Position numbers and translations under genes: made by a program | NCBI RefSeq assembly: GCF_014652235.1 | Contig: NZ_BMYK01000005.1 | Span: 1 to 64,000 of the forward strand | Direction: 5' to 3' | DNA from: Pseudorhodoferax aquiterrae | GTDB lineage: Bacteria; Pseudomonadota; Gammaproteobacteria; Burkholderiales; Burkholderiaceae_C | Length of the DNA: 64,000 nt | Part shown: in pieces, positions 1 to 64,000 of the stretch | How the letters are laid out: every line of letters starts with the position of its first letter | How positions within the stretch are numbered: the stretch's first letter is position 1 | The notes under the pieces: model-generated | Database searches by the model: none | What the model was told of the DNA's origin: nothing | The model's input: only the letters and a program-made list of their open reading frames with translations

Positions 1-64
1 GCCCGCGATCACGTGGAACGCTGCCCGCCATCAGCGTGGAATGGTGCCCGCGATGGCGTGGAAT
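1..64. repeat. Three tandem degenerate repeats, likely end of an IS21-type element
   Basis: Three direct copies of a 19-20 bp unit lie at 1-19, 23-42 and 46-64. The shared core is GCCCGCSATCRCGTGGAAY, with a period of about 22 bp. Multiple transposase-binding repeats near the tips are typical of IS21-family elements, and this unit resembles such ends in betaproteobacteria. No transposase gene is inside the window, so the element would have to extend to the left. The family assignment is an inference. Confidence 0.5.
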
Positions 65-248
65 ACGCAATAAGTATCGGAAAGACTATGTCGAAGCATA
101 GGATGCTCGATAAAAAACGGGTGACATCGACATCGCAGCGTGGCGCCACAAGTTAGATCGTGATTTGCGCAATGCGTGGTGAGAGGGTTTGATGCCATTT
201 GATCGGCTAGGAGTGTTGCCTTCACGGCTTTACGGGTTGGTTTTTCAC

Positions 249-602
249 CTACTCTGTGGTTTTAGGCGCATTCGTGTCCGCGCTCCCACCAAGCTCTCCG
301 CATCCTCTATAAGTTGGGCAGCGTAAGGAGCACTTGCAGTTGGCGGTGTTCTTTGCCAAACCGCGGTAGCGCGCCTTGACGTGTACGAATCAGCGCTTGA
401 TTGGCCGAACCGTAAATCCCCCTACGCGGGTGCTAGCCTTGAGATGCTCGAGTTGGTGGCTCAGGTCGTCGACGCGCATGATCTTGTCCAACTTGCGTTG
501 CTTGGCCGGAGGCTCGCTTTTGCATCGACGCCACATCCTGTCTGCCAATCAGGAGATGCCTTAATACGCCAACAACGCAATGGCTTCTGTACCGTGGGCG
601 GT
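249..602 (-). pseudogene. Decayed C-terminal remnant of an IS5-family transposase
   Basis: Read on the minus strand, this stretch encodes the C-terminal hallmark of IS5-group DDE transposases: SHQLEHLKAS, a damaged AKVEHPFRVIK-like stretch (VGGFTVRPIKR), then KARYRGLAKNTA. It is broken by an in-frame TGA directly after PIKR. A +1 shift is needed after KNTA to recover QLQVLLTLPNL, followed by a TAG. Further upstream a CAA-to-TAA change in a YQGI-like motif gives another stop. No start or DDE core is left, so it is a dead fragment. It sits at the left edge of the exopolysaccharide locus and suggests past transposition there. Confidence 0.75.
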
Positions 603-757
603 AGCAGCAGCCCGAAAAATCTGAGTCGCCACCTGCCGGAGCCTACTCTGACAGCGTGGGTTTAAGGAAAGAGGCTGCGAGAAAGCAAGCCGTCCTCGCA
701 CGGAGCGCACTGAATTCCCTCACAAACGGCGCGCGCATGGCGGAGGACACCACGAGG

Positions 758-1585
758 TTAGGACAGGATACCTGCGGATGCCAGTTCCGCAGCCGACGGC
801 AGAGCGACACTGCCGATCATTGCGGACAGATCCGGCGAACTGTTTGGTTTGGACGACTTCAAGGCCTCATCGATGGATGCCGCAAGGCAGAAATCTTTGC
901 CGATCGAAAGAAAATAGTCTCTGTACTTGTGCAAGGATTCGTCGGTCTGTGGGGACACCAGCAACGCCGGTCGCCCCAGCGCATGCGCCCAGATTAGGCC
1001 ATGCAACGAGGATGTATAGACGAACTCGGCGCGGCATATCTCTTCGGCCACCGCGCGAGGCGTAGCGTCGATGCTGACCACTTTGTAGTGGCGGTTGCTG
1101 CGGTGCTCGAAACGTTCCCGGTAGTGCGGGATGAAGATCGTGTTGCCGGCTTCGGCCCGGATGTGGAGGACATCCGGATAGAGCTTGCCGATCAAGACCC
1201 CCGGATCGCCCATGAAGCGCAACTGCGAGACATCGTGACCGGCCTGCCGGAAGGCATCCAGGGTCATCGGCCCGCGAACCCCCCACACGCGGATTTTCAA
1301 TCCATCCGCCGCGGGAATCGTCGAGTGCTTGCTCCCGATCCCGCAAACGATATCGCCATCCAGCACGCGGTGCGCTACCGATCCAACGAGAAGCAGGCGC
1401 CGGCCTTCGTCCTTCACATTGGCAGCATGCTGCCCCGGGTATGCCCATTGCAGGAGGTCAAGATTGAAGTGGTCGCCGGCGTTGCCGTGCTGGAATCCCT
1501 GCTGGCTTTGGCCAAATTTCCAGAACGATGCCTTGGTTTTCGGCTGGTTCTCCAGCGCGTCCCAGTAGAAGATTCTTACGGCCAT
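758..1585 (-). CDS. Polysaccharide pyruvyl transferase family protein
   Basis: A 275-residue protein of the polysaccharide pyruvyl transferase family (CsaB/EpsO type), predicted to transfer pyruvate from PEP as a ketal onto an exopolysaccharide sugar. Visible marks are an N-terminal NxGDHFN-like stretch (HGNAGDHFNLDLL), GSKHSTIPAADGLKIRVWGVRGP in the middle and the family signature EFVYTSSLHGLIWAHALGRPALLVS near the C-terminus. The chosen ATG overlaps the end of the upstream propeller gene by 10 bp, and a longer in-frame extension would run back into that gene. It is the last gene of the eps operon and is less GC-rich than most of the window. Confidence 0.82.
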   Translation of the reverse strand: MAVRIFYWDALENQPKTKASFWKFGQSQQGFQHGNAGDHFNLDLLQWAYPGQHAANVKDEGRRLLLVGSVAHRVLDGDIVCGIGSKHSTIPAADGLKIRVWGVRGPMTLDAFRQAGHDVSQLRFMGDPGVLIGKLYPDVLHIRAEAGNTIFIPHYRERFEHRSNRHYKVVSIDATPRAVAEEICRAEFVYTSSLHGLIWAHALGRPALLVSPQTDESLHKYRDYFLSIGKDFCLAASIDEALKSSKPNSSPDLSAMIGSVALPSAAELASAGILS

Positions 1586-2493
1586 ATGGTGTCCAGCGGT
1601 ATTTCGGCGAATGCGAATTCGAGGTCGTTGATTCCGTAGCTGAGCAATACATCGTTGCCGTCCACCACGATGCCAGGGAAGTAGACGGCCCACAACAGGT
1701 TGGGGTTGTGCCGTTGCCCCATCAGGATCAGTTTGGCGAACGAATGGATGAGCCTTTTGGAGCCCACTGTGATGGCCGCGGCTCCGGCGCTGTCGAAATC
1801 CAGACGAACGATCCGTCCGAGATAACCGCGCTTGGAGCGCAGGCGTGGCTTCTCATGTGCGACCATGTAGGCGGTGCCGCTGTCCACGAAAGCCATCTGC
1901 GTGCCGATCGACAGAGATTGGGAGATCGTATTGCTGGCCGCGGACATGATGCGCTCGAAGTGCAGCGACTTACCGTCGTCCAATTGACCCTGCACGAGGC
2001 GCAACTGCGTGAGGGGCTCTAGGGAATAGATTGCCGACAACGTCCCATGGGGAGGCATGTAGAACGCCCAGTTCTTCTCGACGGTCTGGCGGCCGTCCAG
2101 TTCGCATTTCTGCGGTACGCCGATTTGGGGCCACACCTGCATCAAGTACAGCCCGTTGGGAGAATGCGCAGAATGGCCGGTGTTGAATGTGATGTAGATC
2201 CGGCCCGCAAGCGGGACCAGCTTCGGGTCTGCCACTTGAGGCGTTCCCAGGTCCTGCAAAATTTGAGTCAGATCGATTGGCTTGGAGAGCTTTCCAGCGC
2301 TTCCATTCGCGTAATACGACCTGAATGGTTTTTCGCCAGGCCGCGCCTGTGCGCGGAAAGCCAGATGCCAAGTTCCATCAAGAAATGCAATGCTCGGATT
2401 GAATACGTTGGAATATCCATTTTCCTTCGCGATGGCGCGAAGAGCTGGTGCAAACCAGCCGGCCTCGTAACGGGAAAGTCTCGTGAATTTCAT
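1576..2493 (-). CDS. Putative five-bladed beta-propeller glycosidase-like protein
   Basis: A 305-residue protein with motifs seen in GH43/GH130-like beta-propellers: NVFNPSIAFLDGTWHLAFRAQ near residues 27-48, ADPKLVPLAGRIYITFNT near 85-105, and blade-like YMPPHGTLSAIYSLEP further on. There is no signal peptide, so it would act in the cytoplasm. Similar proteins occur in polysaccharide clusters next to pyruvyl or glycosyl transferases, but their reaction is not established. The ATG forms an ATGA overlap with the flippase stop, and the 3' end overlaps the pyruvyl transferase start, so the three genes are translationally coupled. The fold call is moderate and the function is unknown. Confidence 0.55.
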   Translation of the reverse strand: MKFTRLSRYEAGWFAPALRAIAKENGYSNVFNPSIAFLDGTWHLAFRAQARPGEKPFRSYYANGSAGKLSKPIDLTQILQDLGTPQVADPKLVPLAGRIYITFNTGHSAHSPNGLYLMQVWPQIGVPQKCELDGRQTVEKNWAFYMPPHGTLSAIYSLEPLTQLRLVQGQLDDGKSLHFERIMSAASNTISQSLSIGTQMAFVDSGTAYMVAHEKPRLRSKRGYLGRIVRLDFDSAGAAAITVGSKRLIHSFAKLILMGQRHNPNLLWAVYFPGIVVDGNDVLLSYGINDLEFAFAEIPLDTIWP

Positions 2494-3977
2494 GGCAGCG
2501 CAGCGGCGCCTCTCCTTTTGAGCCAGATTTCTTTCAAAGTCGTAGATATTTGGCGAACCTGGTGCCGTGCTGCCAGCCAGATCACCAGTGCGTAGCATGC
2601 GAATGTCAGGCCGATTGCAGGCAGGAGGAAGGTCACGGTGCTGAATGGGGCGTTCGCCCATGGAGTCTGCTGCAAGCCGTAGCCGACTAACGGGACTGCA
2701 ATGCCGGCCAGGGCTGGTCCCGCGAATTGTTTCAGGTAGGTGACGTAGGGAAGGCGCGCATTCTTGTGCAGCGTGATGATCCGCACCGGCCAGAATGCGA
2801 TTTGCCTGACTGAGCGCGCTGCGGCAACAGCGGTGACGCCGAAGGGAATGGCTGCGACCAGAACAACCGTTCCGAAAACGACTTGGGCCACGGCGACCTT
2901 GAGCGATGCCGTCCCGTTGCCGGTGGCCAGCAACAGGCTTTTGTCGAACAGCGTCACGGATGCCAGCATGGCAGACGGTGCCATCATCGCCATCAAGGGG
3001 ACGCTGGCGCCCCAGCCGGTCCCAAAAAAGAGCTCGATTAGGGGATGGCCGAATACCACGAGCACGGAGAATATCGCCACGGCGAGCGTTGCGCTTGCGA
3101 ATGTGAGCGTCAGGAAGTAATGCATCAGGCGCGCATGTTGTTCCTGCAGCCGAGAAAATGTCGTCAGAGACACTTTCGCCAGCGTGGACGAGATAACGTC
3201 CATCACGATGTTCAATATCCGCTGACCAACGTAGTAGTAGCCCAGCGCCGCAGGCGGGAAGAATGCACCAATGAGCAGCTTGTCAATGTTGGCCTGCACG
3301 GTATTGAGAAGTTCGATGCCCACTACTTGCGCGCTGAACTTCCACATGCCGCGAATGGCGCGGACGGAATAGACAAGGCGTGGATGCCATTTGGCGCTGA
3401 ACCACAGGATCATCGCGCCAGCAGCGCTGGCAGCAACGGGTTGCATAACGATGGCCCAGACACCTTCGCCGGTGAGGGCGAGGTACACAGCGACCGCGGT
3501 TCCCACGAGCGCGCCGCCCAACTGGCGTCGTGCCAGCTTGGAAAAGTTGAAGGTCCGCTCCAGGAAGGCGGCCGGGACGCTGGAGAAGGCGGCAATCGGC
3601 AGCACCAATGCGCTGACCGGAATGATGGACTCGAGTTGGGGCTGCTTGAACAACTGCGCCAGCAGCGGCGCACAGAGCACGAGGAGCAGATACAGACCCA
3701 CCGCGATCGCGAGGGATGTCCAGAAGGCCGAATGGATCTCCTCTTCGTCGACCTCCTTCTTCTGCACGAGCGCCTGCGCCATGCCGTTCTCGACGAAGAC
3801 CGCGAGGATCGCGGAGATCGACATCGCCAGCGCCGCCAGTCCGAATTCCGCGGGCGTCAGGAGACGGCCCAGGATGGAGAAAACGGCCAAGCTCATCAGC
3901 CGAGTTCCCCATTTCTCGATCGCAACCCAGAGCATCCCCCGGGCCACCTGTCCGGAAAGTTCCGTGTTGCGGCTCAC
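2490..3977 (-). CDS. Wzx-type polysaccharide flippase (MOP superfamily)
   Basis: A 495-residue polytopic membrane protein with about 12-14 predicted helices, the size and pattern of WzxC/RfbX-type lipopolysaccharide flippases. It begins with VARGMLWVAIEKWGTRLMSL and LGRLLTPAEFGLAALAM, the typical N-terminal signature of the family. The role is to flip undecaprenyl-diphosphate-linked repeat units across the inner membrane for Wzy polymerisation. The start is GTG with GGAGG seven bases upstream. It lies 55 bp downstream of epsE and overlaps the propeller gene by ATGA. Confidence 0.88.
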   Translation of the reverse strand: MSRNTELSGQVARGMLWVAIEKWGTRLMSLAVFSILGRLLTPAEFGLAALAMSISAILAVFVENGMAQALVQKKEVDEEEIHSAFWTSLAIAVGLYLLLVLCAPLLAQLFKQPQLESIIPVSALVLPIAAFSSVPAAFLERTFNFSKLARRQLGGALVGTAVAVYLALTGEGVWAIVMQPVAASAAGAMILWFSAKWHPRLVYSVRAIRGMWKFSAQVVGIELLNTVQANIDKLLIGAFFPPAALGYYYVGQRILNIVMDVISSTLAKVSLTTFSRLQEQHARLMHYFLTLTFASATLAVAIFSVLVVFGHPLIELFFGTGWGASVPLMAMMAPSAMLASVTLFDKSLLLATGNGTASLKVAVAQVVFGTVVLVAAIPFGVTAVAAARSVRQIAFWPVRIITLHKNARLPYVTYLKQFAGPALAGIAVPLVGYGLQQTPWANAPFSTVTFLLPAIGLTFACYALVIWLAARHQVRQISTTLKEIWLKRRGAAALP

Positions 3978-4032
3978 CTGTCCGCCTCCAAGGCGGGGCG
4001 CTTGTGCAAGGCGGACTCAAGCTCCCAGGGCA

Positions 4033-4875
4033 TCAAAAGAGGCTTTCGCGCACGTAGATCACGTCGTTGGGCGTGATCAAGTCCGTCATGGCCGGGCTGA
4101 TCTGTTCGACGCGGCCATCCGCCCGCATACGGTGCAGCCGGATCCTGTTCTCGGTGCCGCGGTTGGTGGGGCCACCGCCAACGGCCAGGGCCTGCATGAC
4201 ACTCATGCCACGCTCGATGCGGTAGACGCCTGGGCGTTGTGCTTCTCCGTAAATGTAGAAGACCGGCGCGCGGCGCACATACACCGTGTCGTCGCCCACC
4301 AAAGTAATGTCTTCGCCCGTGCGGTCGGCAACGTAGAGCGAGGGGATGTCGATTTCTTTGCGGAACGGCGCGCCGGCGCGGGTGCCGGTCACGATGACGA
4401 TATCGTCCCCGCCGATCGAGCTGCCGCCACCCTGGATGATGCCGCCCGCCGTGGCCAGGATGTCACTGACGCGCGTGCTCATGTTCTCCAGTGGGTAGCG
4501 ACCGGGACGGTTGACTTGGCCAAGGACCGAAACGAAGTTGCCGCGCATCTGGGTCACGACGACAGTGACCTGGGGATTGCGGATGAAGCCGCCTTTCTCC
4601 AGCGCCTGTGCGATGGTCTTCTCGGCGCCGAGCGTCGACTGGCCGCCGATGCGGACTTGGCCCACCAGCGGGTAACTGATGGTGCCCGCCTCGGAAACCC
4701 GGGTTTCGAGTGTGAGGTCCGGGCTCTGGTAGACCGTCACCCGGACGGTGTCGCCCGGCGACAACATGTACTCGGTCGGACTTTGTGCCTGGGCGCAAAT
4801 GCTCGCCAGTGCGAAGGCGCAAAACAGCAGCCAGGTGCGCACGAATCCGAGGCGGATGACTTGGTCGTTTTTCAT
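4033..4875 (-). CDS. epsE: EpsE: Wza-like polysaccharide export protein
   Basis: A 280-residue exported protein of the polysaccharide export (Wza/EpsE) family. It has a signal peptide ending near AQA/QS, a Poly_export domain (YMLSPGDTVRVTVYQSPDL onward, with VSEAGTISYPLVGQV and FIRNPQVTVVV) and two SLBB segments (VSVLGQVNRPGRYPLEN; FYIYGEAQRPGVYRIERG). It would form the periplasmic/outer-membrane export channel. The residue before the signal-peptide Cys is Ile, so it is not a clear lipobox, unlike E. coli Wza. An ATG four codons upstream (4887) is possible. The chosen ATG has GGGAA six bases upstream. Confidence 0.9.
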   Translation of the reverse strand: MKNDQVIRLGFVRTWLLFCAFALASICAQAQSPTEYMLSPGDTVRVTVYQSPDLTLETRVSEAGTISYPLVGQVRIGGQSTLGAEKTIAQALEKGGFIRNPQVTVVVTQMRGNFVSVLGQVNRPGRYPLENMSTRVSDILATAGGIIQGGGSSIGGDDIVIVTGTRAGAPFRKEIDIPSLYVADRTGEDITLVGDDTVYVRRAPVFYIYGEAQRPGVYRIERGMSVMQALAVGGGPTNRGTENRIRLHRMRADGRVEQISPAMTDLITPNDVIYVRESLF

Positions 4876-4902
4876 TGTGTTTCCCATCGAAGAGGTGGCT
4901 TC

Positions 4903-5793
4903 TTAAGCTTGCAAGCTTCGCTTGAGCATGCGGGCGAATCCCCTTGGCCAGAAACCGTGGGCGAGGAAGCGGCGGTAGTCCTGCAGGGTCGGCTTGATCC
5001 CGTACACCCGGGCGAACATCTGAAGTTGCAGCAACTGGCTGCGCCGCCCGATGCCGCCGCTGTGCGCGGCGTCGAGAACGGCGAAGGCCTGTCGGATCTT
5101 GCCCTCGCCTTTCGCAGTGATGCGGTCGTCGCGCGGGCTGTTCTCGAAATTGTAGGAGGCACGCTCGACCAGGCGCGCCGGGCCGAAGGTGCGCAACATG
5201 CGCATGAAGAATTCGAGATCCTGCCAGGCCGGCAGATCCACCCGGAACAGGCCCGCATCGACGAAGTGGGCCTTGGGCGCGAACACTTGGTTGCCAACGG
5301 CGTTATGGCGGAACATGTCCTCGTAGCTTGCGCGATCGGGCCGATCAGACGTGGCGACGTGCTGGCCGTGCTGGATCTCGCGCAGCTGCGAGTAGAGACA
5401 CGACGGGCGCTCACCCTGCACTTCGAACTGCCGCCAAGCCCGCACGAAGTCGTCGATGCGGAAGGGCTCGAAGCTGTCGTCGTCGTCGAGCCCGGTCACG
5501 AACGCGCCACGCGCCGCCAGGATGGCCGCGTTGCGCGCGGCAGGGCCGCCCTTCGATGTATCGTGCCGGATCGTCCGTACGCGCGGATCATCGTGCGCAA
5601 GTTGGCGCAGGTATTCCTGGGTGCCATCTGTGGAGCCATCGTCCACAACGATGACTTCGAGATGGCGGTAGGTCTGTTTCAGGACCGAGTCGATGGCGGC
5701 GGCCAGCAGCGGCTGCCGGTCCTTCGTGGGGATGTAAACAGAAACCAGCACGTCGTTCGGCATAGGCATGGGCGGCATCTGGTGGGCGTGCAT
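4903..5793 (-). CDS. Glycosyltransferase family 2
   Basis: A 296-residue GT-A fold glycosyltransferase. The N-terminus carries VSVYIPTKDR, the nucleotide-binding VVDDGSTDGT and the metal-binding acidic run GLDDDDSFEP. The C-terminal half is variable, as expected for acceptor specificity. It should add one sugar to the lipid-linked repeat unit on the cytoplasmic face. The ATG overlaps the stop of the upstream WecG-type gene by one base (TAATG). The sugar transferred cannot be told from sequence. Confidence 0.85.
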   Translation of the reverse strand: MHAHQMPPMPMPNDVLVSVYIPTKDRQPLLAAAIDSVLKQTYRHLEVIVVDDGSTDGTQEYLRQLAHDDPRVRTIRHDTSKGGPAARNAAILAARGAFVTGLDDDDSFEPFRIDDFVRAWRQFEVQGERPSCLYSQLREIQHGQHVATSDRPDRASYEDMFRHNAVGNQVFAPKAHFVDAGLFRVDLPAWQDLEFFMRMLRTFGPARLVERASYNFENSPRDDRITAKGEGKIRQAFAVLDAAHSGGIGRRSQLLQLQMFARVYGIKPTLQDYRRFLAHGFWPRGFARMLKRSLQA

Positions 5794-6617
5794 TAGAGCG
5801 GCCTCGGCCGCCGTTGCAGGCGCGTTCGCAATGAGCGTGCCATCAGGCCGAGCGCGAATGGAAGGCCATCGATCAGGTAGCGCCGCGCTAGCCGCTGCGG
5901 CTCCTGCACCAGCCGGTGCAACCATTCGAGCCCGCCGGCCTGCATCCACTTTGGCGCCCGCGGCACCTCGCCTGCCACGAAGCTGAAGCTGATGCCAACG
6001 CCCAGGAACCAGGCTTGCGGGTGCAGGCTGCGCAGTTGCTGGATCAGCCATTCCTGCTTCGGCGAGCCGAGGCCGACGAAGACGATGTGCGGGGCGAAGT
6101 CGGTAACGAGGCTGCGGATCCGTGCCATCTCCTCGGGTTGGTTCTCGAAGCCGAATGGGGGGCAGTGGCTCCGCGTGATGGCAGCACCTGCGCCCGCAAG
6201 TCGTGCCGCGGCTTGCTCCGCGGTACCCGGATTGCCCCCCACCAGGGCCAGCCGCAGCCCGGCGGCCGCAGCACGGCGGAAAACGGCGATGAACAGGTCG
6301 GAGCCGGCGAGGCGACACGGGAGCGGGGTGCCCTGCAGGCGGCTGGCCCACACGATCGGCTTGCCGTCCGCGGTGAAGACGGTCGCTTCGCCCACCATCT
6401 GTTTGAAGCCGGGGTCGTGGTGCAGCCTGCGCAGGATGTCGATGTTGGGCGTCACGACCCAGCCGCCTTGGGCGGCGGCTGCGCGTTCGCAGATATGACG
6501 GGCAAGCGAATCCACGTTGCTCGCGACAAAGGGCACGCCATCGACGACCGTGCGGGCCAACCCGTCGGGCGCGTTCACCGCAGCGAGGGCTGATGGAGGC
6601 GGGCTGCTTGCATTCAT
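5793..6617 (-). CDS. WecG/TagA/CpsF family glycosyltransferase (GT26)
   Basis: A 274-residue protein with the full GT26 signature: VVTPNIDILRRLHHDPGF near residue 50, ADGKPIVWASRL, LVGGNPGTAE, IVFVGLGSPKQEWLI and the C-terminal GVGISFSFVAGEVPRAPKWM followed by GLEWLHRLVQEPQRL. Members transfer UDP-ManNAcA, ManNAc or related sugars onto a lipid-linked acceptor, usually as the second step of repeat-unit assembly. The start forms an ATGA overlap with the upstream glycosyltransferase. The donor sugar is not assignable from the sequence. Confidence 0.88.
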   Translation of the reverse strand: MNASSPPPSALAAVNAPDGLARTVVDGVPFVASNVDSLARHICERAAAAQGGWVVTPNIDILRRLHHDPGFKQMVGEATVFTADGKPIVWASRLQGTPLPCRLAGSDLFIAVFRRAAAAGLRLALVGGNPGTAEQAAARLAGAGAAITRSHCPPFGFENQPEEMARIRSLVTDFAPHIVFVGLGSPKQEWLIQQLRSLHPQAWFLGVGISFSFVAGEVPRAPKWMQAGGLEWLHRLVQEPQRLARRYLIDGLPFALGLMARSLRTRLQRRPRPL

Positions 6618-7813
6618 CTCGAATCTCTTTTCGTGCGGACCCAATCGACCTGGCGCTTCACCAGGAAACGGGCGTACATGGGGATCTTCGCCAGCATGTA
6701 GAGCGGCGCACCGAGCAGTTCGCGCAGCGACACCAGGTCGGACGCATAGCGCGCGCGCGCCAGCAGGATGCTGGCCGCCAGCGCTGCCAGGGCCAGCAGC
6801 GCCAGCGCCAGGGGGAGGTACCAGCCCATCGCCCATGCCGCCAGTGTGGCGATGGCGCACACGACAAGCGTGGCCATGGAGAGCAGGGCGAGCGGTGGCA
6901 CCAGCATGTCGAGCACCAGCATCAGGAAGCGCATGCGTCCCGCGAAGACGGCGCCGGCCACCAGGCGTGGACCTTCGCCGAGCAGCAGCGACAGGTGGCC
7001 ATGCTCCCAGCGCGTGCGCTGGCTCTGCTCACCCTCGCGCGTGCCGGCGAATGTGCTCGAGACCATGGCCTCCTCGCAGAACAGCGGAGGCGTTCCCCGG
7101 CGCGCCAGCTGTACGCCCAGCTGCATGTCTTCGGCCAGGTGGCTGCTGGCGAGCGGCGCCGTGGCAGCCACCGGCCACGGGAAGGCCATGCCGGTGCCGT
7201 ACAGCCCGCAGTCCAGCCCCATGCGGTGCATGCCGCGCGGCCGTACGCGGTTCTTGACCCGCATCGCGAACTCGGCGATCCGCGCTTTCAGGCTGTCGTT
7301 CGGCGCCGTCATGAGGTAGGTCGCCTGCACCGGTCGGCCGGTGGCGTGGCTCAGGCACGCAATGCGCTCCAGGCTGCCCGCCTGCGCGATGCAGTCGGCA
7401 TCCAGCACGATGACGACGTCCGGCGGGTCCGCAGCGAGATGCCGCACACCGTGGTCCAGGGCATGGCCTTTGCCGCGGAGCGCGGTGTTGAAGCGTTCGG
7501 TCACCTCCGCATTCGCTCCGCGAGCGACGGCGGCCGTGTCATCGCTGCAGTTGTCGGCGACGACGAGCAGCCGATCCGCGCGCAGCAGCTGCGCCTGCGC
7601 CGCGGCCAAGGCGGGCAGCAGGCCACTCGATTCGTTGTGCGCGGGCATCACGATGGCGATGCGTGGGCGCGGGCCGGCAGGCGTCACCGCCCGTGCCACA
7701 CCGGGCCACAGCGACGCCAGCACCTGCGCCAGCAGAAGCACCGCTGGGATGGCAGCGAGCAACGCTGCGGCAGCCAGCAGCCCGTGCAGGAGGCCTGTCG
7801 TGAGATCAAGCAT
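6614..7813 (-). CDS. Membrane-anchored glycosyltransferase family 2
   Basis: A 399-residue protein with one N-terminal membrane segment, a GT2 catalytic domain (IAIVMPAHNESSGL; LLVVADNCSDDTA; VVIVLDADC) and two to three C-terminal helices. A late (Q/R)xxRW-like element, QSQRTRWEHGHL, is the motif of processive or membrane GT2 enzymes. It should act at the inner membrane in building the repeat unit. It overlaps the downstream wecG-like gene by ATGA and the upstream GT4 gene by 8 bp. Whether it is processive is not known. Confidence 0.83.
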   Translation of the reverse strand: MLDLTTGLLHGLLAAAALLAAIPAVLLLAQVLASLWPGVARAVTPAGPRPRIAIVMPAHNESSGLLPALAAAQAQLLRADRLLVVADNCSDDTAAVARGANAEVTERFNTALRGKGHALDHGVRHLAADPPDVVIVLDADCIAQAGSLERIACLSHATGRPVQATYLMTAPNDSLKARIAEFAMRVKNRVRPRGMHRMGLDCGLYGTGMAFPWPVAATAPLASSHLAEDMQLGVQLARRGTPPLFCEEAMVSSTFAGTREGEQSQRTRWEHGHLSLLLGEGPRLVAGAVFAGRMRFLMLVLDMLVPPLALLSMATLVVCAIATLAAWAMGWYLPLALALLALAALAASILLARARYASDLVSLRELLGAPLYMLAKIPMYARFLVKRQVDWVRTKRDSR

Positions 7814-9017
7814 GTCGCGGCGACGCCATGAACAGCTGCGCCAGTTTGGCGGCTTCGGTGTCGATGTCGTGCTCCCGGCGCACGGCGCGGAAGGCGGCGT
7901 CGCCCATCGCGGCCACCTGGTCGAGCGAGCATTGCAGGCATGTCTGCATCGCTTCGGCCAGTGCAGAGACGTCGCCCGGTGGCACGAGCCAGCCGTTGTT
8001 GCCTTGCTCGACCAGTTCGGGAATGCCGGCGATGCGTGTGCTGACGACGGGGCGCCTCAGCGCGAAGGCCTCCATCACTACGACCGGCAGACCCTCGGCA
8101 AAGCTCGCCAGTACCAGCGCGCGCGATCCGATGATTTCTTCGCGCACTTGGTTGCTGCTGATCCAGCCGGTGATGCGGATGTGTTGTTGCAGTTGCAGCT
8201 GCGCGATGCGGGCTTCGATCTGCGGGCGCAGTTCGCCGTCGCCAGCGAGCACCAGCTCGAACGCGATGCCGGCGTCGGCCAGCCGCTTGGCCGCCTCGAT
8301 GAGGAGCAGATGCCCCTTCTGCTCTGAGAGCCTGCCCACGCAGACTAGGCGGTTGCCGCTGGCGGGGGGGGGCTCAGACGCCTCGTGGAACGCACGCTCC
8401 AGGCCGCAGTGCACGACCTTGACCTTGTCCCAGTGCGCGGCGTCGACCCAGCGGTAGAGCTGGCTGCGGCAGAACGAGGTGATGGCCACGACGAAGCGCG
8501 ACCTGCGGATCTTCTCACCCAGGTGCAGGAACTCCGGCTTGTCGAACTCGTCCGGCCCATGCACCGTGAAGCTGTAAGGTGGGCCGCCGAGGGCTGTCAC
8601 CAGCATGGCGACTTCCGCGGAGTTGGTGCCGAAATGCGCGTGCAGATGGCGCACCTGCAATCGGGCCAGCCAACGGTGTGCGAGACAGGCTTCGGCGAAG
8701 TAGACCAGATGCAAGGGCAACGGGCGGTCCGCGCGCCGTCCCATCCGCAGTGCCAGGCCGAGCGCCGCCAGGAAGCGGCCGGGCGCGCTGACGAGCATCG
8801 CCAGCATGGCCGGAGCGAGCTCTGCGGCGCCGCGCCTCAGGAGATATCGGGTCCGCGCCTGTTCCGCCTGGTCGTCTGCATCGGGCACGGCATCGTCCCA
8901 ACCGCGCACAGCCAGGCGCGTGACTTCGAAGCCCTGGCGTTCCAGCGCCAGGATCTCGCGCCGGATGAAAGTGTGGCTAACCTTTGGGTAGTGGTTCACC
9001 AGGTAGGCGATCTTCAA
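7806..9017 (-). CDS. Glycosyltransferase family 4 (group 1)
   Basis: A 403-residue GT-B enzyme. The N-terminal domain begins KIAYLVNHYPKVSHTFIRRE and the C-terminal donor domain has the group 1 pattern: RLVCVGRLSEQKGHLLLIEA, ITGWISSNQV, then LASFAEGLPVVVMEAFALRRP with the EX7E motif. No ATG precedes the conserved start in frame without running 130 bp into the acetyltransferase gene. The best start is TTG at 9017, with GGAGAG upstream, which gives a 41 bp overlap. Likely substrate: a nucleotide sugar added to the undecaprenyl-linked repeat. Confidence 0.85.
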   Translation of the reverse strand: MKIAYLVNHYPKVSHTFIRREILALERQGFEVTRLAVRGWDDAVPDADDQAEQARTRYLLRRGAAELAPAMLAMLVSAPGRFLAALGLALRMGRRADRPLPLHLVYFAEACLAHRWLARLQVRHLHAHFGTNSAEVAMLVTALGGPPYSFTVHGPDEFDKPEFLHLGEKIRRSRFVVAITSFCRSQLYRWVDAAHWDKVKVVHCGLERAFHEASEPPPASGNRLVCVGRLSEQKGHLLLIEAAKRLADAGIAFELVLAGDGELRPQIEARIAQLQLQQHIRITGWISSNQVREEIIGSRALVLASFAEGLPVVVMEAFALRRPVVSTRIAGIPELVEQGNNGWLVPPGDVSALAEAMQTCLQCSLDQVAAMGDAAFRAVRREHDIDTEAAKLAQLFMASPRHA

Positions 9018-9564
9018 ACGTCTGCTCTCCGGATGGATGGGGTGGATTAGATGGATGTGCCGTGATGACGCGCGCCGGATTGCCGACCGCGGTGGCGCCG
9101 GCGGGGACATCGGTCAGGACCACGGCCATGGCGCCAACGCGGCAGCCGGCACCAAGCCGCACTCCCCCGATCACTTGCGCGTAAGCACCGAGGTCGACAC
9201 CGTCCTCCAGCACGGGACACGGTCCGTTTTCCGCGCGGTTGCCGAGCGTGACGCCCTGACGCAAAGTGCAGTCAGCACCGATGACCGTGCCGGGGTTGAC
9301 GAAGATGCCACCGAAGTGCCAGATCCGCAGGCCCGGCCCGATGCGCGCTTCCTTGGGCAGGCTGATGCCCGTGGCCGTCTCGACGAGGCGGAACAGGAGC
9401 CAGTACAGGCGCGTCAGCAGGCGCCGCCGAGGGCCCTCGGGAAGTGCGTCCACACGGCGGCCGAACCGGTACACGCGGATGGCCCATAGCGATTGTTCAC
9501 GCAGCCATTTGGTGCCGGCGCCGGCGCATCGGTCCAGATCCGCCTGCCAGTTCGGATCCGTCAT
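8977..9564 (-). CDS. Serine O-acetyltransferase-like hexapeptide acetyltransferase
   Basis: A 195-residue left-handed beta-helix acetyltransferase related to CysE. It has a short helical N-terminus and then hexapeptide turns (IGPGLRIWHFGGIFVNPGTVIGADCTL, GAYAQVIGGVRLGAGCRVGAMAVV). Its length is shorter than the true CysE of cysteine synthesis. In this setting it more likely O-acetylates the polymer or a precursor sugar, using acetyl-CoA in the cytoplasm. That is inference from context. The ATG forms an ATGA overlap with the secreted-protein gene upstream. Confidence 0.8.
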   Translation of the reverse strand: MTDPNWQADLDRCAGAGTKWLREQSLWAIRVYRFGRRVDALPEGPRRRLLTRLYWLLFRLVETATGISLPKEARIGPGLRIWHFGGIFVNPGTVIGADCTLRQGVTLGNRAENGPCPVLEDGVDLGAYAQVIGGVRLGAGCRVGAMAVVLTDVPAGATAVGNPARVITAHPSNPPHPSGEQTFEDRLPGEPLPKG

Positions 9565-11003
9565 TTCTGCCCGCCGGATTGCGCACCTTGGGTGAGCTGC
9601 ACCAGGCTGGCACCGACGGTGGACATCCGGCTGCCGTCCCCGCTGAACGCGGTGACCTCGTGGCGGGCCGAGCCGGTCGGCCATGTGAACACGCGCGATT
9701 CGCCGTTGGCCAGTTCCCCACTGTCGAACACGGGCTGCGCGGAGTCGGCGCCGAAGACGCGCATGCGCAGTCTGCCGCCGCCGGTCGTGCGCGCCGTCAG
9801 CTGGTAGGAGGCTCCAGCCTGGGGCAGTGCCCAGCGAACAGGCTGGAGCATCGAGGCCGAACTGTTTTTTTGTTCGACGCCAGAAAGGCCTGCCTCGAAC
9901 ACCACGGCCTGCTGCCATGTCTGGAAGGTACCGAGTCGGTCGCCCTGCACCTTGATCCAGTCGCCGCGCATGGACAGGAGGTTGAGCCGCTGTTCCATCA
10001 CCATCGGACGCCCATCGCCATCCAGCCAGCCCGAAACCCCGGTGACCTGGCGAAGCGCAGCTCGCATCCGGTTGAGCTCATTGCCGGTGTGGCTGTCCCA
10101 GGCGCCGCCGTGCAGGCTGAACCCGCTTCCGTTCTCGACGTAGATCACGAACGGCGTTCCGACGTTGCGGTCCACGACGTAGGCACCGTAGACCTTCAGA
10201 GTCTCTGCCACCTTGTGCAGGCGGGGGTTGCGGATGCGGCTGGTGTCGTAGTCTGCCGGCAGCATCAGCAGAGCGCCTTCCGGGATCTGGCCGGTATTGG
10301 TGCGCGCGGCGCCCCTGTCGGCCGAGGTGGCGGGGAACACGTAGGTGGGGTCCGCGCTCAAGCCGTTGTGCGCCAGCGACATCGCCAGGGCATGCAGGTA
10401 CATCGGATTGCCGTCGTTGATCTCATGGCTTCGGATGAGACCTCCCATGGTGGGCACTCCCGCTGCGCGCGCGCCTTGGTAGTAGTGTCCCGGCTCGCCC
10501 CAGCCGCGCCCGTCCAGCCGCGTCCAGGCGTACTGCGCGGTGCGCCACTGTCCATCAATCTGCTTGAGCTTGAAGAACGAGTGGATGATGCCGTCTGTCT
10601 CGTCCACGATGTCGGCATGGCCGTCGGAGCCGGTTGCCGGTATGACGTCCGCCGGCCAGCGCGGTATGGTGATCGAAGGATGCACGCGTGCGGCGTCGGG
10701 GTCCCATACCCCGTTGCGGCCGGGCAACGGCAGGATCTCCATGGGCTTGTCCGTCTTGTTCGCCTTGAACGTGCCAGTGGAGTACGCCCCACCTCCAACG
10801 GCGGGCATATAGGTCGATGGGGGAATGACGAAGTCGCCCAGCACCGGGTCGATAGGCCGGGCATTCCAGGGCGACTGCGCGGAGAACGGCCGGGCGTAGC
10901 TGCCCCATTCGGCGGCGGCCGACACGGCAGCGATCCCGGCCGCCGCCAGTGCCACCAACGCGGTGCGCAGGCGGCTACGGTTCGGTGTTTCAAGCATGGA
11001 CAT
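9561..11003 (-). CDS. Secreted protein of unknown function in the eps operon
   Basis: A 480-residue exported protein whose signal peptide runs to about residue 32 (LVALAAAGIAAVSAAAEWG). The mature part begins with RPFSAQSPWNARP and holds a conserved-looking core near residues 105-215: TGSDGHADIVDETDG, WGEPGHYYQGARAAGVPTMGGLIRSHEI and MYLHALAMSL. The C-terminal third looks beta-rich. The core resembles a family of secreted proteins of unknown role in actinobacteria and proteobacteria, and no catalytic class can be assigned. It is coupled to the wzy-like gene by a TGATG overlap, which suggests a job on the polymer in the periplasm, such as trimming or binding. Confidence 0.6.
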   Translation of the reverse strand: MSMLETPNRSRLRTALVALAAAGIAAVSAAAEWGSYARPFSAQSPWNARPIDPVLGDFVIPPSTYMPAVGGGAYSTGTFKANKTDKPMEILPLPGRNGVWDPDAARVHPSITIPRWPADVIPATGSDGHADIVDETDGIIHSFFKLKQIDGQWRTAQYAWTRLDGRGWGEPGHYYQGARAAGVPTMGGLIRSHEINDGNPMYLHALAMSLAHNGLSADPTYVFPATSADRGAARTNTGQIPEGALLMLPADYDTSRIRNPRLHKVAETLKVYGAYVVDRNVGTPFVIYVENGSGFSLHGGAWDSHTGNELNRMRAALRQVTGVSGWLDGDGRPMVMEQRLNLLSMRGDWIKVQGDRLGTFQTWQQAVVFEAGLSGVEQKNSSASMLQPVRWALPQAGASYQLTARTTGGGRLRMRVFGADSAQPVFDSGELANGESRVFTWPTGSARHEVTAFSGDGSRMSTVGASLVQLTQGAQSGGQK

Positions 11004-12493
11004 CAGAACTTTCTTCTCTGCGCGGTGGGGTTAAAGCCGGCTCCTGGTTCTGCAGCGTGCGTGGGCTTCAAAGGCTCCTTGGCACGCACCGCGTATGCGC
11101 ATACTGCACCCGCAGCCAGCCAGAAGTACCAGTTGTAGATAAGGTAGGACAGCATGTTGTCCGACATCGACGTCAGCAGGTAAGCGCCCAGCGCCGCCGT
11201 ACCGATCAGGTACAGCAAGCGGTCCACCCGATAGAGAGGGCGCATGGCGGTCCAGCACTTCCAGAACAGCCACAGGTAGCAAGATACGCCGACGACCCCG
11301 ATGTCGAAGAACAGTTGCACGAGAACGCTGTGCGCGCCCCAGTTGCGACCACCGGCCATCGAAAAGAACACGGGAGAGAAGTAGTTGAAGGCACCTGCAC
11401 CGTAGCCCATGAAGTAGCGGCCAGGATCCATCCAGCGCAGGCCGTCCGACCAGATCAGTTGGCGCCAGGCGAACGAATTGAGCCGGGCGTACTGCACCAC
11501 TTCGTTACCCTGTCCCAAATCGAGCAGACGGTCCCGGAACTCCGGGATCAGCAAGGCGAGCAGCGGTGCGAATGCCAGATAGACAAGGTAGCGCCGCTTG
11601 AAGAACAGGCCATACAGCAGGAACGGCAGCGTCGCGGTGATCCAGGCACTGCGTGTCTTGGTGGCCAGCAACAGGCCGAACAGGACGATCAGGTAGCCGA
11701 CGGAGCCGATCGTTTGCCACGAAATCGCCAGCGCTTCGGTGCGCTTCCAGAGGTAGAACACGATAGCGATGACGAGCACCAGGTAGAACGCAAGGATGTT
11801 GGGGTGGGGGAACGGTCCGCTGTAGCGTCCGGGTTCGTAGGCATCTCCGCGTGCGATGGCCAGGACCGTCAGCAGGGCGACGGGCACCGACGACAACACG
11901 ATCAGCCGCAGGACGTCCACTAGACTGCGCTCGTCGTCGACGAGTTGAAACGCCACGATGAACATGGCGAATGTCGATGCCTGTGCCATGGCCAGGCGCA
12001 CCTGTTGAACAGGATCCGGTGCGTAGGTGACCGCCAAGAACTGGATGAGCATGAATGGCCCCCATATCCAGTACGCAACCGATGGGACGCGCTTGGGGTT
12101 GCGCATCAGCAGGATGATCGTCAGGGCGATGACCGAGAGGTTGACAAATGCCCCCAAGCCTCCAAGCGGTCCGAGCCTGGTTTCCTCGAACAGGCTATTC
12201 GTTCCCCCGCGCAGAACAATGATCGCCAACAGCAGTGCCTTGGGACTGATCGCCAATGTGAAACCCAGCACGATCAGCAAAGGCAGCGCCGCCAGAATCA
12301 CCGGCTTGGAGCTGGCCAGGTCACCGATGACCGTGACCAGGATGCCGGTGCCGACGCACAACGCAGCCAGCGCCAGCAACGCACCGAGCTGGCCGGTCCA
12401 TTGCTGCGCATCCGTAGATCGAAAGTGCATCAACGAATCAGTCCAGCCAACCGGGTGCTTGGATGCGTCAGGCAAATGTCCGAAGGACGGCAT
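11003..12493 (-). CDS. O-antigen polymerase/ligase (Wzy_C family)
   Basis: A 496-residue protein with about 12 membrane helices and the large periplasmic loop of the Wzy_C/RfaL family. The loop contains TKTRSAWI, the conserved SDGLRWMDPGRYFMGYGAGAF and an essential-type His in NWGAHSVLVQLFFDIG. It should polymerise repeat units on the periplasmic face of the inner membrane. Placed between epsG and the sugar-modifying genes, it is the obvious polymerase of this locus. An alternative ATG at 12430 (MHFRST) is possible. Confidence 0.83.
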   Translation of the reverse strand: MPSFGHLPDASKHPVGWTDSLMHFRSTDAQQWTGQLGALLALAALCVGTGILVTVIGDLASSKPVILAALPLLIVLGFTLAISPKALLLAIIVLRGGTNSLFEETRLGPLGGLGAFVNLSVIALTIILLMRNPKRVPSVAYWIWGPFMLIQFLAVTYAPDPVQQVRLAMAQASTFAMFIVAFQLVDDERSLVDVLRLIVLSSVPVALLTVLAIARGDAYEPGRYSGPFPHPNILAFYLVLVIAIVFYLWKRTEALAISWQTIGSVGYLIVLFGLLLATKTRSAWITATLPFLLYGLFFKRRYLVYLAFAPLLALLIPEFRDRLLDLGQGNEVVQYARLNSFAWRQLIWSDGLRWMDPGRYFMGYGAGAFNYFSPVFFSMAGGRNWGAHSVLVQLFFDIGVVGVSCYLWLFWKCWTAMRPLYRVDRLLYLIGTAALGAYLLTSMSDNMLSYLIYNWYFWLAAGAVCAYAVRAKEPLKPTHAAEPGAGFNPTAQRRKF

Positions 12494-12517
12494 TGGGCGA
12501 CTTGGATCCCTGGCAGG

Positions 12518-13387
12518 TCAAAATTCGTTGACGACGGCGCCAATCAACTCGGTCGCGCCCCCTGCGACGATGCTTGAAAGATCCTGCAGATCATTCATGC
12601 GGGAAGCGCTCTTGCGAGCAACCGCCAGCGCGGCGCCGCAGCGCATCGCCACGATGCTGGCATCCGCTCCTCGGCTGAAGGCAGACGTGTCTAGAACGAT
12701 GTGGTCGAACTTGCGGCCGAGTTCCTTGAGCAGCAGGCCGAAGGCGGGGCGTTCCAGCAGTTCGACAGGGTTGGGCGGAATCGCGCCCAGGGGCAGGATC
12801 AGCAGGCCCGGCACGCCATGCACCGCCTGGATGACGCGTTCTTCCTTGCGGCCCAGGAGAATCGACGACAAGCCAGACTGGTTCGGGATGTCGAAGATGG
12901 TGTGCTGCCGCGGTGAACGCATGTCGGCGTCGATCAACAACGTCTTTCCCTCGAGTTGCGCGAGGGTCACTGCGAGGTTTGCGGCGAAGTAACTCTTGCC
13001 GTCCATCGAGTCAGGGCTGATCACGGCCAGCGGCCGGCGCGGCATACCTTCACGGTAGAGGCGCGACAGTAATTGGCTGCGGATGGCACGGAACGACTCG
13101 GACTCACGCGAGAACGGTTGGAAAAGCGTGACCAGTTCCGCGCTCCGGTTGCCACGCTCGTTAGGGCTGTAGGGGTAGTGGAACTGCTGGGACAGGGCTT
13201 CCAGCACGTCGTCGGGACTCGCAAAGCCCAGCGCGATGGCGGCTTCGCCGAAGCGAATGCCGTGGTCGCGCTGGTGCCGCAGCACACGCTCGACCTGGTC
13301 GGCGCTCAGGTTGCGGGCCTCGGCGATGATGGCGCCGATGGAACGATCGCGGAGCATGTTGCCGGGGGTATCGGAGAGGTCGGACAT
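12518..13387 (-). CDS. epsG: EpsG: BY-kinase-like ATPase for chain-length control
   Basis: A 289-residue cytoplasmic ATPase matching the EpsG type of CapB/Wzc-C kinases. Residues 1-75 form a small MshEN/GspE-N-like domain (LSADQVERVLRHQR, SPDDVLEALSQQFHYPY). The kinase domain has a modified Walker A (SPDSMDGKSYFAANLA), Walker A' (LLIDADMRSPRQ) and Walker B (HIVLDTSAF). There is no C-terminal tyrosine cluster, so autophosphorylation of a Tyr tail is doubtful. The ATG gives a TGATG overlap with epsF, and a GTG one codon earlier is possible. It is the partner of EpsF and probably a target of EpsP. Confidence 0.87.
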   Translation of the reverse strand: MSDLSDTPGNMLRDRSIGAIIAEARNLSADQVERVLRHQRDHGIRFGEAAIALGFASPDDVLEALSQQFHYPYSPNERGNRSAELVTLFQPFSRESESFRAIRSQLLSRLYREGMPRRPLAVISPDSMDGKSYFAANLAVTLAQLEGKTLLIDADMRSPRQHTIFDIPNQSGLSSILLGRKEERVIQAVHGVPGLLILPLGAIPPNPVELLERPAFGLLLKELGRKFDHIVLDTSAFSRGADASIVAMRCGAALAVARKSASRMNDLQDLSSIVAGGATELIGAVVNEF

Positions 13388-14823
13388 CACATTGCCTTTT
13401 TGCTGCGGCTCACCGCCAGGCCGCCCAGCAGCCGCTGCTCCACCGCGAGTAGGCGGTGCTTGCGGCCGGACCGCCGCGAATCCGGCGCGGGGAGCACGCC
13501 GAGGATAGGAATCTGCATCGCGGCGACAACATCGTCAAAATCGCGCACGCGCCTGTCGCGCAGTTCCAGCAGTAGAGCCATGCCGGTACCCAGCAGCATG
13601 CCGACGACGAGCGCCAGTGCCGCGTTGATCTGGATGTTGGGCGATACCGGGTTCAATGGCTCGGTCGCTTCGCCCAGGATGCTCACGTTGTTCAGCGTAC
13701 TCTGACTTTCGAGATTCGACTGCGTGAGGCGCATGGAGATGTTGTCGAAGGCGCGCTGCTTGCCATCGACCTCCCGGAGCAGCACCGCGGCGTCGTCGCG
13801 CACGGCCTTCATGCGCAATACCTTGGCGCGCTGCTCTTCAAGCGATGCACGAATCTGCGCTTCGCGCTGGCGGTTGATGGCGTTGGTAACCGCGGCACCG
13901 CCGCTGACGCGACGCATCTCGGTGTCTAGCCGGGTCCGCAGTTCGGCGGCAGCGGCCTTCGCTTCGATGACCTGCGGATGGCTGTCGCCAAAGCGGATAC
14001 TGAGCTCCCGCAACCGAGCTTCCGAGCGGCCAAGTTCGGCCCTCAGCTGCGTAATCAGCGAGTTGTTCAGCACTTCTTGCGTGCGGTCGGAAGCTGCGCC
14101 GTCGGCCTGGGCCTGCCGGCTGCCCGACTCGACAAGCATGGCCTGCACGGCGACGAGCTGCGAAGAAAGTTCGTTCAGGCGCTGGTTCTCGACATCGAAC
14201 CGTTCGTCGGTGCCGATCAGGCCATTGGCACGTTGGAAGGCCGAAAGCCGTGACTGCGCGGCCTCAAGCTCCTGGCGTGCGGCCTTGACCTGCTCATCGA
14301 AGTAGCTGGCGTAGCGCCGCGCGGGATCCACCCGCAGTTCCAGCGCTGTGGCCATGTAGGCCCGTGTAAACGCGTTGGTCACTGCTGTGGCGTACTGCGG
14401 GTCTCCGGCGCGGAAGGAAACTTGCAGGACGTTGCTTTCCTTGGATGGCGTCACAGTCATGTTGGCGCGCAGTCCGTCGGCGAGCCATTGCTCGACGGTC
14501 CCCTTGCCCTCGGTCGCTACGAGCCACCGGTCGCGCACATTGGGCCGGTCCACCAGCTTCAGATCATTCACCACGCGCAAGGCGACCCGCGAACTGCGCA
14601 AGACGTCGATCTGCGTGTTGATGAACGAGGGAGACGATAGGCCCGGATAGGTCACCGCCGAAATCGGGTCCGGCTTGACGTCGATCATCAGAAACGCCGA
14701 TGCCTGGAACTTCTCGGGCAGCATCAAGCTGACGATCACGGCCGACGCGGTGGTCAGGACCGTGGCCGCCATCACCAGCCACCACCGGGCCCTCACCATC
14801 GCAATTAACTTACCAAATGTCAC
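13387..14823 (-). CDS. epsF: EpsF: Wzz-type polysaccharide co-polymerase
   Basis: A 478-residue inner-membrane protein with membrane helices at both ends (about residues 15-35 and 410-432), and a long periplasmic coiled-coil middle (residues 170-370) rich in E/Q/R/A. This is the Wzz/GumC layout that sets chain length. The second helix is preceded by the Pro-rich EPLNPVSPNIQIN. The start is GTG with AGAAGG upstream. It is the first gene of the minus-strand group after the plus-strand small gene and overlaps epsG by TGATG, which fits a Wzz/BY-kinase pair. Confidence 0.9.
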   Translation of the reverse strand: MTFGKLIAMVRARWWLVMAATVLTTASAVIVSLMLPEKFQASAFLMIDVKPDPISAVTYPGLSSPSFINTQIDVLRSSRVALRVVNDLKLVDRPNVRDRWLVATEGKGTVEQWLADGLRANMTVTPSKESNVLQVSFRAGDPQYATAVTNAFTRAYMATALELRVDPARRYASYFDEQVKAARQELEAAQSRLSAFQRANGLIGTDERFDVENQRLNELSSQLVAVQAMLVESGSRQAQADGAASDRTQEVLNNSLITQLRAELGRSEARLRELSIRFGDSHPQVIEAKAAAAELRTRLDTEMRRVSGGAAVTNAINRQREAQIRASLEEQRAKVLRMKAVRDDAAVLLREVDGKQRAFDNISMRLTQSNLESQSTLNNVSILGEATEPLNPVSPNIQINAALALVVGMLLGTGMALLLELRDRRVRDFDDVVAAMQIPILGVLPAPDSRRSGRKHRLLAVEQRLLGGLAVSRSKKAM

Positions 14824-15118
14824 TGACCTTCTCCCAATAGTGGTGTGCTGCCATCAGCCCATCACGTAAGTTTGCTTCCGCACCGCCACATCAAGGGGCG
14901 CCAAGACCTTCATCATCGCACGCATCTTTCCGACGGCACCGCCCACGCAACCTCAACAGATGCGCTGTGTTCGCGGGAGGCGCACTCACTTACCGCCTTC
15001 CAAGCATGCACCAGGAATGTGTGTTTTCAGAGTAGTCCGTTCAGGCTATTGCTGCGCTGCACAATAATACTTAAGCTTGCACAAAGTGTCCGGTAACCAC
15101 CACAGTGAGGCGGCATCA
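14824..15118. promoter_or_regulatory. Divergent intergenic region between epsF and the small exported gene
   Basis: A non-coding stretch of 295 bp that must hold promoters for epsF (minus) and the small plus-strand gene. Two GG-N10-GC arrangements are present: CGGCACCGCCCACGCA at 14934-14949 (plus) and TGGCGGTGCGGAAGCA at 14873-14888 (minus, about 50 bp before epsF). Both are only partial sigma-54 matches, and such spacing is easily met by chance in GC-rich DNA. No clear -10/-35 pair is seen. Confidence 0.4.
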
Positions 15119-15433
15119 ATGCGCAAATTTCAGTCTGTCTTTTTGGCCCTGATGTTGAGCGTTGGCGGCGGTCTTCATGGCAATGCGCAAACCTCTTCAC
15201 CTGCCCCCGTGCACAGCACTGTGATGTGGCTGGAGGAATGGATGTCGTTGCCCAAGGCCCAGACCAAAGAGGTGACTGGTAGCACTATGTCGCACAGAGC
15301 GGGACGTTCTTCCGAAGTGGCGGCGCTGCAGCCCACCCCGCTCGATGGATTGATCAACCGTCCCACCATGCTGCTGGCCGGATTGATGGTGATGGGGGTC
15401 ATCATGAAACGCCGCTTCGGTCGCCGCCACTAG
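15119..15433 (+). CDS. Small exported protein with C-terminal membrane anchor and basic tail
   Basis: A 104-residue protein with three parts: a signal peptide (residues 1-25, KFQSVFLALMLSVGGG to NAQT), a polar middle and a C-terminal hydrophobic helix (MLLAGLMVMGVIM) closed by KRRFGRRH. This layout is the one shared by sortase/exosortase-processed surface proteins, but the classical PEP motif is absent; the residues before the helix are TPLDGLINRPT. It is the only plus-strand gene inside the eps locus, convergent with epsL and divergent from epsF. The ATG is preceded by a GAGG-like site. Its function is not known. Confidence 0.6.
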   Translation: MRKFQSVFLALMLSVGGGLHGNAQTSSPAPVHSTVMWLEEWMSLPKAQTKEVTGSTMSHRAGRSSEVAALQPTPLDGLINRPTMLLAGLMVMGVIMKRRFGRRH

Positions 15434-15445
15434 CTGATAGCGGAA

Positions 15446-16702
15446 TCAGAACTCCATATTCGCGCCAATGCCGATCGAGGTGTTTTTGTAGTCTATGCCC
15501 GCGCGCGTGGATTCGCGCCGGGTCTGGCGTATGGCAGACCGGAGGGACAGGAAAGAGCGAGGCCGCCATTCGACCCCTACCGCTAGTTCATGCTCGGTGT
15601 CGTGGCGGTCGATGGCTGTCGAGGGATCTGGAGGGCCTTCGTAGCCTCTTTCCGTCTTCGCGAATCTTGCGTTCATGCGAGTCTTGTCGGAGATCTGCCA
15701 AGTAGGCTCGACGAAGACCCGATCTGATTTGAAGTAGGTGCTATATGAGGATTGGAAGGCTTCGAGGTCACGTATCCAACCGGAAGCCAGGGTGACCCGC
15801 GGTGTGGCGGACCAGTTGAACCGGACCATGCCCCGCATTCCGTCGAAATTGCGGACAGGGTCGAGCGGATGGTTGCGGTCCCGTTGCGCAATGCGCAGCC
15901 CGAGAGAGGTCTTGGCGGTCATGCGCCACAGAGTGTCCAACTCCACCTCTTTCTGATCGAACCGTCGGCTGGCTTCTACGATGTCGCTGAGGGAATCCGT
16001 GTACGAACCGCTGGCCGTGCGGAACGTCAGGGTGGCCAAACTGCCGGAAGGAAGGACATAGCGCAGACCAAGATCGCCGGTGGTCTGGCGTGAAGCGCTT
16101 TCGATCACCAGAGGGATGGTGTTGCGCTGCGAATAGCGGGCCAGCGCTCCCACAACGTGCCAGCGAGCGCCCAGCTCGTATATGCCATCCAGGCGCTGGC
16201 TGGTGTCTAGGCGGTCGTTGCGCTGGTCGATGCGGTTCACATTGCTCGTGTCCCCGGCGTTGTTTGGAAGCTTGCGGCGCTGCGTGCTCACGTTTCCATG
16301 GAAGCGTGGCGTGATCGCCCAGCCCCAATTCGCCCGATAGTTGAAGGTGCCGAAGTTCAGGTAACTGAAGTTTTGGTACCGATAGTCGATGTAGGCGGCC
16401 TCAATGTGAACGTTTTGCAAGCCGTAGGTCTTCTCGAATCGGGCGCCAAGGGTGGCGATATTGACTGTGTCTGCATAGGACCGCCCGCCAAGGCGCGATG
16501 AACTGCTGCCCGCGGGCAGGCGCAAGAGGTTGCTTTCGTGACGAATGGTTTCATCAACGAACCACTCAAGGCCAGAGCCTTCGTCCGCGCGGCTTGAGGC
16601 GCTGGTGGCAATGAATACCGCCAGCAGCAGCGGGTTCCATCCGTCGACGCGCTTCCGGTGCGGCGCCACTTTCGCTTGCTTTTCAGTACGCTTGGCTGTC
16701 AC
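15446..16702 (-). CDS. epsL: EpsL: outer-membrane beta-barrel of the eps locus
   Basis: A 418-residue protein with a cleavable signal (about residues 20-40) followed by alternating aromatic/polar strands typical of a porin-like barrel, ending in a terminal Phe (GIGANMEF). It matches the EpsL family found only in exopolysaccharide loci with EpsA/EpsB. The presumed role is at the outer membrane in polymer export or surface retention. The start is GTG, overlapping the 3' end of epsB by 20 bp. No in-frame ATG exists before the signal peptide. Confidence 0.83.
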   Translation of the reverse strand: MTAKRTEKQAKVAPHRKRVDGWNPLLLAVFIATSASSRADEGSGLEWFVDETIRHESNLLRLPAGSSSSRLGGRSYADTVNIATLGARFEKTYGLQNVHIEAAYIDYRYQNFSYLNFGTFNYRANWGWAITPRFHGNVSTQRRKLPNNAGDTSNVNRIDQRNDRLDTSQRLDGIYELGARWHVVGALARYSQRNTIPLVIESASRQTTGDLGLRYVLPSGSLATLTFRTASGSYTDSLSDIVEASRRFDQKEVELDTLWRMTAKTSLGLRIAQRDRNHPLDPVRNFDGMRGMVRFNWSATPRVTLASGWIRDLEAFQSSYSTYFKSDRVFVEPTWQISDKTRMNARFAKTERGYEGPPDPSTAIDRHDTEHELAVGVEWRPRSFLSLRSAIRQTRRESTRAGIDYKNTSIGIGANMEF

Positions 16703-18113
16703 GAAAAACCAATCTTATTGTTTTCATGATGATGTACAGATCCAGACGCAGTGACCAATTACGAAGGTAGTCAAGGTCGTGGTGGATCCGGTCCTGCATC
16801 TCCTCCAGCGTGCGCGTTTCCCCACGGCAGCCGTTCACCTGGGCCCAGCCGGTAATGCCGGGTTTCACTTTGTGCCGGACCATATAACCCTTGATGAGCC
16901 TGCGGTAGGTCTCGTTGTGCGACACCGCGTGCGGCCGCGGGCCCACGATGCTCATGCGCCCCTGCAGCACGTTGATGAACTGCGGCAACTCGTCCAAGGA
17001 GGTGCGGCGCATGAATGCGCCAAGCGGCGTGATGCGGCTGTCTCCGCGCTGTGCCTGCTGGACACTGTCGCCGTCTTCGGTCACGGTCATGGAGCGAAAC
17101 TTGTAGACCACGATCTTCTCTCCTGCCAGGCCGTAGCGGTGCTGACGGAAGATCACCGGTCCCGGCGACGTGAACCGAACTGCGCACGCCAGCACCAGGA
17201 GAATTGGCCAGATAAGCGCCAGTATCAGCAGCGATAAGACGATATCGCTGGAGCGCTTTAGGATGCCGTTGATACCGCGGAATGGCGTTTCCCGAACTGA
17301 AATGACCTGGGTGCCACAGACATGGCCCAGCCGTGCCTGGATCAGGTCGGTGAAGAACATGTCCGGCACGAAATAGATGGAAGCCGTGGTGTCCTTCAAC
17401 TCATCAAGCAATTCCAGAATGCGCGGCTGCGAGGCCATCGGAAGGGACAGGTAGATAATCTGGATGCCCTGGGCTTTGACGAAGCCTGGAAGCGCGGTGG
17501 CCGGGCCCAGCAGCCCGAACCCCATAGGCGCATTTAGCCGCTGCAAACTTCTGTCGTCGAAAAAGCCCTTCACCTCGATGCCGGAATAGGGGGTGTCGCG
17601 GATTCGGCGCGCCAGGGCAATTCCTTGCGTATTCATGCCGACGATCACCGCCTTGCGAGACGGGCCGCGCATGGCCAGAACCGCTGGGGCAGCCACTCTC
17701 AATGCTCGGTGGGCGGCGATTTGCGCCAGGGGCGCCATCCACATCCAGGTCAGCAGGGCGCCGATGCTGAACTGGTGGATATAGCCGGTGGCAACTCCCA
17801 TGGTCAGTAGCAGCGCGCCGACCGCGATCCAGTTGATCAGCGTCTGCACAACCAGTTTCACCATTGACGAATGAATCTGGGACGTGCCGGGAAATGTCAT
17901 CGAGAAGACGATGACCGAAAGGACCAGATAGCCCGGGCGCAGGCTGCCCTCGTGGTACAGGCCGACCGCCCACAGGGTGAGGACCAGCATGCCGGGGTCA
18001 ATCAATGCCTCGATGAAGCGCAGGGGATGGTCCTTGTCGAGCGCGCCGATGTCGGCGCTCGTGTTAGAACGGCGCGGCCTTGTGCTGGCGAGAGGGGCGG
18101 GAGAACTATCCAT
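16683..18113 (-). CDS. epsB: EpsB: undecaprenyl-phosphate sugar-1-phosphate transferase
   Basis: A 476-residue polyisoprenyl-phosphate hexose-1-phosphate transferase (WcaJ/EpsB class). It has four to five N-terminal helices, a Rossmann-like central domain (KAVIVGMNTQGIALARRI) and the C-terminal bacterial sugar transferase domain: FKRS-type entry (GILKRSSDIVLS), YKFRSM, SLDELPQFINVLQGRMSIVGPRP and HKVKPGITGWAQV. It starts the repeat unit by loading, most likely, glucose-1-phosphate on undecaprenyl phosphate. The ATG overlaps the epsA stop by 8 bp. Confidence 0.9.
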   Translation of the reverse strand: MDSSPAPLASTRPRRSNTSADIGALDKDHPLRFIEALIDPGMLVLTLWAVGLYHEGSLRPGYLVLSVIVFSMTFPGTSQIHSSMVKLVVQTLINWIAVGALLLTMGVATGYIHQFSIGALLTWMWMAPLAQIAAHRALRVAAPAVLAMRGPSRKAVIVGMNTQGIALARRIRDTPYSGIEVKGFFDDRSLQRLNAPMGFGLLGPATALPGFVKAQGIQIIYLSLPMASQPRILELLDELKDTTASIYFVPDMFFTDLIQARLGHVCGTQVISVRETPFRGINGILKRSSDIVLSLLILALIWPILLVLACAVRFTSPGPVIFRQHRYGLAGEKIVVYKFRSMTVTEDGDSVQQAQRGDSRITPLGAFMRRTSLDELPQFINVLQGRMSIVGPRPHAVSHNETYRRLIKGYMVRHKVKPGITGWAQVNGCRGETRTLEEMQDRIHHDLDYLRNWSLRLDLYIIMKTIRLVFRDSQAY

Positions 18114-18924
18114 GGGCGTAATGACTGTTCTTCAGCCGGGACACGGCTTGGGCGCGGTTGTAGACATCCAGCTTCTTGAAGATGCGCTGCAGGTGGTTCT
18201 TGACCGTGAATGTGCTGATGTCCAGGATGGTGCCGATCTCCTGGTTGGTCTTGCCCATTTCGACCCATTGCATGATCTGCAACTCGCGGCCTGTCATGCC
18301 GTTTTCAGGCGCTGCCTGGTCCAGCCCGTGACGCGAGATGGTGATCTGCGCAGGCACCACGCTGCCTTGCGCGGCGGTCCTGGAGGGCAGGGCAGCCTGG
18401 CGCAAGGCCATGTCGATGTGGGGCAGCAGCGCGCTCATCGCCGCGGCACCGGTCTTCTCAGGGATGGCTTGACGGCTCAGCACGACATACAGGCAATCCT
18501 GCTCACCACGCAGATCGCGCAGGCCATGCACCAGCGCCGAGCGCATGATCGGAGCCGTCGACTGGAACGGCCCATGCTGTGGTATGAGCCCGAGAACGCC
18601 GTTCAAGCGCTCCGCTGGCGTCACGTAGGGCTGCTTGTTCACCGCTGACCAATGGGCAAACAACTCCTGCAGCCCACATCCCAGGCCGGACATGCTGGCC
18701 TGCGCGGTCCGCACGCCGCGCAGCGCAGAGACGATCTCATGGCCGATGGCGCCACGCTGGAAATCGCCCCAGGCGGCCACGAGGATGTCATGGGGCAGGA
18801 AGTGCTGGAGATCACCCCGTAGCCAGTTGACCAAGTCCAGGTGTGTGCGGACATGGGCGACTTCTGTCAGCACATCGAAGCAGCGTCCGCGGTCTGCGAT
18901 GGATAAATTGCTCAGAAATGACAT
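18106..18924 (-). CDS. epsA: EpsA: LuxR-family transcriptional regulator of the eps locus
   Basis: A 272-residue regulator. The N-terminal two thirds are an unassigned sensing domain (begins ADRGRCFDVLTEVAHVRTHLD), and residues 205-265 form a LuxR/GerE helix-turn-helix (MTGRELQIMQWVEMGKTNQE, ILDISTFTVKNHLQRIFKKL). It matches the EpsA family of exosortase/eps-associated regulators. It heads the minus-strand operon with epsB overlapping its stop, so it probably activates its own locus. What it senses is unknown. Confidence 0.87.
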   Translation of the reverse strand: MSFLSNLSIADRGRCFDVLTEVAHVRTHLDLVNWLRGDLQHFLPHDILVAAWGDFQRGAIGHEIVSALRGVRTAQASMSGLGCGLQELFAHWSAVNKQPYVTPAERLNGVLGLIPQHGPFQSTAPIMRSALVHGLRDLRGEQDCLYVVLSRQAIPEKTGAAAMSALLPHIDMALRQAALPSRTAAQGSVVPAQITISRHGLDQAAPENGMTGRELQIMQWVEMGKTNQEIGTILDISTFTVKNHLQRIFKKLDVYNRAQAVSRLKNSHYAHG

Positions 18925-19301
18925 TCACATCCTTGCGGGAAGACCTGTCGATCGGAAACGCAACCACTTTGCTGCCGCCTGAGCGCCTCGAAGTGGTGCG
19001 TTTTCTTGAATGTCCCCGGCCTTGTTCTCTGCATTAGCCAGTTTGATGCCCGTCCATGTCGGCCTGATGGCATCCTGTTCGTCGGCCAAATTGTCATGTT
19101 GACGGCATCTCTCCAGGTCAACGCACCCAGTCGGTGCCTGGTGTTCAGACCGCCGATGTTCGGGAAATTCTGCGTCGACAGATTGTCGATGCCGGTGCTC
19201 GGCAGGCAGGGATGTTAGCGGCACTCGGCAGCAGAGCAACTTTCAAGCCATCAGGAAATGTAACAGTGTCCTGCCCGTCGGCGGGGCGCGGCGCATCCGG
19301 C
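18925..19301 (-). promoter_or_regulatory. Long upstream region of epsA
   Basis: Between the epsP terminator and the epsA start lie about 375 bp without a credible gene. Short minus-strand frames exist (18925-19239) but have no recognisable domain, no good ribosome-binding site and mixed composition. The region holds the sigma-54-like site at 19235-19250. If that is used, epsA would have a leader of about 300 bases. Confidence 0.5.
19235..19250 (-). promoter_or_regulatory. Candidate sigma-54 (-24/-12) promoter for epsA
   Basis: On the minus strand the sequence reads TGGCTTGAAAGTTGCT. It matches the sigma-54 consensus TGGCACGRNNNTTGCW at 11 of 13 defined positions, with exact GG-N10-GC spacing. 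It points to epsA, which starts 311 bp downstream. The window also codes for PrsR, a sigma-54 activator of exosortase-type polysaccharide systems. Confidence 0.55.
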
Positions 19302-19319
19302 AAAACCCCGGTCGGGGTC
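19302..19319 (-). terminator. Short intrinsic terminator overlapping the epsP stop
   Basis: On the minus strand ACCCC-GACC-GGGGT (19318-19305) forms a 5 bp stem with a 4-base loop and is followed by TTT. The hairpin begins within the TGA stop of epsP. The stem is short but all but one pair are G-C. It would separate epsP from epsA. Confidence 0.5.
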
Positions 19320-19776
19320 AACGACGGATGCGCTCTCGCCATGACAGCACGGCCTGCTCGACCAGCTTGTGCGTCTCCTGGTAGACCGATTCGTGCTTGA
19401 GGTAGGGGTCGGCGATGGCAGTGCCGAGCCAATGTCCGAGCAAGCGCGCCTTGGCCGGTGCTTCGGGGTCCAGCTGGGCCAGGTGGCGGACATGGCCTTG
19501 TTCCATCACCAGGATCAGGTCGGCCCACCAGAGCAGGGTGCGGTTGATTTGCTGGGCGCGGTGCCGTTCCAGTTCCTGCAAGAGCCGGGGCTGCTGGCGC
19601 GCGACGTACAGCACAGTCTCGTCAGCCGGCTTGCCGACCAGCGCGCGTGTTCCAGCGGATTGCACCTGCGCCGACTCCGCGTGCCCATCCGCTTGCAACT
19701 GCAGACGCAGCAGCGCTTCGGCCAGCGGGCTGCGGCAGACGTTGCCGGTGCATACGACAAGAATGCGTTCGTACAT
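19318..19776 (-). CDS. epsP: EpsP: low-molecular-weight protein tyrosine phosphatase (Wzb-like)
   Basis: A 152-residue phosphatase with the CX5R loop near the N-terminus (VVCTGNVCRSPLAEALL) and the acid/base Asp late in the chain (ADPYLKHESVYQETHKLVEQA). It should dephosphorylate the BY-kinase EpsG and so cycle polymer length control. The start at MYERILVV is set by homology. An upstream in-frame ATG would add 19 unlike residues. It lies upstream of epsA on the same strand, with its own terminator. Confidence 0.88.
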   Translation of the reverse strand: MYERILVVCTGNVCRSPLAEALLRLQLQADGHAESAQVQSAGTRALVGKPADETVLYVARQQPRLLQELERHRAQQINRTLLWWADLILVMEQGHVRHLAQLDPEAPAKARLLGHWLGTAIADPYLKHESVYQETHKLVEQAVLSWRERIRR

Positions 19777-19848
19777 GGAGTGCTGCGCGGAAGAAGGGCG
19801 AGGTGGCCGATCGTGCCAGAAAGTCCGGCACAACCCGGCCAGTGGGGA

Positions 19849-19905
19849 CGCGTTCCGGGGTGTCAGGCGCGCGTCGCGCTTTGTGGGCTGGCGCCCCGGA
19901 ACGCG
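19849..19905. repeat. 12 bp perfect inverted repeat upstream of the DUF47-pit operon
   Basis: CGCGTTCCGGGG at 19849-19860 is matched by CCCCGGAACGCG at 19894-19905, with 33 bp between the arms. It lies in the divergent region between epsP (start 19776) and the DUF47 gene (start 19969). No T-run follows, so it is not an obvious terminator. It may be an operator or an mRNA structure. Confidence 0.6.
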
Positions 19906-19968
19906 CAGTTACACTCCGCCCCGTTCACCGAAACGTCATCTTTTTGACACACCCCCCAGGATCTGCGC

Positions 19969-20616
19969 ATGCTGTTCGGCAAGCTGATGCCACGCGATGG
20001 CAACTTTTTCGAGATGTTCAACCAGCATGCAGACCGCATCGTGGAGGCCGCGCGCGCCTTCTCGCAGCTGGTGGCCAACTACCACGACGCGCATCTGCGT
20101 GAGCAATACAACCGCGACGTGGACAACGCCGAGCGTGCCGCCGACCGCGTGACGCAGGAAGTCAACCGCACGCTGCACAAGACCTTCATCACGCCGATCG
20201 ACCGCGAGCAGATCCACTCGCTGATCAACTCCATGGACGACGTGGCCGACCTGCTGCAGGACGCGGCCGAAACCATGGCGCTGTACGACGTGCGCAGCAT
20301 GACGGAGGAGATTCGCCGCCTGACCGAGCTGTGCATGAAGTGCTGCGAGCGCGTGAAGGACGCGGTCAAGCTGCTGTCCAACATCGGCGACCCGGCGACT
20401 GCCGAAGCCGCGCTCAAGACCTGCGAGGAGATCGACCGGCTGGAGTCCGACGCCGACCGCGTGATGCGTTCGGCCATGAGCAAGCTGTTCCGCGAGGAGC
20501 CCGACGTGCGCGAGCTCATCAAGCTCAAGGCCATCTACGAGCTGCTGGAGACGGTCACCGACAAGTGCGAGGACGTGGCCAACCTGATCGAGGGCATCGT
20601 CCTCGAGAACTCCTGA
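19969..20616 (+). CDS. DUF47 (PhoU-like) phosphate transport regulator
   Basis: A 215-residue all-helical protein of the DUF47/TIGR00153 family, distantly PhoU-like (FFEMFNQHADRIVEAARAFSQLV at the start, INSMDDVADLLQDAAETMALY in the middle). Such proteins are encoded directly before Pit transporters and are thought to modulate their activity. It acts in the cytoplasm or at the membrane. The pit gene follows after 15 bp. Confidence 0.9.
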   Translation: MLFGKLMPRDGNFFEMFNQHADRIVEAARAFSQLVANYHDAHLREQYNRDVDNAERAADRVTQEVNRTLHKTFITPIDREQIHSLINSMDDVADLLQDAAETMALYDVRSMTEEIRRLTELCMKCCERVKDAVKLLSNIGDPATAEAALKTCEEIDRLESDADRVMRSAMSKLFREEPDVRELIKLKAIYELLETVTDKCEDVANLIEGIVLENS

Positions 20617-20631
20617 GCCGGGCAGCGCGCG

Positions 20632-21642
20632 ATGGCTTCTGTGCAGGTGGCCCTGTGGGTCGTGGTGCTGCTGGTCACCCTGGCCCTGGTGTTCGACTTC
20701 ATGAATGGCTTCCACGACGCCGCCAACTCGATCGCCACCGTGGTGTCGACCGGCGTGCTCAAGCCCGGGCAGGCCGTGGTGTTCGCGGCGTTCTTCAACT
20801 TCATCGCGATCTTCGTGTTCCACCTGAGCGTGGCCGCGACGGTGGGCAAGGGCATTGCGGAGCCGGGCGTGGTGGATGTGCACGTGGTCTTCGGTGCGCT
20901 GATCGGCGCGATCTCGTGGAACCTGATCACCTGGTACTACGGCATCCCGAGCAGTTCCTCGCACGCACTGATCGGCGGCATCGTGGGCGCCGTGATGGCC
21001 AAGACCGGGGCCTCGGGCCTGGTCGGCAGCGGCATCGCCAAGACGGTGGCTTTCATCTTCGTGTCTCCGCTGCTGGGGTTCGCGCTGGGCTCGCTGATGC
21101 TGGTGATCGTGGCCTGGATCTTCCGGCGCGCCACGCCTTCGCGTGTGGACCGCTGGTTCCGCCGCCTGCAACTGGTCTCGGCCGGCGCCTACAGCCTGGG
21201 CCATGGGGGCAACGATGCGCAGAAGACCATCGGCATCATCTGGCTGCTGCTGATCGCCACGGGCTACGCATCGGCCGGCGACGCCTCGCCGCCGACCTGG
21301 ACCATCATCAGCTGCTATGTGGCGATCGCCGCCGGCACCATGTTCGGCGGCTGGCGCATCGTCAAGACCATGGGCCAGAAGATCACCAAGCTCAAGCCGG
21401 TGGGCGGCTTTTGTGCCGAGACGGGCGGGGCGCTGACATTGTTCATGGCCACGGTGCTGGGTGTGCCGGTGTCGACCACGCACACCATCACGGGTGCCAT
21501 CGTCGGTGTGGGCTCCACACGGCGTGCCAGCGCGGTGCGCTGGGGCGTGGCGGGCAACATCGTCTGGGCCTGGATCTTCACGATCCCGGCCAGCGCCTTC
21601 GTGGCGGCGATCGCCTACTGGATCAGCTTCAAGGTGTTCTGA
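20632..21642 (+). CDS. pitA: Pit-family inorganic phosphate transporter
   Basis: A 336-residue inner-membrane carrier of the PiT family. The two inverted halves each carry the family signature: FDFMNGFHDAANSIATVVSTG near residue 20 and SLGHGGNDAQKTIGIIW near 185, with PVSTTHTITGAIVGVG in the second half. It imports metal-phosphate complexes driven by the proton gradient. It is co-transcribed with the DUF47 gene and convergent with the TM2-domain gene; the 63 bp between them contain GGCACC and GGTGCC arms (21650-21678) without a T-run. Confidence 0.9.
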   Translation: MASVQVALWVVVLLVTLALVFDFMNGFHDAANSIATVVSTGVLKPGQAVVFAAFFNFIAIFVFHLSVAATVGKGIAEPGVVDVHVVFGALIGAISWNLITWYYGIPSSSSHALIGGIVGAVMAKTGASGLVGSGIAKTVAFIFVSPLLGFALGSLMLVIVAWIFRRATPSRVDRWFRRLQLVSAGAYSLGHGGNDAQKTIGIIWLLLIATGYASAGDASPPTWTIISCYVAIAAGTMFGGWRIVKTMGQKITKLKPVGGFCAETGGALTLFMATVLGVPVSTTHTITGAIVGVGSTRRASAVRWGVAGNIVWAWIFTIPASAFVAAIAYWISFKVF

Positions 21643-21705
21643 GGACTGGGGCACCTTCGCGCTGCGCGCCGCGGTGCCGAGCCTCTTGGGGCGGCCCGGC
21701 GCGAC

Positions 21706-22155
21706 TCACTGCGAAATTTTGCGCGCCTCTTCGATCTGGTATTCGAAGTAGCGCTGGAAGCTGAACGCCAGGCTGGCCATCAGCACGCCCGTGCCCAGCA
21801 GCAGCGCGGCGGCCACGCCGATCACGGTGAGCCAGTTGGTGCTGCCGGCCGGCGCTTCGGCTGTGGCGTCGAATGCGGCGTTCCACTTCTCGGGCGAACG
21901 CAGGCCGTAGACGATGGCCGCCAGTGCGCTGGCCGCGATCGACACCCCCAGCAAGGGAATCAGCACCCAGCTCAGGTGGTCGTCCTGGCCGAGCTGCTGC
22001 ACGCGTTCGACGCCATACAGGCCCAGCGCCGTGGGTAGCGGGTAGAGCCAACCCCACAGGTCGCCCAGGCCGCGCAGATAGAAGCGGTGCAGGCCGAGCG
22101 GGCCGCCCAGCAGTGCCAGCCAGGTGGCGATGGTCTTGTTCTTGGGGCTGGACAT
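21706..22155 (-). CDS. TM2-domain-like membrane protein
   Basis: A 149-residue membrane protein. The N-terminal part carries a TM2-like signature (KTIATWLALLGGPLGLHRFYLRGLGDLWGWLYP) with two helices, followed by two more hydrophobic stretches (WVLIPLLGVSIAASALAAIVYG; WLTVIGVAAALLLGTGVLM). Function is unknown. The start at MSSPKNKT sits 4 bp after the acetyltransferase stop, so the two genes form a small minus-strand operon. Confidence 0.75.
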   Translation of the reverse strand: MSSPKNKTIATWLALLGGPLGLHRFYLRGLGDLWGWLYPLPTALGLYGVERVQQLGQDDHLSWVLIPLLGVSIAASALAAIVYGLRSPEKWNAAFDATAEAPAGSTNWLTVIGVAAALLLGTGVLMASLAFSFQRYFEYQIEEARKISQ

Positions 22156-22159
22156 CGCT

Positions 22160-22681
22160 TCAGACCGGCGGCTGGCTGTCACCGGCGCCCAGGGACTTTT
22201 CCATGAGCACGATGTCGAGCCAGCGCTCGAACTTCCAGCCACAGGAGCGGATCACGCCCACCTGCTCGAAGCCCAGCGCGCGGTGCACGCCGATGGAGCC
22301 GGCGTTGGCGGAGTCGCCGATCACGGCGATGAGCTTGCGCACGCCGCGCGCCTGCGCTTGCTCGGCCAGCGCCGTCAGCAGCTGGCGCCCCAGGCCGCGG
22401 CCGGCGGCATCGGGGGCCAGGTAGATCGAGTCCTCGGCCGAGAAGCGGTAGGCCGGGCGCGGCTTGAACCAGTTGCAGTAGGCAAAGCCCAGCACGCGAC
22501 CGTCTTCTTCGGCCACGAGATAGGGCAGGCCCTTGGCCAGGACGTCGGCACGCCGTGCGGCCATGTCCTGCGGCGATGGCGGATCGATCTCGAAGGTGCC
22601 GGTGCCGTGCAGCACATGGTGGGTGTAGATGGCGGCAATGGCCGGGACGTCGGACTCAAGGCTGGGGCGGATGCTTGGCAT
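22160..22681 (-). CDS. GNAT N-acetyltransferase, phosphinothricin acetyltransferase type
   Basis: A 173-residue GNAT enzyme of the Pat/MnaT group (SIRPSLESDVPAIAAIYTHHVLHGTGTFEIDPP at the start). The acetyl-CoA loop is APDAAGRGLGRQLLTALAEQA, and GFEQVGVIRSCGWKFERWLD near the end is typical of the group. Members acetylate phosphinothricin-like compounds or free methionine derivatives. The native substrate is unknown. Its start lies divergent to the rpsP promoter, so the two transcripts begin within about 40 bp. Confidence 0.87.
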   Translation of the reverse strand: MPSIRPSLESDVPAIAAIYTHHVLHGTGTFEIDPPSPQDMAARRADVLAKGLPYLVAEEDGRVLGFAYCNWFKPRPAYRFSAEDSIYLAPDAAGRGLGRQLLTALAEQAQARGVRKLIAVIGDSANAGSIGVHRALGFEQVGVIRSCGWKFERWLDIVLMEKSLGAGDSQPPV

Positions 22682-22702
22682 GAAACGGATGCGGGCTATA
22701 AT
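22675..22702 (+). promoter_or_regulatory. Promoter of the rpsP-rimM-trmD operon
   Basis: TTGGCA (22675-22680), 16 bp, then TATAAT (22697-22702), followed by the GC-rich discriminator CGCGGGCTTTTC. This is a near-consensus sigma-70 promoter for the ribosomal operon. The leader to the rpsP ATG is about 120 bases and contains TTCAGCG (22712-22718) and CGCTGAA (22754-22760) as possible pairing arms. Confidence 0.75.
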
Positions 22703-22827
22703 CGCGGGCTTTTCAGCGTGTCGCTGGCCGGGTGGCCACAGCGCGTGTCTCAGCGCTGAATCTGAAAAATCGAATCTGGCCCATCCGGTGCTATCTAGCC
22801 GGCGGGCCGACCCCCTGAGGATAAATC

Positions 22828-23100
22828 ATGGTTGTCATCCGGCTTTCTCGCGGCGGTGCCAAGGCCCGTCCCTTCTTCAACATCGTCGTTGCCGACAAGC
22901 GCGTCCGCCGTGACGGCCGCTTCATCGAGCGCATCGGTTTCTACAACCCGACCGCCAAGGCCAACGAAGAGAGCATCCGCATTGCCCAGGACCGCCTGAG
23001 CTACTGGCGCAGCGTCGGCGCCCAGGCTTCGCCGACGGTCGAGCGTCTGGTGGCCCAGGCCGCTGCCGCCCCGGCTGCTGCTCCCGCAGCCGCTGCCTGA
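22828..23100 (+). CDS. rpsP: 30S ribosomal protein S16
   Basis: A 90-residue S16 that opens [20 protein letters not shown] with the conserved FYNP near residue 37 and ends in an Ala/Pro tail. It is part of the small subunit body. The ATG follows GAGGATAAATC. It is first in the rpsP-rimM-trmD operon, with rimM beginning 16 bp after its stop. Confidence 0.97.
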
Positions 23101-23116
23101 GTTGGCAGGCCTGCTG

Positions 23117-23686
23117 ATGCTGCAGGCACTCGATCCGGCACCCCTGCCGGACGATGCGGTCGAAGTGGCCCGCGTCGCCGGTGGTTGGGGTGTCAAGGGC
23201 TGGCTCAAGCTCCAGCCCCACAGCGCCCAACCCGAGGCGCTTTTTTCTTCCAAGCGCTGGTATCTGCAGGCGTCCGAACGCGGCCCCAAGGCCTTCGACG
23301 GCACGCTGCTGCTCAAGGTGCGTGAAGCGCGCGAGCATTCCGGCGGCGTCGTGGCCCAGGTGCAGGACATTGCGGACAAGGATGCGGCCGACGCGCTCAA
23401 GGGCGCGCGCGTGTTCGTCTCGCGCTCCAGCTTCCCGACCGCGCAGGCGGACGAGTACTACTGGGTCGACCTGATCGGCCTGGACGTGGTCAACCGCGAG
23501 GGCGTGGCCCTGGGCCAGGTGCGCGAGTTGCTGTCCACCGGCCCGCAGACCGTGCTGGTGCTGGAGCAGCCCGGCGCCGAGGGCGGCAAGCCCGTCGAGC
23601 GCATGGTTCCCTTTGTCGCGGCCTATGTCGACAAGGTCGATCTGCCCGGCCGCTGCATTACGGTGGACTGGCAGCCCGACTACTGA
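23117..23686 (+). CDS. rimM: 16S rRNA processing protein RimM
   Basis: A 189-residue maturation factor with an N-terminal RimM domain (VEVARVAGGWGVKGWLKLQP) and a C-terminal PRC barrel (DEYYWVDLIGLDVVN, ERMVPFVAAYVDKVDLPGR). It helps 30S head assembly and binds S19. The ATG at MLQALDP is used. A TTG five codons upstream also reads through. It lies between rpsP and trmD as in most proteobacteria. Confidence 0.95.
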   Translation: MLQALDPAPLPDDAVEVARVAGGWGVKGWLKLQPHSAQPEALFSSKRWYLQASERGPKAFDGTLLLKVREAREHSGGVVAQVQDIADKDAADALKGARVFVSRSSFPTAQADEYYWVDLIGLDVVNREGVALGQVRELLSTGPQTVLVLEQPGAEGGKPVERMVPFVAAYVDKVDLPGRCITVDWQPDY

Positions 23687-23703
23687 ACAGGGCTGCTGAG
23701 GCC

Positions 23704-24462
23704 ATGCGCTTCGACGTCGTCACGCTGTTTCCCGAACTGTTCGCGCCCTTTCTGGCCAGCGGCGTGACGCGGCGTGCGTATGCATCAGGCCAGGTCGATG
23801 TGCGGCTGTGGAATCCGCGCGACCAGGCCGAGGGCAACTACAAGCGCGTGGACGACAAGGCCTTCGGCGGTGGCCCTGGCATGGTCATGCTGGCCGAGCC
23901 GCTCGCGCGCTGCCTCGATGCGATCCTGGCCGAGCGCGGCGCCGGCACGCCGGTCGTGCTCTTCGCGCCTGTGGGTGCGCCGCTCAACCACACGGCCGTG
24001 GCCGGCTGGGCCGAGGGCGAGGGCGCGGTGCTGCTGTGCGGCCGCTACGAAGGCATCGACCAGCGCCTGGTCGACCGCTACGTGACCCACAGCATCAGCC
24101 TGGGCGATTTCGTGCTGTCGGGCGGCGAGATCGCCGCGCTGGCCCTGCTCGATGCCGTGGCGCGGCTTCAGCCCGGCGTGCTCAACGATGCCGAGAGCCA
24201 CCAGTTCGACAGCTTCCATCCGGCCCTGGACGGACTGCTGGACTGCCCGCACTACACCCGACCCGAGGAATGGCGCGGCGCCTCGGTGCCCGAGGTGCTG
24301 CTGTCGGGCCACCACGGCCGCATTGCGCGCTGGCGGCGCGACATGCAGCTGCGTCTGACGGCCGAGCGCCGGCCCGATCTGCTGGCCGCCGCACGTGCAG
24401 CAGGGCGATTGAGCGCGGCGGATGAAGCGGTGCTGGCGCAAACCGCATCCGCCACGCTATAA
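23704..24462 (+). CDS. trmD: tRNA (guanine-37-N1)-methyltransferase TrmD
   Basis: A 252-residue SPOUT methyltransferase. The trefoil-knot AdoMet site is clear: LLCGRYEGIDQRLVDRYV and ISLGDFVLSGGEIAALAL, with PHYTRPEEWRG later. It makes m1G37 in tRNA and prevents frameshifting. The rplS promoter lies over its last codons, which end ASATL. Confidence 0.97.
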   Translation: MRFDVVTLFPELFAPFLASGVTRRAYASGQVDVRLWNPRDQAEGNYKRVDDKAFGGGPGMVMLAEPLARCLDAILAERGAGTPVVLFAPVGAPLNHTAVAGWAEGEGAVLLCGRYEGIDQRLVDRYVTHSISLGDFVLSGGEIAALALLDAVARLQPGVLNDAESHQFDSFHPALDGLLDCPHYTRPEEWRGASVPEVLLSGHHGRIARWRRDMQLRLTAERRPDLLAAARAAGRLSAADEAVLAQTASATL

Positions 24463-24463
24463 T
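24458..24463 (+). promoter_or_regulatory. -10 element of the rplS promoter, overlapping the trmD stop
   Basis: TATAAT at 24458-24463 is followed by CACGGGCTTTTC, nearly the same downstream sequence as at rpsP. A TGGCGC at 24434-24439, 18 bp upstream, is a weak -35. The promoter lies in the last trmD codons and would let rplS be made apart from rpsP-rimM-trmD. Confidence 0.65.
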
Positions 24464-24492
24464 CACGGGCTTTTCGGATCCTCTGTCCGCTG

Positions 24493-24514
24493 CCTTTTGC
24501 AATGTCGCAAGGGG
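24493..24514 (+). promoter_or_regulatory. Hairpin in the rplS leader
   Basis: CCTTTTGC-AATGTC-GCAAGGGG forms an 8 bp stem (two G-U pairs as RNA) with a 6-base loop, in the roughly 105-base leader of rplS. There is no T-run behind it. It could act in L19 autoregulation, which is inference only. Confidence 0.4.
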
Positions 24515-24575
24515 CTCCGTCCCGGCCTTCGTGCTGCGCGACACCCGAGCGTGAGCAAGATCCTGTGGAAGAACC

Positions 24576-24962
<387 letters not shown>

Positions 24963-24985
24963 TCCGCACGGCCCTTCGGTCCGTC

Positions 24986-25019
24986 AAGCCGCCACCTGCT
25001 TCGCGCGTGGCGGCTTTTT
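24986..25019 (+). terminator. Intrinsic terminator after rplS
   Basis: AAGCCGCCAC (24986-24995) pairs perfectly with GTGGCGGCTT (25007-25016), giving a 10 bp stem and an 11-base loop. The second arm runs into TTTTT and then GCTTTTTG. It is the clearest factor-independent terminator in the window and ends the ribosomal block 24 bp after rplS. Confidence 0.9.
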
Positions 25020-25038
25020 GCTTTTTGGGTCCCCGCCT

Positions 25039-25740
25039 GTGTCCGATCTGCCGCTGACGCCGCTGTCCAAGATTCCCAATTTCGATCCGCGCCACGCCCC
25101 GTCGCTCGGCACCGATGCGCACCTGCCTGCAGTGCCGCTCGCGCGCCTGGGCGCCGAGGCCCTGCGCGAGCGCTTTCGCTCGCCGCCGGTCTGGGAGCCC
25201 GAGGTGCGGGCCGAGCCGCGTTTCACCGACCGCTCGCCGGCCCGGGCGGCCGTGTTGGTGCCGGTGGTGCTGCGTACCGCTGGGCCCACGGTGCTGCTGA
25301 CCGAGCGTTCGCTGCAACTGGCCAACCATTCGGGCCAGGTCGCCTTCCCGGGCGGGCGCATCGATGCCAACGACGCCGATGCCAACGCCGCCGCGCTGCG
25401 CGAGGCCCAGGAGGAGGTCGGGCTGGACCGCTCCCATGTCGAGCTCATCGGTGCGCTGTCCAATTACGTGACGGGGACGGCCTTCGTCGTGACCCCGGTG
25501 GTCGGCCTGGTGCGCCCAGGGTTCGCGCTTGCATTGAACGCCGGCGAAGTGGCGGCGGCCTTCGAGGTGCCGCTGGCCTTCTTGATGGATCCGGCCAACC
25601 ACCACCGCCACATGCTGGAGTGGCAGGGGGTGCGGCGCGAGTGGTTCTCCATGCCGTTCCGCGATGGCCAGGCCGAGCGCTTCATCTGGGGCGCGACGGC
25701 CGGCATGCTGCGCAACCTGTACCGCTTCCTGTCGGCCTGA
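25039..25740 (+). CDS. NUDIX hydrolase, CoA pyrophosphatase type
   Basis: A 233-residue NUDIX protein of the NudL/CoAse group. The NUDIX box reads GGRIDANDADANAAALREAQEEVGL, and the upstream LTERSLQLANHSGQVAFPGG is the CoA-pyrophosphatase signature. It would hydrolyse CoA or acyl-CoA to 4'-phosphopantetheine and ADP. No ATG fits; the GTG at VSDLPLTPL just after the rplS terminator is the likely start. Confidence 0.85.
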   Translation: MSDLPLTPLSKIPNFDPRHAPSLGTDAHLPAVPLARLGAEALRERFRSPPVWEPEVRAEPRFTDRSPARAAVLVPVVLRTAGPTVLLTERSLQLANHSGQVAFPGGRIDANDADANAAALREAQEEVGLDRSHVELIGALSNYVTGTAFVVTPVVGLVRPGFALALNAGEVAAAFEVPLAFLMDPANHHRHMLEWQGVRREWFSMPFRDGQAERFIWGATAGMLRNLYRFLSA

Positions 25741-25773
25741 GGCCGTGCGCCCGTCGCCTATGATGGCCGCCCC

Positions 25774-26763
25774 ATGAGCTTCTTCGCCATCTTCTGTGCG
25801 CTGCTGCTCGAGCAGGTGCGGCCGCTGGCCCGTGACAACGCCATCCACGGCTGGTTGCGTGCCTGGGTGCGCTGGAGCAGCGACAACTTCGACGCCGGCA
25901 AGTCCTTGCACGGCTGGACCAGCTGGGCGCTGGCCGTGCTGCTGCCCACCGTGGTGGCGCTGGCCGTGTACTGGATGCTGGCGCAGGGGATCGGCTGGCC
26001 CGCGGCCGTGCTGTGGAACGTGGTGGTGCTGTACGGCACGCTGGGCTTTCGGCAGTTCAGCCACCATTTCACCGAGATCCGCAATGCACTCGAGGCGGGC
26101 GACGAACTGCAGGCGCGTGAGCACCTCGCGGCCTGGCAGCGCGTGGACGCGAGCGAGTTGCCGCGCCGCGAGATCGTGCGCCATGTGATCGAGTACTCGG
26201 TGCTGGCGGCGCACCGCCATGTGTTCGGCGTGCTGGCCTGGTTCGCGGTGCTGGCGGCGCTGGGCCTGGGTCCTGCCGGTGCTGTCTTCTACCGCATGGC
26301 GGAGTTCGTCTCGCGGTATTGGCGCTACCGGGCTAATCCGCAGAACCAGCCCGCCAGCGCGGCCTTGCAGCAGGTTGCCGGTGTGGCCTGGACCGTGGTC
26401 GACTGGCTGCCCGCACGTGCCACGGCGCTGGGTTTTGCCATCGTCGGCAGCTTCGAGGACGCGATCGACAGCTGGCGGCACCATTCCCAGCAGTTTCCCA
26501 GCGACAACGACGGCGTGATCCTGGCTGCCACCTCGGGGGCCGTGAACGTGCGCCTGGGCGGCGAGGCGCTCAAGGCCAAGCCGGTGGGCAACGCCTTGCA
26601 GCCCTTCGAAGCGGGCCTGCAGCCGCCCCAGGATTCGGCGTCCACGCCGGGCCGCGAGCCCGAGCTTGCGCACCTGCGCAGCGTGGTCGGGCTGGTCTGG
26701 CGCACGGTGGTGCTGTGCCTGGGCCTGCTGGCCCTGCTGACCTTGGCGCGCCTGCTGGGATGA
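25774..26763 (+). CDS. CobD/CbiB family membrane protein
   Basis: A 329-residue membrane protein with four to five helices, homologous to adenosylcobinamide-phosphate synthase CobD/CbiB. It has FCALLLEQVRPL at the start, FRQFSHHFTEI and VSRYWRYRAN in the middle. Known CbiB joins aminopropanol to cobyric acid. This branch is encoded without other cobalamin genes nearby, so its role may differ. Its stop overlaps the aminotransferase start by ATGA. Confidence 0.75.
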   Translation: MSFFAIFCALLLEQVRPLARDNAIHGWLRAWVRWSSDNFDAGKSLHGWTSWALAVLLPTVVALAVYWMLAQGIGWPAAVLWNVVVLYGTLGFRQFSHHFTEIRNALEAGDELQAREHLAAWQRVDASELPRREIVRHVIEYSVLAAHRHVFGVLAWFAVLAALGLGPAGAVFYRMAEFVSRYWRYRANPQNQPASAALQQVAGVAWTVVDWLPARATALGFAIVGSFEDAIDSWRHHSQQFPSDNDGVILAATSGAVNVRLGGEALKAKPVGNALQPFEAGLQPPQDSASTPGREPELAHLRSVVGLVWRTVVLCLGLLALLTLARLLG

Positions 26764-27836
26764 GCTTCACGAGCCCCCACCTGGCTGGGTTGGCGCCCTA
26801 CACGCCTGGGGAGCAGCCAGCCATCGAAGGCCTGGTCAAGCTCAACACCAACGAGAACCCGTACCCGCCCTCGCCGCGCGTGCTGGCGGCGATCGAAGGC
26901 GCGGCACGCACCGGCCTGCAGCTGTACCCGGACCCGGAATCGTGCGCGCTGCGCAAGGTGATCGCGCGCCACCATGGGGTGGACCCCGACCGGGTGTTCG
27001 TGGGCAACGGCTCGGACGAGGTGCTGGCGCTGGTCTTCGACGCCTTCTTCCGCCACGCCGGCCAGCCGCTGTTGCTGCCCGACGTGAGCTACAGCTTCTA
27101 CCAGTCGGTCTGCCGCTGGCTCGGCGTGGCCGTGCGCCAGGTGCCGCTGGACGAGGGCCTGCGCGTGGACCTGGCGGCCTTCGAGGCCACGCGCGGCGAG
27201 GCGGTGGCCGGCATGGTCATCGCCAACCCGAACGCACCCACCGGCATCGCGCTGCCGCTGAATGCGCTGGCGCGACTGGCACGGGTGCATCCACAGCGCG
27301 TGCTGCTGGTCGACGAAGCCTATGTGGATTTCGGCGCCGAGTCGGCCACCGCGCTGGTGGCGCGGCATCCGAACGTGCTCGTGGTGCAGACCCTGTCCAA
27401 GTCGCGCGCGCTGGCCGGACTGCGCGTGGGCTGGGCCATCGGCCAGGCGCCGCTGGTGGACGCGCTAACACGCGTGAAGAACAGCTTCAATGCCTACCCG
27501 CTGGACCGGCTGGCCCAGGCCGGTGCCATCGCCGCCTTTGAAGACCAGGCGTACTTCGAACGCCAGCGCGACGCCGTGGTGCACTGCCGCGAAGGCCTGC
27601 TGCTGCAGCTGGAAGACCTGGGCTTCTCGGTGCTGCCCTCGCAGACCAACTTCGTGTTCGCGCGCCACCCTGCGCACGACGCCGCGCAACTGGCGGCGGC
27701 GCTGCGTGCGCGCAAGGTATTGGTGCGCCACTTCGCGCAGCCGCGCATCGACCAGTACCTGCGCATCAGCGTGGGCACGCCTGGGCAGTGTGGCCAGTTG
27801 GTCGATGCGCTCGTGCACATTCTTCAGGCCGGTTGA
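26760..27836 (+). CDS. hisC: Histidinol-phosphate aminotransferase family enzyme
   Basis: A 358-residue PLP enzyme of fold type I. Landmarks are VKLNTNENPYPPSP at the start, NGSDEVLALVFDAFF, ANPNAPTG, the DEAYVDFG aspartate region and the PLP lysine in TLSKSRALAGLRVGWAIG. It could serve histidine synthesis or, given the ATGA coupling to the CobD-like gene, act like CobC (threonine-phosphate decarboxylase, a HisC relative). It keeps the HisC-like NTNENP start, so the histidinol-phosphate call is preferred. Confidence 0.82.
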   Translation: MSFTSPHLAGLAPYTPGEQPAIEGLVKLNTNENPYPPSPRVLAAIEGAARTGLQLYPDPESCALRKVIARHHGVDPDRVFVGNGSDEVLALVFDAFFRHAGQPLLLPDVSYSFYQSVCRWLGVAVRQVPLDEGLRVDLAAFEATRGEAVAGMVIANPNAPTGIALPLNALARLARVHPQRVLLVDEAYVDFGAESATALVARHPNVLVVQTLSKSRALAGLRVGWAIGQAPLVDALTRVKNSFNAYPLDRLAQAGAIAAFEDQAYFERQRDAVVHCREGLLLQLEDLGFSVLPSQTNFVFARHPAHDAAQLAAALRARKVLVRHFAQPRIDQYLRISVGTPGQCGQLVDALVHILQAG

Positions 27837-27860
27837 AACTCCGGATGGCCCCCGGCGGGC

Positions 27861-29411
27861 TCAGCGCAGGCGTGCAGGGCTCTCTTGTCGGGGGTGTGCT
27901 GCAGCGTGCGTGCTCAGCAGGCGCGCTGCGGTGCTGCCGGCCGCAGCCAGCGCCAGCAACAGCCCGTCGACCAGCCACACGGCAGCAGGCGTCTGCCCGG
28001 CCTGGCTCCCGTAGGCACCGGTCGTCAAGGCATTGAGGACCACGCAGGCACCGGCCATCCAGGCGATCGCCAGCGCCTGCCGGCGCCAGGCCCGCGCCGG
28101 GGCCGCCAGCGCATGGAGCAGGCAGGCGGCCCAGGACACGAAGAAGATGGCCACCTCGCATGCCGCGCGGTCCGAACCGCGCGCAAGGCCGCTGCCGTCG
28201 GCCGGCAGCAGCCGGTTGGCCAGCAGGAACGCGAGCGTGGCCACGATGAGGCCCGTGGTGCCGGCGACCGCGGCGGCCTGCGCCAGCCCGTGCCGCGGCG
28301 CCCCGCCTTTGGCCTGGCGCACCGCGAGCCAGTGCACCAGCCCCGTCGCGATCAGCACGCAGCCGCACAGGCCCAGCACGAAGTACAGCGCACGCAGCAG
28401 CCCGTGCTGGAACTGCACGAAGTGCATGCCCGAGATGAAGCGCTGCACGCCCATGGCCGGCGCGGCCTCGAAGCGGTGCAGCAGCTGGCCCGTGCCGGCG
28501 TCGAAGAACAGCTGGTCCAGGTTCATCGTGACCTCACGGGCGTAGGAGCGCCGCAGTTCCACGGTGGCCTGCCGGTCGCCAGGATTCCAGACGCGCACGA
28601 AGTACGGTTCCGCGCCGGGTCCCCACACCAGCCGGGCCTGCGCCACCATGGCGTCCAGTCCAGCGATCGGGGCGTTGCCGGGGCCGGCGCGCGGGCGCTG
28701 GAAGCGTCCGTAGCCCTCGGCCTGCACCTGGGCCTTGGCCTGCGGGCCACCGTAGACCCCGACATGGGCCTGCGGAAAGTACAGGGACCAGAAGATCACC
28801 AGGCCCGACAGCGTGATGGCGAAGTGAAAGGGCAGGGCGGCCACGCCGCTCAGGTTGTGCAGGTCCAGGCTGCTGCGCGGCAGGCGCTTGTGCGGCCGGA
28901 ACGTGAAGAAGTCCGCCAGCAGCTTGCGGTGCACCACCACGCCGCTTGCCAGCAGCACCAGCATGCCCATGGCGGCTAGGCCGACCAGCCATTTGCCCAG
29001 GTCGTTCCAGTCCAGGTGCAGGCCGTAGTGGAACGGGAAGATGAAGCCGCTGGCGCCCAGCGTGCCCGGGTCCGGCAGCACGCGCAACTGCACGGGATCG
29101 ACCAGCACCTGACCGCGCGCCCCGTCGCGCGCCTGCCAGGACAGACGCAGCACGGGTGTGCGCGGCGTGGCCCAGTCGATGCGCCACTGGCGTGCGCCAG
29201 CTGGCACCAGCGACCGCACCAGGGGTTGCAGCGCGTCCAGCGGCGGCGCGGTGGGCGGTGGCGGCAGCCGCGTTGCGGGCATCATCCAGCGGTCGAGTTC
29301 GCGGTCGATCACGCTCAGCGTGCCCATCCAGAACACGGCGAACAGCAGTGCGCCCAACAGCAAGCCGGCCCAGCTGTGCACGGGCGTCAAGCGCGCGCGC
29401 CAGGCCTTCAT
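27861..29411 (-). CDS. PepSY-associated transmembrane protein, siderophore-linked
   Basis: A 516-residue inner-membrane protein with a PepSY_TM layout: a first helix with the conserved HSWAGLLLGALLFAVFWMGTLSV, a periplasmic PepSY-like stretch, then FPFHYGLHL and a helix-rich remainder (LDLHNLSGVAALPFHFAITLSG; ISGMHFVQFQHG). Such proteins are thought to be ferric-siderophore reductases or uptake helpers. The start overlaps the DUF3649 gene by ATGA, and it is the last gene of the fec-like operon. Confidence 0.82.
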   Translation of the reverse strand: MKAWRARLTPVHSWAGLLLGALLFAVFWMGTLSVIDRELDRWMMPATRLPPPPTAPPLDALQPLVRSLVPAGARQWRIDWATPRTPVLRLSWQARDGARGQVLVDPVQLRVLPDPGTLGASGFIFPFHYGLHLDWNDLGKWLVGLAAMGMLVLLASGVVVHRKLLADFFTFRPHKRLPRSSLDLHNLSGVAALPFHFAITLSGLVIFWSLYFPQAHVGVYGGPQAKAQVQAEGYGRFQRPRAGPGNAPIAGLDAMVAQARLVWGPGAEPYFVRVWNPGDRQATVELRRSYAREVTMNLDQLFFDAGTGQLLHRFEAAPAMGVQRFISGMHFVQFQHGLLRALYFVLGLCGCVLIATGLVHWLAVRQAKGGAPRHGLAQAAAVAGTTGLIVATLAFLLANRLLPADGSGLARGSDRAACEVAIFFVSWAACLLHALAAPARAWRRQALAIAWMAGACVVLNALTTGAYGSQAGQTPAAVWLVDGLLLALAAAGSTAARLLSTHAAAHPRQESPARLR

Positions 29412-29692
29412 GGGGCGAGCAGGCGCTGCAAGCCGTGCAGCAGCACGCCAGCACCGCCGAGCCCGCCGCACAGCGGCAGCAGGCGCGGGCAGGCCAGGGC
29501 CCAGAGCAAGAGGGCCAGGTAGGCCACGAAGCCCAGCATGGCCGCCGTGACCACCGCGTCGGAGGGCTGGAGCAGGCCGCGCGCCAGCAGGCTCGCGCCC
29601 AGCGTGACGGCCAGGCTCACCACGGCGTAGCCCCCGGCCACGGCCACGGCCGTGCGCAGCACGGCATGCGCGACGAGGGCAGGGCTGGTCAT
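29408..29692 (-). CDS. DUF3649 small membrane protein
   Basis: A 94-residue protein with three hydrophobic helices (VAVAGGYAVVSLAVTLGASL; VVTAAMLGFVAYLALLLWAL; a shorter C-terminal one). This is the DUF3649 type found between TonB-dependent siderophore receptors and PepSY proteins. The function is unknown. It overlaps the receptor stop by TGATG. Confidence 0.75.
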   Translation of the reverse strand: MTSPALVAHAVLRTAVAVAGGYAVVSLAVTLGASLLARGLLQPSDAVVTAAMLGFVAYLALLLWALACPRLLPLCGGLGGAGVLLHGLQRLLAP

Positions 29693-32157
29693 CAGAAGTC
29701 GATGGCGTAGCCCAGCGTCAGCGTGCGGCCGCGGCCGGCGAAATAGCGCAGCGGTTCGACCAGCGCGCTCTGCGAGTAGTAGGTGATGTAGTCGCGGTTG
29801 AACAGGTTGGCCACGGCTAGGCGCACCGTGCCGCGCGGCAGCTTGTACTGCAGGCTGGCATCGGCCAGCGTGTAGCCCGCAAAGTGCTTGGCCGGGTCGT
29901 CGAAACTGCGCGAGAAGGCGTGCTGCAGTTGCACGAAGCTGCTCAGCCGCTCGTTCCAGCGCGCCGTCCAGCTCGCGACCACGCGGTCGGGCGCGACGTT
30001 CAGGCCGTCGAGCCGCGCGTCCAGCTGGCCGTCGGCATTGCTGTCGTAGCGGCCCTTGCTGCGCGAATAGCTGGCGCGGAGCTTGTGCGCGTGGCCCACA
30101 CGGTAGGCCAGGCTGGTCTCGATGCCGTCGATCTGGTTCTTCTCGCGCGCCAGCATGAAGGCCTCGTTCACGCGCACCACGCGCGTGCCGTAGTCCGAGG
30201 CCGAGCGGTACCAGCTGGCTTCGGCCTCCCAGGGCCCCTGGCGCCAGCGTGTGCCGAGCTCCACGCTCTTGGTCACGATGGGGCTCAGGCTCTGCATGTC
30301 GTCCACGTTTTGGCCGACGGTGTTGATGGAGCGCAGCACGCGGCCCACGTCCGGCATGCCGAAGCCTTCGGAGTAATTGGCGTACAGGTTCCAGCCCTTG
30401 ACCGGCTCGAACACGATGCCGGCGTTGTAGAGCGTCTCGTCGAAGTCGAGCGTTCCGCCCTGGACCGCCACGCGGTTGTAGGCCGCCAGCGTGGTGTAGC
30501 TGTCGATGCGCAGGTCGGCGTATTCCTTGCGCACGCCGGCGTGCAGCGTGACCCGGTCCAGCGGCTTGAATTCACCCTGCAGGAACAGCGAGACGTTGCG
30601 GTACTCCGACTCGGGCACGTAGGTGCGGCCGGTGCCGTAGAGATCCTGCTTGCCCTTGTCCACCAGCGTGTCGAAGCCGCCGGTCAGCTTGAGGCGCTGG
30701 TCCAGCAGATCGGCCTTGCTCAACGTGAACTTGCTGCCGATCTTGGACGACACGGCGCGCGACTGGTCGTACAGCGTGCCGGCAGGCGCGATCGACGGGT
30801 CCTGGAAGGTGGCCGAGCGGTCGGCGCCGAACAGGCCTTCGAACTTCTGGCTGAACAGCACGGCCGACAGTTCCATGCCCGCCAGGTTGTAGTGCTGGTA
30901 GCCGATGCTGGAGGTCCAGACATCGTTGTGCGGCGGTGTGCCGGGCGGCGTGCTTTCCACCGAGGTGGTCGGGATGCCAAGCGTGCGGTTGCCGGCCACG
31001 GCCGTGTAGTGGGCCTTGGAGGCGATGCGGTAGCGGTTGACCGAGAACTGCAGGCGCTGGTCGTCGTCGAGCCAGTAGCCCAGCTTGCCAAGCAGGTCGT
31101 AGGCGCGCGAGTCCATCAGGTCGCCCTGGGTGGTGTCTGCGCCGATCGAACGGCCCTCGGCGTCGCGCCACAGGCCTTGGTCTTCGGCTGCCACGGAGAA
31201 CAGATAGTCCAGCCTGTCCTTGCGCCCGCTACCGCTGTAAGTGGTCTTGTAGCCCATGCCTTCGGCGTTGACATGCTCGGTCGGCAGCGTGGTCTGCACC
31301 TCGAAGTGCTGCTGGAACGTGCCGTTCTCGGGCCGCTTGGTGATGATGTTGATGGTGCCGCCCGTCGCGCCCAGGCCGTTGATGGCATTGGCGCCCTGCA
31401 CCACCTCCACGCGTTCGACCATGGAGAAGTCGATAGTGTGGGCCTCGCGGCCGGTCGGGCGGATCGGGTTGGACTGCGGCACGCCGTCGATCAGGATCAG
31501 CGGCGTGCGCCCGCGCAGGGTCTCGCCGCTGCCGTTCATCTTGCCCCGGCTCGGCGTGTAGGAAGGAATCAGGTTGGCCAGCACGTCCGAGGAGTTGGTG
31601 GACAGCGCCATCTGTTGCGCGATCTCCTCGCGGTCGATGATGCGCACGGTCTGCGGCGACTTGTCGGCCTCGATGTTGGAACGCGAGGCCGAGACCACGA
31701 CGGTCTCCAGCGCCTGGGTCGACGCTGGCGCGGCGTCCGCGGGCTGCGCGGCGCTGCTGTCCGGCGCAGCGACCGCCGCCGGCGCTGCCGGGGGCGCAGC
31801 GGGCGTCGGCGCCGGTGGTGTCACCGCGCCGGGGCGCGCGGCCGGCGCCAGGAAGTAGCCGGCGTCCGAGCGCTGCATCGCGAAGCCGGAGCCGCGCAGC
31901 AATTGCGCAAAGCCGCTCTCGACGCTGTGGCTGCCCTGCAGGCCCTGGGTGCGCAGGCCGGCGATGCGGCTGGCGTCCAGCGCCAGCGACACGCCGGCCT
32001 GCTGCGCGAAGCGGTTCAGGGCCGGGGCCAGTGGGCCGGCTGGGATGTCGTAGGCCTGCAGCGGAGCGCTGGGGCCGGGCTGGGCTTGCACGCCGGGCGT
32101 GACGATGGCAAGAGTGATTGCCAGGGCGAGGGGGCAAAGGCGCTGGATGTCGCGCAT
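29692..32157 (-). CDS. TonB-dependent siderophore receptor with STN signalling domain
   Basis: An 821-residue outer-membrane receptor. After the signal peptide comes an STN domain (QAYDIPAGPLAPALNRFAQ, residues 30-95), an Ala/Pro linker, a plug domain (ETVVVSASRSNIE; LILIDGVPQSN; VERVEVVQGANAINGLGATGG) and a 22-strand-type barrel ending in Phe. The STN domain fits surface signalling to FecR/FecI just upstream. The ATG at MRDIQRL has AGGA eight bases before it. An earlier ATG at 32187 is possible. The ligand is an unknown ferric siderophore. Confidence 0.92.
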   Translation of the reverse strand: MRDIQRLCPLALAITLAIVTPGVQAQPGPSAPLQAYDIPAGPLAPALNRFAQQAGVSLALDASRIAGLRTQGLQGSHSVESGFAQLLRGSGFAMQRSDAGYFLAPAARPGAVTPPAPTPAAPPAAPAAVAAPDSSAAQPADAAPASTQALETVVVSASRSNIEADKSPQTVRIIDREEIAQQMALSTNSSDVLANLIPSYTPSRGKMNGSGETLRGRTPLILIDGVPQSNPIRPTGREAHTIDFSMVERVEVVQGANAINGLGATGGTINIITKRPENGTFQQHFEVQTTLPTEHVNAEGMGYKTTYSGSGRKDRLDYLFSVAAEDQGLWRDAEGRSIGADTTQGDLMDSRAYDLLGKLGYWLDDDQRLQFSVNRYRIASKAHYTAVAGNRTLGIPTTSVESTPPGTPPHNDVWTSSIGYQHYNLAGMELSAVLFSQKFEGLFGADRSATFQDPSIAPAGTLYDQSRAVSSKIGSKFTLSKADLLDQRLKLTGGFDTLVDKGKQDLYGTGRTYVPESEYRNVSLFLQGEFKPLDRVTLHAGVRKEYADLRIDSYTTLAAYNRVAVQGGTLDFDETLYNAGIVFEPVKGWNLYANYSEGFGMPDVGRVLRSINTVGQNVDDMQSLSPIVTKSVELGTRWRQGPWEAEASWYRSASDYGTRVVRVNEAFMLAREKNQIDGIETSLAYRVGHAHKLRASYSRSKGRYDSNADGQLDARLDGLNVAPDRVVASWTARWNERLSSFVQLQHAFSRSFDDPAKHFAGYTLADASLQYKLPRGTVRLAVANLFNRDYITYYSQSALVEPLRYFAGRGRTLTLGYAIDF

Positions 32158-32236
32158 GGGGGAGAGTCCTGTGGCTGGTTGCTTCATCCCCTTGACGGAC
32201 GGCGCCGCCAAACCGGAACCGAGCCGCGAAAAAATT

Positions 32237-33241
32237 TCAGGAGGAGGGCGCCAGGTCGACCCAGACCCAGCGTGAGGCCAGCGAGCGCACGCGCAGTTGC
32301 GGGAAGCTCTTTTGCAGCAGCGCCAGGGCGCGGTCGGTGTCGTCCAGTGGCAGTACGCCGCTCATGCGCAGGCCGGCCAGGGCCCCGCGGTCGAAGCGCA
32401 GCATGCCGCTGTGGTGCCGCGCCAGCTGGTCCAGAACCGCGTCGAGGGGCTGTTCCTCGGCCACGAGCTGGTGGCGCTGCCAACCCAGTTCGACGCTGCG
32501 CGGGTCCATGGGCTCGACCGCGTCCAGTCTCCCGGCGCGCAAGGTCACGCGCTGGCCAGCGCGAAGCTCGACTTCGGCATCGGCCTCGGCGGGCCGCACG
32601 GCGACGCGTGACTCCAGCATTTCTACGCGCACGCCATCGGGGCCGCGCGTGACCGTGAAGCGCGTGCCCAGCGCGCGCACGCTGCCCAGGGACGTCTGCA
32701 CGAGGAAGGGCCGTGTCGCGTCATGGGCCACCTGCACGAGGATGCTGCCGCGCAGCAACTCCACCGTCCGGGTGTGGGCGTCGAAGTGCCAGCGGATCGC
32801 GCCCGCGCCGCTGATCGTGAGCTGCGAGCCGTCTTGCAGCACCTGGTGGGTCCACTGCCGTTCGCTGCCACGCAGGTCCGCGCGCTCGGCGGCGAAGGTC
32901 TGGCCGGGCCAGGTCTCCACGAACCTCGAGGCGGGCAGGGCCAGCACGGCGGCCAGCACCAGCGCGCCGGCCAGCCGGGCCGTGCGCCGACGGCGCGCTC
33001 GGCGCGGGGCGTCCAGCGCAGCGCGAACCGCCTGGCCCGTGCCGGGGCTGTCGTCGCGCACGGCCTGCACTTGGCCGAGGAACGCCTCGATGCGCTCGGC
33101 GGCTTCGGCATGCCGCGGGTCTTGCGCCTTCCAGACCGCGAAGCCCTGTTGCGCGCGCACACGTTCGGCCGCGTCGCCGCTGCCCAGTCGCACGATCCAG
33201 TCGGCCGCCTGGGCGGCGATGGTGGCGTCGCGTTCAGGCAT
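32237..33241 (-). CDS. fecR: FecR-type anti-sigma/sigma regulator
   Basis: A 334-residue signal transducer. A cytoplasmic N-terminal DUF4880-like part (AADWIVRLGSGDAAERVRAQQGFAVWKAQDPRHA) is followed by one membrane helix (about residues 88-104), the FecR domain (LQDGSQLTISGAGAIRWHFD; VRALGTRFTVTRG) and a C-terminal STN-like end. It passes the receptor signal to the ECF sigma factor. It overlaps the fecI-like gene by 8 bp. Confidence 0.9.
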   Translation of the reverse strand: MPERDATIAAQAADWIVRLGSGDAAERVRAQQGFAVWKAQDPRHAEAAERIEAFLGQVQAVRDDSPGTGQAVRAALDAPRRARRRRTARLAGALVLAAVLALPASRFVETWPGQTFAAERADLRGSERQWTHQVLQDGSQLTISGAGAIRWHFDAHTRTVELLRGSILVQVAHDATRPFLVQTSLGSVRALGTRFTVTRGPDGVRVEMLESRVAVRPAEADAEVELRAGQRVTLRAGRLDAVEPMDPRSVELGWQRHQLVAEEQPLDAVLDQLARHHSGMLRFDRGALAGLRMSGVLPLDDTDRALALLQKSFPQLRVRSLASRWVWVDLAPSS

Positions 33242-33749
33242 CCGCCGCCTGGTGGCAGCACACCAGGGCCTGGACCAGGTACTTGTGGACCATGCGGCTC
33301 GAGACGCCCAGGACCGCCGCGATCTCGCCGTGCGGCGCACCTTCGAGGTAGTGCATGAGGAAGGCCCGGCGGGCCTTGTCCGAGAGGTCTTGTAGCGCCG
33401 CCTCGATGCGGACCAGGGCCTGCACGGTCTGTGCCACCTGCTCGGCCGAGGGGCCGCCTTCCCGCGGTGCGACGGCGGCCAGCGCTTGCAGATAGGCGGA
33501 TTCGATCTGCTGGCGGCGCGCCTCGTCGATCAGCAGCCGCTTGGCCGTGGTCACGAGGTAGGCGCGCGGCTCCTGCACCGTGCTGAACAGGCCCGGGCTG
33601 CCCAGCAGCCGCACGAAGGTGTCGTGCGCGACGTCGGCGGCCTGGTGGCTGCAGCCCAGCTTGCGCCGCAGCCAGGCGAACAGCCAGCCGTGGTGCGCGC
33701 TGTACAGCGCATGGGCATGCTGCTGCAGTGTCGGTTCCAAAGCAGCCAT
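33234..33749 (-). CDS. fecI: FecI-type ECF sigma factor
   Basis: A 171-residue iron-type ECF sigma factor: region 2 (LYSAHHGWLFAWLRRKLGCSHQAADVAHDTFVRLL), TTAKRLLIDEARR, and region 4 (LSDKARRAFLMHYLEGAPHGEIAAVLGVSSRMVHKYLVQAL). It should transcribe the receptor operon when FecR signals. A Fur-box-like palindrome lies about 40 bp before its ATG, so it is likely made only in low iron. Confidence 0.92.
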   Translation of the reverse strand: MAALEPTLQQHAHALYSAHHGWLFAWLRRKLGCSHQAADVAHDTFVRLLGSPGLFSTVQEPRAYLVTTAKRLLIDEARRQQIESAYLQALAAVAPREGGPSAEQVAQTVQALVRIEAALQDLSDKARRAFLMHYLEGAPHGEIAAVLGVSSRMVHKYLVQALVCCHQAADA

Positions 33750-33789
33750 GGCGCTTGCCTTCTTGCCAGCCGGACGGAAAGTGTGAGGT

Positions 33790-33804
33790 TGAGAATTATT
33801 CTCA
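33790..33804. promoter_or_regulatory. Fur box upstream of fecI
   Basis: TGAGAATTATTCTCA is a perfect 7-1-7 palindrome and fits the Fur box core seen at betaproteobacterial iron genes. It is an AT-rich island in GC-rich DNA, centred about 48 bp before the fecI ATG. On the minus strand a TTGCGT (33815-33810) just upstream could be a -35 element. Confidence 0.8.
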
Positions 33805-33876
33805 GTTTAACGCAAGGAGCGTGGCTGGCCGGCGCTGTGGGCACGCCGCCGTGCCGGGCGGGTGCCTCACGGCGGT

Positions 33877-34709
33877 TCAGCGGCGCAGTGCCTGCGCGTG
33901 GTGGGCGACGTGCTCGCCCAGGAAGCTCGCGATGAAGTAGTAGCTGTGGTCGTAGCCCGGTTGCAGCCGCAGCGTGAGCGGATGGCCGGCGGCATCGCAG
34001 GCCGCTCGTAGCCGCTCGGGCTGCAACTGGTCGGCCAGGAACTCGTCGGCATCGCCCTGGTCGATCAGCAGTGGCAGGCGTTCCTGTGCATTCTTGACCA
34101 GTTCGACGGCGTCCCAGTCGGCCCAGGCGCTGCGGTCCTCGCCGAGGTAGGCCGTCAGCACCTTCTGGCCCCAGGACACTTGCGAGGGGGCGACGATGGG
34201 CGAGAACGCCGACACGCTCTGGTAGCGACCCGGGTGGCGCAGGGCCGTGACCAGCGCGCCGTGGCCGCCCATCGAGTGGCCGAAGATGCCGCGCGCCGCG
34301 CCGGCCGGGAAATGGTGCTCGACCAAGGCCGGCAGCTCGTCGGCCACGTAGTCCTGCATGCGGAAGTGCGGCGCCCAGGGCGCCTGCGTGGCGTTGAGGT
34401 AGAAGCCGGCGCCCTGGCCCAGGTCGTAGGCCGGGTCGTTGGCGACAGCCTCGCCGCGTGGGCTGGTGTCGGGTGCCACGACGATGAGGCCGTGGCGTGC
34501 GGCATGTTCCTGCGCGCCGGCCTTGGTGATGAAGTTCTGCTCGGTGCAGGTCAGGCCCGAGAGCCAGTACAGCACCGGGCATTTCTCTCCCTGCAGCGCA
34601 GCCGGCGGCAAGTAGACACCGAACTTCATCTCGCAGCCCAGCGCCGCGGACGCGTGCTTCCAGACTTCCTGGCGGCCGCCGAAGCTGGCGTGGCTCTCGA
34701 CGCGCTCCA

Positions 34710-34710
<1 letters not shown>
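33877..34710 (-). CDS. fghA: S-formylglutathione hydrolase
   Basis: A 277-residue alpha/beta hydrolase of the esterase D family. It has the start [18 protein letters not shown], the oxyanion region [14 protein letters not shown], the nucleophile in [11 protein letters not shown], the acid near QGDADEFL and His in [16 protein letters not shown]. It releases formate and glutathione in glutathione-dependent formaldehyde oxidation. Its ATG overlaps the adhC stop by TGATG, so the two enzymes are co-translated. Confidence 0.95.
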
Positions 34711-36117
<1,407 letters not shown>

Positions 36118-36128
36118 GGTGGCGCACT

Positions 36129-36145
36129 ATACCCCAGGGGAGTAT
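36129..36145 (-). promoter_or_regulatory. Candidate FrmR operator
   Basis: ATACCCCAGGGGAGTAT lies 12 bp upstream of the frmR ATG. AT-rich outer arms flank a C/G tract, the arrangement of CsoR/RcnR/FrmR operators. It would cover the start region of the frmR-adhC-fghA transcript. Confidence 0.6.
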
Positions 36146-36149
36146 GGGC

Positions 36150-37058
36150 TCAGTAGCGTGGGGCCTGGCTCAACTCGGCGAACAGGTCGGCGTAGATCGC
36201 ATGGCGGCGTGGCGCAATGGGGCTGTCCTCGCCCACGGCGGCCAGCACGGCGCAGCCGGGCTCGTGCAGATGCGTGCAGTTGTAGAAGCGGCACTGGTCT
36301 GCATGGGCTGCGATGTCGGGCATCAGCGCGGCGAGCTGGCGCGGCGCGATCTGGTGCAGGCCGAATTCCTGAAAGCCTGGTGAGTCGATCACGGCCGTGC
36401 TGCGCGTCGCGTCGGTCCAGTACCAGGTGGTGCTGGTCGTGGTGTGCTTGCCCGACTTGAGCGCGTACGAGATCTCCTGCGTCAGCACGGCCGCGCCGGG
36501 GACCAGCTGGTTGATCAGCGTGCTCTTGCCGGCGCCCGAGGGGCCCAGCACCAGCGTCGCTTTGCCTTGCAGCAGCGGCGCCAGTTCGGCGGCGCCCTCG
36601 GTGCGCAGACTGGCGGTGTGCACGGCATAGCCCATCGCGCGGTAGGGCGCCAGGCGCTGCCAGGCGCGCGCGAAGGGCTCGGCCAGGTCGCGCTTGTTGA
36701 GCACGACCAGCGGCACGATGCGTTCGGCCTCGGCCGCGATCAGCACGCGCGCGAGTTGCTGCTCCGACGGCTCGGGCTCGGCCGCGATCAGCACCAGCAC
36801 CTGGTCGATGTTGGCCGCGAAGGACTTGGTGCGGATCTCGTCCTGCCGGTACAGCAGGTTGCGACGCGGTTCGACGGCCTCGATGCTGCCCTCGTCGCCC
36901 TGGCCTGGCGGCGGCGCCAGCCAGCGCACGCGGTCGCCGACCACGGCCTGGCTCTTCTTGCCGCGCGGATGGCAGATGCGCCGGCTGCCGTCGTCGGCCT
37001 CGACCAGGCAGTGCCGGCCGTGTGCGGCGACGACCAGGCCGGTGGGCAAGGCGCTCAA
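36150..37058 (-). CDS. rsgA: Ribosome small subunit-dependent GTPase A
   Basis: A 302-residue circularly permuted GTPase: OB fold first, then G4 (VLNKRDLAE) before G1 (LGPSGAGKSTLINQL) and G3 (VIDSPGFQEF), with a C-terminal zinc knuckle (DQCRFYNCTHLHEPGCAV). It assists late 30S maturation. The start is TTG, whose bases overlap the phhB stop (TTGA). No ATG fits the conserved N-terminus. Confidence 0.94.
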   Translation of the reverse strand: MSALPTGLVVAAHGRHCLVEADDGSRRICHPRGKKSQAVVGDRVRWLAPPPGQGDEGSIEAVEPRRNLLYRQDEIRTKSFAANIDQVLVLIAAEPEPSEQQLARVLIAAEAERIVPLVVLNKRDLAEPFARAWQRLAPYRAMGYAVHTASLRTEGAAELAPLLQGKATLVLGPSGAGKSTLINQLVPGAAVLTQEISYALKSGKHTTTSTTWYWTDATRSTAVIDSPGFQEFGLHQIAPRQLAALMPDIAAHADQCRFYNCTHLHEPGCAVLAAVGEDSPIAPRRHAIYADLFAELSQAPRY

Positions 37059-37387
37059 GTCAGCAGCGCGTCGAAACGCGTGGCACAGTCGAAATCGGTC
37101 TCGGAGAGTCCGCGCACGTCGTGCGTGTTGAGCGCCACCACGCAGTGGTCGTAACGCACCAGCAGTTCGGGGTGGTGGTCCTGCACATGGGCGACGAAGG
37201 CCACGGCGTTCACGAAGGCCATGGTCTCGTGGTAATTGGCGAAACGGTAGGTCTTCTCGATGGCCACGTTCTCGCCATCGCCGCGCAAGGTCCAGCCCTG
37301 CAGCTGGGCGAGCCGGGTCACGATGTCGGTGGGCTTGAGCGCGCGGCGCGGCGTGGTGGCCCAGTCCTTCTTTGGCAAGGTGCTCAT
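37055..37387 (-). CDS. phhB: Pterin-4a-carbinolamine dehydratase
   Basis: A 110-residue PCD/DCoH protein. The active-site signature is visible as VQDHHPELLVRYDHCVVALNTHD, preceded by KTYRFANYHETMAFVNAVAF. It recycles tetrahydrobiopterin for aromatic hydroxylases. No phenylalanine hydroxylase gene is in the window. It lies between the M48 protease and rsgA on the same strand. Confidence 0.92.
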   Translation of the reverse strand: MSTLPKKDWATTPRRALKPTDIVTRLAQLQGWTLRGDGENVAIEKTYRFANYHETMAFVNAVAFVAHVQDHHPELLVRYDHCVVALNTHDVRGLSETDFDCATRFDALLT

Positions 37388-37397
37388 GCGGTGCTCC

Positions 37398-38693
37398 TCA
37401 GGCAGCAGGCTGCAGACGGGCCAGCCGTTCGGACGCTGGCGGGTGGGAGTAGTAGAACTTCACGAACACGGGGTCGGGCGTCAGCGTGCTGGCGTTGTCT
37501 TCGTAGAGCTTGAGCAGCGCGGACGACAGGTCGGCGCCGCTGGTCTGGGCCACGGCGAAGGCGTCGGCCTGGAATTCGTGGCGGCGCGACAGCTGGGCCG
37601 ACAGCGGCGCCACGAAGAAGCCGAACACCGGCATGGCCAGCATGAACAGCAGCAGCGCCAGTGCGTCGTTGGGGGCCGGGCGGCCGTCGGGCAGCAGCGC
37701 CATGAACGGGTGCACCCCCAGGCCGGTGTAGAACCAGGTCTGGCCCGACAGCCAGCCCAGCAGCGCGAAGCCCGCCAGGCTCAGCGCGAACATCAGGACG
37801 ATGCGCTGCACGATGTGACGGTGCTTGAAGTGGCCGAGCTCGTGCGCCAGCACGGCATCGACCTGGCGCGGGGACAGCCGGGCCAGCAGCGTGTCGTAGA
37901 ACACCACGCGCTTGGCGGCGCCGAAGCCGGTGAAGTAGGCGTTGCCATGCGCGCTGCGCCGGCTGCCGTCCATCACGTACAAGCCCTTGGCGGCGAAGCC
38001 GCAGCGTTGCATGAGCGCGGTGACGCTGGCTTTCAGGCCTTCGTCCTCGAGCGGCTTGAACCGGTTGAACAGCGGCGCGATGAAGGTCGGGTAGACCATC
38101 AGCAGCACGAGGTTGAAGCCCATCCAGGCGGCCCAGGCCCACAGCCACCAGCGCTGGCCGGCCGCGCCCATGAGCCACAGGATCAGTGCGGCGATCGGCA
38201 GGCCGATCAGGGCGCCGACCAGCGCCGACTTCAACAGGTCGGCCAGCCACAGCCGGGCGCTCATCTTGTTGAAGCCGAAGCGTTGCTCGATGCCGAAGGT
38301 CTGGTACAGCGAGAACGGCAGCTCCAGCAGGCCGCCCACCAGTGCGAAGGCGGCCAGCAGCGCGAGCTGTTGCAACATGCCGGGGCCGAGGGCGCGCAGC
38401 AGCAACTCGTTCAGCAGGTTCAGGCCGCCCAGCAAGGTCCAACCCAACAGCACGGCGGTGCCGAAGGCCATCTCCAGCAGGCCGAAGCGCGTTTTGGCGA
38501 TGGTGTAGTCGGCGGCCTTGCGGTGCGCCGCGGGCGTGATGGTGCCGACGAACGCGGCGGGCACTGCGTCGCGGTGCCGTGCCACATGGCGGATCTGGCG
38601 GCTGGCCAGCCAGAACTTGACCAGCAGGCCGAGCACGAGGGCCACGGCGAATGCCGCGGTGAAAAGGTCCGCAGCGGACAGGTCGGGGGGCAT
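37398..38693 (-). CDS. M48 family membrane metalloprotease (Ste24-like)
   Basis: A 431-residue integral membrane zinc protease with about seven helices. The metal site is VLAHELGHFKHRHI and the third ligand lies in RRHEFQADAFAV. The N-terminal half carries QTFGIEQRFGFNKM, a hallmark of CAAX protease 1/Ste24. It probably acts in membrane protein quality control. The ATG faces orn across 36 bp, so the two share a divergent promoter region. Confidence 0.9.
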   Translation of the reverse strand: MPPDLSAADLFTAAFAVALVLGLLVKFWLASRQIRHVARHRDAVPAAFVGTITPAAHRKAADYTIAKTRFGLLEMAFGTAVLLGWTLLGGLNLLNELLLRALGPGMLQQLALLAAFALVGGLLELPFSLYQTFGIEQRFGFNKMSARLWLADLLKSALVGALIGLPIAALILWLMGAAGQRWWLWAWAAWMGFNLVLLMVYPTFIAPLFNRFKPLEDEGLKASVTALMQRCGFAAKGLYVMDGSRRSAHGNAYFTGFGAAKRVVFYDTLLARLSPRQVDAVLAHELGHFKHRHIVQRIVLMFALSLAGFALLGWLSGQTWFYTGLGVHPFMALLPDGRPAPNDALALLLFMLAMPVFGFFVAPLSAQLSRRHEFQADAFAVAQTSGADLSSALLKLYEDNASTLTPDPVFVKFYYSHPPASERLARLQPAA

Positions 38694-38729
38694 AGCCGGG
38701 CAGTGTAGGCCATCGGCGAGAATGCCTGC

Positions 38730-39314
38730 ATGGACCCGACCAACACCACTTCCGCACCCGTCCTGCTGGGCAAATCCGACAAGAACCTGGTCTGGCTGGA
38801 CTGTGAGATGACCGGCCTGGACCCTGAAGTCGAGCGCCTGATCGAGATCGCGGTGGTGGTGACGGGGCCGGATCTGCAGCCGCGCGTGGAAGGGCCGGTG
38901 CTCGTGATCCACCAATCGGACGAGCAGTTGGACAAGATGGACGCGTGGAACAAGGGCACGCATGGCCGCAGCGGTCTGATCGACAAGGTGCGCGCCTCCA
39001 GCATGACCGAGGCCCAGGCCGAGGCGGAACTGCTGGCCTTCCTCGCGCGCTACGTGCCCAAGAACTCGGTGCCCATGTGTGGCAACAGCATCGGGCAGGA
39101 CCGGCGCTTTCTGGTCAAGTACATGCCCAAGCTGGAGGCCTTCTTCCATTACCGCAACCTGGACGTCAGCACGCTCAAGGAGCTGGCCAAGCGCTGGAAA
39201 CCTGAGGTCTACAGCAACTTCAAGAAGGCGCAAAAGCACACCGCGCTGGCCGACGTGCACGAGTCCATCGACGAGTTGGCGCATTACCGCACGCACTTCT
39301 TGCGCATGGATTAA
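38730..39314 (+). CDS. orn: Oligoribonuclease
   Basis: A 194-residue DEDDh 3'-5' exonuclease: [22 protein letters not shown] (DE), [17 protein letters not shown] (D), and [18 protein letters not shown] (H and D). It degrades two- to five-base RNA and pGpG, so it also matters for c-di-GMP turnover. Length is close to the family norm. Confidence 0.96.
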
Positions 39315-39325
39315 CGGCGCATGTC

Positions 39326-39464
39326 ATAATCGAGGGCTTCGGCAAAGTCGCTTGACCGCGCCGTCCCTTTGCATCTCCCCTCACACTCTCGGCTCTGAAG
39401 AGCCGCCAACGCTGTCGGCACTGGCCAGGCGTTGTTTCGTTTGAAGGTGGATGTTTGTTCCACC
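39326..39464 (+). promoter_or_regulatory. Promoter and structured leader of the DEAD-box helicase gene
   Basis: CATAAT (39326-39331) followed by CGAGGGCTTCGGC resembles the rpsP and rplS promoters. TTGCGC at 39301-39306 could be a wide-spaced -35. The leader of about 190 bases holds two clean hairpins: CGGCTC-TGAA-GAGCCG (39390-39405) and GGTGGA-TGTTTGT-TCCACC (39446-39464). Long folded leaders are known for cold-induced helicase mRNAs. Confidence 0.55.
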
Positions 39465-39530
39465 GATGACGAGCTTTGCACCGCCACACCGACGTCAGGT
39501 AGCGCGGGGCATCGCACGTGTGAGAAATCC

Positions 39531-41165
39531 ATGACCGACTCTTTTGAAGACCGGGCAGCTTTGCCCATGCCCGCCCACGACAACGCCGTTGTCGAGGGTG
39601 AAACCGCCCACACCGCTGCGCCGGACGTTTCCGCCTTCGCCGCGCTGGGCCTGGCCGAGCCGCTGCTGCGCGCCGTGGCCGACCTGGGCTTCACCCAGCC
39701 CACCGCGGTGCAGCAGCAGGCCGTGCCGATGGCCATGGGCGACACCACCGGGTTCAACGACCTGATGGTTTCCAGTCAGACCGGCAGCGGCAAGACCGCG
39801 GCCTTCCTGCTGCCCGTGCTGCACACGCTGATTCGCCAACAGGAAGCCAACGAGGCGGCCGAGCGTGCGGAGCGCGAGCGCCTGGCGGCTGAAGCCGAGG
39901 CCCGCGGCGAACCGGCGCCCAAGAAGCCGCGCCGCAAGGACCCGACCAACCCGCGCCACTTCAAGCCGGCCGAGCCGGGCGCGCTGGTGCTGTGCCCCAC
40001 GCGCGAACTGGCGCAGCAGGTCGCGCACGACGCGATCGAACTGGTCAAGCATTGCCGTGGCCTGCGCATTGCCAACGTCGTGGGCGGCATGCCCTACGCG
40101 TTGCAGATCGCCAAGCTGCAGAACGCCAATCTGGTCGTGGCCACGCCGGGCCGCCTGCTGGACCTGCAGCGCTCCATGCAGCTCAAGCTGGACAAGGTGC
40201 GCTTCCTGGTCGTCGACGAAGCCGACCGCATGTTGGACCTCGGCTTTGCCGACGACCTGGCCGAGATCCACGACCTGACGGCCCAGCGCCAGCAGACCAT
40301 GATGTTCAGCGCCACCTTTGCGCCGCGCATCCAGCAACTGGCGCTGCGCGTGATGCGCGAGCCCAAGCGCATCCAGATCGCCACGCCGCACGAGAAGCAC
40401 CAGAACATCCGCCAGGTGCTGTTCTGGGCCGACAACGCACAGCACAAGCGCGCGCTGCTGGACCACTGGCTGCGCGACGCCAGCATCGAGCAGGCCATCG
40501 TGTTCGCCAGCACCCAGATCGAGTGCGACGGCCTGGCCCATGATCTTCAGCAGGCCGGCTTCTCGGCCGTGGCCCTGCATGGCGCACTGAGCCAGGGCTT
40601 GCGCAACCGCCGCCTGATGGCGCTGCGCAATGGCCAGGTGCAGATCCTGGTGGCCACCGACGTAGCGGCGCGGGGCATCGACGTGCCCGCCATCACGCAC
40701 GTGTTCAACTTCGGCCTGCCGATGAAGGCGGAGGACTACACGCACCGCATCGGCCGCACCGGCCGCGCCGGGCGCGACGGCCTCGCCGTGACCTTCGCCG
40801 AGTTCCGCGACCGCCGACGCATCCAGGACATCGAGCACTTCACGCGCCAGCCGTTCAAGGCCGAGGTGGTCCCAGGCATGGAGCCGCGCGAGCGCTTCCC
40901 CGAGCCGCGTAAGCCGGCCTTCGGCCGTGGTGGTCCGCGTGGCGGCGAGCCGCGTGGTCGTGGCGTCGGCGCGCCGCGCGGCGGCCAGCACGACCGGGCC
41001 GGTTTCGGCGCCTGGCAGGGCGGTGACCGCGGCGGCTTCGGCAGCCAGGCGAGGCCTGCGCCGCGGGCAGACGGCGCTCGCGCGGGTGCTGGACGTCCTG
41101 CGGGCGGCGGCAAGGTGTTCGTGCCGTTCGACGCCAAGCGGCGTCCGCACAAAGCGTCGCGCTAG
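39531..41165 (+). CDS. rhlE: DEAD-box ATP-dependent RNA helicase, RhlE type
   Basis: A 544-residue helicase with all core motifs: Q motif (FTQPTAVQQQ), I (SQTGSGKT), Ia (PTRELAQQ), Ib (TPGRLL), II (DEAD), III (SATF), V (ATDVAARGID) and VI (HRIGRTGRAG). Between motifs I and Ia there is a charged insert (EANEAAERAERER and a Lys/Arg run), and the tail is rich in RGG/GRG repeats, an RNA-binding feature. The ATG at MTDSFEDR is chosen because coding-like sequence upstream overlaps the folded leader. Confidence 0.92.
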   Translation: MTDSFEDRAALPMPAHDNAVVEGETAHTAAPDVSAFAALGLAEPLLRAVADLGFTQPTAVQQQAVPMAMGDTTGFNDLMVSSQTGSGKTAAFLLPVLHTLIRQQEANEAAERAERERLAAEAEARGEPAPKKPRRKDPTNPRHFKPAEPGALVLCPTRELAQQVAHDAIELVKHCRGLRIANVVGGMPYALQIAKLQNANLVVATPGRLLDLQRSMQLKLDKVRFLVVDEADRMLDLGFADDLAEIHDLTAQRQQTMMFSATFAPRIQQLALRVMREPKRIQIATPHEKHQNIRQVLFWADNAQHKRALLDHWLRDASIEQAIVFASTQIECDGLAHDLQQAGFSAVALHGALSQGLRNRRLMALRNGQVQILVATDVAARGIDVPAITHVFNFGLPMKAEDYTHRIGRTGRAGRDGLAVTFAEFRDRRRIQDIEHFTRQPFKAEVVPGMEPRERFPEPRKPAFGRGGPRGGEPRGRGVGAPRGGQHDRAGFGAWQGGDRGGFGSQARPAPRADGARAGAGRPAGGGKVFVPFDAKRRPHKASR

Positions 41166-41443
41166 TCTGACGTACCGGACGGAGGCCGGCGCTGGTGTCA
41201 TGCAGGCCTTCTACAATCGTCCGGAGATTTGTGGGTTTTTGCGCAGATTCCGCTCAAATGGGGAGCAATCCTTGCGCCCGTGGCTCGATCGGGGCCGCCC
41301 TGCATCTGATGGCACGTACAGTTGTGGTTGGCGCGCTCTGTCTTTTACCGGGAACGGCATCGGATGATTCGACTTCGACGTAACAACACCAAAGGGAAGC
41401 GGTCCCTGATTGCATCTGGCGCTGGGGCCGAGGGTCGGGGCGC
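41166..41443 (+). promoter_or_regulatory. Upstream region of the epsB2-prsKRT operon
   Basis: 278 bp without a credible gene. Two sigma-54-like fragments are seen: TGGCACG at 41310-41316 is a perfect -24 half, but its TTG (41322-41324) is one base too far; GGGAGCAATCCTTGCG at 41261-41276 has correct GG-N10-GC spacing but only 8 of 13 consensus positions. Either could drive the operon. Confidence 0.35.
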
Positions 41444-42820
41444 ATGATCAAGTTGTTCAACCACTACCTGCATCGGCGGACGGTGTTGCAGGTGGTTCTC
41501 GATTTCGCGTTGATCCTCGCGGCCGTGTTCGCCGAATTGCTGTGGCGGCGTGCGGAGTTGCCGGTCATGGTGCCGGTGCTGGGCTACACGGCCTTGCTGG
41601 CAACCGGCATGTTGGTCATCAACGGCAGCATGGGCTTTTACCAGCGCGTGCACGGCCGCACCTTAAACCAGTCGCGCGCGCGCGCAGCGCTGGCGCTGCT
41701 GCTTGCGGTGCCCGTGACCTACGCCGTCTTCGGCTTGGTTCCTTTGGGTATCGAGGGGCGCCAGTCGCTGGCCCTGGCGGCCATGGTCGGGCTGCTGGTG
41801 GTGCTGGCGCACCGCGTCGATGCCGCACATTCCGGCGCACAGTCCGCCTTGAGGCACCGCGTACTGGTGTTCGGAACCGGTCCCCGGGCCGCGTTGGTCG
41901 GCCGGGCGCTCAAGAAGGACGACCCGCATGTCGACGTGGTGGGCTACTACGCCAGTCCGAACGAATCCGAGGCCGAGGTCTCGGCCTGGGGCATCCTCTC
42001 CAAGAACAAGTCGCTGACCGACACGGCGCTCGAACTGGAAGTCGACGAAATCGTCGTGGCGCTGGTCGAACGCCGTGGCGGCAGCATGCCCTTGCGCGAG
42101 CTGCTGGACTGCAAGCTGCACGGCGTGCGCGTGACCGACATGGCCACGCACTTCGAGAAGACCAAAGGCCAGATCCGGCTCGATTCGGTGTCGGCCGGTT
42201 GGCTGGTCTTTGGCGATGGGTTCAGCCAGGGTGGGCTGCGCACGGCGGTCAAGCGCATCTTCGACATCGCTTGTGCGCTGCTCTTGATCGGGATCACCGC
42301 GCCCGTGATGCTGGTGACGGCGCTCGTCATCAAGCTGGAAAGCCGCGGCCCCGTCTTCTACCGCCAGGAGCGTGTGGGCTTCAATGGACGGCTGTTCAAC
42401 GTCGTCAAGTTCCGCAGCATGCGCACCGACGCGGAGAAGGACGGGCCGCAGTTCGCGGCGGCCAAGGACAGCCGGGTGACGCGTGTGGGGAGCTTCATCC
42501 GCAAGGTCCGCATCGACGAACTGCCGCAGCTGTTCTCCGTGTTGAATGGTGACATGAGCCTCGTGGGCCCGCGCCCCGAACGGCCGTTCTTCGTCGACCA
42601 GTTGACCCGCGAGATTCCCTACTATGCGGTCCGCCAGAGCGTCAAGCCCGGCGTGACGGGCTGGGCCCAGGTGCGCTACCACTACGGCGCCTCGCTGGAA
42701 GACTCGGCGGAAAAGCTGCAGTACGACCTGTACTATGTCAAGAACCACTCCCTGTTCCTGGACCTCGTGATCCTGTTCGAGACCATCGGGGTGGTGTTGA
42801 TGGCCAAGGGCGCGCGCTGA
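41444..42820 (+). CDS. EpsB_2-type undecaprenyl-phosphate sugar transferase, PEP-CTERM system
   Basis: A 458-residue initiating sugar-phosphate transferase of the PEP-CTERM/exosortase-associated type. The N-terminal helices begin IKLFNHYLHRRTVLQVVLDF. A Rossmann-like middle (RVLVFGTGPRAALVGRAL) precedes the transferase domain: RIFDIACALLL, FKSMR-type FRSMRTDAE, RIDELPQLFSVLNGDMSLVGPRPERP and VKPGVTGWAQV. It would start a second polysaccharide, distinct from the eps locus enzyme. The prsK GTG is 57 bp downstream. Confidence 0.88.
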   Translation: MIKLFNHYLHRRTVLQVVLDFALILAAVFAELLWRRAELPVMVPVLGYTALLATGMLVINGSMGFYQRVHGRTLNQSRARAALALLLAVPVTYAVFGLVPLGIEGRQSLALAAMVGLLVVLAHRVDAAHSGAQSALRHRVLVFGTGPRAALVGRALKKDDPHVDVVGYYASPNESEAEVSAWGILSKNKSLTDTALELEVDEIVVALVERRGGSMPLRELLDCKLHGVRVTDMATHFEKTKGQIRLDSVSAGWLVFGDGFSQGGLRTAVKRIFDIACALLLIGITAPVMLVTALVIKLESRGPVFYRQERVGFNGRLFNVVKFRSMRTDAEKDGPQFAAAKDSRVTRVGSFIRKVRIDELPQLFSVLNGDMSLVGPRPERPFFVDQLTREIPYYAVRQSVKPGVTGWAQVRYHYGASLEDSAEKLQYDLYYVKNHSLFLDLVILFETIGVVLMAKGAR

Positions 42821-42876
42821 GCATGCCGGCGCCTGGTGTGGCGCAGAACTGCCCGCGTCCGCAGTAGGGGAGGCGC

Positions 42877-44994
42877 GTGGACAGTCCCAACATCTTGCTG
42901 AGCGTCTGGGGGTATGCCTTCACCGGGCTGGCCTTCGCCGCATTCGCCGTGGCGCTGGTGCGGCGACGCACGCTATGGGCGGCGCGCGAGGTCTCTCCCG
43001 GATTGATGCTCGGAGCGGTCGTCGCCTCGATGGTGTGGGCCTTCCTCGTGCTGGCGGCCCTGCTGAGCGCGTCGCCCTGGCTGGTCGACCTCAGCCTGCT
43101 TGCCGATTGCCTGCGCTACGCCTGCTGGATCGGCTTCCTGTTGCTGCTGTGGCGGCCTGAGCGTCCGGGCTGGCTGGTCCAGCGCTTCGGTTGGGCGGGT
43201 GTGGTCGCGGCCCTGCTGGTCGGCGGGACGGTGGTGGTGCGGGTGAACAACCTGCTGGACGGCGATGGCAATGCGGCGGCCGCGGTGGGCCAGTGGCAAC
43301 TGCTCGGCGCGATGGCCCTGCCGGTCTTTGCGCTGTTCTTGTTGGAACAGGTCTACCGCAACGTGACGGACGACGTGCGCTGGAGCCTCAAGCCCCTGTG
43401 TTTGGGCTTGGCCGGCACCTTCCTGTTCGACCTGTACGTGTTCTCGCAGGCGGTTCTGTTCAACCGTCCCGACCTCGATGCGATGAGCGTGCGCGGCCTG
43501 TTGCACGCGGTGTTGGTGCCGCTGATGTGGTTGTCGATGAGCGGGCGCAGCGACTGGGTCGGCAAGGTGCGCGTCTCGCGCACGGCCGTCTTCCATTCCG
43601 CCACGCTGGTGTTGGCGGGCGTCTACCTGATCTTCATTTCCGCGGTCGGCTATTACGTGCGCTACTTCGGTGGCGACTGGGGCCGGGCGCTGCAGCTGGC
43701 GCTCGTCTCCGTGGCCTCGGTGGGCATGATGGTGCTGCTGATGTCGGGCACGGTGCGCTCGCGGCTGCGCGTGACGGTGGGCAAGCACTTCTTCCGCTAC
43801 CGCTACGACTACCGCGAAGAATGGTTGCGCTTCACCCAGACCCTGTCGAACGACCGCTCGCCGCTGGCCATGGGCCAGCGCGTGATCCGCGGGCTGGCCG
43901 ACATGCTGGAAAGTCCGGCAGGCTTGCTGTGGTTGCGCAGTCCGGGGGAAGCCTCGTTGCGCTGCGCGTCGACCTGGAACATGCCCGCGTCCAAGGACAA
44001 GGAAGAGGCCGACTCCGCGTTCTGCCGCTTCCTGCTGCAAAGCGGCTGGGTCATCAACCTGCAGGAGTACCGCTCCTTCCCCCAGCGCTACGGCGACCTG
44101 GCCTTGCCGGCCTGGCTGCAGGAAGTGCGGCAGGCCTGGCTCATCGTGCCGCTGACCGTGGGCGATGAGTTGACGGGCTTCGTCGTACTCGCCAGTGCAC
44201 GCGCCGACGTGGATGTCAACTGGGAAGTCAACGACCTGCTGAAGACGGCCGGCCGGCAAGCGGCGAGCTTTCTCGCGCAGATGCAGGCCACCGAAGCCTT
44301 GCTGGAAGTGCGCAAGTTCGATGCCTTCAACAAGATGTCGGCCTTCGTGGTGCACGACCTCAAGAACATCGTGACCCAGCTGTCCCTGATGATGAAGAAC
44401 GCCAAGCGCTTGCAGGGCAACCCGGAGTTCCAGCAGGACATGCTCATGACTGTTGAAAATTCCTTGGACAAGATGCGACAGCTGATGCTTCAATTGCGCG
44501 AGGGTGCCAAGCCGACCGGCACCGTGCACGGTGTCGCCCTGGCCGGCATTGCCCGGCGCATCGCCCGGGTGGCCGAGGGCCGCGGCCGGCAGCTGGAGCT
44601 GGATCTGGACGACGAGCCGGTGGCGCGGGGGCAGGATGAGCGGCTCGAGCGCATCATCGGCCACATGGTGCAGAACGCCTTCGATGCCACCGACCCTCCG
44701 GGCCGCGTATGGCTCCGGCTCGGCCGCGAAGCCGGCATGGCGCTGGTCGAGGTCGGGGACACGGGGCGCGGCATGTCCGAGGAGTTCGTGCGCGAGCGCC
44801 TCTTCAAGCCCTTCCAGACCACCAAGCAGGCCGGCATGGGCATCGGCGCCTACGAGAGTTATCAATATGTGCAGGAGTTGGGCGGAAAAATCCGGGTGGA
44901 CAGCGAACTTGGCCGCGGTACGGTGATCAAGATGCTGTTGCCACTGTTCGACGCCCATTCGACGTCCGTCCTGCAGCCCTTGGAGAACGCATGA
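42877..44994 (+). CDS. prsK: PrsK: exosortase-system sensor histidine kinase
   Basis: A 705-residue kinase. Some eight or more N-terminal helices fill residues 1-300, followed by a GAF-like domain (about 320-465), a phosphoacceptor region with His493 in FVVHDLKNIVTQLSLM and an ATPase domain (HMVQNAFDATDP; VEVGDTGRGMSEEF; GMGIGAYESYQYVQELGG). The layout and the H-box match PrsK of PEP-CTERM systems. The start is GTG with GGGGAGG upstream. It overlaps prsR by ATGA. Confidence 0.9.
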   Translation: MDSPNILLSVWGYAFTGLAFAAFAVALVRRRTLWAAREVSPGLMLGAVVASMVWAFLVLAALLSASPWLVDLSLLADCLRYACWIGFLLLLWRPERPGWLVQRFGWAGVVAALLVGGTVVVRVNNLLDGDGNAAAAVGQWQLLGAMALPVFALFLLEQVYRNVTDDVRWSLKPLCLGLAGTFLFDLYVFSQAVLFNRPDLDAMSVRGLLHAVLVPLMWLSMSGRSDWVGKVRVSRTAVFHSATLVLAGVYLIFISAVGYYVRYFGGDWGRALQLALVSVASVGMMVLLMSGTVRSRLRVTVGKHFFRYRYDYREEWLRFTQTLSNDRSPLAMGQRVIRGLADMLESPAGLLWLRSPGEASLRCASTWNMPASKDKEEADSAFCRFLLQSGWVINLQEYRSFPQRYGDLALPAWLQEVRQAWLIVPLTVGDELTGFVVLASARADVDVNWEVNDLLKTAGRQAASFLAQMQATEALLEVRKFDAFNKMSAFVVHDLKNIVTQLSLMMKNAKRLQGNPEFQQDMLMTVENSLDKMRQLMLQLREGAKPTGTVHGVALAGIARRIARVAEGRGRQLELDLDDEPVARGQDERLERIIGHMVQNAFDATDPPGRVWLRLGREAGMALVEVGDTGRGMSEEFVRERLFKPFQTTKQAGMGIGAYESYQYVQELGGKIRVDSELGRGTVIKMLLPLFDAHSTSVLQPLENA

Positions 44995-46355
44995 GCTCGG
45001 AAAAGATGCGCGCGCTGTTGATCGTCGAAGACGATCCGGCGCTGCAAAAGCAGATCAAGTGGTCGCTGGACCGCTTCGAGTCGGTGACGGCACTGGACCG
45101 CGAGTCGGCGCTGGTGCAGCTGCGCCGCCACACGCCAGCGGTCGTGACCATGGACCTGGGCCTGCCGCCCGATGCGGACTCGGTCAGCGAGGGCTTCAAG
45201 CTGCTCGAGCAGATCCTAGCGGTGGAGCCCGACACCAAGGTCATCGTGCTGACAGGCCAGAACGACCAGGCCAACGCCCTGCGCGCCGTCGCCATGGGGG
45301 CCTACGACTTCATGCCCAAGCCGTTCGATCCCGATGTGCTGAACCTGACGGTGGATCGGGCGTTCCGCCTGTTCGAGTTGCAGAAGGAGAATCGCCGGCT
45401 GCGCTCCATGCAGCAGCCCGATGCGCTCGGCGGCCTGATCACGCGCGACCCCGAGATGCTGCGCATCTGCCGCACCATCGAGAAGGTGGCCAACAGCACC
45501 GCGACCGTCATGCTGCTGGGCGAAAGCGGTACCGGCAAGGAGGTGCTGGCCAAGGGCCTGCACCAGGCTTCGCCACGTCGCAACGGCAAGTTCGTCGCGA
45601 TCAACTGCGCCGCGATCCCCGAGAACCTGCTCGAGAGCGAACTCTTCGGCTACGAGAAGGGTGCGTTCACCGGCGCAGCCAAGACCACCGTCGGCAAGAT
45701 CGAGACGGCCAACGGCGGCACGCTGATGCTCGACGAGATCGGTGACCTGCCGTTCAGTCTGCAGGCCAAGCTGCTGCGCTTCCTGCAGGAGCGCACCATC
45801 GAGCGCGTGGGCGGCCGCCAGGAGATCCCCGTCGACGTGCGCATCGTCTGCGCCACGCACCAGGACCTCAAGGCCCTGAGCAAGGAAAACCGCTTCCGCG
45901 AGGATCTGTACTACCGGCTCGCGGAGATCGTCGTCAACATCCCACCGCTGCGCGCCCGTGTCGGCGACGCCGCATTGCTGGCCCATGCCTTCGTGCGGCG
46001 TTTCGCGCAGGAGCAGAACCGCGGCACGGTGAGCCTCAGCGAAGAGGCCGTCCGTGCCATCGAAGCCCATGGCTGGCCCGGCAACATCCGCGAGCTCGAG
46101 AACTGCATCAAGCGTGCGGTCATCATGGCCGATGGCAACCAGATCGTGCGCGACGACATCGGCCTGGTGGCCCCGGAAGAGCCCGATGGCCTGGACCCGG
46201 CGCTGGACCTGCGCGCCGTGCGTGATGCCGCCGAGCGCACCGCCATCATTGCGGCGCTGGGCCGGGTCAACGGCAACATCGTCAAGGCCGCGGAACTCCT
46301 CGGCGTCAGCCGGCCCACGCTGTACGACCTCATGCACCGCCTCGGCTTGAAGTAA
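44991..46355 (+). CDS. prsR: PrsR: sigma-54-dependent response regulator
   Basis: A 454-residue NtrC-type activator. The receiver has the acidic pair in LLIVEDD and phospho-acceptor Asp55 in VTMDLGLPP. The AAA+ domain carries Walker A (GESGTGKE), the sigma-54 contact loop GAFTGA and Walker B (GGTLMLDEIGDLP). A Fis-type helix-turn-helix closes it (AAELLGVSRPTLYDLMHRLGL). It pairs with PrsK and should activate -24/-12 promoters of polysaccharide genes. Confidence 0.95.
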   Translation: MSSEKMRALLIVEDDPALQKQIKWSLDRFESVTALDRESALVQLRRHTPAVVTMDLGLPPDADSVSEGFKLLEQILAVEPDTKVIVLTGQNDQANALRAVAMGAYDFMPKPFDPDVLNLTVDRAFRLFELQKENRRLRSMQQPDALGGLITRDPEMLRICRTIEKVANSTATVMLLGESGTGKEVLAKGLHQASPRRNGKFVAINCAAIPENLLESELFGYEKGAFTGAAKTTVGKIETANGGTLMLDEIGDLPFSLQAKLLRFLQERTIERVGGRQEIPVDVRIVCATHQDLKALSKENRFREDLYYRLAEIVVNIPPLRARVGDAALLAHAFVRRFAQEQNRGTVSLSEEAVRAIEAHGWPGNIRELENCIKRAVIMADGNQIVRDDIGLVAPEEPDGLDPALDLRAVRDAAERTAIIAALGRVNGNIVKAAELLGVSRPTLYDLMHRLGLK

Positions 46356-46394
46356 GCCGGCCGCCCCGTCAAGACCTTCCCAGAGAGCCGTTCC

Positions 46395-49166
46395 ATGCCG
46401 CACCACAAAACCTCTTTCGCCACGATCGCCGTCGCCGTGGCCCTGCTGCTCGCGGGCTGCGGCGACAGCCCCGAGTCCCTGCTGTCCTCCGCCAAGGACT
46501 ACATGGCCAAGAACGATTACAAGGCCGCCACCATCCAGATCAAGAACGTGCTGCAAAAGCAGCCCGATTCGGGCGAGGCCCGTCGCCTGCTCGGCCTGGC
46601 GCTGCTGGCCAGCGGCGATGCCTCGGCTGCGGAAATCGAACTCAGCAAGGCGCGCGATCTCAAGCAGCCGGCCGACCAGGTCCTGCCCAAGCTGGCGCAG
46701 GCGATGCTGATGCAGGGCAAGAACAAGAAGGTCATCGAGGACTTTGCCGACACGCAGCTGTCGTCTCCCGAGGCCACTGCGGAACTGCAGACCGCGCTGG
46801 CGAGTGCCTACGCGGCCGAGCGCAACCAGGCCGGCTCCGCGAAGGCGCTGGAAAAGGCCTTGGCGGCGGACCCGCAGAACCAGGGGGCCCTGCTGCTGCA
46901 GGCCCGCAGCAAGCTCGCAGCCCGGGACACGGATGGCGCCGTGGCGGTGCTGGATGGTGTGTTGCAGCGCAACGCCAAGAACGCGGAGGCCTGGCGCATC
47001 AAGGGCGACATCCAGCAGTACGTGCTGCGGCAACCCGACGAGGCTGCGGCGTCCTACCGCAAGTCGATCGAGGCCCAGCCCGGCGATATGCGGGGCTACT
47101 TCGGCCTGGTCGGCCTGTTGACCCGGCAGGCCAAGCTGGACGACGCCGAGAAGGAGATGGCGAACCTGCGCAAGCTGGCGCCCAAGCACCCCGAGGCGAT
47201 CTACCTGGATGCCCAGCTGTCCTACGCGAAGAAGGATTTCCCCAACGCCCGGCAACTGGCGCAGGATTTGCTGCGCGTCGCCCCCACCAATGCCCGCGCG
47301 CTCGAGCTCGCCGGCGGCATCGACCTGCAGCGCAATGCGCTGGTCACGGCCGAGGAATACCTCGCCAAGGCCGTGCAGGGCGACGCCTCCCTGGAGATGG
47401 CGCGCCGCTGGCTGGCCATGACCTATCTGCGCTCCGGCCAGGCCGCCAAGGCGCAGGCCACGCTGGCGCCCGTGATCAACGACAGCACCAGCGATCCCAC
47501 GCTGCTCGCGCTGGCGGGGGAGGTCCAGCTCATGAGCGGCGACGCCCGCAAGGCCGAGGAGTACTTCGCGCGGGCCAGCAAGCTCGATCCCAGCGATGGC
47601 CGCAAGCGCACGGCGCTGGCCATGACGCAGATGGCCAGTGGCAAGCTGGAAGCTGGCCTGGAGCAACTGCAGGACATCGCTGCCACGGACAAGGGCACGT
47701 CGGCCGACATGGCGCTGATCAGCACGCTGGTGCGCCGCAACGAGCTCGACAAGGCACTGGCCGCGATCGACCGGCTGGAGAAGAAGACCCCCAACGTCCC
47801 GCTGACGGGCCAGCTGCGCGCCGGCGTGCTGATGGCCAAGAACGATCTGGCGGGCGCGCGCAAGAGCTACGAGGCGTCGCTGGCGATCAACCCCAACTTC
47901 TTTCCGTCCGTTGCGGGCCTGGCCGTGCTGGACCTGAACGACAAGAAGCCGGATCAGGCGCGCAAGCGTTTCGAAGACCTGCTGTCGCGCGAGCCGAAGA
48001 ACTCGCGTGCCATGTTGGCGCTGGCCGAAGCCTACGCGCGCCAGCCGGGTGACCACACCAAGCAGATCGGCGAGCTGCTGGCGCGCGCGGTGCAGGCGGA
48101 ACCGACGGAAGTGGCGCCCCGCGTGATGCTGGTGGACCATCTGCTGCGGCAGCAGGACACGAAGCAGGCGGTGTCCGTGGCCCAGGCGGGTGTGGCAGCG
48201 CTGCCGGACAACCCGGCGATGCTCGACGCGGCCGGCCGCGCCCAGATGGCGGCTGGCGACACGAACCAGGGCCTCACGACGCTGGCGCGCGTCGTGTCGC
48301 TGCAGCCCCAGTCCACGGTGCCGCTGGTGCGCCTGGCCGATGCCCAGATGGTGACCAAGGACCCCGTGGCGGCCGAGCAGACGCTGCGCAAGGCGCTCGA
48401 TCTGCAGCCCAACCTCATCGAGGCGCAGCGCCGCATGATCGCCTTGCGCAACGAACAAGGCCGCATGGCCGACGCCGTCGCGCTCGCGCGCACGGTCCAG
48501 AAGCAGCGTCCCACCGAGGCCATCGGTTTCCTGCTGGAAGGCGACGCGCGCATGGCCGGCAAGGATCCCGCCAGTGCGCTGGCGGCCTACCAGGCGGGGC
48601 TCAAGATCACTCCCGCGCCGGAGCTGATGGTGCGCGTGCTGACCAACCTGCGCAGCACCGGGCGCAACGCCGACGCCGATCGCCAGGCCAATGCCTGGCG
48701 CCAGAGCCAGCCCAAGGACATGGTGGTGCCCATGTTCCTGGCGGAGACGGCGATGTCCGACAAGCGGCTGGCCGACGCCGAGAAGCTGTACCTGGACGTG
48801 ATCAAGGCCCAGCCCAACAACGCGGTGGCCTACAACAACCTGGCCTGGGTTTCGTCCGAACTCAAGCGCGACAACGCCATGGTCTATGCCGAGAAGGCCA
48901 ACGAACTGGCGCCCGACCAGCCCGCCTTCATCGACACCCTGGCCATGCTGCTGGCCGAGAAGCAGGACTACAAAAAGGCCATCGAATTGCAGACCAGGGC
49001 CATGGGCCTGCAGGCCAACAACCTGCTGTTCAAGCTCAACATGGCCAAGATCTACGCCAAGGCCGGGCAGAAGAACGAAGCACGCCAGCTGCTGGACGAG
49101 CTCGCCAAGCAGGGCGACAAGTTCGGCGGTCAGGCCGAGGTCGAGAAACTGCGCGCCACGCTCTGA
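46395..49166 (+). CDS. prsT: PrsT: TPR-repeat lipoprotein of the exosortase system
   Basis: A 923-residue exported protein with a lipobox ending at Cys22 (LLLAGCGDS) and more than twenty tetratricopeptide repeats over its full length, many with the A-x3-Y/A and P-x-N patterns. Size and position after prsR match PrsT. It is presumed to scaffold polymer export or assembly in the periplasm. It overlaps the protease start by TGATG. Confidence 0.9.
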   Translation: MPHHKTSFATIAVAVALLLAGCGDSPESLLSSAKDYMAKNDYKAATIQIKNVLQKQPDSGEARRLLGLALLASGDASAAEIELSKARDLKQPADQVLPKLAQAMLMQGKNKKVIEDFADTQLSSPEATAELQTALASAYAAERNQAGSAKALEKALAADPQNQGALLLQARSKLAARDTDGAVAVLDGVLQRNAKNAEAWRIKGDIQQYVLRQPDEAAASYRKSIEAQPGDMRGYFGLVGLLTRQAKLDDAEKEMANLRKLAPKHPEAIYLDAQLSYAKKDFPNARQLAQDLLRVAPTNARALELAGGIDLQRNALVTAEEYLAKAVQGDASLEMARRWLAMTYLRSGQAAKAQATLAPVINDSTSDPTLLALAGEVQLMSGDARKAEEYFARASKLDPSDGRKRTALAMTQMASGKLEAGLEQLQDIAATDKGTSADMALISTLVRRNELDKALAAIDRLEKKTPNVPLTGQLRAGVLMAKNDLAGARKSYEASLAINPNFFPSVAGLAVLDLNDKKPDQARKRFEDLLSREPKNSRAMLALAEAYARQPGDHTKQIGELLARAVQAEPTEVAPRVMLVDHLLRQQDTKQAVSVAQAGVAALPDNPAMLDAAGRAQMAAGDTNQGLTTLARVVSLQPQSTVPLVRLADAQMVTKDPVAAEQTLRKALDLQPNLIEAQRRMIALRNEQGRMADAVALARTVQKQRPTEAIGFLLEGDARMAGKDPASALAAYQAGLKITPAPELMVRVLTNLRSTGRNADADRQANAWRQSQPKDMVVPMFLAETAMSDKRLADAEKLYLDVIKAQPNNAVAYNNLAWVSSELKRDNAMVYAEKANELAPDQPAFIDTLAMLLAEKQDYKKAIELQTRAMGLQANNLLFKLNMAKIYAKAGQKNEARQLLDELAKQGDKFGGQAEVEKLRATL

Positions 49167-49951
49167 TGGCCCGCACGCGCCGCTGTTGGCTCGCAGGCTG
49201 CGCGGCCGCCGCCTGGTGCCTGGCCGCCGCGCCTGCGCGCGCCCAGTTCATCGAGCTGATCGCCAAGACCAAGCCCTCGATCCTGATCGTCGGCACCTAC
49301 AAGGCGACCAACAGCCCGCGCTTCAACCTGCGCGGAACGGGCTTCGTGGTGGGCGATGGCAACCTGGCCATCACCAATGCCCATGTGCTGCCCAAGTCCG
49401 ACGAGCCCTCGGACGGCTCCGATCTGGTGGTGCAGGTGCGTCTGGGGCGCGAACTGTCGATGCGGGCCGCCCAGGTGCTGGAGGTCGACCGCCTGCGCGA
49501 TCTTGCCCTGTTGCGCTTCTCTGGCGATCCGGCACCAGCGCTGTCTCTGGGCGACTCCGATGCCGTCAAGGAAGGGCAGGCCGTTGCCTATACCGGCTTC
49601 CCGATCGGTGGTGCATTGGGCTTCTCGCCGGTGACGCACCGCGGCATGGTGTCTTCGATCACGCCCATCGTGCTGCCCGCTGCCAATGGGCAAAGCCTGT
49701 CGGCCCGTTCGATCCGCAACGCACGCGACGGCAGCTTCGACATCTTCCAGCTCGACGGCACGGCCTACCCGGGCAACAGCGGCGGGCCGGTGTTCGACCC
49801 GGCCACCGGCGCCGTCATCGCCGTGATCAACATGGTCTACGTGCGCGGCACGCGCGAGACGGCGATCTCTCAGCCCTCGGGCATCACCTACGCGATCCCG
49901 GCCAACTTCATCGCGCCGCTGCTGCAGCGCCACCAGGGCCAGCCGCGCTGA
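49166..49951 (+). CDS. Exported trypsin-like serine protease
   Basis: A 261-residue periplasmic protease without PDZ domains. A signal peptide (ending PARAQ, about residue 28) leads to a DegP-like fold with His in ITNAHVLP, Asp in DRLRDLALLRF and Ser in YPGNSGGPVFDP. Translational coupling to prsT suggests work in the same envelope process, perhaps maturation of PrsT or a surface protein. The substrate is unknown. Confidence 0.83.
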   Translation: MARTRRCWLAGCAAAAWCLAAAPARAQFIELIAKTKPSILIVGTYKATNSPRFNLRGTGFVVGDGNLAITNAHVLPKSDEPSDGSDLVVQVRLGRELSMRAAQVLEVDRLRDLALLRFSGDPAPALSLGDSDAVKEGQAVAYTGFPIGGALGFSPVTHRGMVSSITPIVLPAANGQSLSARSIRNARDGSFDIFQLDGTAYPGNSGGPVFDPATGAVIAVINMVYVRGTRETAISQPSGITYAIPANFIAPLLQRHQGQPR

Positions 49952-49968
49952 CCCTGGCGCCCACCGCC

Positions 49969-51783
49969 TCAGGCGGCGGCGATGGGGTTGCGCAGGCGGA
50001 TGTGCAGTTCGCGCAGCTGCTTCTCGTCCACCGGCGCCGGGGCCTGGGTCAGCAGATCCTGCGCACGCTGGGTCTTGGGGAAGGCGATCACGTCGCGGAT
50101 CGATTCGGCACCCGTCATCAGCGTCACGATGCGGTCCAGGCCGAAGGCGAGGCCGCCGTGCGGCGGGGCGCCGTACTGCAGCGCGTCCAGCAAGAAGCCG
50201 AACTTCTGCTGGGCTTCCTCGGCGCTGATCTTGAGCGCGTCGAACACCTTCTGCTGCACGTCGGCGCGGTGGATACGGACCGAGCCGCCACCCATCTCCC
50301 AGCCGTTGAGCACCATGTCGTAGCCCTTGGAGATGCACTTCTCGGGCGCGCTGACCATCCAGTCCTCGTGGCCGTCCTTGGGGGCCGTGAACGGGTGGTG
50401 CACGGCGGTATAGCGCTGGGCTTCCTCGTCGAACTCGAACATCGGGAAGTCCACCACCCACAGCGGGGCCCAGCGGTCCTCGAACAGGCCGTTCTTCTTG
50501 CCGAACTCGCTGTGGCCGATCTTGATGCGCAGTGCGCCGATCGCGTCGTTGACGATCTTTTCCTTGTCGGCGCCGAAGAACAGCAGGTCGCCGTCCTGTG
50601 CGCCCGTGCGCGTCAGCACTTCCTGCAGGGCCTTGTCGTGGATGTTCTTCACGATGGGCGACTGCAGGCCCTCGCGGCCCTTGGCCAGCTCGTTGACCTT
50701 GATGTAGGCCAGGCCCTTTGCGCCGTAGATCTTGACGAACTCGGTGTAGCCGTCGATCTCGCCGCGCGACAGGCCCGTGCCTTCCCTGGCGCCGCCCGGC
50801 ACGCGCAGCGCGACCACGCGGCCGCCCTTGGCGTTGGCCGCTGCCGAGAAGACCTTGAAGTCCACGTCGCCCATGACGTCCGTGAGTTCTGTGAACTCCA
50901 GCTTCACACGCAGGTCGGGCTTGTCCGAACCGAAGCGCCGCGCGGCCTCCTGGTAGCTCATGACCGGGAACTCGCCCAGGTCCACGCCCAGCGTGTTCTT
51001 GAACACCGTCACGATCATGTTCTGGAACATGGCGCGGATGTCCTCTTCGGTCAGGAACGAGGTCTCGATGTCGATCTGCGTGAACTCCGGCTGCCGATCG
51101 GCGCGCAGGTCCTCGTCGCGGAAGCACTTGGTGATCTGGTAGTAGCGGTCGTAGCCCGCCACCATCAGCAGCTGTTTGAACAGCTGGGGCGACTGCGGCA
51201 GCGCGAAGAAGTGGCCGTCGTGCACGCGGCTCGGAACCAGGTAGTCGCGCGCGCCTTCGGGCGTGGACTTGCCCAGCATGGGCGTCTCGATGTCGATGAA
51301 GCCCTGGGCGTCCAGGAACTTGCGCACCTCCATGGCCACGCGGTAGCGCAGCATGAGGTTCTTCTGCATGTAGGGGCGGCGCAGGTCCAGCACACGGTGT
51401 GTGAGGCGCGTGGTCTCGCTGAGGTTCTCATCGTCGAGCTGGAACGGCGGCGTGACCGAGGGGTTCAGCACCGTCAGTTCCTGGCACAGGATCTCGATCT
51501 TGCCGCTCTTGATCGCGTCGTTGGTCGTGCCGGCCGGGCGGGCGCGCACCAGGCCCTTGATCTGGATGCAGAACTCGTTGCGCAGGCCCTCGGCGGCCTT
51601 GAACATCTCGGGGCGGTCCGGGTCGCAGACCACTTGCACATAGCCTTCGCGGTCGCGCAGGTCGACGAAGATCACGCCGCCATGGTCGCGGCGACGGTTG
51701 ACCCAGCCGCACAGGGTCACGGTCTGGCCCATCAGCGCTTCGCTGACGAGGCCGCAGTAGGTGGTACGCATTTGAGATTCCAT
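49969..51783 (-). CDS. aspS: Aspartyl-tRNA synthetase
   Basis: A 604-residue class IIb synthetase: N-terminal OB fold ([26 protein letters not shown]), catalytic motif 2 ([20 protein letters not shown]), the bacterial GAD insertion and motif 3 ([16 protein letters not shown]). An ATG four codons later (MRTTYCG) is an equal start candidate. Whether it is discriminating or also charges tRNA-Asn cannot be told here. Confidence 0.95.
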
Positions 51784-51849
51784 ATCCAGCTCGGAGGTCT
51801 TGGCGCCTGTGCCGGCGCCGGTGGAGGGCAAGCGCCTGGGCCCGCGGGC

Positions 51850-52479
51850 TCAGCGCACGATCGGATTCGGGTTGGGCGGCGTCACCGGCGCCACCACACC
51901 CATCGAAACAATGTATTTGAGCGCCTCGTCCACGCTCATGCGCAGCTCGACGCAATCGCTGGCCTTGACCAGCACGAAGTAGCCGCCGGTCGGGTTGGGC
52001 GTGGTCGGCACGTAGACGCTCAGGTAGTCCTGCGGCGGCAGGTGGTTGGCCGTGTCACCGCGCGGCGCGCCGGTCACGAAGGCGATGGTCCACATGCCGG
52101 CATGTGGCCATTGCACGAGCACCGCGGTGCGGAAGGCGTTGCCGTTCTCGGAGAACACCGTGTCCGACACCTGCTTCACGCCGGAGTAGATCGAACGCAC
52201 GATCGGGATGCGGTGCAGCAGGTTGTTCCACCAGTCGACCAGCTTGCGGCCCAGGAAGTTGCTGGCCACCGCACCCACGACGAGCAGGATGGCCAGCGCC
52301 AGCAGCACGCCGAAGCCGGGCACGTGAAAGCCCAGCAGACGGTCCGGATGCCATGCGGAAGGCAGGATCAGCAGCGTCTGGTCGAGCGTGCTGATGACCC
52401 ACTCGAGCACCCAGGCGGTGATCACCGCGGGCACCACGACGAGCAGGCCGGTGGCCAGCCATTTGCGCAAGGCGTTCAT
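51850..52479 (-). CDS. DUF502 family membrane protein
   Basis: A 209-residue protein with two helices (KWLATGLLVVVPAVITAWVLEWV; GFGVLLALAILLVVGAVASNFLG) and the DUF502 signature RIPIVRSIYSGVKQVSDTVFSENGNAF. The C-terminal half contains VYVPTTPNPTGGYFVLV. Its function is unknown. It lies between fmdB and aspS, as in many betaproteobacteria. Confidence 0.88.
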   Translation of the reverse strand: MNALRKWLATGLLVVVPAVITAWVLEWVISTLDQTLLILPSAWHPDRLLGFHVPGFGVLLALAILLVVGAVASNFLGRKLVDWWNNLLHRIPIVRSIYSGVKQVSDTVFSENGNAFRTAVLVQWPHAGMWTIAFVTGAPRGDTANHLPPQDYLSVYVPTTPNPTGGYFVLVKASDCVELRMSVDEALKYIVSMGVVAPVTPPNPNPIVR

Positions 52480-52489
52480 CGGTGGGCGT

Positions 52490-52834
52490 TCAGGCGCCGC
52501 CGGCCGAGGGGGTGGACGGGGCAGGGCTGGCGGCGGGTGCAGCGGCCGGCGCCGGCGCGGGGCTGGCCGCCGCGTCGCTGGCAGGCGCCGGGGCCGCCGC
52601 GGGCGTGCTCTCACCGGGCTTGGCTGCCGGGGCGCTGGTCGGCGCACTGCCGTTGTTGCGGAAGTCGGTCACGTACCAGCCCGACCCTTTGAGCTGAAAG
52701 CCCGCCGCCGTCACCTGTTTGCGGAACGCATCGGCGCCGCACTGCGGGCAGACGGTCAACGGCGCATCGGAGATCTTCTGCAGAACGTCCTTGGCATGGC
52801 CGCAGGACTCGCAACGGTAGGCGTAGATAGGCAT
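52490..52834 (-). CDS. FmdB-family zinc ribbon protein
   Basis: A 114-residue protein. The first 45 residues are an FmdB zinc ribbon with two CxxC pairs (YRCESCGHAKDVLQK; TVCPQCGADAF), followed by GWYVTDF. The remaining half is an unusual run of Ala, Pro and Ser with low complexity. It is thought to be a regulatory or nucleic-acid-binding protein. It is first in an operon with DUF502 and aspS. Confidence 0.88.
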   Translation of the reverse strand: MPIYAYRCESCGHAKDVLQKISDAPLTVCPQCGADAFRKQVTAAGFQLKGSGWYVTDFRNNGSAPTSAPAAKPGESTPAAAPAPASDAAASPAPAPAAAPAASPAPSTPSAGGA

Positions 52835-52870
52835 GGCGTTAGGCGGACTGGGGGCTCAAAAAAACCCTCG

Positions 52871-52876
52871 ATTATA
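52871..52876 (-). promoter_or_regulatory. -10 element of the fmdB-DUF502-aspS promoter
   Basis: On the minus strand TATAAT is followed by CGAGGGTTTTTTT, the same pattern as at rpsP, rplS and the DEAD-box gene. The -10 box ends 36 bp before the fmdB ATG. No good -35 is seen at 16-18 bp. Confidence 0.6.
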
Positions 52877-52901
52877 GGCCGCGGCCCGCCCGCGGCGCCC
52901 A

Positions 52902-54347
52902 TCAGGCGCTGCGCACGAGCGGGTGGTGGCTGGCGTGCCGGTTGGCGATCCACTGCGGCGCCAGCGAGCCGATCAGCATGCCGGCCATGGACGCCAGCAC
53001 GCCGGCCAGCTGCGCCGGGAACACCTCGCCCCAGGGGGTGTACATCACCGCCAGCCAGGTACCGATGCCGGCGATGACGGCCAGGATCGCGCCCTGGGTG
53101 CTGGCCCGTTTCCAGTACAGGCCGAACACCAGCGGCACGAAGGCGCCGACCAGCGGCACCTGGTAGGCACCGGAGACCAGTTCGTAGATCGAGGTGCCTT
53201 CCATGGCGATGGAATAGGCCAGCACGCACGCGCTGAACACCAGCACCGTGATGCGCATGGTCAGCAGTTCCTTGCGGTCGGTGGTGCGCGGCACGAACTG
53301 GCGCCAGATGTTCTCGGTGAAGGTGACCGAGGGCGCCAGCAGCGTGGCCGAGGCGGTGGACTTGATGGCCGACAGCAATGCGCCGAAGAACAGAACCTGC
53401 ATCGCGAAGGGCATCTTCTCCATCACCAGCGTGGGCAGGATCTTCTGCGGATCGTCGGCCAGCAGCGCCTGCGTCTGCTCGGGCATGATGAGCAAGGCGC
53501 TGGCCACGAGGAACATGGGCACAAAGGCGAACAGGATGTACATGCTGCCGCCGATCACCGGGCCCTTGGTCGCGGCCGAGACGCTGTTGGCCGACATCAC
53601 GCGCTGGAACACGTCCTGCTGCGGGATCGAGCCCAGCATCATGGTGATGGCCGCGGCGAAGAAGAACAGGATGTCGTGCAGGCTGGGCTCGGGCCAGAAC
53701 TTGAAGAGGTCGCGGCTCACGGCGAAGTCGATCACCTTGTCCGCGCCGCCGGCCATCTGCCCGGCGAACACCGCGAGGATGGCCAGGCCGGCCACCAGGA
53801 TGATCATCTGGATGAAGTCGGTCACGGCCACCGACCACATGCCGCCGAACAGCGTGTAGGCCAGGATCGAGACCACGCCGATCACCATGCCCATCGGCAC
53901 GCTGATCGCCTCGCCGGACAACAGGTGGAACACCAGGCCCAGTGCCGTGACCTGCGCCGAGACCCAGCCCAGGTAGCTCAGCATGATGATCAGCGAGCAG
54001 CCCACCTCGACCACGCGGCCGTAGCGCTCGCGGTAGTAGTCGCTGATGGTCAGCAGGTCCATCTTGTAGAGCCTGGCCGCGAAGAACAGCCCCACGAAGA
54101 TCAGGCAGAAACCGGCGCCGAACGGGTCCTCGACCACCGCGTTCAGGCCGCCCTCGACGAACTTGGCGGGGATGCCCATCACGGTCTCGGAGCCGAACCA
54201 GGTCGCGAACGTGGTCGTCACGATCATGATCAACGGCAGATTCTTGCCTGCGACGGCGAAGTCCCCGGTGGTCTTGACGCGGCGCGCGGCCCACAGGCCG
54301 ATGGCGATGGTGAGAAGCAGGTAGACGAATACCAGTGTCAGCAGCAC
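52902..54347 (-). CDS. Sodium:solute symporter (SSS family)
   Basis: A 481-residue transporter with about 13 helices of the LeuT-fold SSS family (FVYLLLTIAIGLWAARRVKTTGDFAVAGKNLP at the start; LLTISDYYRERYGR; SVAVTDFIQMIILVAGLAIL). The substrate, perhaps an organic acid, proline or pantothenate, is not assignable. The GTG start has AGGAG eight bases upstream and lies 25 bp after ubiB. Confidence 0.88.
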   Translation of the reverse strand: MLLTLVFVYLLLTIAIGLWAARRVKTTGDFAVAGKNLPLIMIVTTTFATWFGSETVMGIPAKFVEGGLNAVVEDPFGAGFCLIFVGLFFAARLYKMDLLTISDYYRERYGRVVEVGCSLIIMLSYLGWVSAQVTALGLVFHLLSGEAISVPMGMVIGVVSILAYTLFGGMWSVAVTDFIQMIILVAGLAILAVFAGQMAGGADKVIDFAVSRDLFKFWPEPSLHDILFFFAAAITMMLGSIPQQDVFQRVMSANSVSAATKGPVIGGSMYILFAFVPMFLVASALLIMPEQTQALLADDPQKILPTLVMEKMPFAMQVLFFGALLSAIKSTASATLLAPSVTFTENIWRQFVPRTTDRKELLTMRITVLVFSACVLAYSIAMEGTSIYELVSGAYQVPLVGAFVPLVFGLYWKRASTQGAILAVIAGIGTWLAVMYTPWGEVFPAQLAGVLASMAGMLIGSLAPQWIANRHASHHPLVRSA

Positions 54348-54372
54348 GCGCAGTTTCTCCTTCGACGTTGTT

Positions 54373-55944
54373 TCAGAACAGCTGCACGCGGACCCACAGC
54401 TGCATGACCAGCAGACCCAAAGCAAAACCGATGCCGCCGTAGATGATGGCCTGCAGCAGCCGGTTGGTCCGCCGCTGCTCGGCCAGCAGCTGCTGCAACT
54501 GGCGGTCATGGGCCTGGCCGTGGCCGCCGCGCCGCAGGTACTCCACGAGCAAACGCGGCATTTCGGGCAGCAGCTTGGCGTAGCGCGGCGCCTCGTCGCG
54601 CAGTTGGCGCAGCAGGGCCTGCGGGCCGATCTGCTGCATCATCCATTTCTCCAGGAACGGCTTGGCCGTGGCCCAGAGGTCCAGGTCGGGGTCGAGCTCG
54701 CGGCCCAGGCCCTCGATGTTGAGCAGCGTCTTTTGCAGCAGCACCAGCTGCGGCTGGATCTCCACATGGAAGCGGCGCGAGGTCTGGAACAGCCGCATCA
54801 GCACCATGCCCAGCGAGATCTCCTTGAGCGGTCGGTCGAAGTAGGGCTCGCAGACGGCGCGGATGGCGGCCTCGAGCTCGTCCACGCGCGTGTTGGCAGG
54901 CACCCAGCCCGACTCGATGTGCAGCTCGGCCACGCGCTTGTAGTCGCGCCGGAAGAAGGCCGTGAAGTTCTGCGCCAGATACTCCTTGTCGAATTCGGTC
55001 AGCGTGCCGACGATGCCGAAGTCCAGCGAGATGTAGCGCCCGAAGGTGGCCGGCTCCAGGCTGACCTGGATGTTGCCGGGATGCATGTCGGCGTGGAAGA
55101 AGCCATCGCGGAACACCTGCGTGAAGAAGATCGTCACGCCGTCGCGCGCCAGCCGGTGCATGTCCACGCCGGCCTCGCGCAGGCGCGTGGTCTGGCCGAT
55201 GGGCACGCCGGTCATGCGCTCCATGACGATCACGTCCGGCGCGCAGTAGTCCCAGAACATCTCGGGAATGAGCACCAGGTCCAGGTCGGCCATGTTGCGG
55301 CGCAGCTGGGCCGCGCTCGAGGCCTCGCGCAGCAGGTCCAGCTCGTCGTGCAGGTACTTGTCGAACTCGCCCACCACCTCCAGCGGCTTGAGCCGTTTGG
55401 CCTCGGCCGAGGCGCGCTGCACCCAGCCGGCCAGCATGCGCATGAGCGCCAGGTCGTTCTCGATGGTGGCCAGCATGCCGGGGCGCAGCACCTTGACGGC
55501 CACCTCGCGCTGCTCGCCCTTGCGCGTGCGCAGAACCGCAAAGTGCACCTGCGCGATCGAAGCGCTGGCGATGGGTGTGCGGTCGAACTGGATGAAGATC
55601 TCGTCGAGCGGCTTGCGGAAGGCACGCTCGATGGTGTCCACCGCGATCTCGGACGGGAAGGGCGGCACGCGGTCCTGCAGCCGCGCCAGTTCGTCGGCAA
55701 TGTCGGGCGGCAGCAGGTCGCGCCGCGTGGACAACACCTGGCCGAACTTCACGAACAGCGGCCCCAGCCGCTCCAGCGCCTCGCGCAGGCGCTGGCCGCG
55801 CGGTGCGCTGAGGTCACGGCCCACGGAGAGCACGCGCGTGAGCCCGCGCAGCCAGGGCTGGCGGAAGCTGGAGAGCACCAGCTCGTCCAGGCCGTAGCGC
55901 AGCGCGATCCAGGAGATGTAGGCGCCGCGGGCGAACTGCCTCAC
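54373..55944 (-). CDS. ubiB: Ubiquinone biosynthesis protein UbiB (ABC1/ADCK family)
   Basis: A 523-residue atypical kinase/ATPase. The family KxGQ motif is [16 protein letters not shown]. The nucleotide region shows ASIAQVHFA and VKVLRPG, and the catalytic loop is [11 protein letters not shown]. Two C-terminal helices ([17 protein letters not shown]) anchor it. It is needed for ubiquinone assembly. The start is GTG. It lies after ubiJ in the ubiE-tim44-ubiJ-ubiB run. Confidence 0.94.
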
Positions 55945-55966
55945 GGTGCGACCCTCGTGTGGGCCG

Positions 55967-56512
55967 TCATGCCGCGGTCTTGCCGCGCGCGCCGCTGGCG
56001 AGGGCCACGAACTTCTGCAGTGCGGCCGTTGCGGCGCGCCCGATCTGGCCCAGCGTGTGGGCCGGCGCGTCGCCGATCAGGCGCGAGAGGTCCTCCTCGA
56101 TGTCCCAGCGCACGTGTTCGATCAGCCAGTTCACGTCGGCCGCCAGCTGCACGTCGCCCTCGATGCGGATGCCGGGCTTGTCGCCCCGCAGCAGCGTCTG
56201 CGCCAGCGCGGCCGCGGATTCCTCGGTCACGGTGAGGGTCAGATCGGCCGGGGTCAGCGGATCGGCCAGGTCGAGCAGGCCGGCAGGCGTGGCCTGGAGG
56301 TGCAGCGTGAAATGGCGCCACTGGAAGCGCACGGCGCGACCCTGGTGGCGCAGCAGCCGCTCCATGGCCTGCTCCTCCTGCATCAGCACGTGGTTGAGCA
56401 GCAGCACCAGGCGCCGGTGGAACTCCTCCACGGCCCAGGCGGGCGGCTGCAGTGCGCTGCCCGCACGGTCGAGCAGGGTGCCCAGAAAAGAAAAAGGGGA
56501 CGATGTGGCCAT
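55967..56512 (-). CDS. ubiJ: UbiJ-type SCP2-domain ubiquinone accessory protein
   Basis: A 181-residue protein with an SCP2-like lipid-binding domain ([70 protein letters not shown]). The last stretch is the UbiJ signature. It probably binds the hydrophobic intermediate in the soluble Ubi complex. Position directly before ubiB supports the call. Confidence 0.87.
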
Positions 56513-56560
56513 GTCCCCGATTATTTCCGCGTTTGCGCCGCATTCCGCGGCGCATCGGCT

Positions 56561-57568
56561 TTATTGCAGTGCCTGGACACCGGCCACCAGCCAGCCGGCA
56601 TGGCCGCTCTTGGGTTTGGTCATGTTCCAGACTTCGCGGAACGGGCTCGGGCCGGCCGAGGGTTCCTCGCGGATCATGCCGCTGAACTCCACGCTGGCCA
56701 TGTAGTCCTCGCCCGTGTCCTCGATGCCCAGCAGCTTGGCGTCCAGCATGACCACGTCGGTCTTGTTGGCCTGGCCGCCGGTGTGGACTTCACGCTCCTT
56801 GAGCTGGGCCTGGATCTCGCCCAGCATGGCGTCCGTCATCATGGCGCGCAGCGAGGAGATGTCGGCGCGGTCCCAGGCCGATTGCAAGGTCACGAAGTTG
56901 CGCTTGGCTGCGTTCAGGAAGCCGTCGGTGTCGAAGTCGGCCGGGATGCCCCAGGTCTGCGAACCCGACAGGCCGGAGCCGATCACCACACCCGTGCTGC
57001 CGACACCGGCCGTGCCCGCATCGAAGGCCGTGGCGCTGCGCTCGAACGGGCGTGCGGAGGCGTCGTTGCCGACGTTTTCGGGCCGGTAGCTGCGCGGCAT
57101 CTGCGGCTCCTGCGGGGAAGCGCCCCCGGCGCCCTGGAAGGCGAACGGGCTGCGGTTGGCCTGCTGCGGTTGCGCGCCGCGGCGTGCCCGCATCACGGCC
57201 CCGATGACCACCATGGCCACCAGCACCAGCAGGGCGATCAGCAGGAACTGGCCGAAGGCTTCGCCCAGGCCCAGCGAGGACGCCAGCCAGGCCAGACCCA
57301 GGCCGGCGGCCAGGCCGCCCAGCATCGCGCCCCAGGGGCGCTTGGGTTGTGCGGCTGCGGCGTTGGGCGCCGTGGCAGCCTTGTTCGGCACCGCGTTGTT
57401 GGCCGACTGTGCCGGCGCGGCCGGCGCCTGCGGCGCGGCTTCGCGCTGCGTCACGTTGCTGGACTGCTTGCCGATCGACTTGCCACCGCCCATGCGGCGT
57501 TGCGCGTCGGCGTCGGTACCCAGCGTCAGCAGCAGCGCGCCGGCCAGGATCACGGTCAGGAATTTCAT
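56561..57568 (-). CDS. Tim44-like domain protein
   Basis: A 335-residue protein. A signal-like N-terminus (LTVILAGALLLTLGTDADAQ) is followed by GGGKSIGKQSS, an Ala/Pro linker, two hydrophobic stretches (about residues 95-140) and a C-terminal Tim44-like domain (FLNAAKRNFVTLQSAWDRADISSLRAMMTDAM). It is probably a membrane-bound protein of the inner membrane. Its job is unknown, though it lies inside the ubiquinone gene run. The ATG follows GAGGAGACCTCG. Confidence 0.85.
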   Translation of the reverse strand: MKFLTVILAGALLLTLGTDADAQRRMGGGKSIGKQSSNVTQREAAPQAPAAPAQSANNAVPNKAATAPNAAAAQPKRPWGAMLGGLAAGLGLAWLASSLGLGEAFGQFLLIALLVLVAMVVIGAVMRARRGAQPQQANRSPFAFQGAGGASPQEPQMPRSYRPENVGNDASARPFERSATAFDAGTAGVGSTGVVIGSGLSGSQTWGIPADFDTDGFLNAAKRNFVTLQSAWDRADISSLRAMMTDAMLGEIQAQLKEREVHTGGQANKTDVVMLDAKLLGIEDTGEDYMASVEFSGMIREEPSAGPSPFREVWNMTKPKSGHAGWLVAGVQALQ

Positions 57569-57604
57569 CGAGGTCTCCTCGTCTTCAGATCAAAGTAAAG
57601 CGGG

Positions 57605-58336
57605 TCAGCACTTGATGCCCACATGCAGAGCCACCATGCCGCCGCTCATGTTGTGATAGTCCACGTGACCGAATCCCTGCGCCTGCATGAGGCCTTTGAG
57701 GGCCTGCTGGTCGGGGTGCATGCGGATCGATTCGGCCAGGTAGCGGTAGCTGGCGTCGTCGCCAGCCACCACCTTGCCGATCCGGGGCAACACCTTGAAG
57801 GAATACCAGTCGTAGGCCTTTTCGAGCGGCTTGGCGACCTTGGAAAATTCGAGCACCAGCAGCTTGCCGCGGGGCTTGAGCACGCGGCACATCTCGGCCA
57901 GGGCCTTGTCCTTGTGCGTCATGTTGCGCAGGCCGAAGGCCACGCTCACGAGGTCGAAGCTCGCGTCGGCGAACGGCAGGGCCTCGGCGTCGCAGACCAT
58001 GCTCGGCACCACCACGCCCTCGTCGAGCAGGCGGTCGCGGCCCGTGCGCAGCATGGCCTCGTTGATGTCGGTGTGCACCACCAGCCCGGTCCGGCCCGCG
58101 CTCCTGGCGAAGCTGCGCGTCAGGTCGCCGGTGCCCGCGGCAATGTCCAGCACACGCTGGCCCTCGCGCACATTGGCCACCAGCGTGGTGTAGCGCTTCC
58201 AGGCACGGTGCAGCCCGGCGGACATGAGGTCGTTCATGAGGTCGTACTTGGGCGCGACCGAATCGAACACCTCCCGCACGCGGCTGGCCTTCTCCGTCTC
58301 GTCGACGGACTGGAAACCGAAATGGGTGGATGACAT
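57605..58336 (-). CDS. ubiE: Ubiquinone/menaquinone C-methyltransferase UbiE
   Basis: A 243-residue class I methyltransferase. It starts [25 protein letters not shown] and carries the SAM motif [16 protein letters not shown], with [18 protein letters not shown] and [31 protein letters not shown]. It performs the C-methylation step of ubiquinone synthesis. The ATG at MSSTHFGF is favoured over an upstream one. Confidence 0.95.
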
Positions 58337-58362
58337 GCGACGAATCCTAGGACACAAGAGGT

Positions 58363-58419
58363 GTGCAGGGACCCACATCCCTGCACCAGATCGGGGATTG
58401 TGTGGCGGTTTGCGCCACA
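58363..58419. repeat. Two adjacent hairpins between DUF971 gene and ubiE
   Basis: GTGCAGGGA-CCCACA-TCCCTGCAC (58363-58386) is a perfect 9 bp stem. TGTGGCG-GTTTG-CGCCACA (58401-58419) is a perfect 7 bp stem. They lie in the 108 bp spacer before ubiE. Neither has a T-run on the minus strand, so an mRNA-stability or attenuation role is more likely than termination. Confidence 0.6.
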
Positions 58420-58444
58420 GTGGCGGCGCGCAGGCGCGTGGGGT

Positions 58445-58858
58445 TCAGTGGCTGGCGCAACCGTGGCCCGCGGGCGGCGCCATCGGCGCATCGCGGTCCA
58501 CGCCGGCCTCGGCCAGTCGGCGCTCGTAGTCGGCCCACAGCTGCTGCTCTTCCTTGCCCAGGAAGTACAGGTACTCCCAGGTGAAGATGCCCGAGCTGTG
58601 GCCGTCCGAGAAGCCGGGCTGCACGGCGTAGTTGCCGACGGGCTCCAGCCCCAGCAGCGTGACTTCGCGCTTGCCGGTCTGCAGCACCTCCTGGCCCGGG
58701 CCGTGGCCCTGCACTTCGGCCGAGGGCGAGTACACGCGCATGAGCTCGAAGGGGATGCGAAAGCGCGCGCCGTCGGAGAACGCGATCTCCAGCACGCGCG
58801 ACTGGCCGTGCACGGTGATCTCTTCGGGCTGCGGGGTGGTGGGGGTCAGGCCGGCCAT
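58445..58858 (-). CDS. DUF971 (GBBH-like N-terminal) domain protein
   Basis: A 137-residue protein of the DUF971 family (HGQSRVLEIAFSDGARFRIPFELMRVYSPSAEVQGHGPGQ; GNYAVQPGFSDGHSSGIFTWEYLYFLG). The tail ends in GHGCASH, a possible metal site. In betaproteobacteria it is often next to ubiE, and a link to iron-sulfur or quinone metabolism is only guessed. It follows the large FAD oxidoreductase gene by a different stop but on the same strand. Confidence 0.87.
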   Translation of the reverse strand: MAGLTPTTPQPEEITVHGQSRVLEIAFSDGARFRIPFELMRVYSPSAEVQGHGPGQEVLQTGKREVTLLGLEPVGNYAVQPGFSDGHSSGIFTWEYLYFLGKEEQQLWADYERRLAEAGVDRDAPMAPPAGHGCASH

Positions 58859-58868
58859 GGCAACTTTC

Positions 58869-61800
58869 TCAGACGAGCACGCGCTCGATGCCGCCGCGGT
58901 TGGCGTTGGCGACGTAGGTCTGCATCCAGTCCTCGCCCAGGATCTTGCGCGCCATCTCGACGACGATGTAGTCGGCCTCCAGCAGGCCGCTCTGCAGGTC
59001 GTTCTGGTAGCGCGACAGGCCCTGCAGGCAGCTGGGGCAGCTGGTCAGGATCTTGAGGTCGCCCTGCATGCCCTTGGCGCGCAGCGCGGTCTCGTTCTTG
59101 CGCAGCTCCTCCTCTTTGCGGAAGCGGATCTGCGTGGAGATGTCGGGCCGGGTCACGCCCAGCGTGCCGGACTCGCCGCAGCAGCGTTCGCTCTTGGTCA
59201 CGCCGTCGCCCAGCAGCGCCTTCACGGTCTTCATGGGCTCTTGCTGCTTCATGGGCGTGTGGCAGGGGTCGTGGTACAGATAGGCCCCGGCCTCGCCCAG
59301 CGTGACGCCCTTCTCGAGCAGGAACTCGTGGATGTCGATGATGCGGCAGCCCGGGAAGATCTTGTCGAACTCGTAGCCCTGCAGCTGGTCGAAGCAGGTG
59401 CCGCAGCTGACCACCACGGTCTTGATGTCCAGGTAGTTCAGCGTGTTGGCCACGCGGTGGAACAGCACGCGGTTGTCGGTGATGATCTTCTCGGCCTTGT
59501 CGAACTGGCCCGAGCCGCGCTGCGGATAGCCGCAGCACAGATAGCCCGGCGGCAGCACGGTCTGCACGCCGGCATGCCACAGCATGGCCTGGGTGGCCAG
59601 GCCCACCTGGCTGAACAGCCGCTCCGAGCCGCAGCCCGGGAAATAGAACACCGCCTCCGAATCCGTGCTCGTGGCCTGCGGATTGCGGATGATGGGCACG
59701 TAGTCCTTGTCCTCGATGTCCAGCAGCGCACGCGCGCTGCGCTTGGGCAGGCCGCCCGGCATCTTCTTGTTGACGAAGTGGACCACCTGCTCCTTGAGCG
59801 GCGCGGTGCCCACCGTCGCGGGCGGCGCGGCGGTCTGCTTTCTTGCCAGGCCGTGCAGCACGTCGCTGGCCAGGCGCTGGGCCTTGAAGCCCACGTCCAC
59901 CATGGCCGTGCGCATGAACTTGATGGTCTGCGGGTTGGTCGCGTTGAGCATCAGCATGGCGGCCGCGTTGCCGGGGCGGAAGCTCTTCTTGCCCATCTTG
60001 CGCAGCAGGTTGCGCATGTTCATGGTCACGTCGCCGAAGTCGATCTTGACCGGGCAGGGCGTCAGGCACTTGTGGCACACCGTGCAGTGGTCGGCCACGT
60101 CCTCGAACTCGGCCCAGTGCTTGATCGACACGCCGCGGCGCGTCTGCTCTTCGTAGAGGAAGGCCTCGATCAGCAGCGAAGTGGCCAGGATCTTGTTGCG
60201 CGGGCTGTAGAGCAGGTTGGCGCGCGGCACATGCGTGGCGCAGACCGGCTTGCACTTGCCGCAGCGCAGGCAGTCCTTGACGCTGTCGGCGATGGCGCCG
60301 ATGTCGGACTGCTGCAGGATCAGCGACTCGTGGCCCATGAGCCCGAAGCTGGGCGTGTAGGCATTGGTCAGGTCGGCCGGCAGGGCAGGGTCACGCAGCA
60401 GCTTGCCCTTGTTGAAGCGGCCCTCGGGGTCGACGCGGCGCTTGTAGTCCGCGAAGGGCGCGACCTCGTCCTCGGTCAGGAACTCCAGCTTGGTGATGCC
60501 GATGCCATGCTCGCCCGAGATCACACCGTCGAGCGAACGTGCCAGCACCATGATGCGCGCCACGGCCTCGTGCGCGGTCTGCAGCATGGCGTAGTTGTCG
60601 CTGTTGACGGGGATGTTGGTGTGCACGTTGCCGTCGCCCGCGTGCATGTGCAGCGCGACCCAGACCCGGCCCTTGAGCACGCGCTGGTGGATGGCATTGC
60701 ACTCGGCCAGCAGCGGCCGGAAGGCAGCGCCCGGGAACAGGGTCTGCAACGGCGCGCGGATCTGCGTCTTCCAGCTCGCGCGCAGGCGGTGGTCCTGCAG
60801 CTCTGGAAACAGCGCATCCACGTCGTGCAGCCAGCCCTGCCACTGCATGCGCACTTCGCGCAGCAGCGCCAGCGCCTGGGCCACGCGGTCTTCCAGCAGC
60901 TCGGCCGCGGCGATTTCCGACGCGTCGTCTTCCTTGCCCAGCGGCAGCTTGCCGGCACCGAAGAAGTCGATCAATGCGTCCGCCAGCGCGATCTTGTTGC
61001 GCAGCGACAGCTCGATGTTGATGCGCTCGATGCCGTCGGTGTACTCCGCCATGCGCGGCAGCGGGATCACCACGTCCTCGTTGATCTTGAAGGCGTTGGT
61101 GTGGCGGCTGATGGCGGCCGTGCGCTTGCGGTCCAGCCAGAACTTCTTGCGCGCCTCGGCGCTGATGGCGATGAAGCCCTCGCCGCTGCGCGAGTTGGCC
61201 AGGCGCACCACCTCGGAGGTGGCGCGCGCCACGGCGTCGGCGTCGTCGCCGGCGATGTCGCCGAACAGCACCATCTTGGGAAGGCCCGCACCATGGCTCT
61301 TGGACTTGGTCGCGTAGCCCACGGCCTTCAGGTAGCGGTCGTCCAGGTGCTCCAGGCCTGCGAGCAGCACGCCCGAGCGCTTCTGCTCGGCGAACATGAA
61401 GTCCTTGATCTCCACGATCGAGGGCACGGCGTCCTTGGCGTTGCCGAAGAACTCCAGGCACACGGTGCGCGTGTGGGCCGGCATGCGGTGCACGATCCAG
61501 CGCGCGCTCGTGATCAGGCCGTCGCAGCCTTCCTTCTGGATGCCCGGCAGGCCCGAGAGGAACTTGTCCGTCACGTCCTTGCCCAGGCCTTCCTTGCGGA
61601 ACACGCGGCCCGGAATGTCCAGGCGTTCGCTGCGCACCGGCGTCTTGCCGTCGGCCTCGAAATAGTCCAGCTGGAAGCTCGCCAGCTGCACGTCGTGGAT
61701 CTTGCCCAGGTTGTGGTTCAGCCGCGTGACCTCCAGCCACTGCGCCTGTGGCGTGACCATGCGCCAGGAGGCCAGGTTGTCCAGCGCCGTGCCCCACAGC

Positions 61801-62720
61801 ACGGCCTTCTTGCCGCCTGCGTTCATGGCCACGTTGCCGCCGATGCAGGAAGCCTCGGCCGAGGTCGGGTCGACCGCGAACACGTAGCCGCCGCGCTCGG
61901 CCGCATCGGCCACGCGCTGCGTGACCACGCCGGCGCCGGTCCAGATGGTCGGCACCGGATGGTCCACGCCCGGCAGGGCGACCAGCTCGACCTCGGTCAT
62001 GGCCTCGAGCTTCTCGGTGTTGATGACCGCGCTCTTCCAGCTCAAAGGGATCGCGCCGCCCGTGTAGCCGGTGCCGCCGCCGCGCGGGATGATGGTCAGG
62101 CCCAGTTCGATGCAGGCCGCGACCATGCCAGCCATCTCGGCCTCCGTGTCGGGCGTCAGCACCACGAACGGGTACTCGACGCGCCAGTCCGTCGCGTCCG
62201 TCACATGGGCCACACGGGCCATGCCGTCGAACTTGATGTTGTCCTTGGCGGTGAGCTTTTGCAGTGCGCGGCGCGCGCGCCGGCGCAGCGTGGCGATCTC
62301 GGCGAAATCGGCGTCGAAGCGGGCCACGGCCTGGCGCGCGACCTCCAGCAGCTCGCCCACCAGCGCGTCCCGCGCGGGGTCGGCCTGCGGTGTGCGGCGT
62401 TCCTCGGCGGCGGCCAGCCGGTGCTGCAGCGCCTGCACCAGCAGGGCGCGGCGCTTGGGGTTGTCCAGCAGGTCGTCCTGCAGATAGGGGTTGCGCTGCA
62501 CGACCCAGATGTCGCCCAGCACCTCGTAGAGCATGCGGGCGGACCGGCCCGTGCGGCGCTCGCCGCGCAGGGTCTGCACCAGCTCCCAGGCGCGCGCACC
62601 CAGCAAGCGCACCACGATCTCGCGGTCGGAGAAGGAGGTGTAGTTGTAGGGAATCTCGCGCAGGCGCTGCTGGTCCTCTGCGGGCGTCAGCAGCTGGTTC
62701 AGGGTGTTCGGGGCGTTCAT
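58869..62720 (-). CDS. Large FAD/4Fe-4S oxidoreductase (YdiJ-like, with DUF3683)
   Basis: A 1283-residue multidomain enzyme. In order: a DUF3683 N-terminus (about 1-140; [16 protein letters not shown]), an FAD-binding type 4 domain ([33 protein letters not shown]), an FAD oxidase C domain ([29 protein letters not shown]), two 4Fe-4S clusters ([24 protein letters not shown]) and two CCG domains ([18 protein letters not shown]). Relatives such as YdiJ oxidise D-2-hydroxy acids and pass electrons to quinone. It is longer than YdiJ because of the extra N-terminal domain. The ATG is MNAPNTLNQ. Confidence 0.9.
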
Positions 62721-62835
62721 CGAGGGGGTCGTGCTGGAGCCGCCGGCCCTGTGCAGGCGGGCGTGGATGTTACCGCAGCGCAACAATCGGCGCCCTGATC
62801 CGTGCAGCCCATGGAAAGCCCGCATGGGCGCATGA

Positions 62836-62864
62836 CAGTCACTGCGCTTAAATCGTTTTGTCAC
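62836..62864 (+). promoter_or_regulatory. Partial Pho-box-like repeats before ugpB
   Basis: CAGTCAC (62836-62842) and TTGTCAC (62858-62864) resemble the PhoB half-site CTGTCAY and are 22 bp (two 11 bp steps) apart. The unit that should lie between them, CTTAAAT, is poor. They end 44 bp before the ugpB ATG. This is suggestive only. Confidence 0.3.
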
Positions 62865-62908
62865 ATGGCGGGACTAGCCTGCCGCCTTTCTTTTATTTCG
62901 GAGCATCC

Positions 62909-64000
62909 ATGAAGAAGACCTTTGCCCTGGCAGCCCTGGCCGCCGCAGCGTTCACGCTGCCGGCCCAGGCCCAGACCGAGATCCAGTGGTGGCACGCCAT
63001 GAGCGGGCCGCTGGGCGAATGGGTCAACGACCTGGCCAAGCAGTTCAACGCGAGCCAGAGCGAGTACAAGGTCGTGCCGACCTACAAGGGCCAGTACGAC
63101 GAGACGCTGACCGCCGGCGTCGCCGCCTTCCGCGCCGGCAACGCGCCGCACATCCTGCAGGTCTTCGAGGTCGGCACCGCCACCATGATGGCCTCCAAGG
63201 GCGTGATCAAGCCGGTCGGTGAGATCATGAAGGAGTCGGGTGCCAAGTTCGACCAGAACGCCTACATCTCCGCTGTCGCCGGCTACTACACCGCGCCCAA
63301 CGGCCAGATGCTGAGCTTCCCGTTCAACAGCTCCACCACGATCTTCTATTACAACAAGGACGCCTTCAAGGCCGCGGGCCTGGACCCCAACAAGGCGCCG
63401 ACCACCTGGCCCGAGGTCGTGGCCGCCGCCGCCAAGCTCAAGGCCAGCGGCCACAAGTGCCCCTTCACCACGAGCTGGGTCAGCTGGACGCAGCTGGAGA
63501 GCTTCTCGGCCTGGCACAACACGCTGTACGCCACGCTCAACAACGGTTTCGGCGGCACCGCCACGCGCCTGGCCTTCAACTCGCCGCTGCATGTGCGCCA
63601 CTTCGAGAACCTGGCCAACATGTCGCAGCAGGGCCTGTTCGTCTACAAGGGCCGCAACAACACGCCCGACGCCTCCTTCCCCTCGGGCGAGTGCGCGATG
63701 ATGACGGGCTCCTCGGGCCTGTACGCGCGCGTGGCCAAGGACGCCAAGTTCGCCTATGGCATCGGTGCGCTGCCCTATTACCCCGACGTGGCCGGCGCGC
63801 CGCAGAACACCGTGATCGGTGGCGCCAGCCTGTGGGCGCTGGGCGGCAAGAAGCCGGCCGAGTACAAGGGCGTGGCCGCGTTCTTCAGCTTCCTGTCGAA
63901 CGCCGAGGTGCAGTCCGCCAGCCACAAGCGCACGGGCTACCTGCCGGTGACGATGGCCGCCTACGAGCTGACCGAGAAGTCGGGCTTCTACAAGCAGAAC
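62909..64000 (+). CDS. ugpB: UgpB: glycerol-3-phosphate ABC transporter binding protein (3' end outside window)
   Basis: The first 364 codons of a periplasmic solute-binding protein; the end lies beyond the window. A signal peptide (TFALAALAAAAFTLPAQAQ) is followed by TEIQWWHAMSGPLGEWVNDL, the UgpB signature start, with GTATMMASKGVIKPV, LSFPFNSSTTIFYYNKDAF and CAMMTGSSGLYARV. It captures sn-glycerol-3-phosphate or its diesters for UgpACE, whose genes would follow. It is divergent from the FAD oxidoreductase gene. Confidence 0.9.
   Translation, partial: MKKTFALAALAAAAFTLPAQAQTEIQWWHAMSGPLGEWVNDLAKQFNASQSEYKVVPTYKGQYDETLTAGVAAFRAGNAPHILQVFEVGTATMMASKGVIKPVGEIMKESGAKFDQNAYISAVAGYYTAPNGQMLSFPFNSSTTIFYYNKDAFKAAGLDPNKAPTTWPEVVAAAAKLKASGHKCPFTTSWVSWTQLESFSAWHNTLYATLNNGFGGTATRLAFNSPLHVRHFENLANMSQQGLFVYKGRNNTPDASFPSGECAMMTGSSGLYARVAKDAKFAYGIGALPYYPDVAGAPQNTVIGGASLWALGGKKPAEYKGVAAFFSFLSNAEVQSASHKRTGYLPVTMAAYELTEKSGFYKQN

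Follow-up and report, generated by a model that had tools for sequence, protein, structure and literature searches.

The closest described systems are the motif 1/motif 2 promoters with PrsK-PrsR and the pepA promoter of Aquincola. In the available text of Haft et al (2006; PMC1569441), PEP-CTERM genes and a small number of other genes, left unnamed, are preceded by motif 1 paired with a sigma-54 motif (motif 2); PrsR is named as the likely binder of motif 1. For PEP-CTERM genes, the site lies on average 71 nt and at most 221 nt from the start codon and the motif spacer is 62.8 nt (SD 10.6); this text never uses the word EpsA. An RpoN1-dependent pepA promoter was mapped in Aquincola tertiaricarbonis RN12, and transcription for EPS biosynthesis in Aquincola seemed independent of RpoN1, as the accessible part of that paper states, citing other work (Xia et al, 2023; PMC9850573). 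In the titles and abstract openings that we searched, with most subscription papers outside this range, we found no description of a sigma-54 promoter of an exosortase-linked epsA.

The epsA locus of Pseudorhodoferax aquiterrae resembles the motif 1/motif 2 promoters in having a −24/−12 element, a long intergenic region, an exosortase/EPS system and a genome that encodes PrsR. It differs from those in the available text (PMC1569441) in three respects: motif 1 is missing at the published distance, the site lies 311 nt from the start codon rather than close to the mean of 71 nt, and the gene served is that of a LuxR-type regulator and not of a PEP-CTERM protein. Aquincola pepA is similar in its −24/−12 promoter, which is mapped, and in belonging to an organism with prsK, prsR, prsT and epsB2 but, unlike epsA, it encodes a PEP-CTERM protein according to the part of the paper at hand (PMC9850573).

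The −24/−12 element and the epsA cluster

The window analyzed here is the whole 64,000-nt stretch of P. aquiterrae DNA. Its epsA gene (18106..18924, minus strand) encodes a LuxR-type regulator that matches the profile TIGR03020 (XrtB/PEP-CTERM-associated transcriptional regulator) with 228.5 bits, above the curated cut-off of 170. The gene overlaps that of an epsB-type sugar transferase (TIGR03023; 16683..18113, minus strand), which in turn overlaps epsL (TIGR03014; 15446..16702, minus strand), and the overlaps suggest a shared transcription unit. The same order of epsA followed by epsB is found at locus L138 and at several Nitrosospira and Nitrosovibrio loci.

Sigma-54 promoters follow the consensus TGGCACG-N4-TTGCW. 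At 19235..19250 on the minus strand, the sequence TGGCTTGAAAGTTGCT matches the pattern TGGCNNGNNNNTTGCW with no mismatch and has GG-N10-GC within a TGGC/TTGC context. The pattern match confirmed the original prediction of a minus-strand site with exact spacing that faces epsA; its count of 11 of 13 positions holds if one extra purine position is included, and our recount against the consensus gives 10 of 12 defined positions. The epsA ATG is 311 nt from the GC of the −12 element, and the site occupies a 393-nt intergenic region whose upstream neighbor is a low-molecular-weight tyrosine phosphatase gene.

With a hand-set matrix modelled on this consensus, the site scored 16.3, the best value in the window, and the runner-up (16.2, at 5827–5842) lies inside genes. 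Dinucleotide shuffles reached the site score 17 times in 5,000 for the 600-nt upstream region and 18 times in 5,000 for 394 nt, a rarity that is modest by itself because the window has dozens of genes. The bare pattern has three exact hits in the window and occurs 81 times in the 7.1-Mb genome as compared to 17 for the reversed pattern; since it is this common, the match alone is weak evidence.

If the −12 position sets the start, transcription would begin near 19224 and produce a leader of ~ 300 nt (predicted at 18925..19224, minus strand). This leader contains the inverted repeat TCGACA-ATC-TGTCGA (19175..19189, minus strand), a candidate protein site or hairpin whose form GACAATCTGTC is present in five of the six Pseudorhodoferax genomes compared below and missing from locus L006. 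Two further blocks are likewise kept in five of six genomes, GATGCC...GGCATC (19045–19074) and GACAATTTG (19087–19095). The alifold value of the leader in five genomes was −62.5 as compared to −52.3 (SD 4.1) for column shuffles, with a covariation term of only −1.8. No Rfam family matched the window at the gathering threshold, and a small ORF in the leader was rejected by eye, as length differences break its frame in the alignment.

The downstream part of the cluster is more variable. EpsL of the window is only 29–31% identical to that of its five genus relatives (L066–L069, L137), and EpsB is 67–71% identical. A search of the few kb downstream in these five did not reveal epsF, and the genes after epsB seem to have been exchanged while the promoter, epsA and epsB stayed. 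A small plus-strand ORF (15068–15433) between epsL and epsF has an apparent signal peptide and a C-terminus composed of PTP, a hydrophobic stretch and KRRFGRRH. It had no NCBIfam match at 1e-10, and its product is possibly an exosortase-sorted protein.

Conservation and recurrence of the site

The original prediction proposed scanning related genomes for the site, and we compared six genomes of the genus group, that of the window included; the relatives include Pseudorhodoferax soli, Pseudorhodoferax sp. Leaf265 and Leaf274, and a strain filed as Variovorax boronicumulans DE0202. The scan bore the prediction out: the site stands before epsA in all six, with 16 of 16 bases in five genomes and 15 of 16 in G004 (locus L006), the most divergent. 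At L006, a 54-nt stretch whose end lies 16 nt ahead of the site agrees with the other five genomes at 11–18 positions, approximately as expected by chance. The conserved block stands out as a footprint against this diverged upstream DNA, which marks it as an element apparently under constraint. We judge the site to be real because it is kept in all six genomes.

Other conserved sequences accompany it. TGTTACA (19259..19265, minus strand), the sole copy in the window, precedes the −24 element by 8 nt and is invariant in all six genomes. On the downstream side, GCTAACAT (GCTA, two variable bases, AT; 19212..19219, minus strand) is conserved as well. Sigma-54 alone does not account for the conservation of these two and of the leader blocks; any of them may be an activator site, an EpsA site or an RNA element. 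A wider regulon of the composite TGTTACA-N8-TGGCTTGNAAGTTGCT was ruled out by a scan of 150 family genomes at up to three mismatches, whose only hits were epsA in both genus genomes of that sample and two three-mismatch matches elsewhere, against seven for the reversed control. A sigma-28 reading (GCCGCTAA), considered by eye, was dropped, as neither its spacing nor L006 fits.

We then scored the 420 nt upstream of 100 EpsA loci, with the opposite strand and the reversed sequence as controls. Of these loci, the genus and order searches supplied 75, the family search around G121 a further 13, and 12 are named ones; the order search contributed 72 of its 86 listed places (the window's own, 69 scored at once and 2 later), and L082 (partial) and L066–L069 (named copies of genus loci) were left out. 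With loci divided into close and distant at a phmmer score of 100 and a site threshold of 14.4, both chosen after the scores had been seen, a site was found on the coding strand at 17 of the 46 closest loci (11 of 40 outside the genus), with none of 46 in either control. TIGR03020 loci thus defined as distant differ, with a site at only 1 of 54 and none in both controls. Among the close loci, raising the threshold to 15 left 14 of 46 (8 of 40 outside the genus; both controls 0), and lowering it to 13 gave 21 of 46 (15 of 40 outside the genus), with one hit on the opposite strand and none in reversed sequence. An earlier count over 69 order-level loci outside the genus had found three at 15 or above, where shuffles gave one on average and four at most. 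The recurrence signal is concentrated in the close EpsA clade.

In the genus g84, TGGCCC[AG]ATAATTGCTC is found at −66 in all three genomes, and the DNA upstream of the site has diverged. Two of the three sites score 14.5, barely above the threshold, and the single-locus shuffle values range from 0.003 to 0.012. In the G121 family search, 11 of 16 loci had no site beyond chance.

Taken with its position, these data make it likely that 19235–19250 is the −24/−12 element of a genuine sigma-54 promoter for epsA and, through gene overlap, for epsB and epsL. RpoN, which is encoded in all six genus genomes, would hold polymerase closed at the element until an enhancer-binding protein opens the promoter, and epsA-epsB-epsL would then be transcribed from it. 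EpsA in turn would act on eps genes as the next tier, a role as second layer that fits its LuxR-type HTH. Several observations stand against this promoter assignment. The 311 nt between site and start codon exceed the range given for PEP-CTERM genes in the available text (PMC1569441), and no clear activator site emerged among those looked for, with the PrsR box and a GlrR-type motif in none of the six genomes and an NtrC-type dyad in two. The conserved TGTTACA and GCTA--AT, the scarcity of sites at distant, order-level and G121-family loci and the RpoN1 statement for Aquincola EPS genes (PMC9850573) also count against it.

PrsR and other candidate activators

The window encodes prsK (TIGR02916; 42877..44994, plus strand) and prsR (TIGR02915; 45015..46355, plus strand, from the start of the HMM match; 44991 in the original prediction), and profile searches identify PrsR, PrsK and PrsT as genuine. 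PrsR had been described as a GAFTGA-type activator, and this held: the protein matches its profile with 739 bits and its GAFTGA is intact. It is encoded once per genome in all six genus genomes, 20–26 kb from epsA. The genome of the window has two copies of rpoN, and a sigma-54 activation domain is encoded ~ 3.3 kb from the second (contigs C35, C7).

One form of the sigma-54 reading is that PrsK-PrsR activates this very promoter, using a site that is degenerate, close to the promoter or in the leader, and that epsA thereby joins the PEP-CTERM regulon. The linkage of PrsR to epsA in all six genomes agrees with this, as does the invariant TGTTACA, which resembles half a box. That PrsR and the site share one window is in itself weak evidence because this genome has 16 sigma-54 activation domains, each a candidate activator. 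In the genus and family, the PrsR box TGTCA-N6-TTTACA stands before seven PEP-CTERM genes. Five of six loci in the genus box search precede PEP-CTERM genes, four of them with TGTCA-N6-TTTACA, and L035 lies inside a coding repeat; three of four loci in the family search likewise precede such genes. At the epsA site, by contrast, the box (17-nt motif 1 ending in TTTACA, 32–92 nt before motif 2) was found in none of the six genomes. The best matrix scores there were −1.7 in the expected zone and 10.1 anywhere in the scanned stretch, the latter within the random range (mean 5.0, maximum 12.8) and both below the 26–31 bits of real boxes, with the caveat that the PEP-CTERM promoter at L034, also from the genus, scores just 6.6. 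A relaxed regular expression for the box also had no match at the genus epsA loci. Among the 18 candidates scored per genome, there was no PrsR match in the three g84 genomes or in G543, all of which have an epsA site; G551 has both, and at the same depth of 18 candidates PrsR was matched in 40 of the 78 genomes outside the genus with an EpsA-type match.

Support for PrsR wiring in general comes from Nitrosospira. Outside the genus, 12 named loci were included, and 5 of them, each from Nitrosospira, have a motif-1-like box 48–61 nt before a sigma-54-type site, close to the spacing given for PEP-CTERM genes in the available text (PMC1569441). The sites score 15.5 (L077), 15.1 (L079) and 15.4 (L080), and 13.5 (L072) and 13.1 (L076), these last two falling under the 14.4 threshold. 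The expression NGTC[AG]-N6-[TC]TTACA, composed after the hits had been seen and scanned in 82 loci and then in all 100 (58.2 kb upstream of epsA), gave five forward matches and none on the opposite strand or in reversed sequence; mononucleotide shuffles gave 0.03 boxes per 12-locus set as compared to the five observed. L076 is an epsA-epsB pair, and in the stretch available at L072, L077, L079 and L080 epsB was not found. The table in the available text of Haft et al lists PrsR for the multiformis genome (PMC1569441). Given the motif-1-like boxes, PrsR-type wiring of epsA-like genes may exist in Nitrosospira. PEP-CTERM-like genes, judged from C-termini read by eye, adjoin the epsA-like genes at L077 (7310–7852) and L080 (7190–7876).

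For the Pseudorhodoferax site, we consider activation by PrsR doubtful; acting through its usual box, PrsR is probably not the activator, given the missing box and the g84 sites without a PrsR match. Of the original prediction, the sigma-54-type promoter facing epsA, RpoN in all six genomes and the linked PrsR stand, and the suggestion that PrsKR controls the eps locus is not supported in the form proposed.

GlrR and NtrC proteins recognize TGTC-N10-GACA-type and dyad motifs, respectively. In six genomes, the GlrR-type motif was absent from a stretch reaching 300 nt ahead of the site and 340 nt past it, and the NtrC-type dyad GCACCGACTGGGTGC is present in the leader in the window and L068 only. 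GlrR-like proteins in the window's genome and in G121 score under the GlrR family cut-off. We compared the activators of the window's genome with those of G121, G569 and G543, all without a PrsR match; proteins were obtained for all but 2 of the 16 window-genome loci (L155, L183) and 5 of the 22 others. Reciprocal best hits in all three genomes were NtrC (60–61%) and one protein of 630–809 aa (41%), and two further activators had such hits in one and two of them. These shared activators are no more than candidates for the epsA site.

Alternative promoters and implications

The main alternative to sigma-54 is a weak sigma-70 promoter (−35 TTGCTC or TTGCTG, 16-nt spacer, −10 TAACAT) whose activator, perhaps EpsA, would bind TGTTACA and TGGCTTG; the −24/−12 likeness would then be due to chance. 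All six genomes keep TA--AT, within GCTAACAT, and the spacing is always 16 nt, so this arrangement would account for both GCTA--AT and TGTTACA. Yet only 7 of 12 sigma-70 positions match (counted by eye), a scan of 18850–19400 for at least 9 of 12 with a spacing of 16–18 found none, the g84 site by eye has no −10 at that spacing, and this reading leaves unexplained why GG-N10-GC recurs at epsA genes of other families. We regard a sigma-70 promoter as unlikely. A chance match without function, which the frequency of the pattern in genome and window might suggest, is very improbable, as the site faces epsA from an intergenic position and its conservation against a diverged background argues strongly against chance.

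Returning to the sigma-54 promoter, we tentatively suggest that sigma-54 control of EpsA could be a design that recurs at exosortase EPS loci of betaproteobacteria while the activator has been exchanged from one lineage to another: PrsR would act through the motif-1 box in Nitrosospira, and Pseudorhodoferax and g84 would rely on another enhancer-binding protein. If so, some lineages would have the regulator of polysaccharide synthesis as a further member of the PEP-CTERM sigma-54 regulon already known, and in Nitrosospira this regulator would share one regulon with the sorted surface proteins. The whole exosortase-linked polysaccharide locus would be switched by an all-or-none sigma-54 promoter that drives a LuxR-type regulator, and the control of flocculation and biofilm in these bacteria would become testable with simple mutants.
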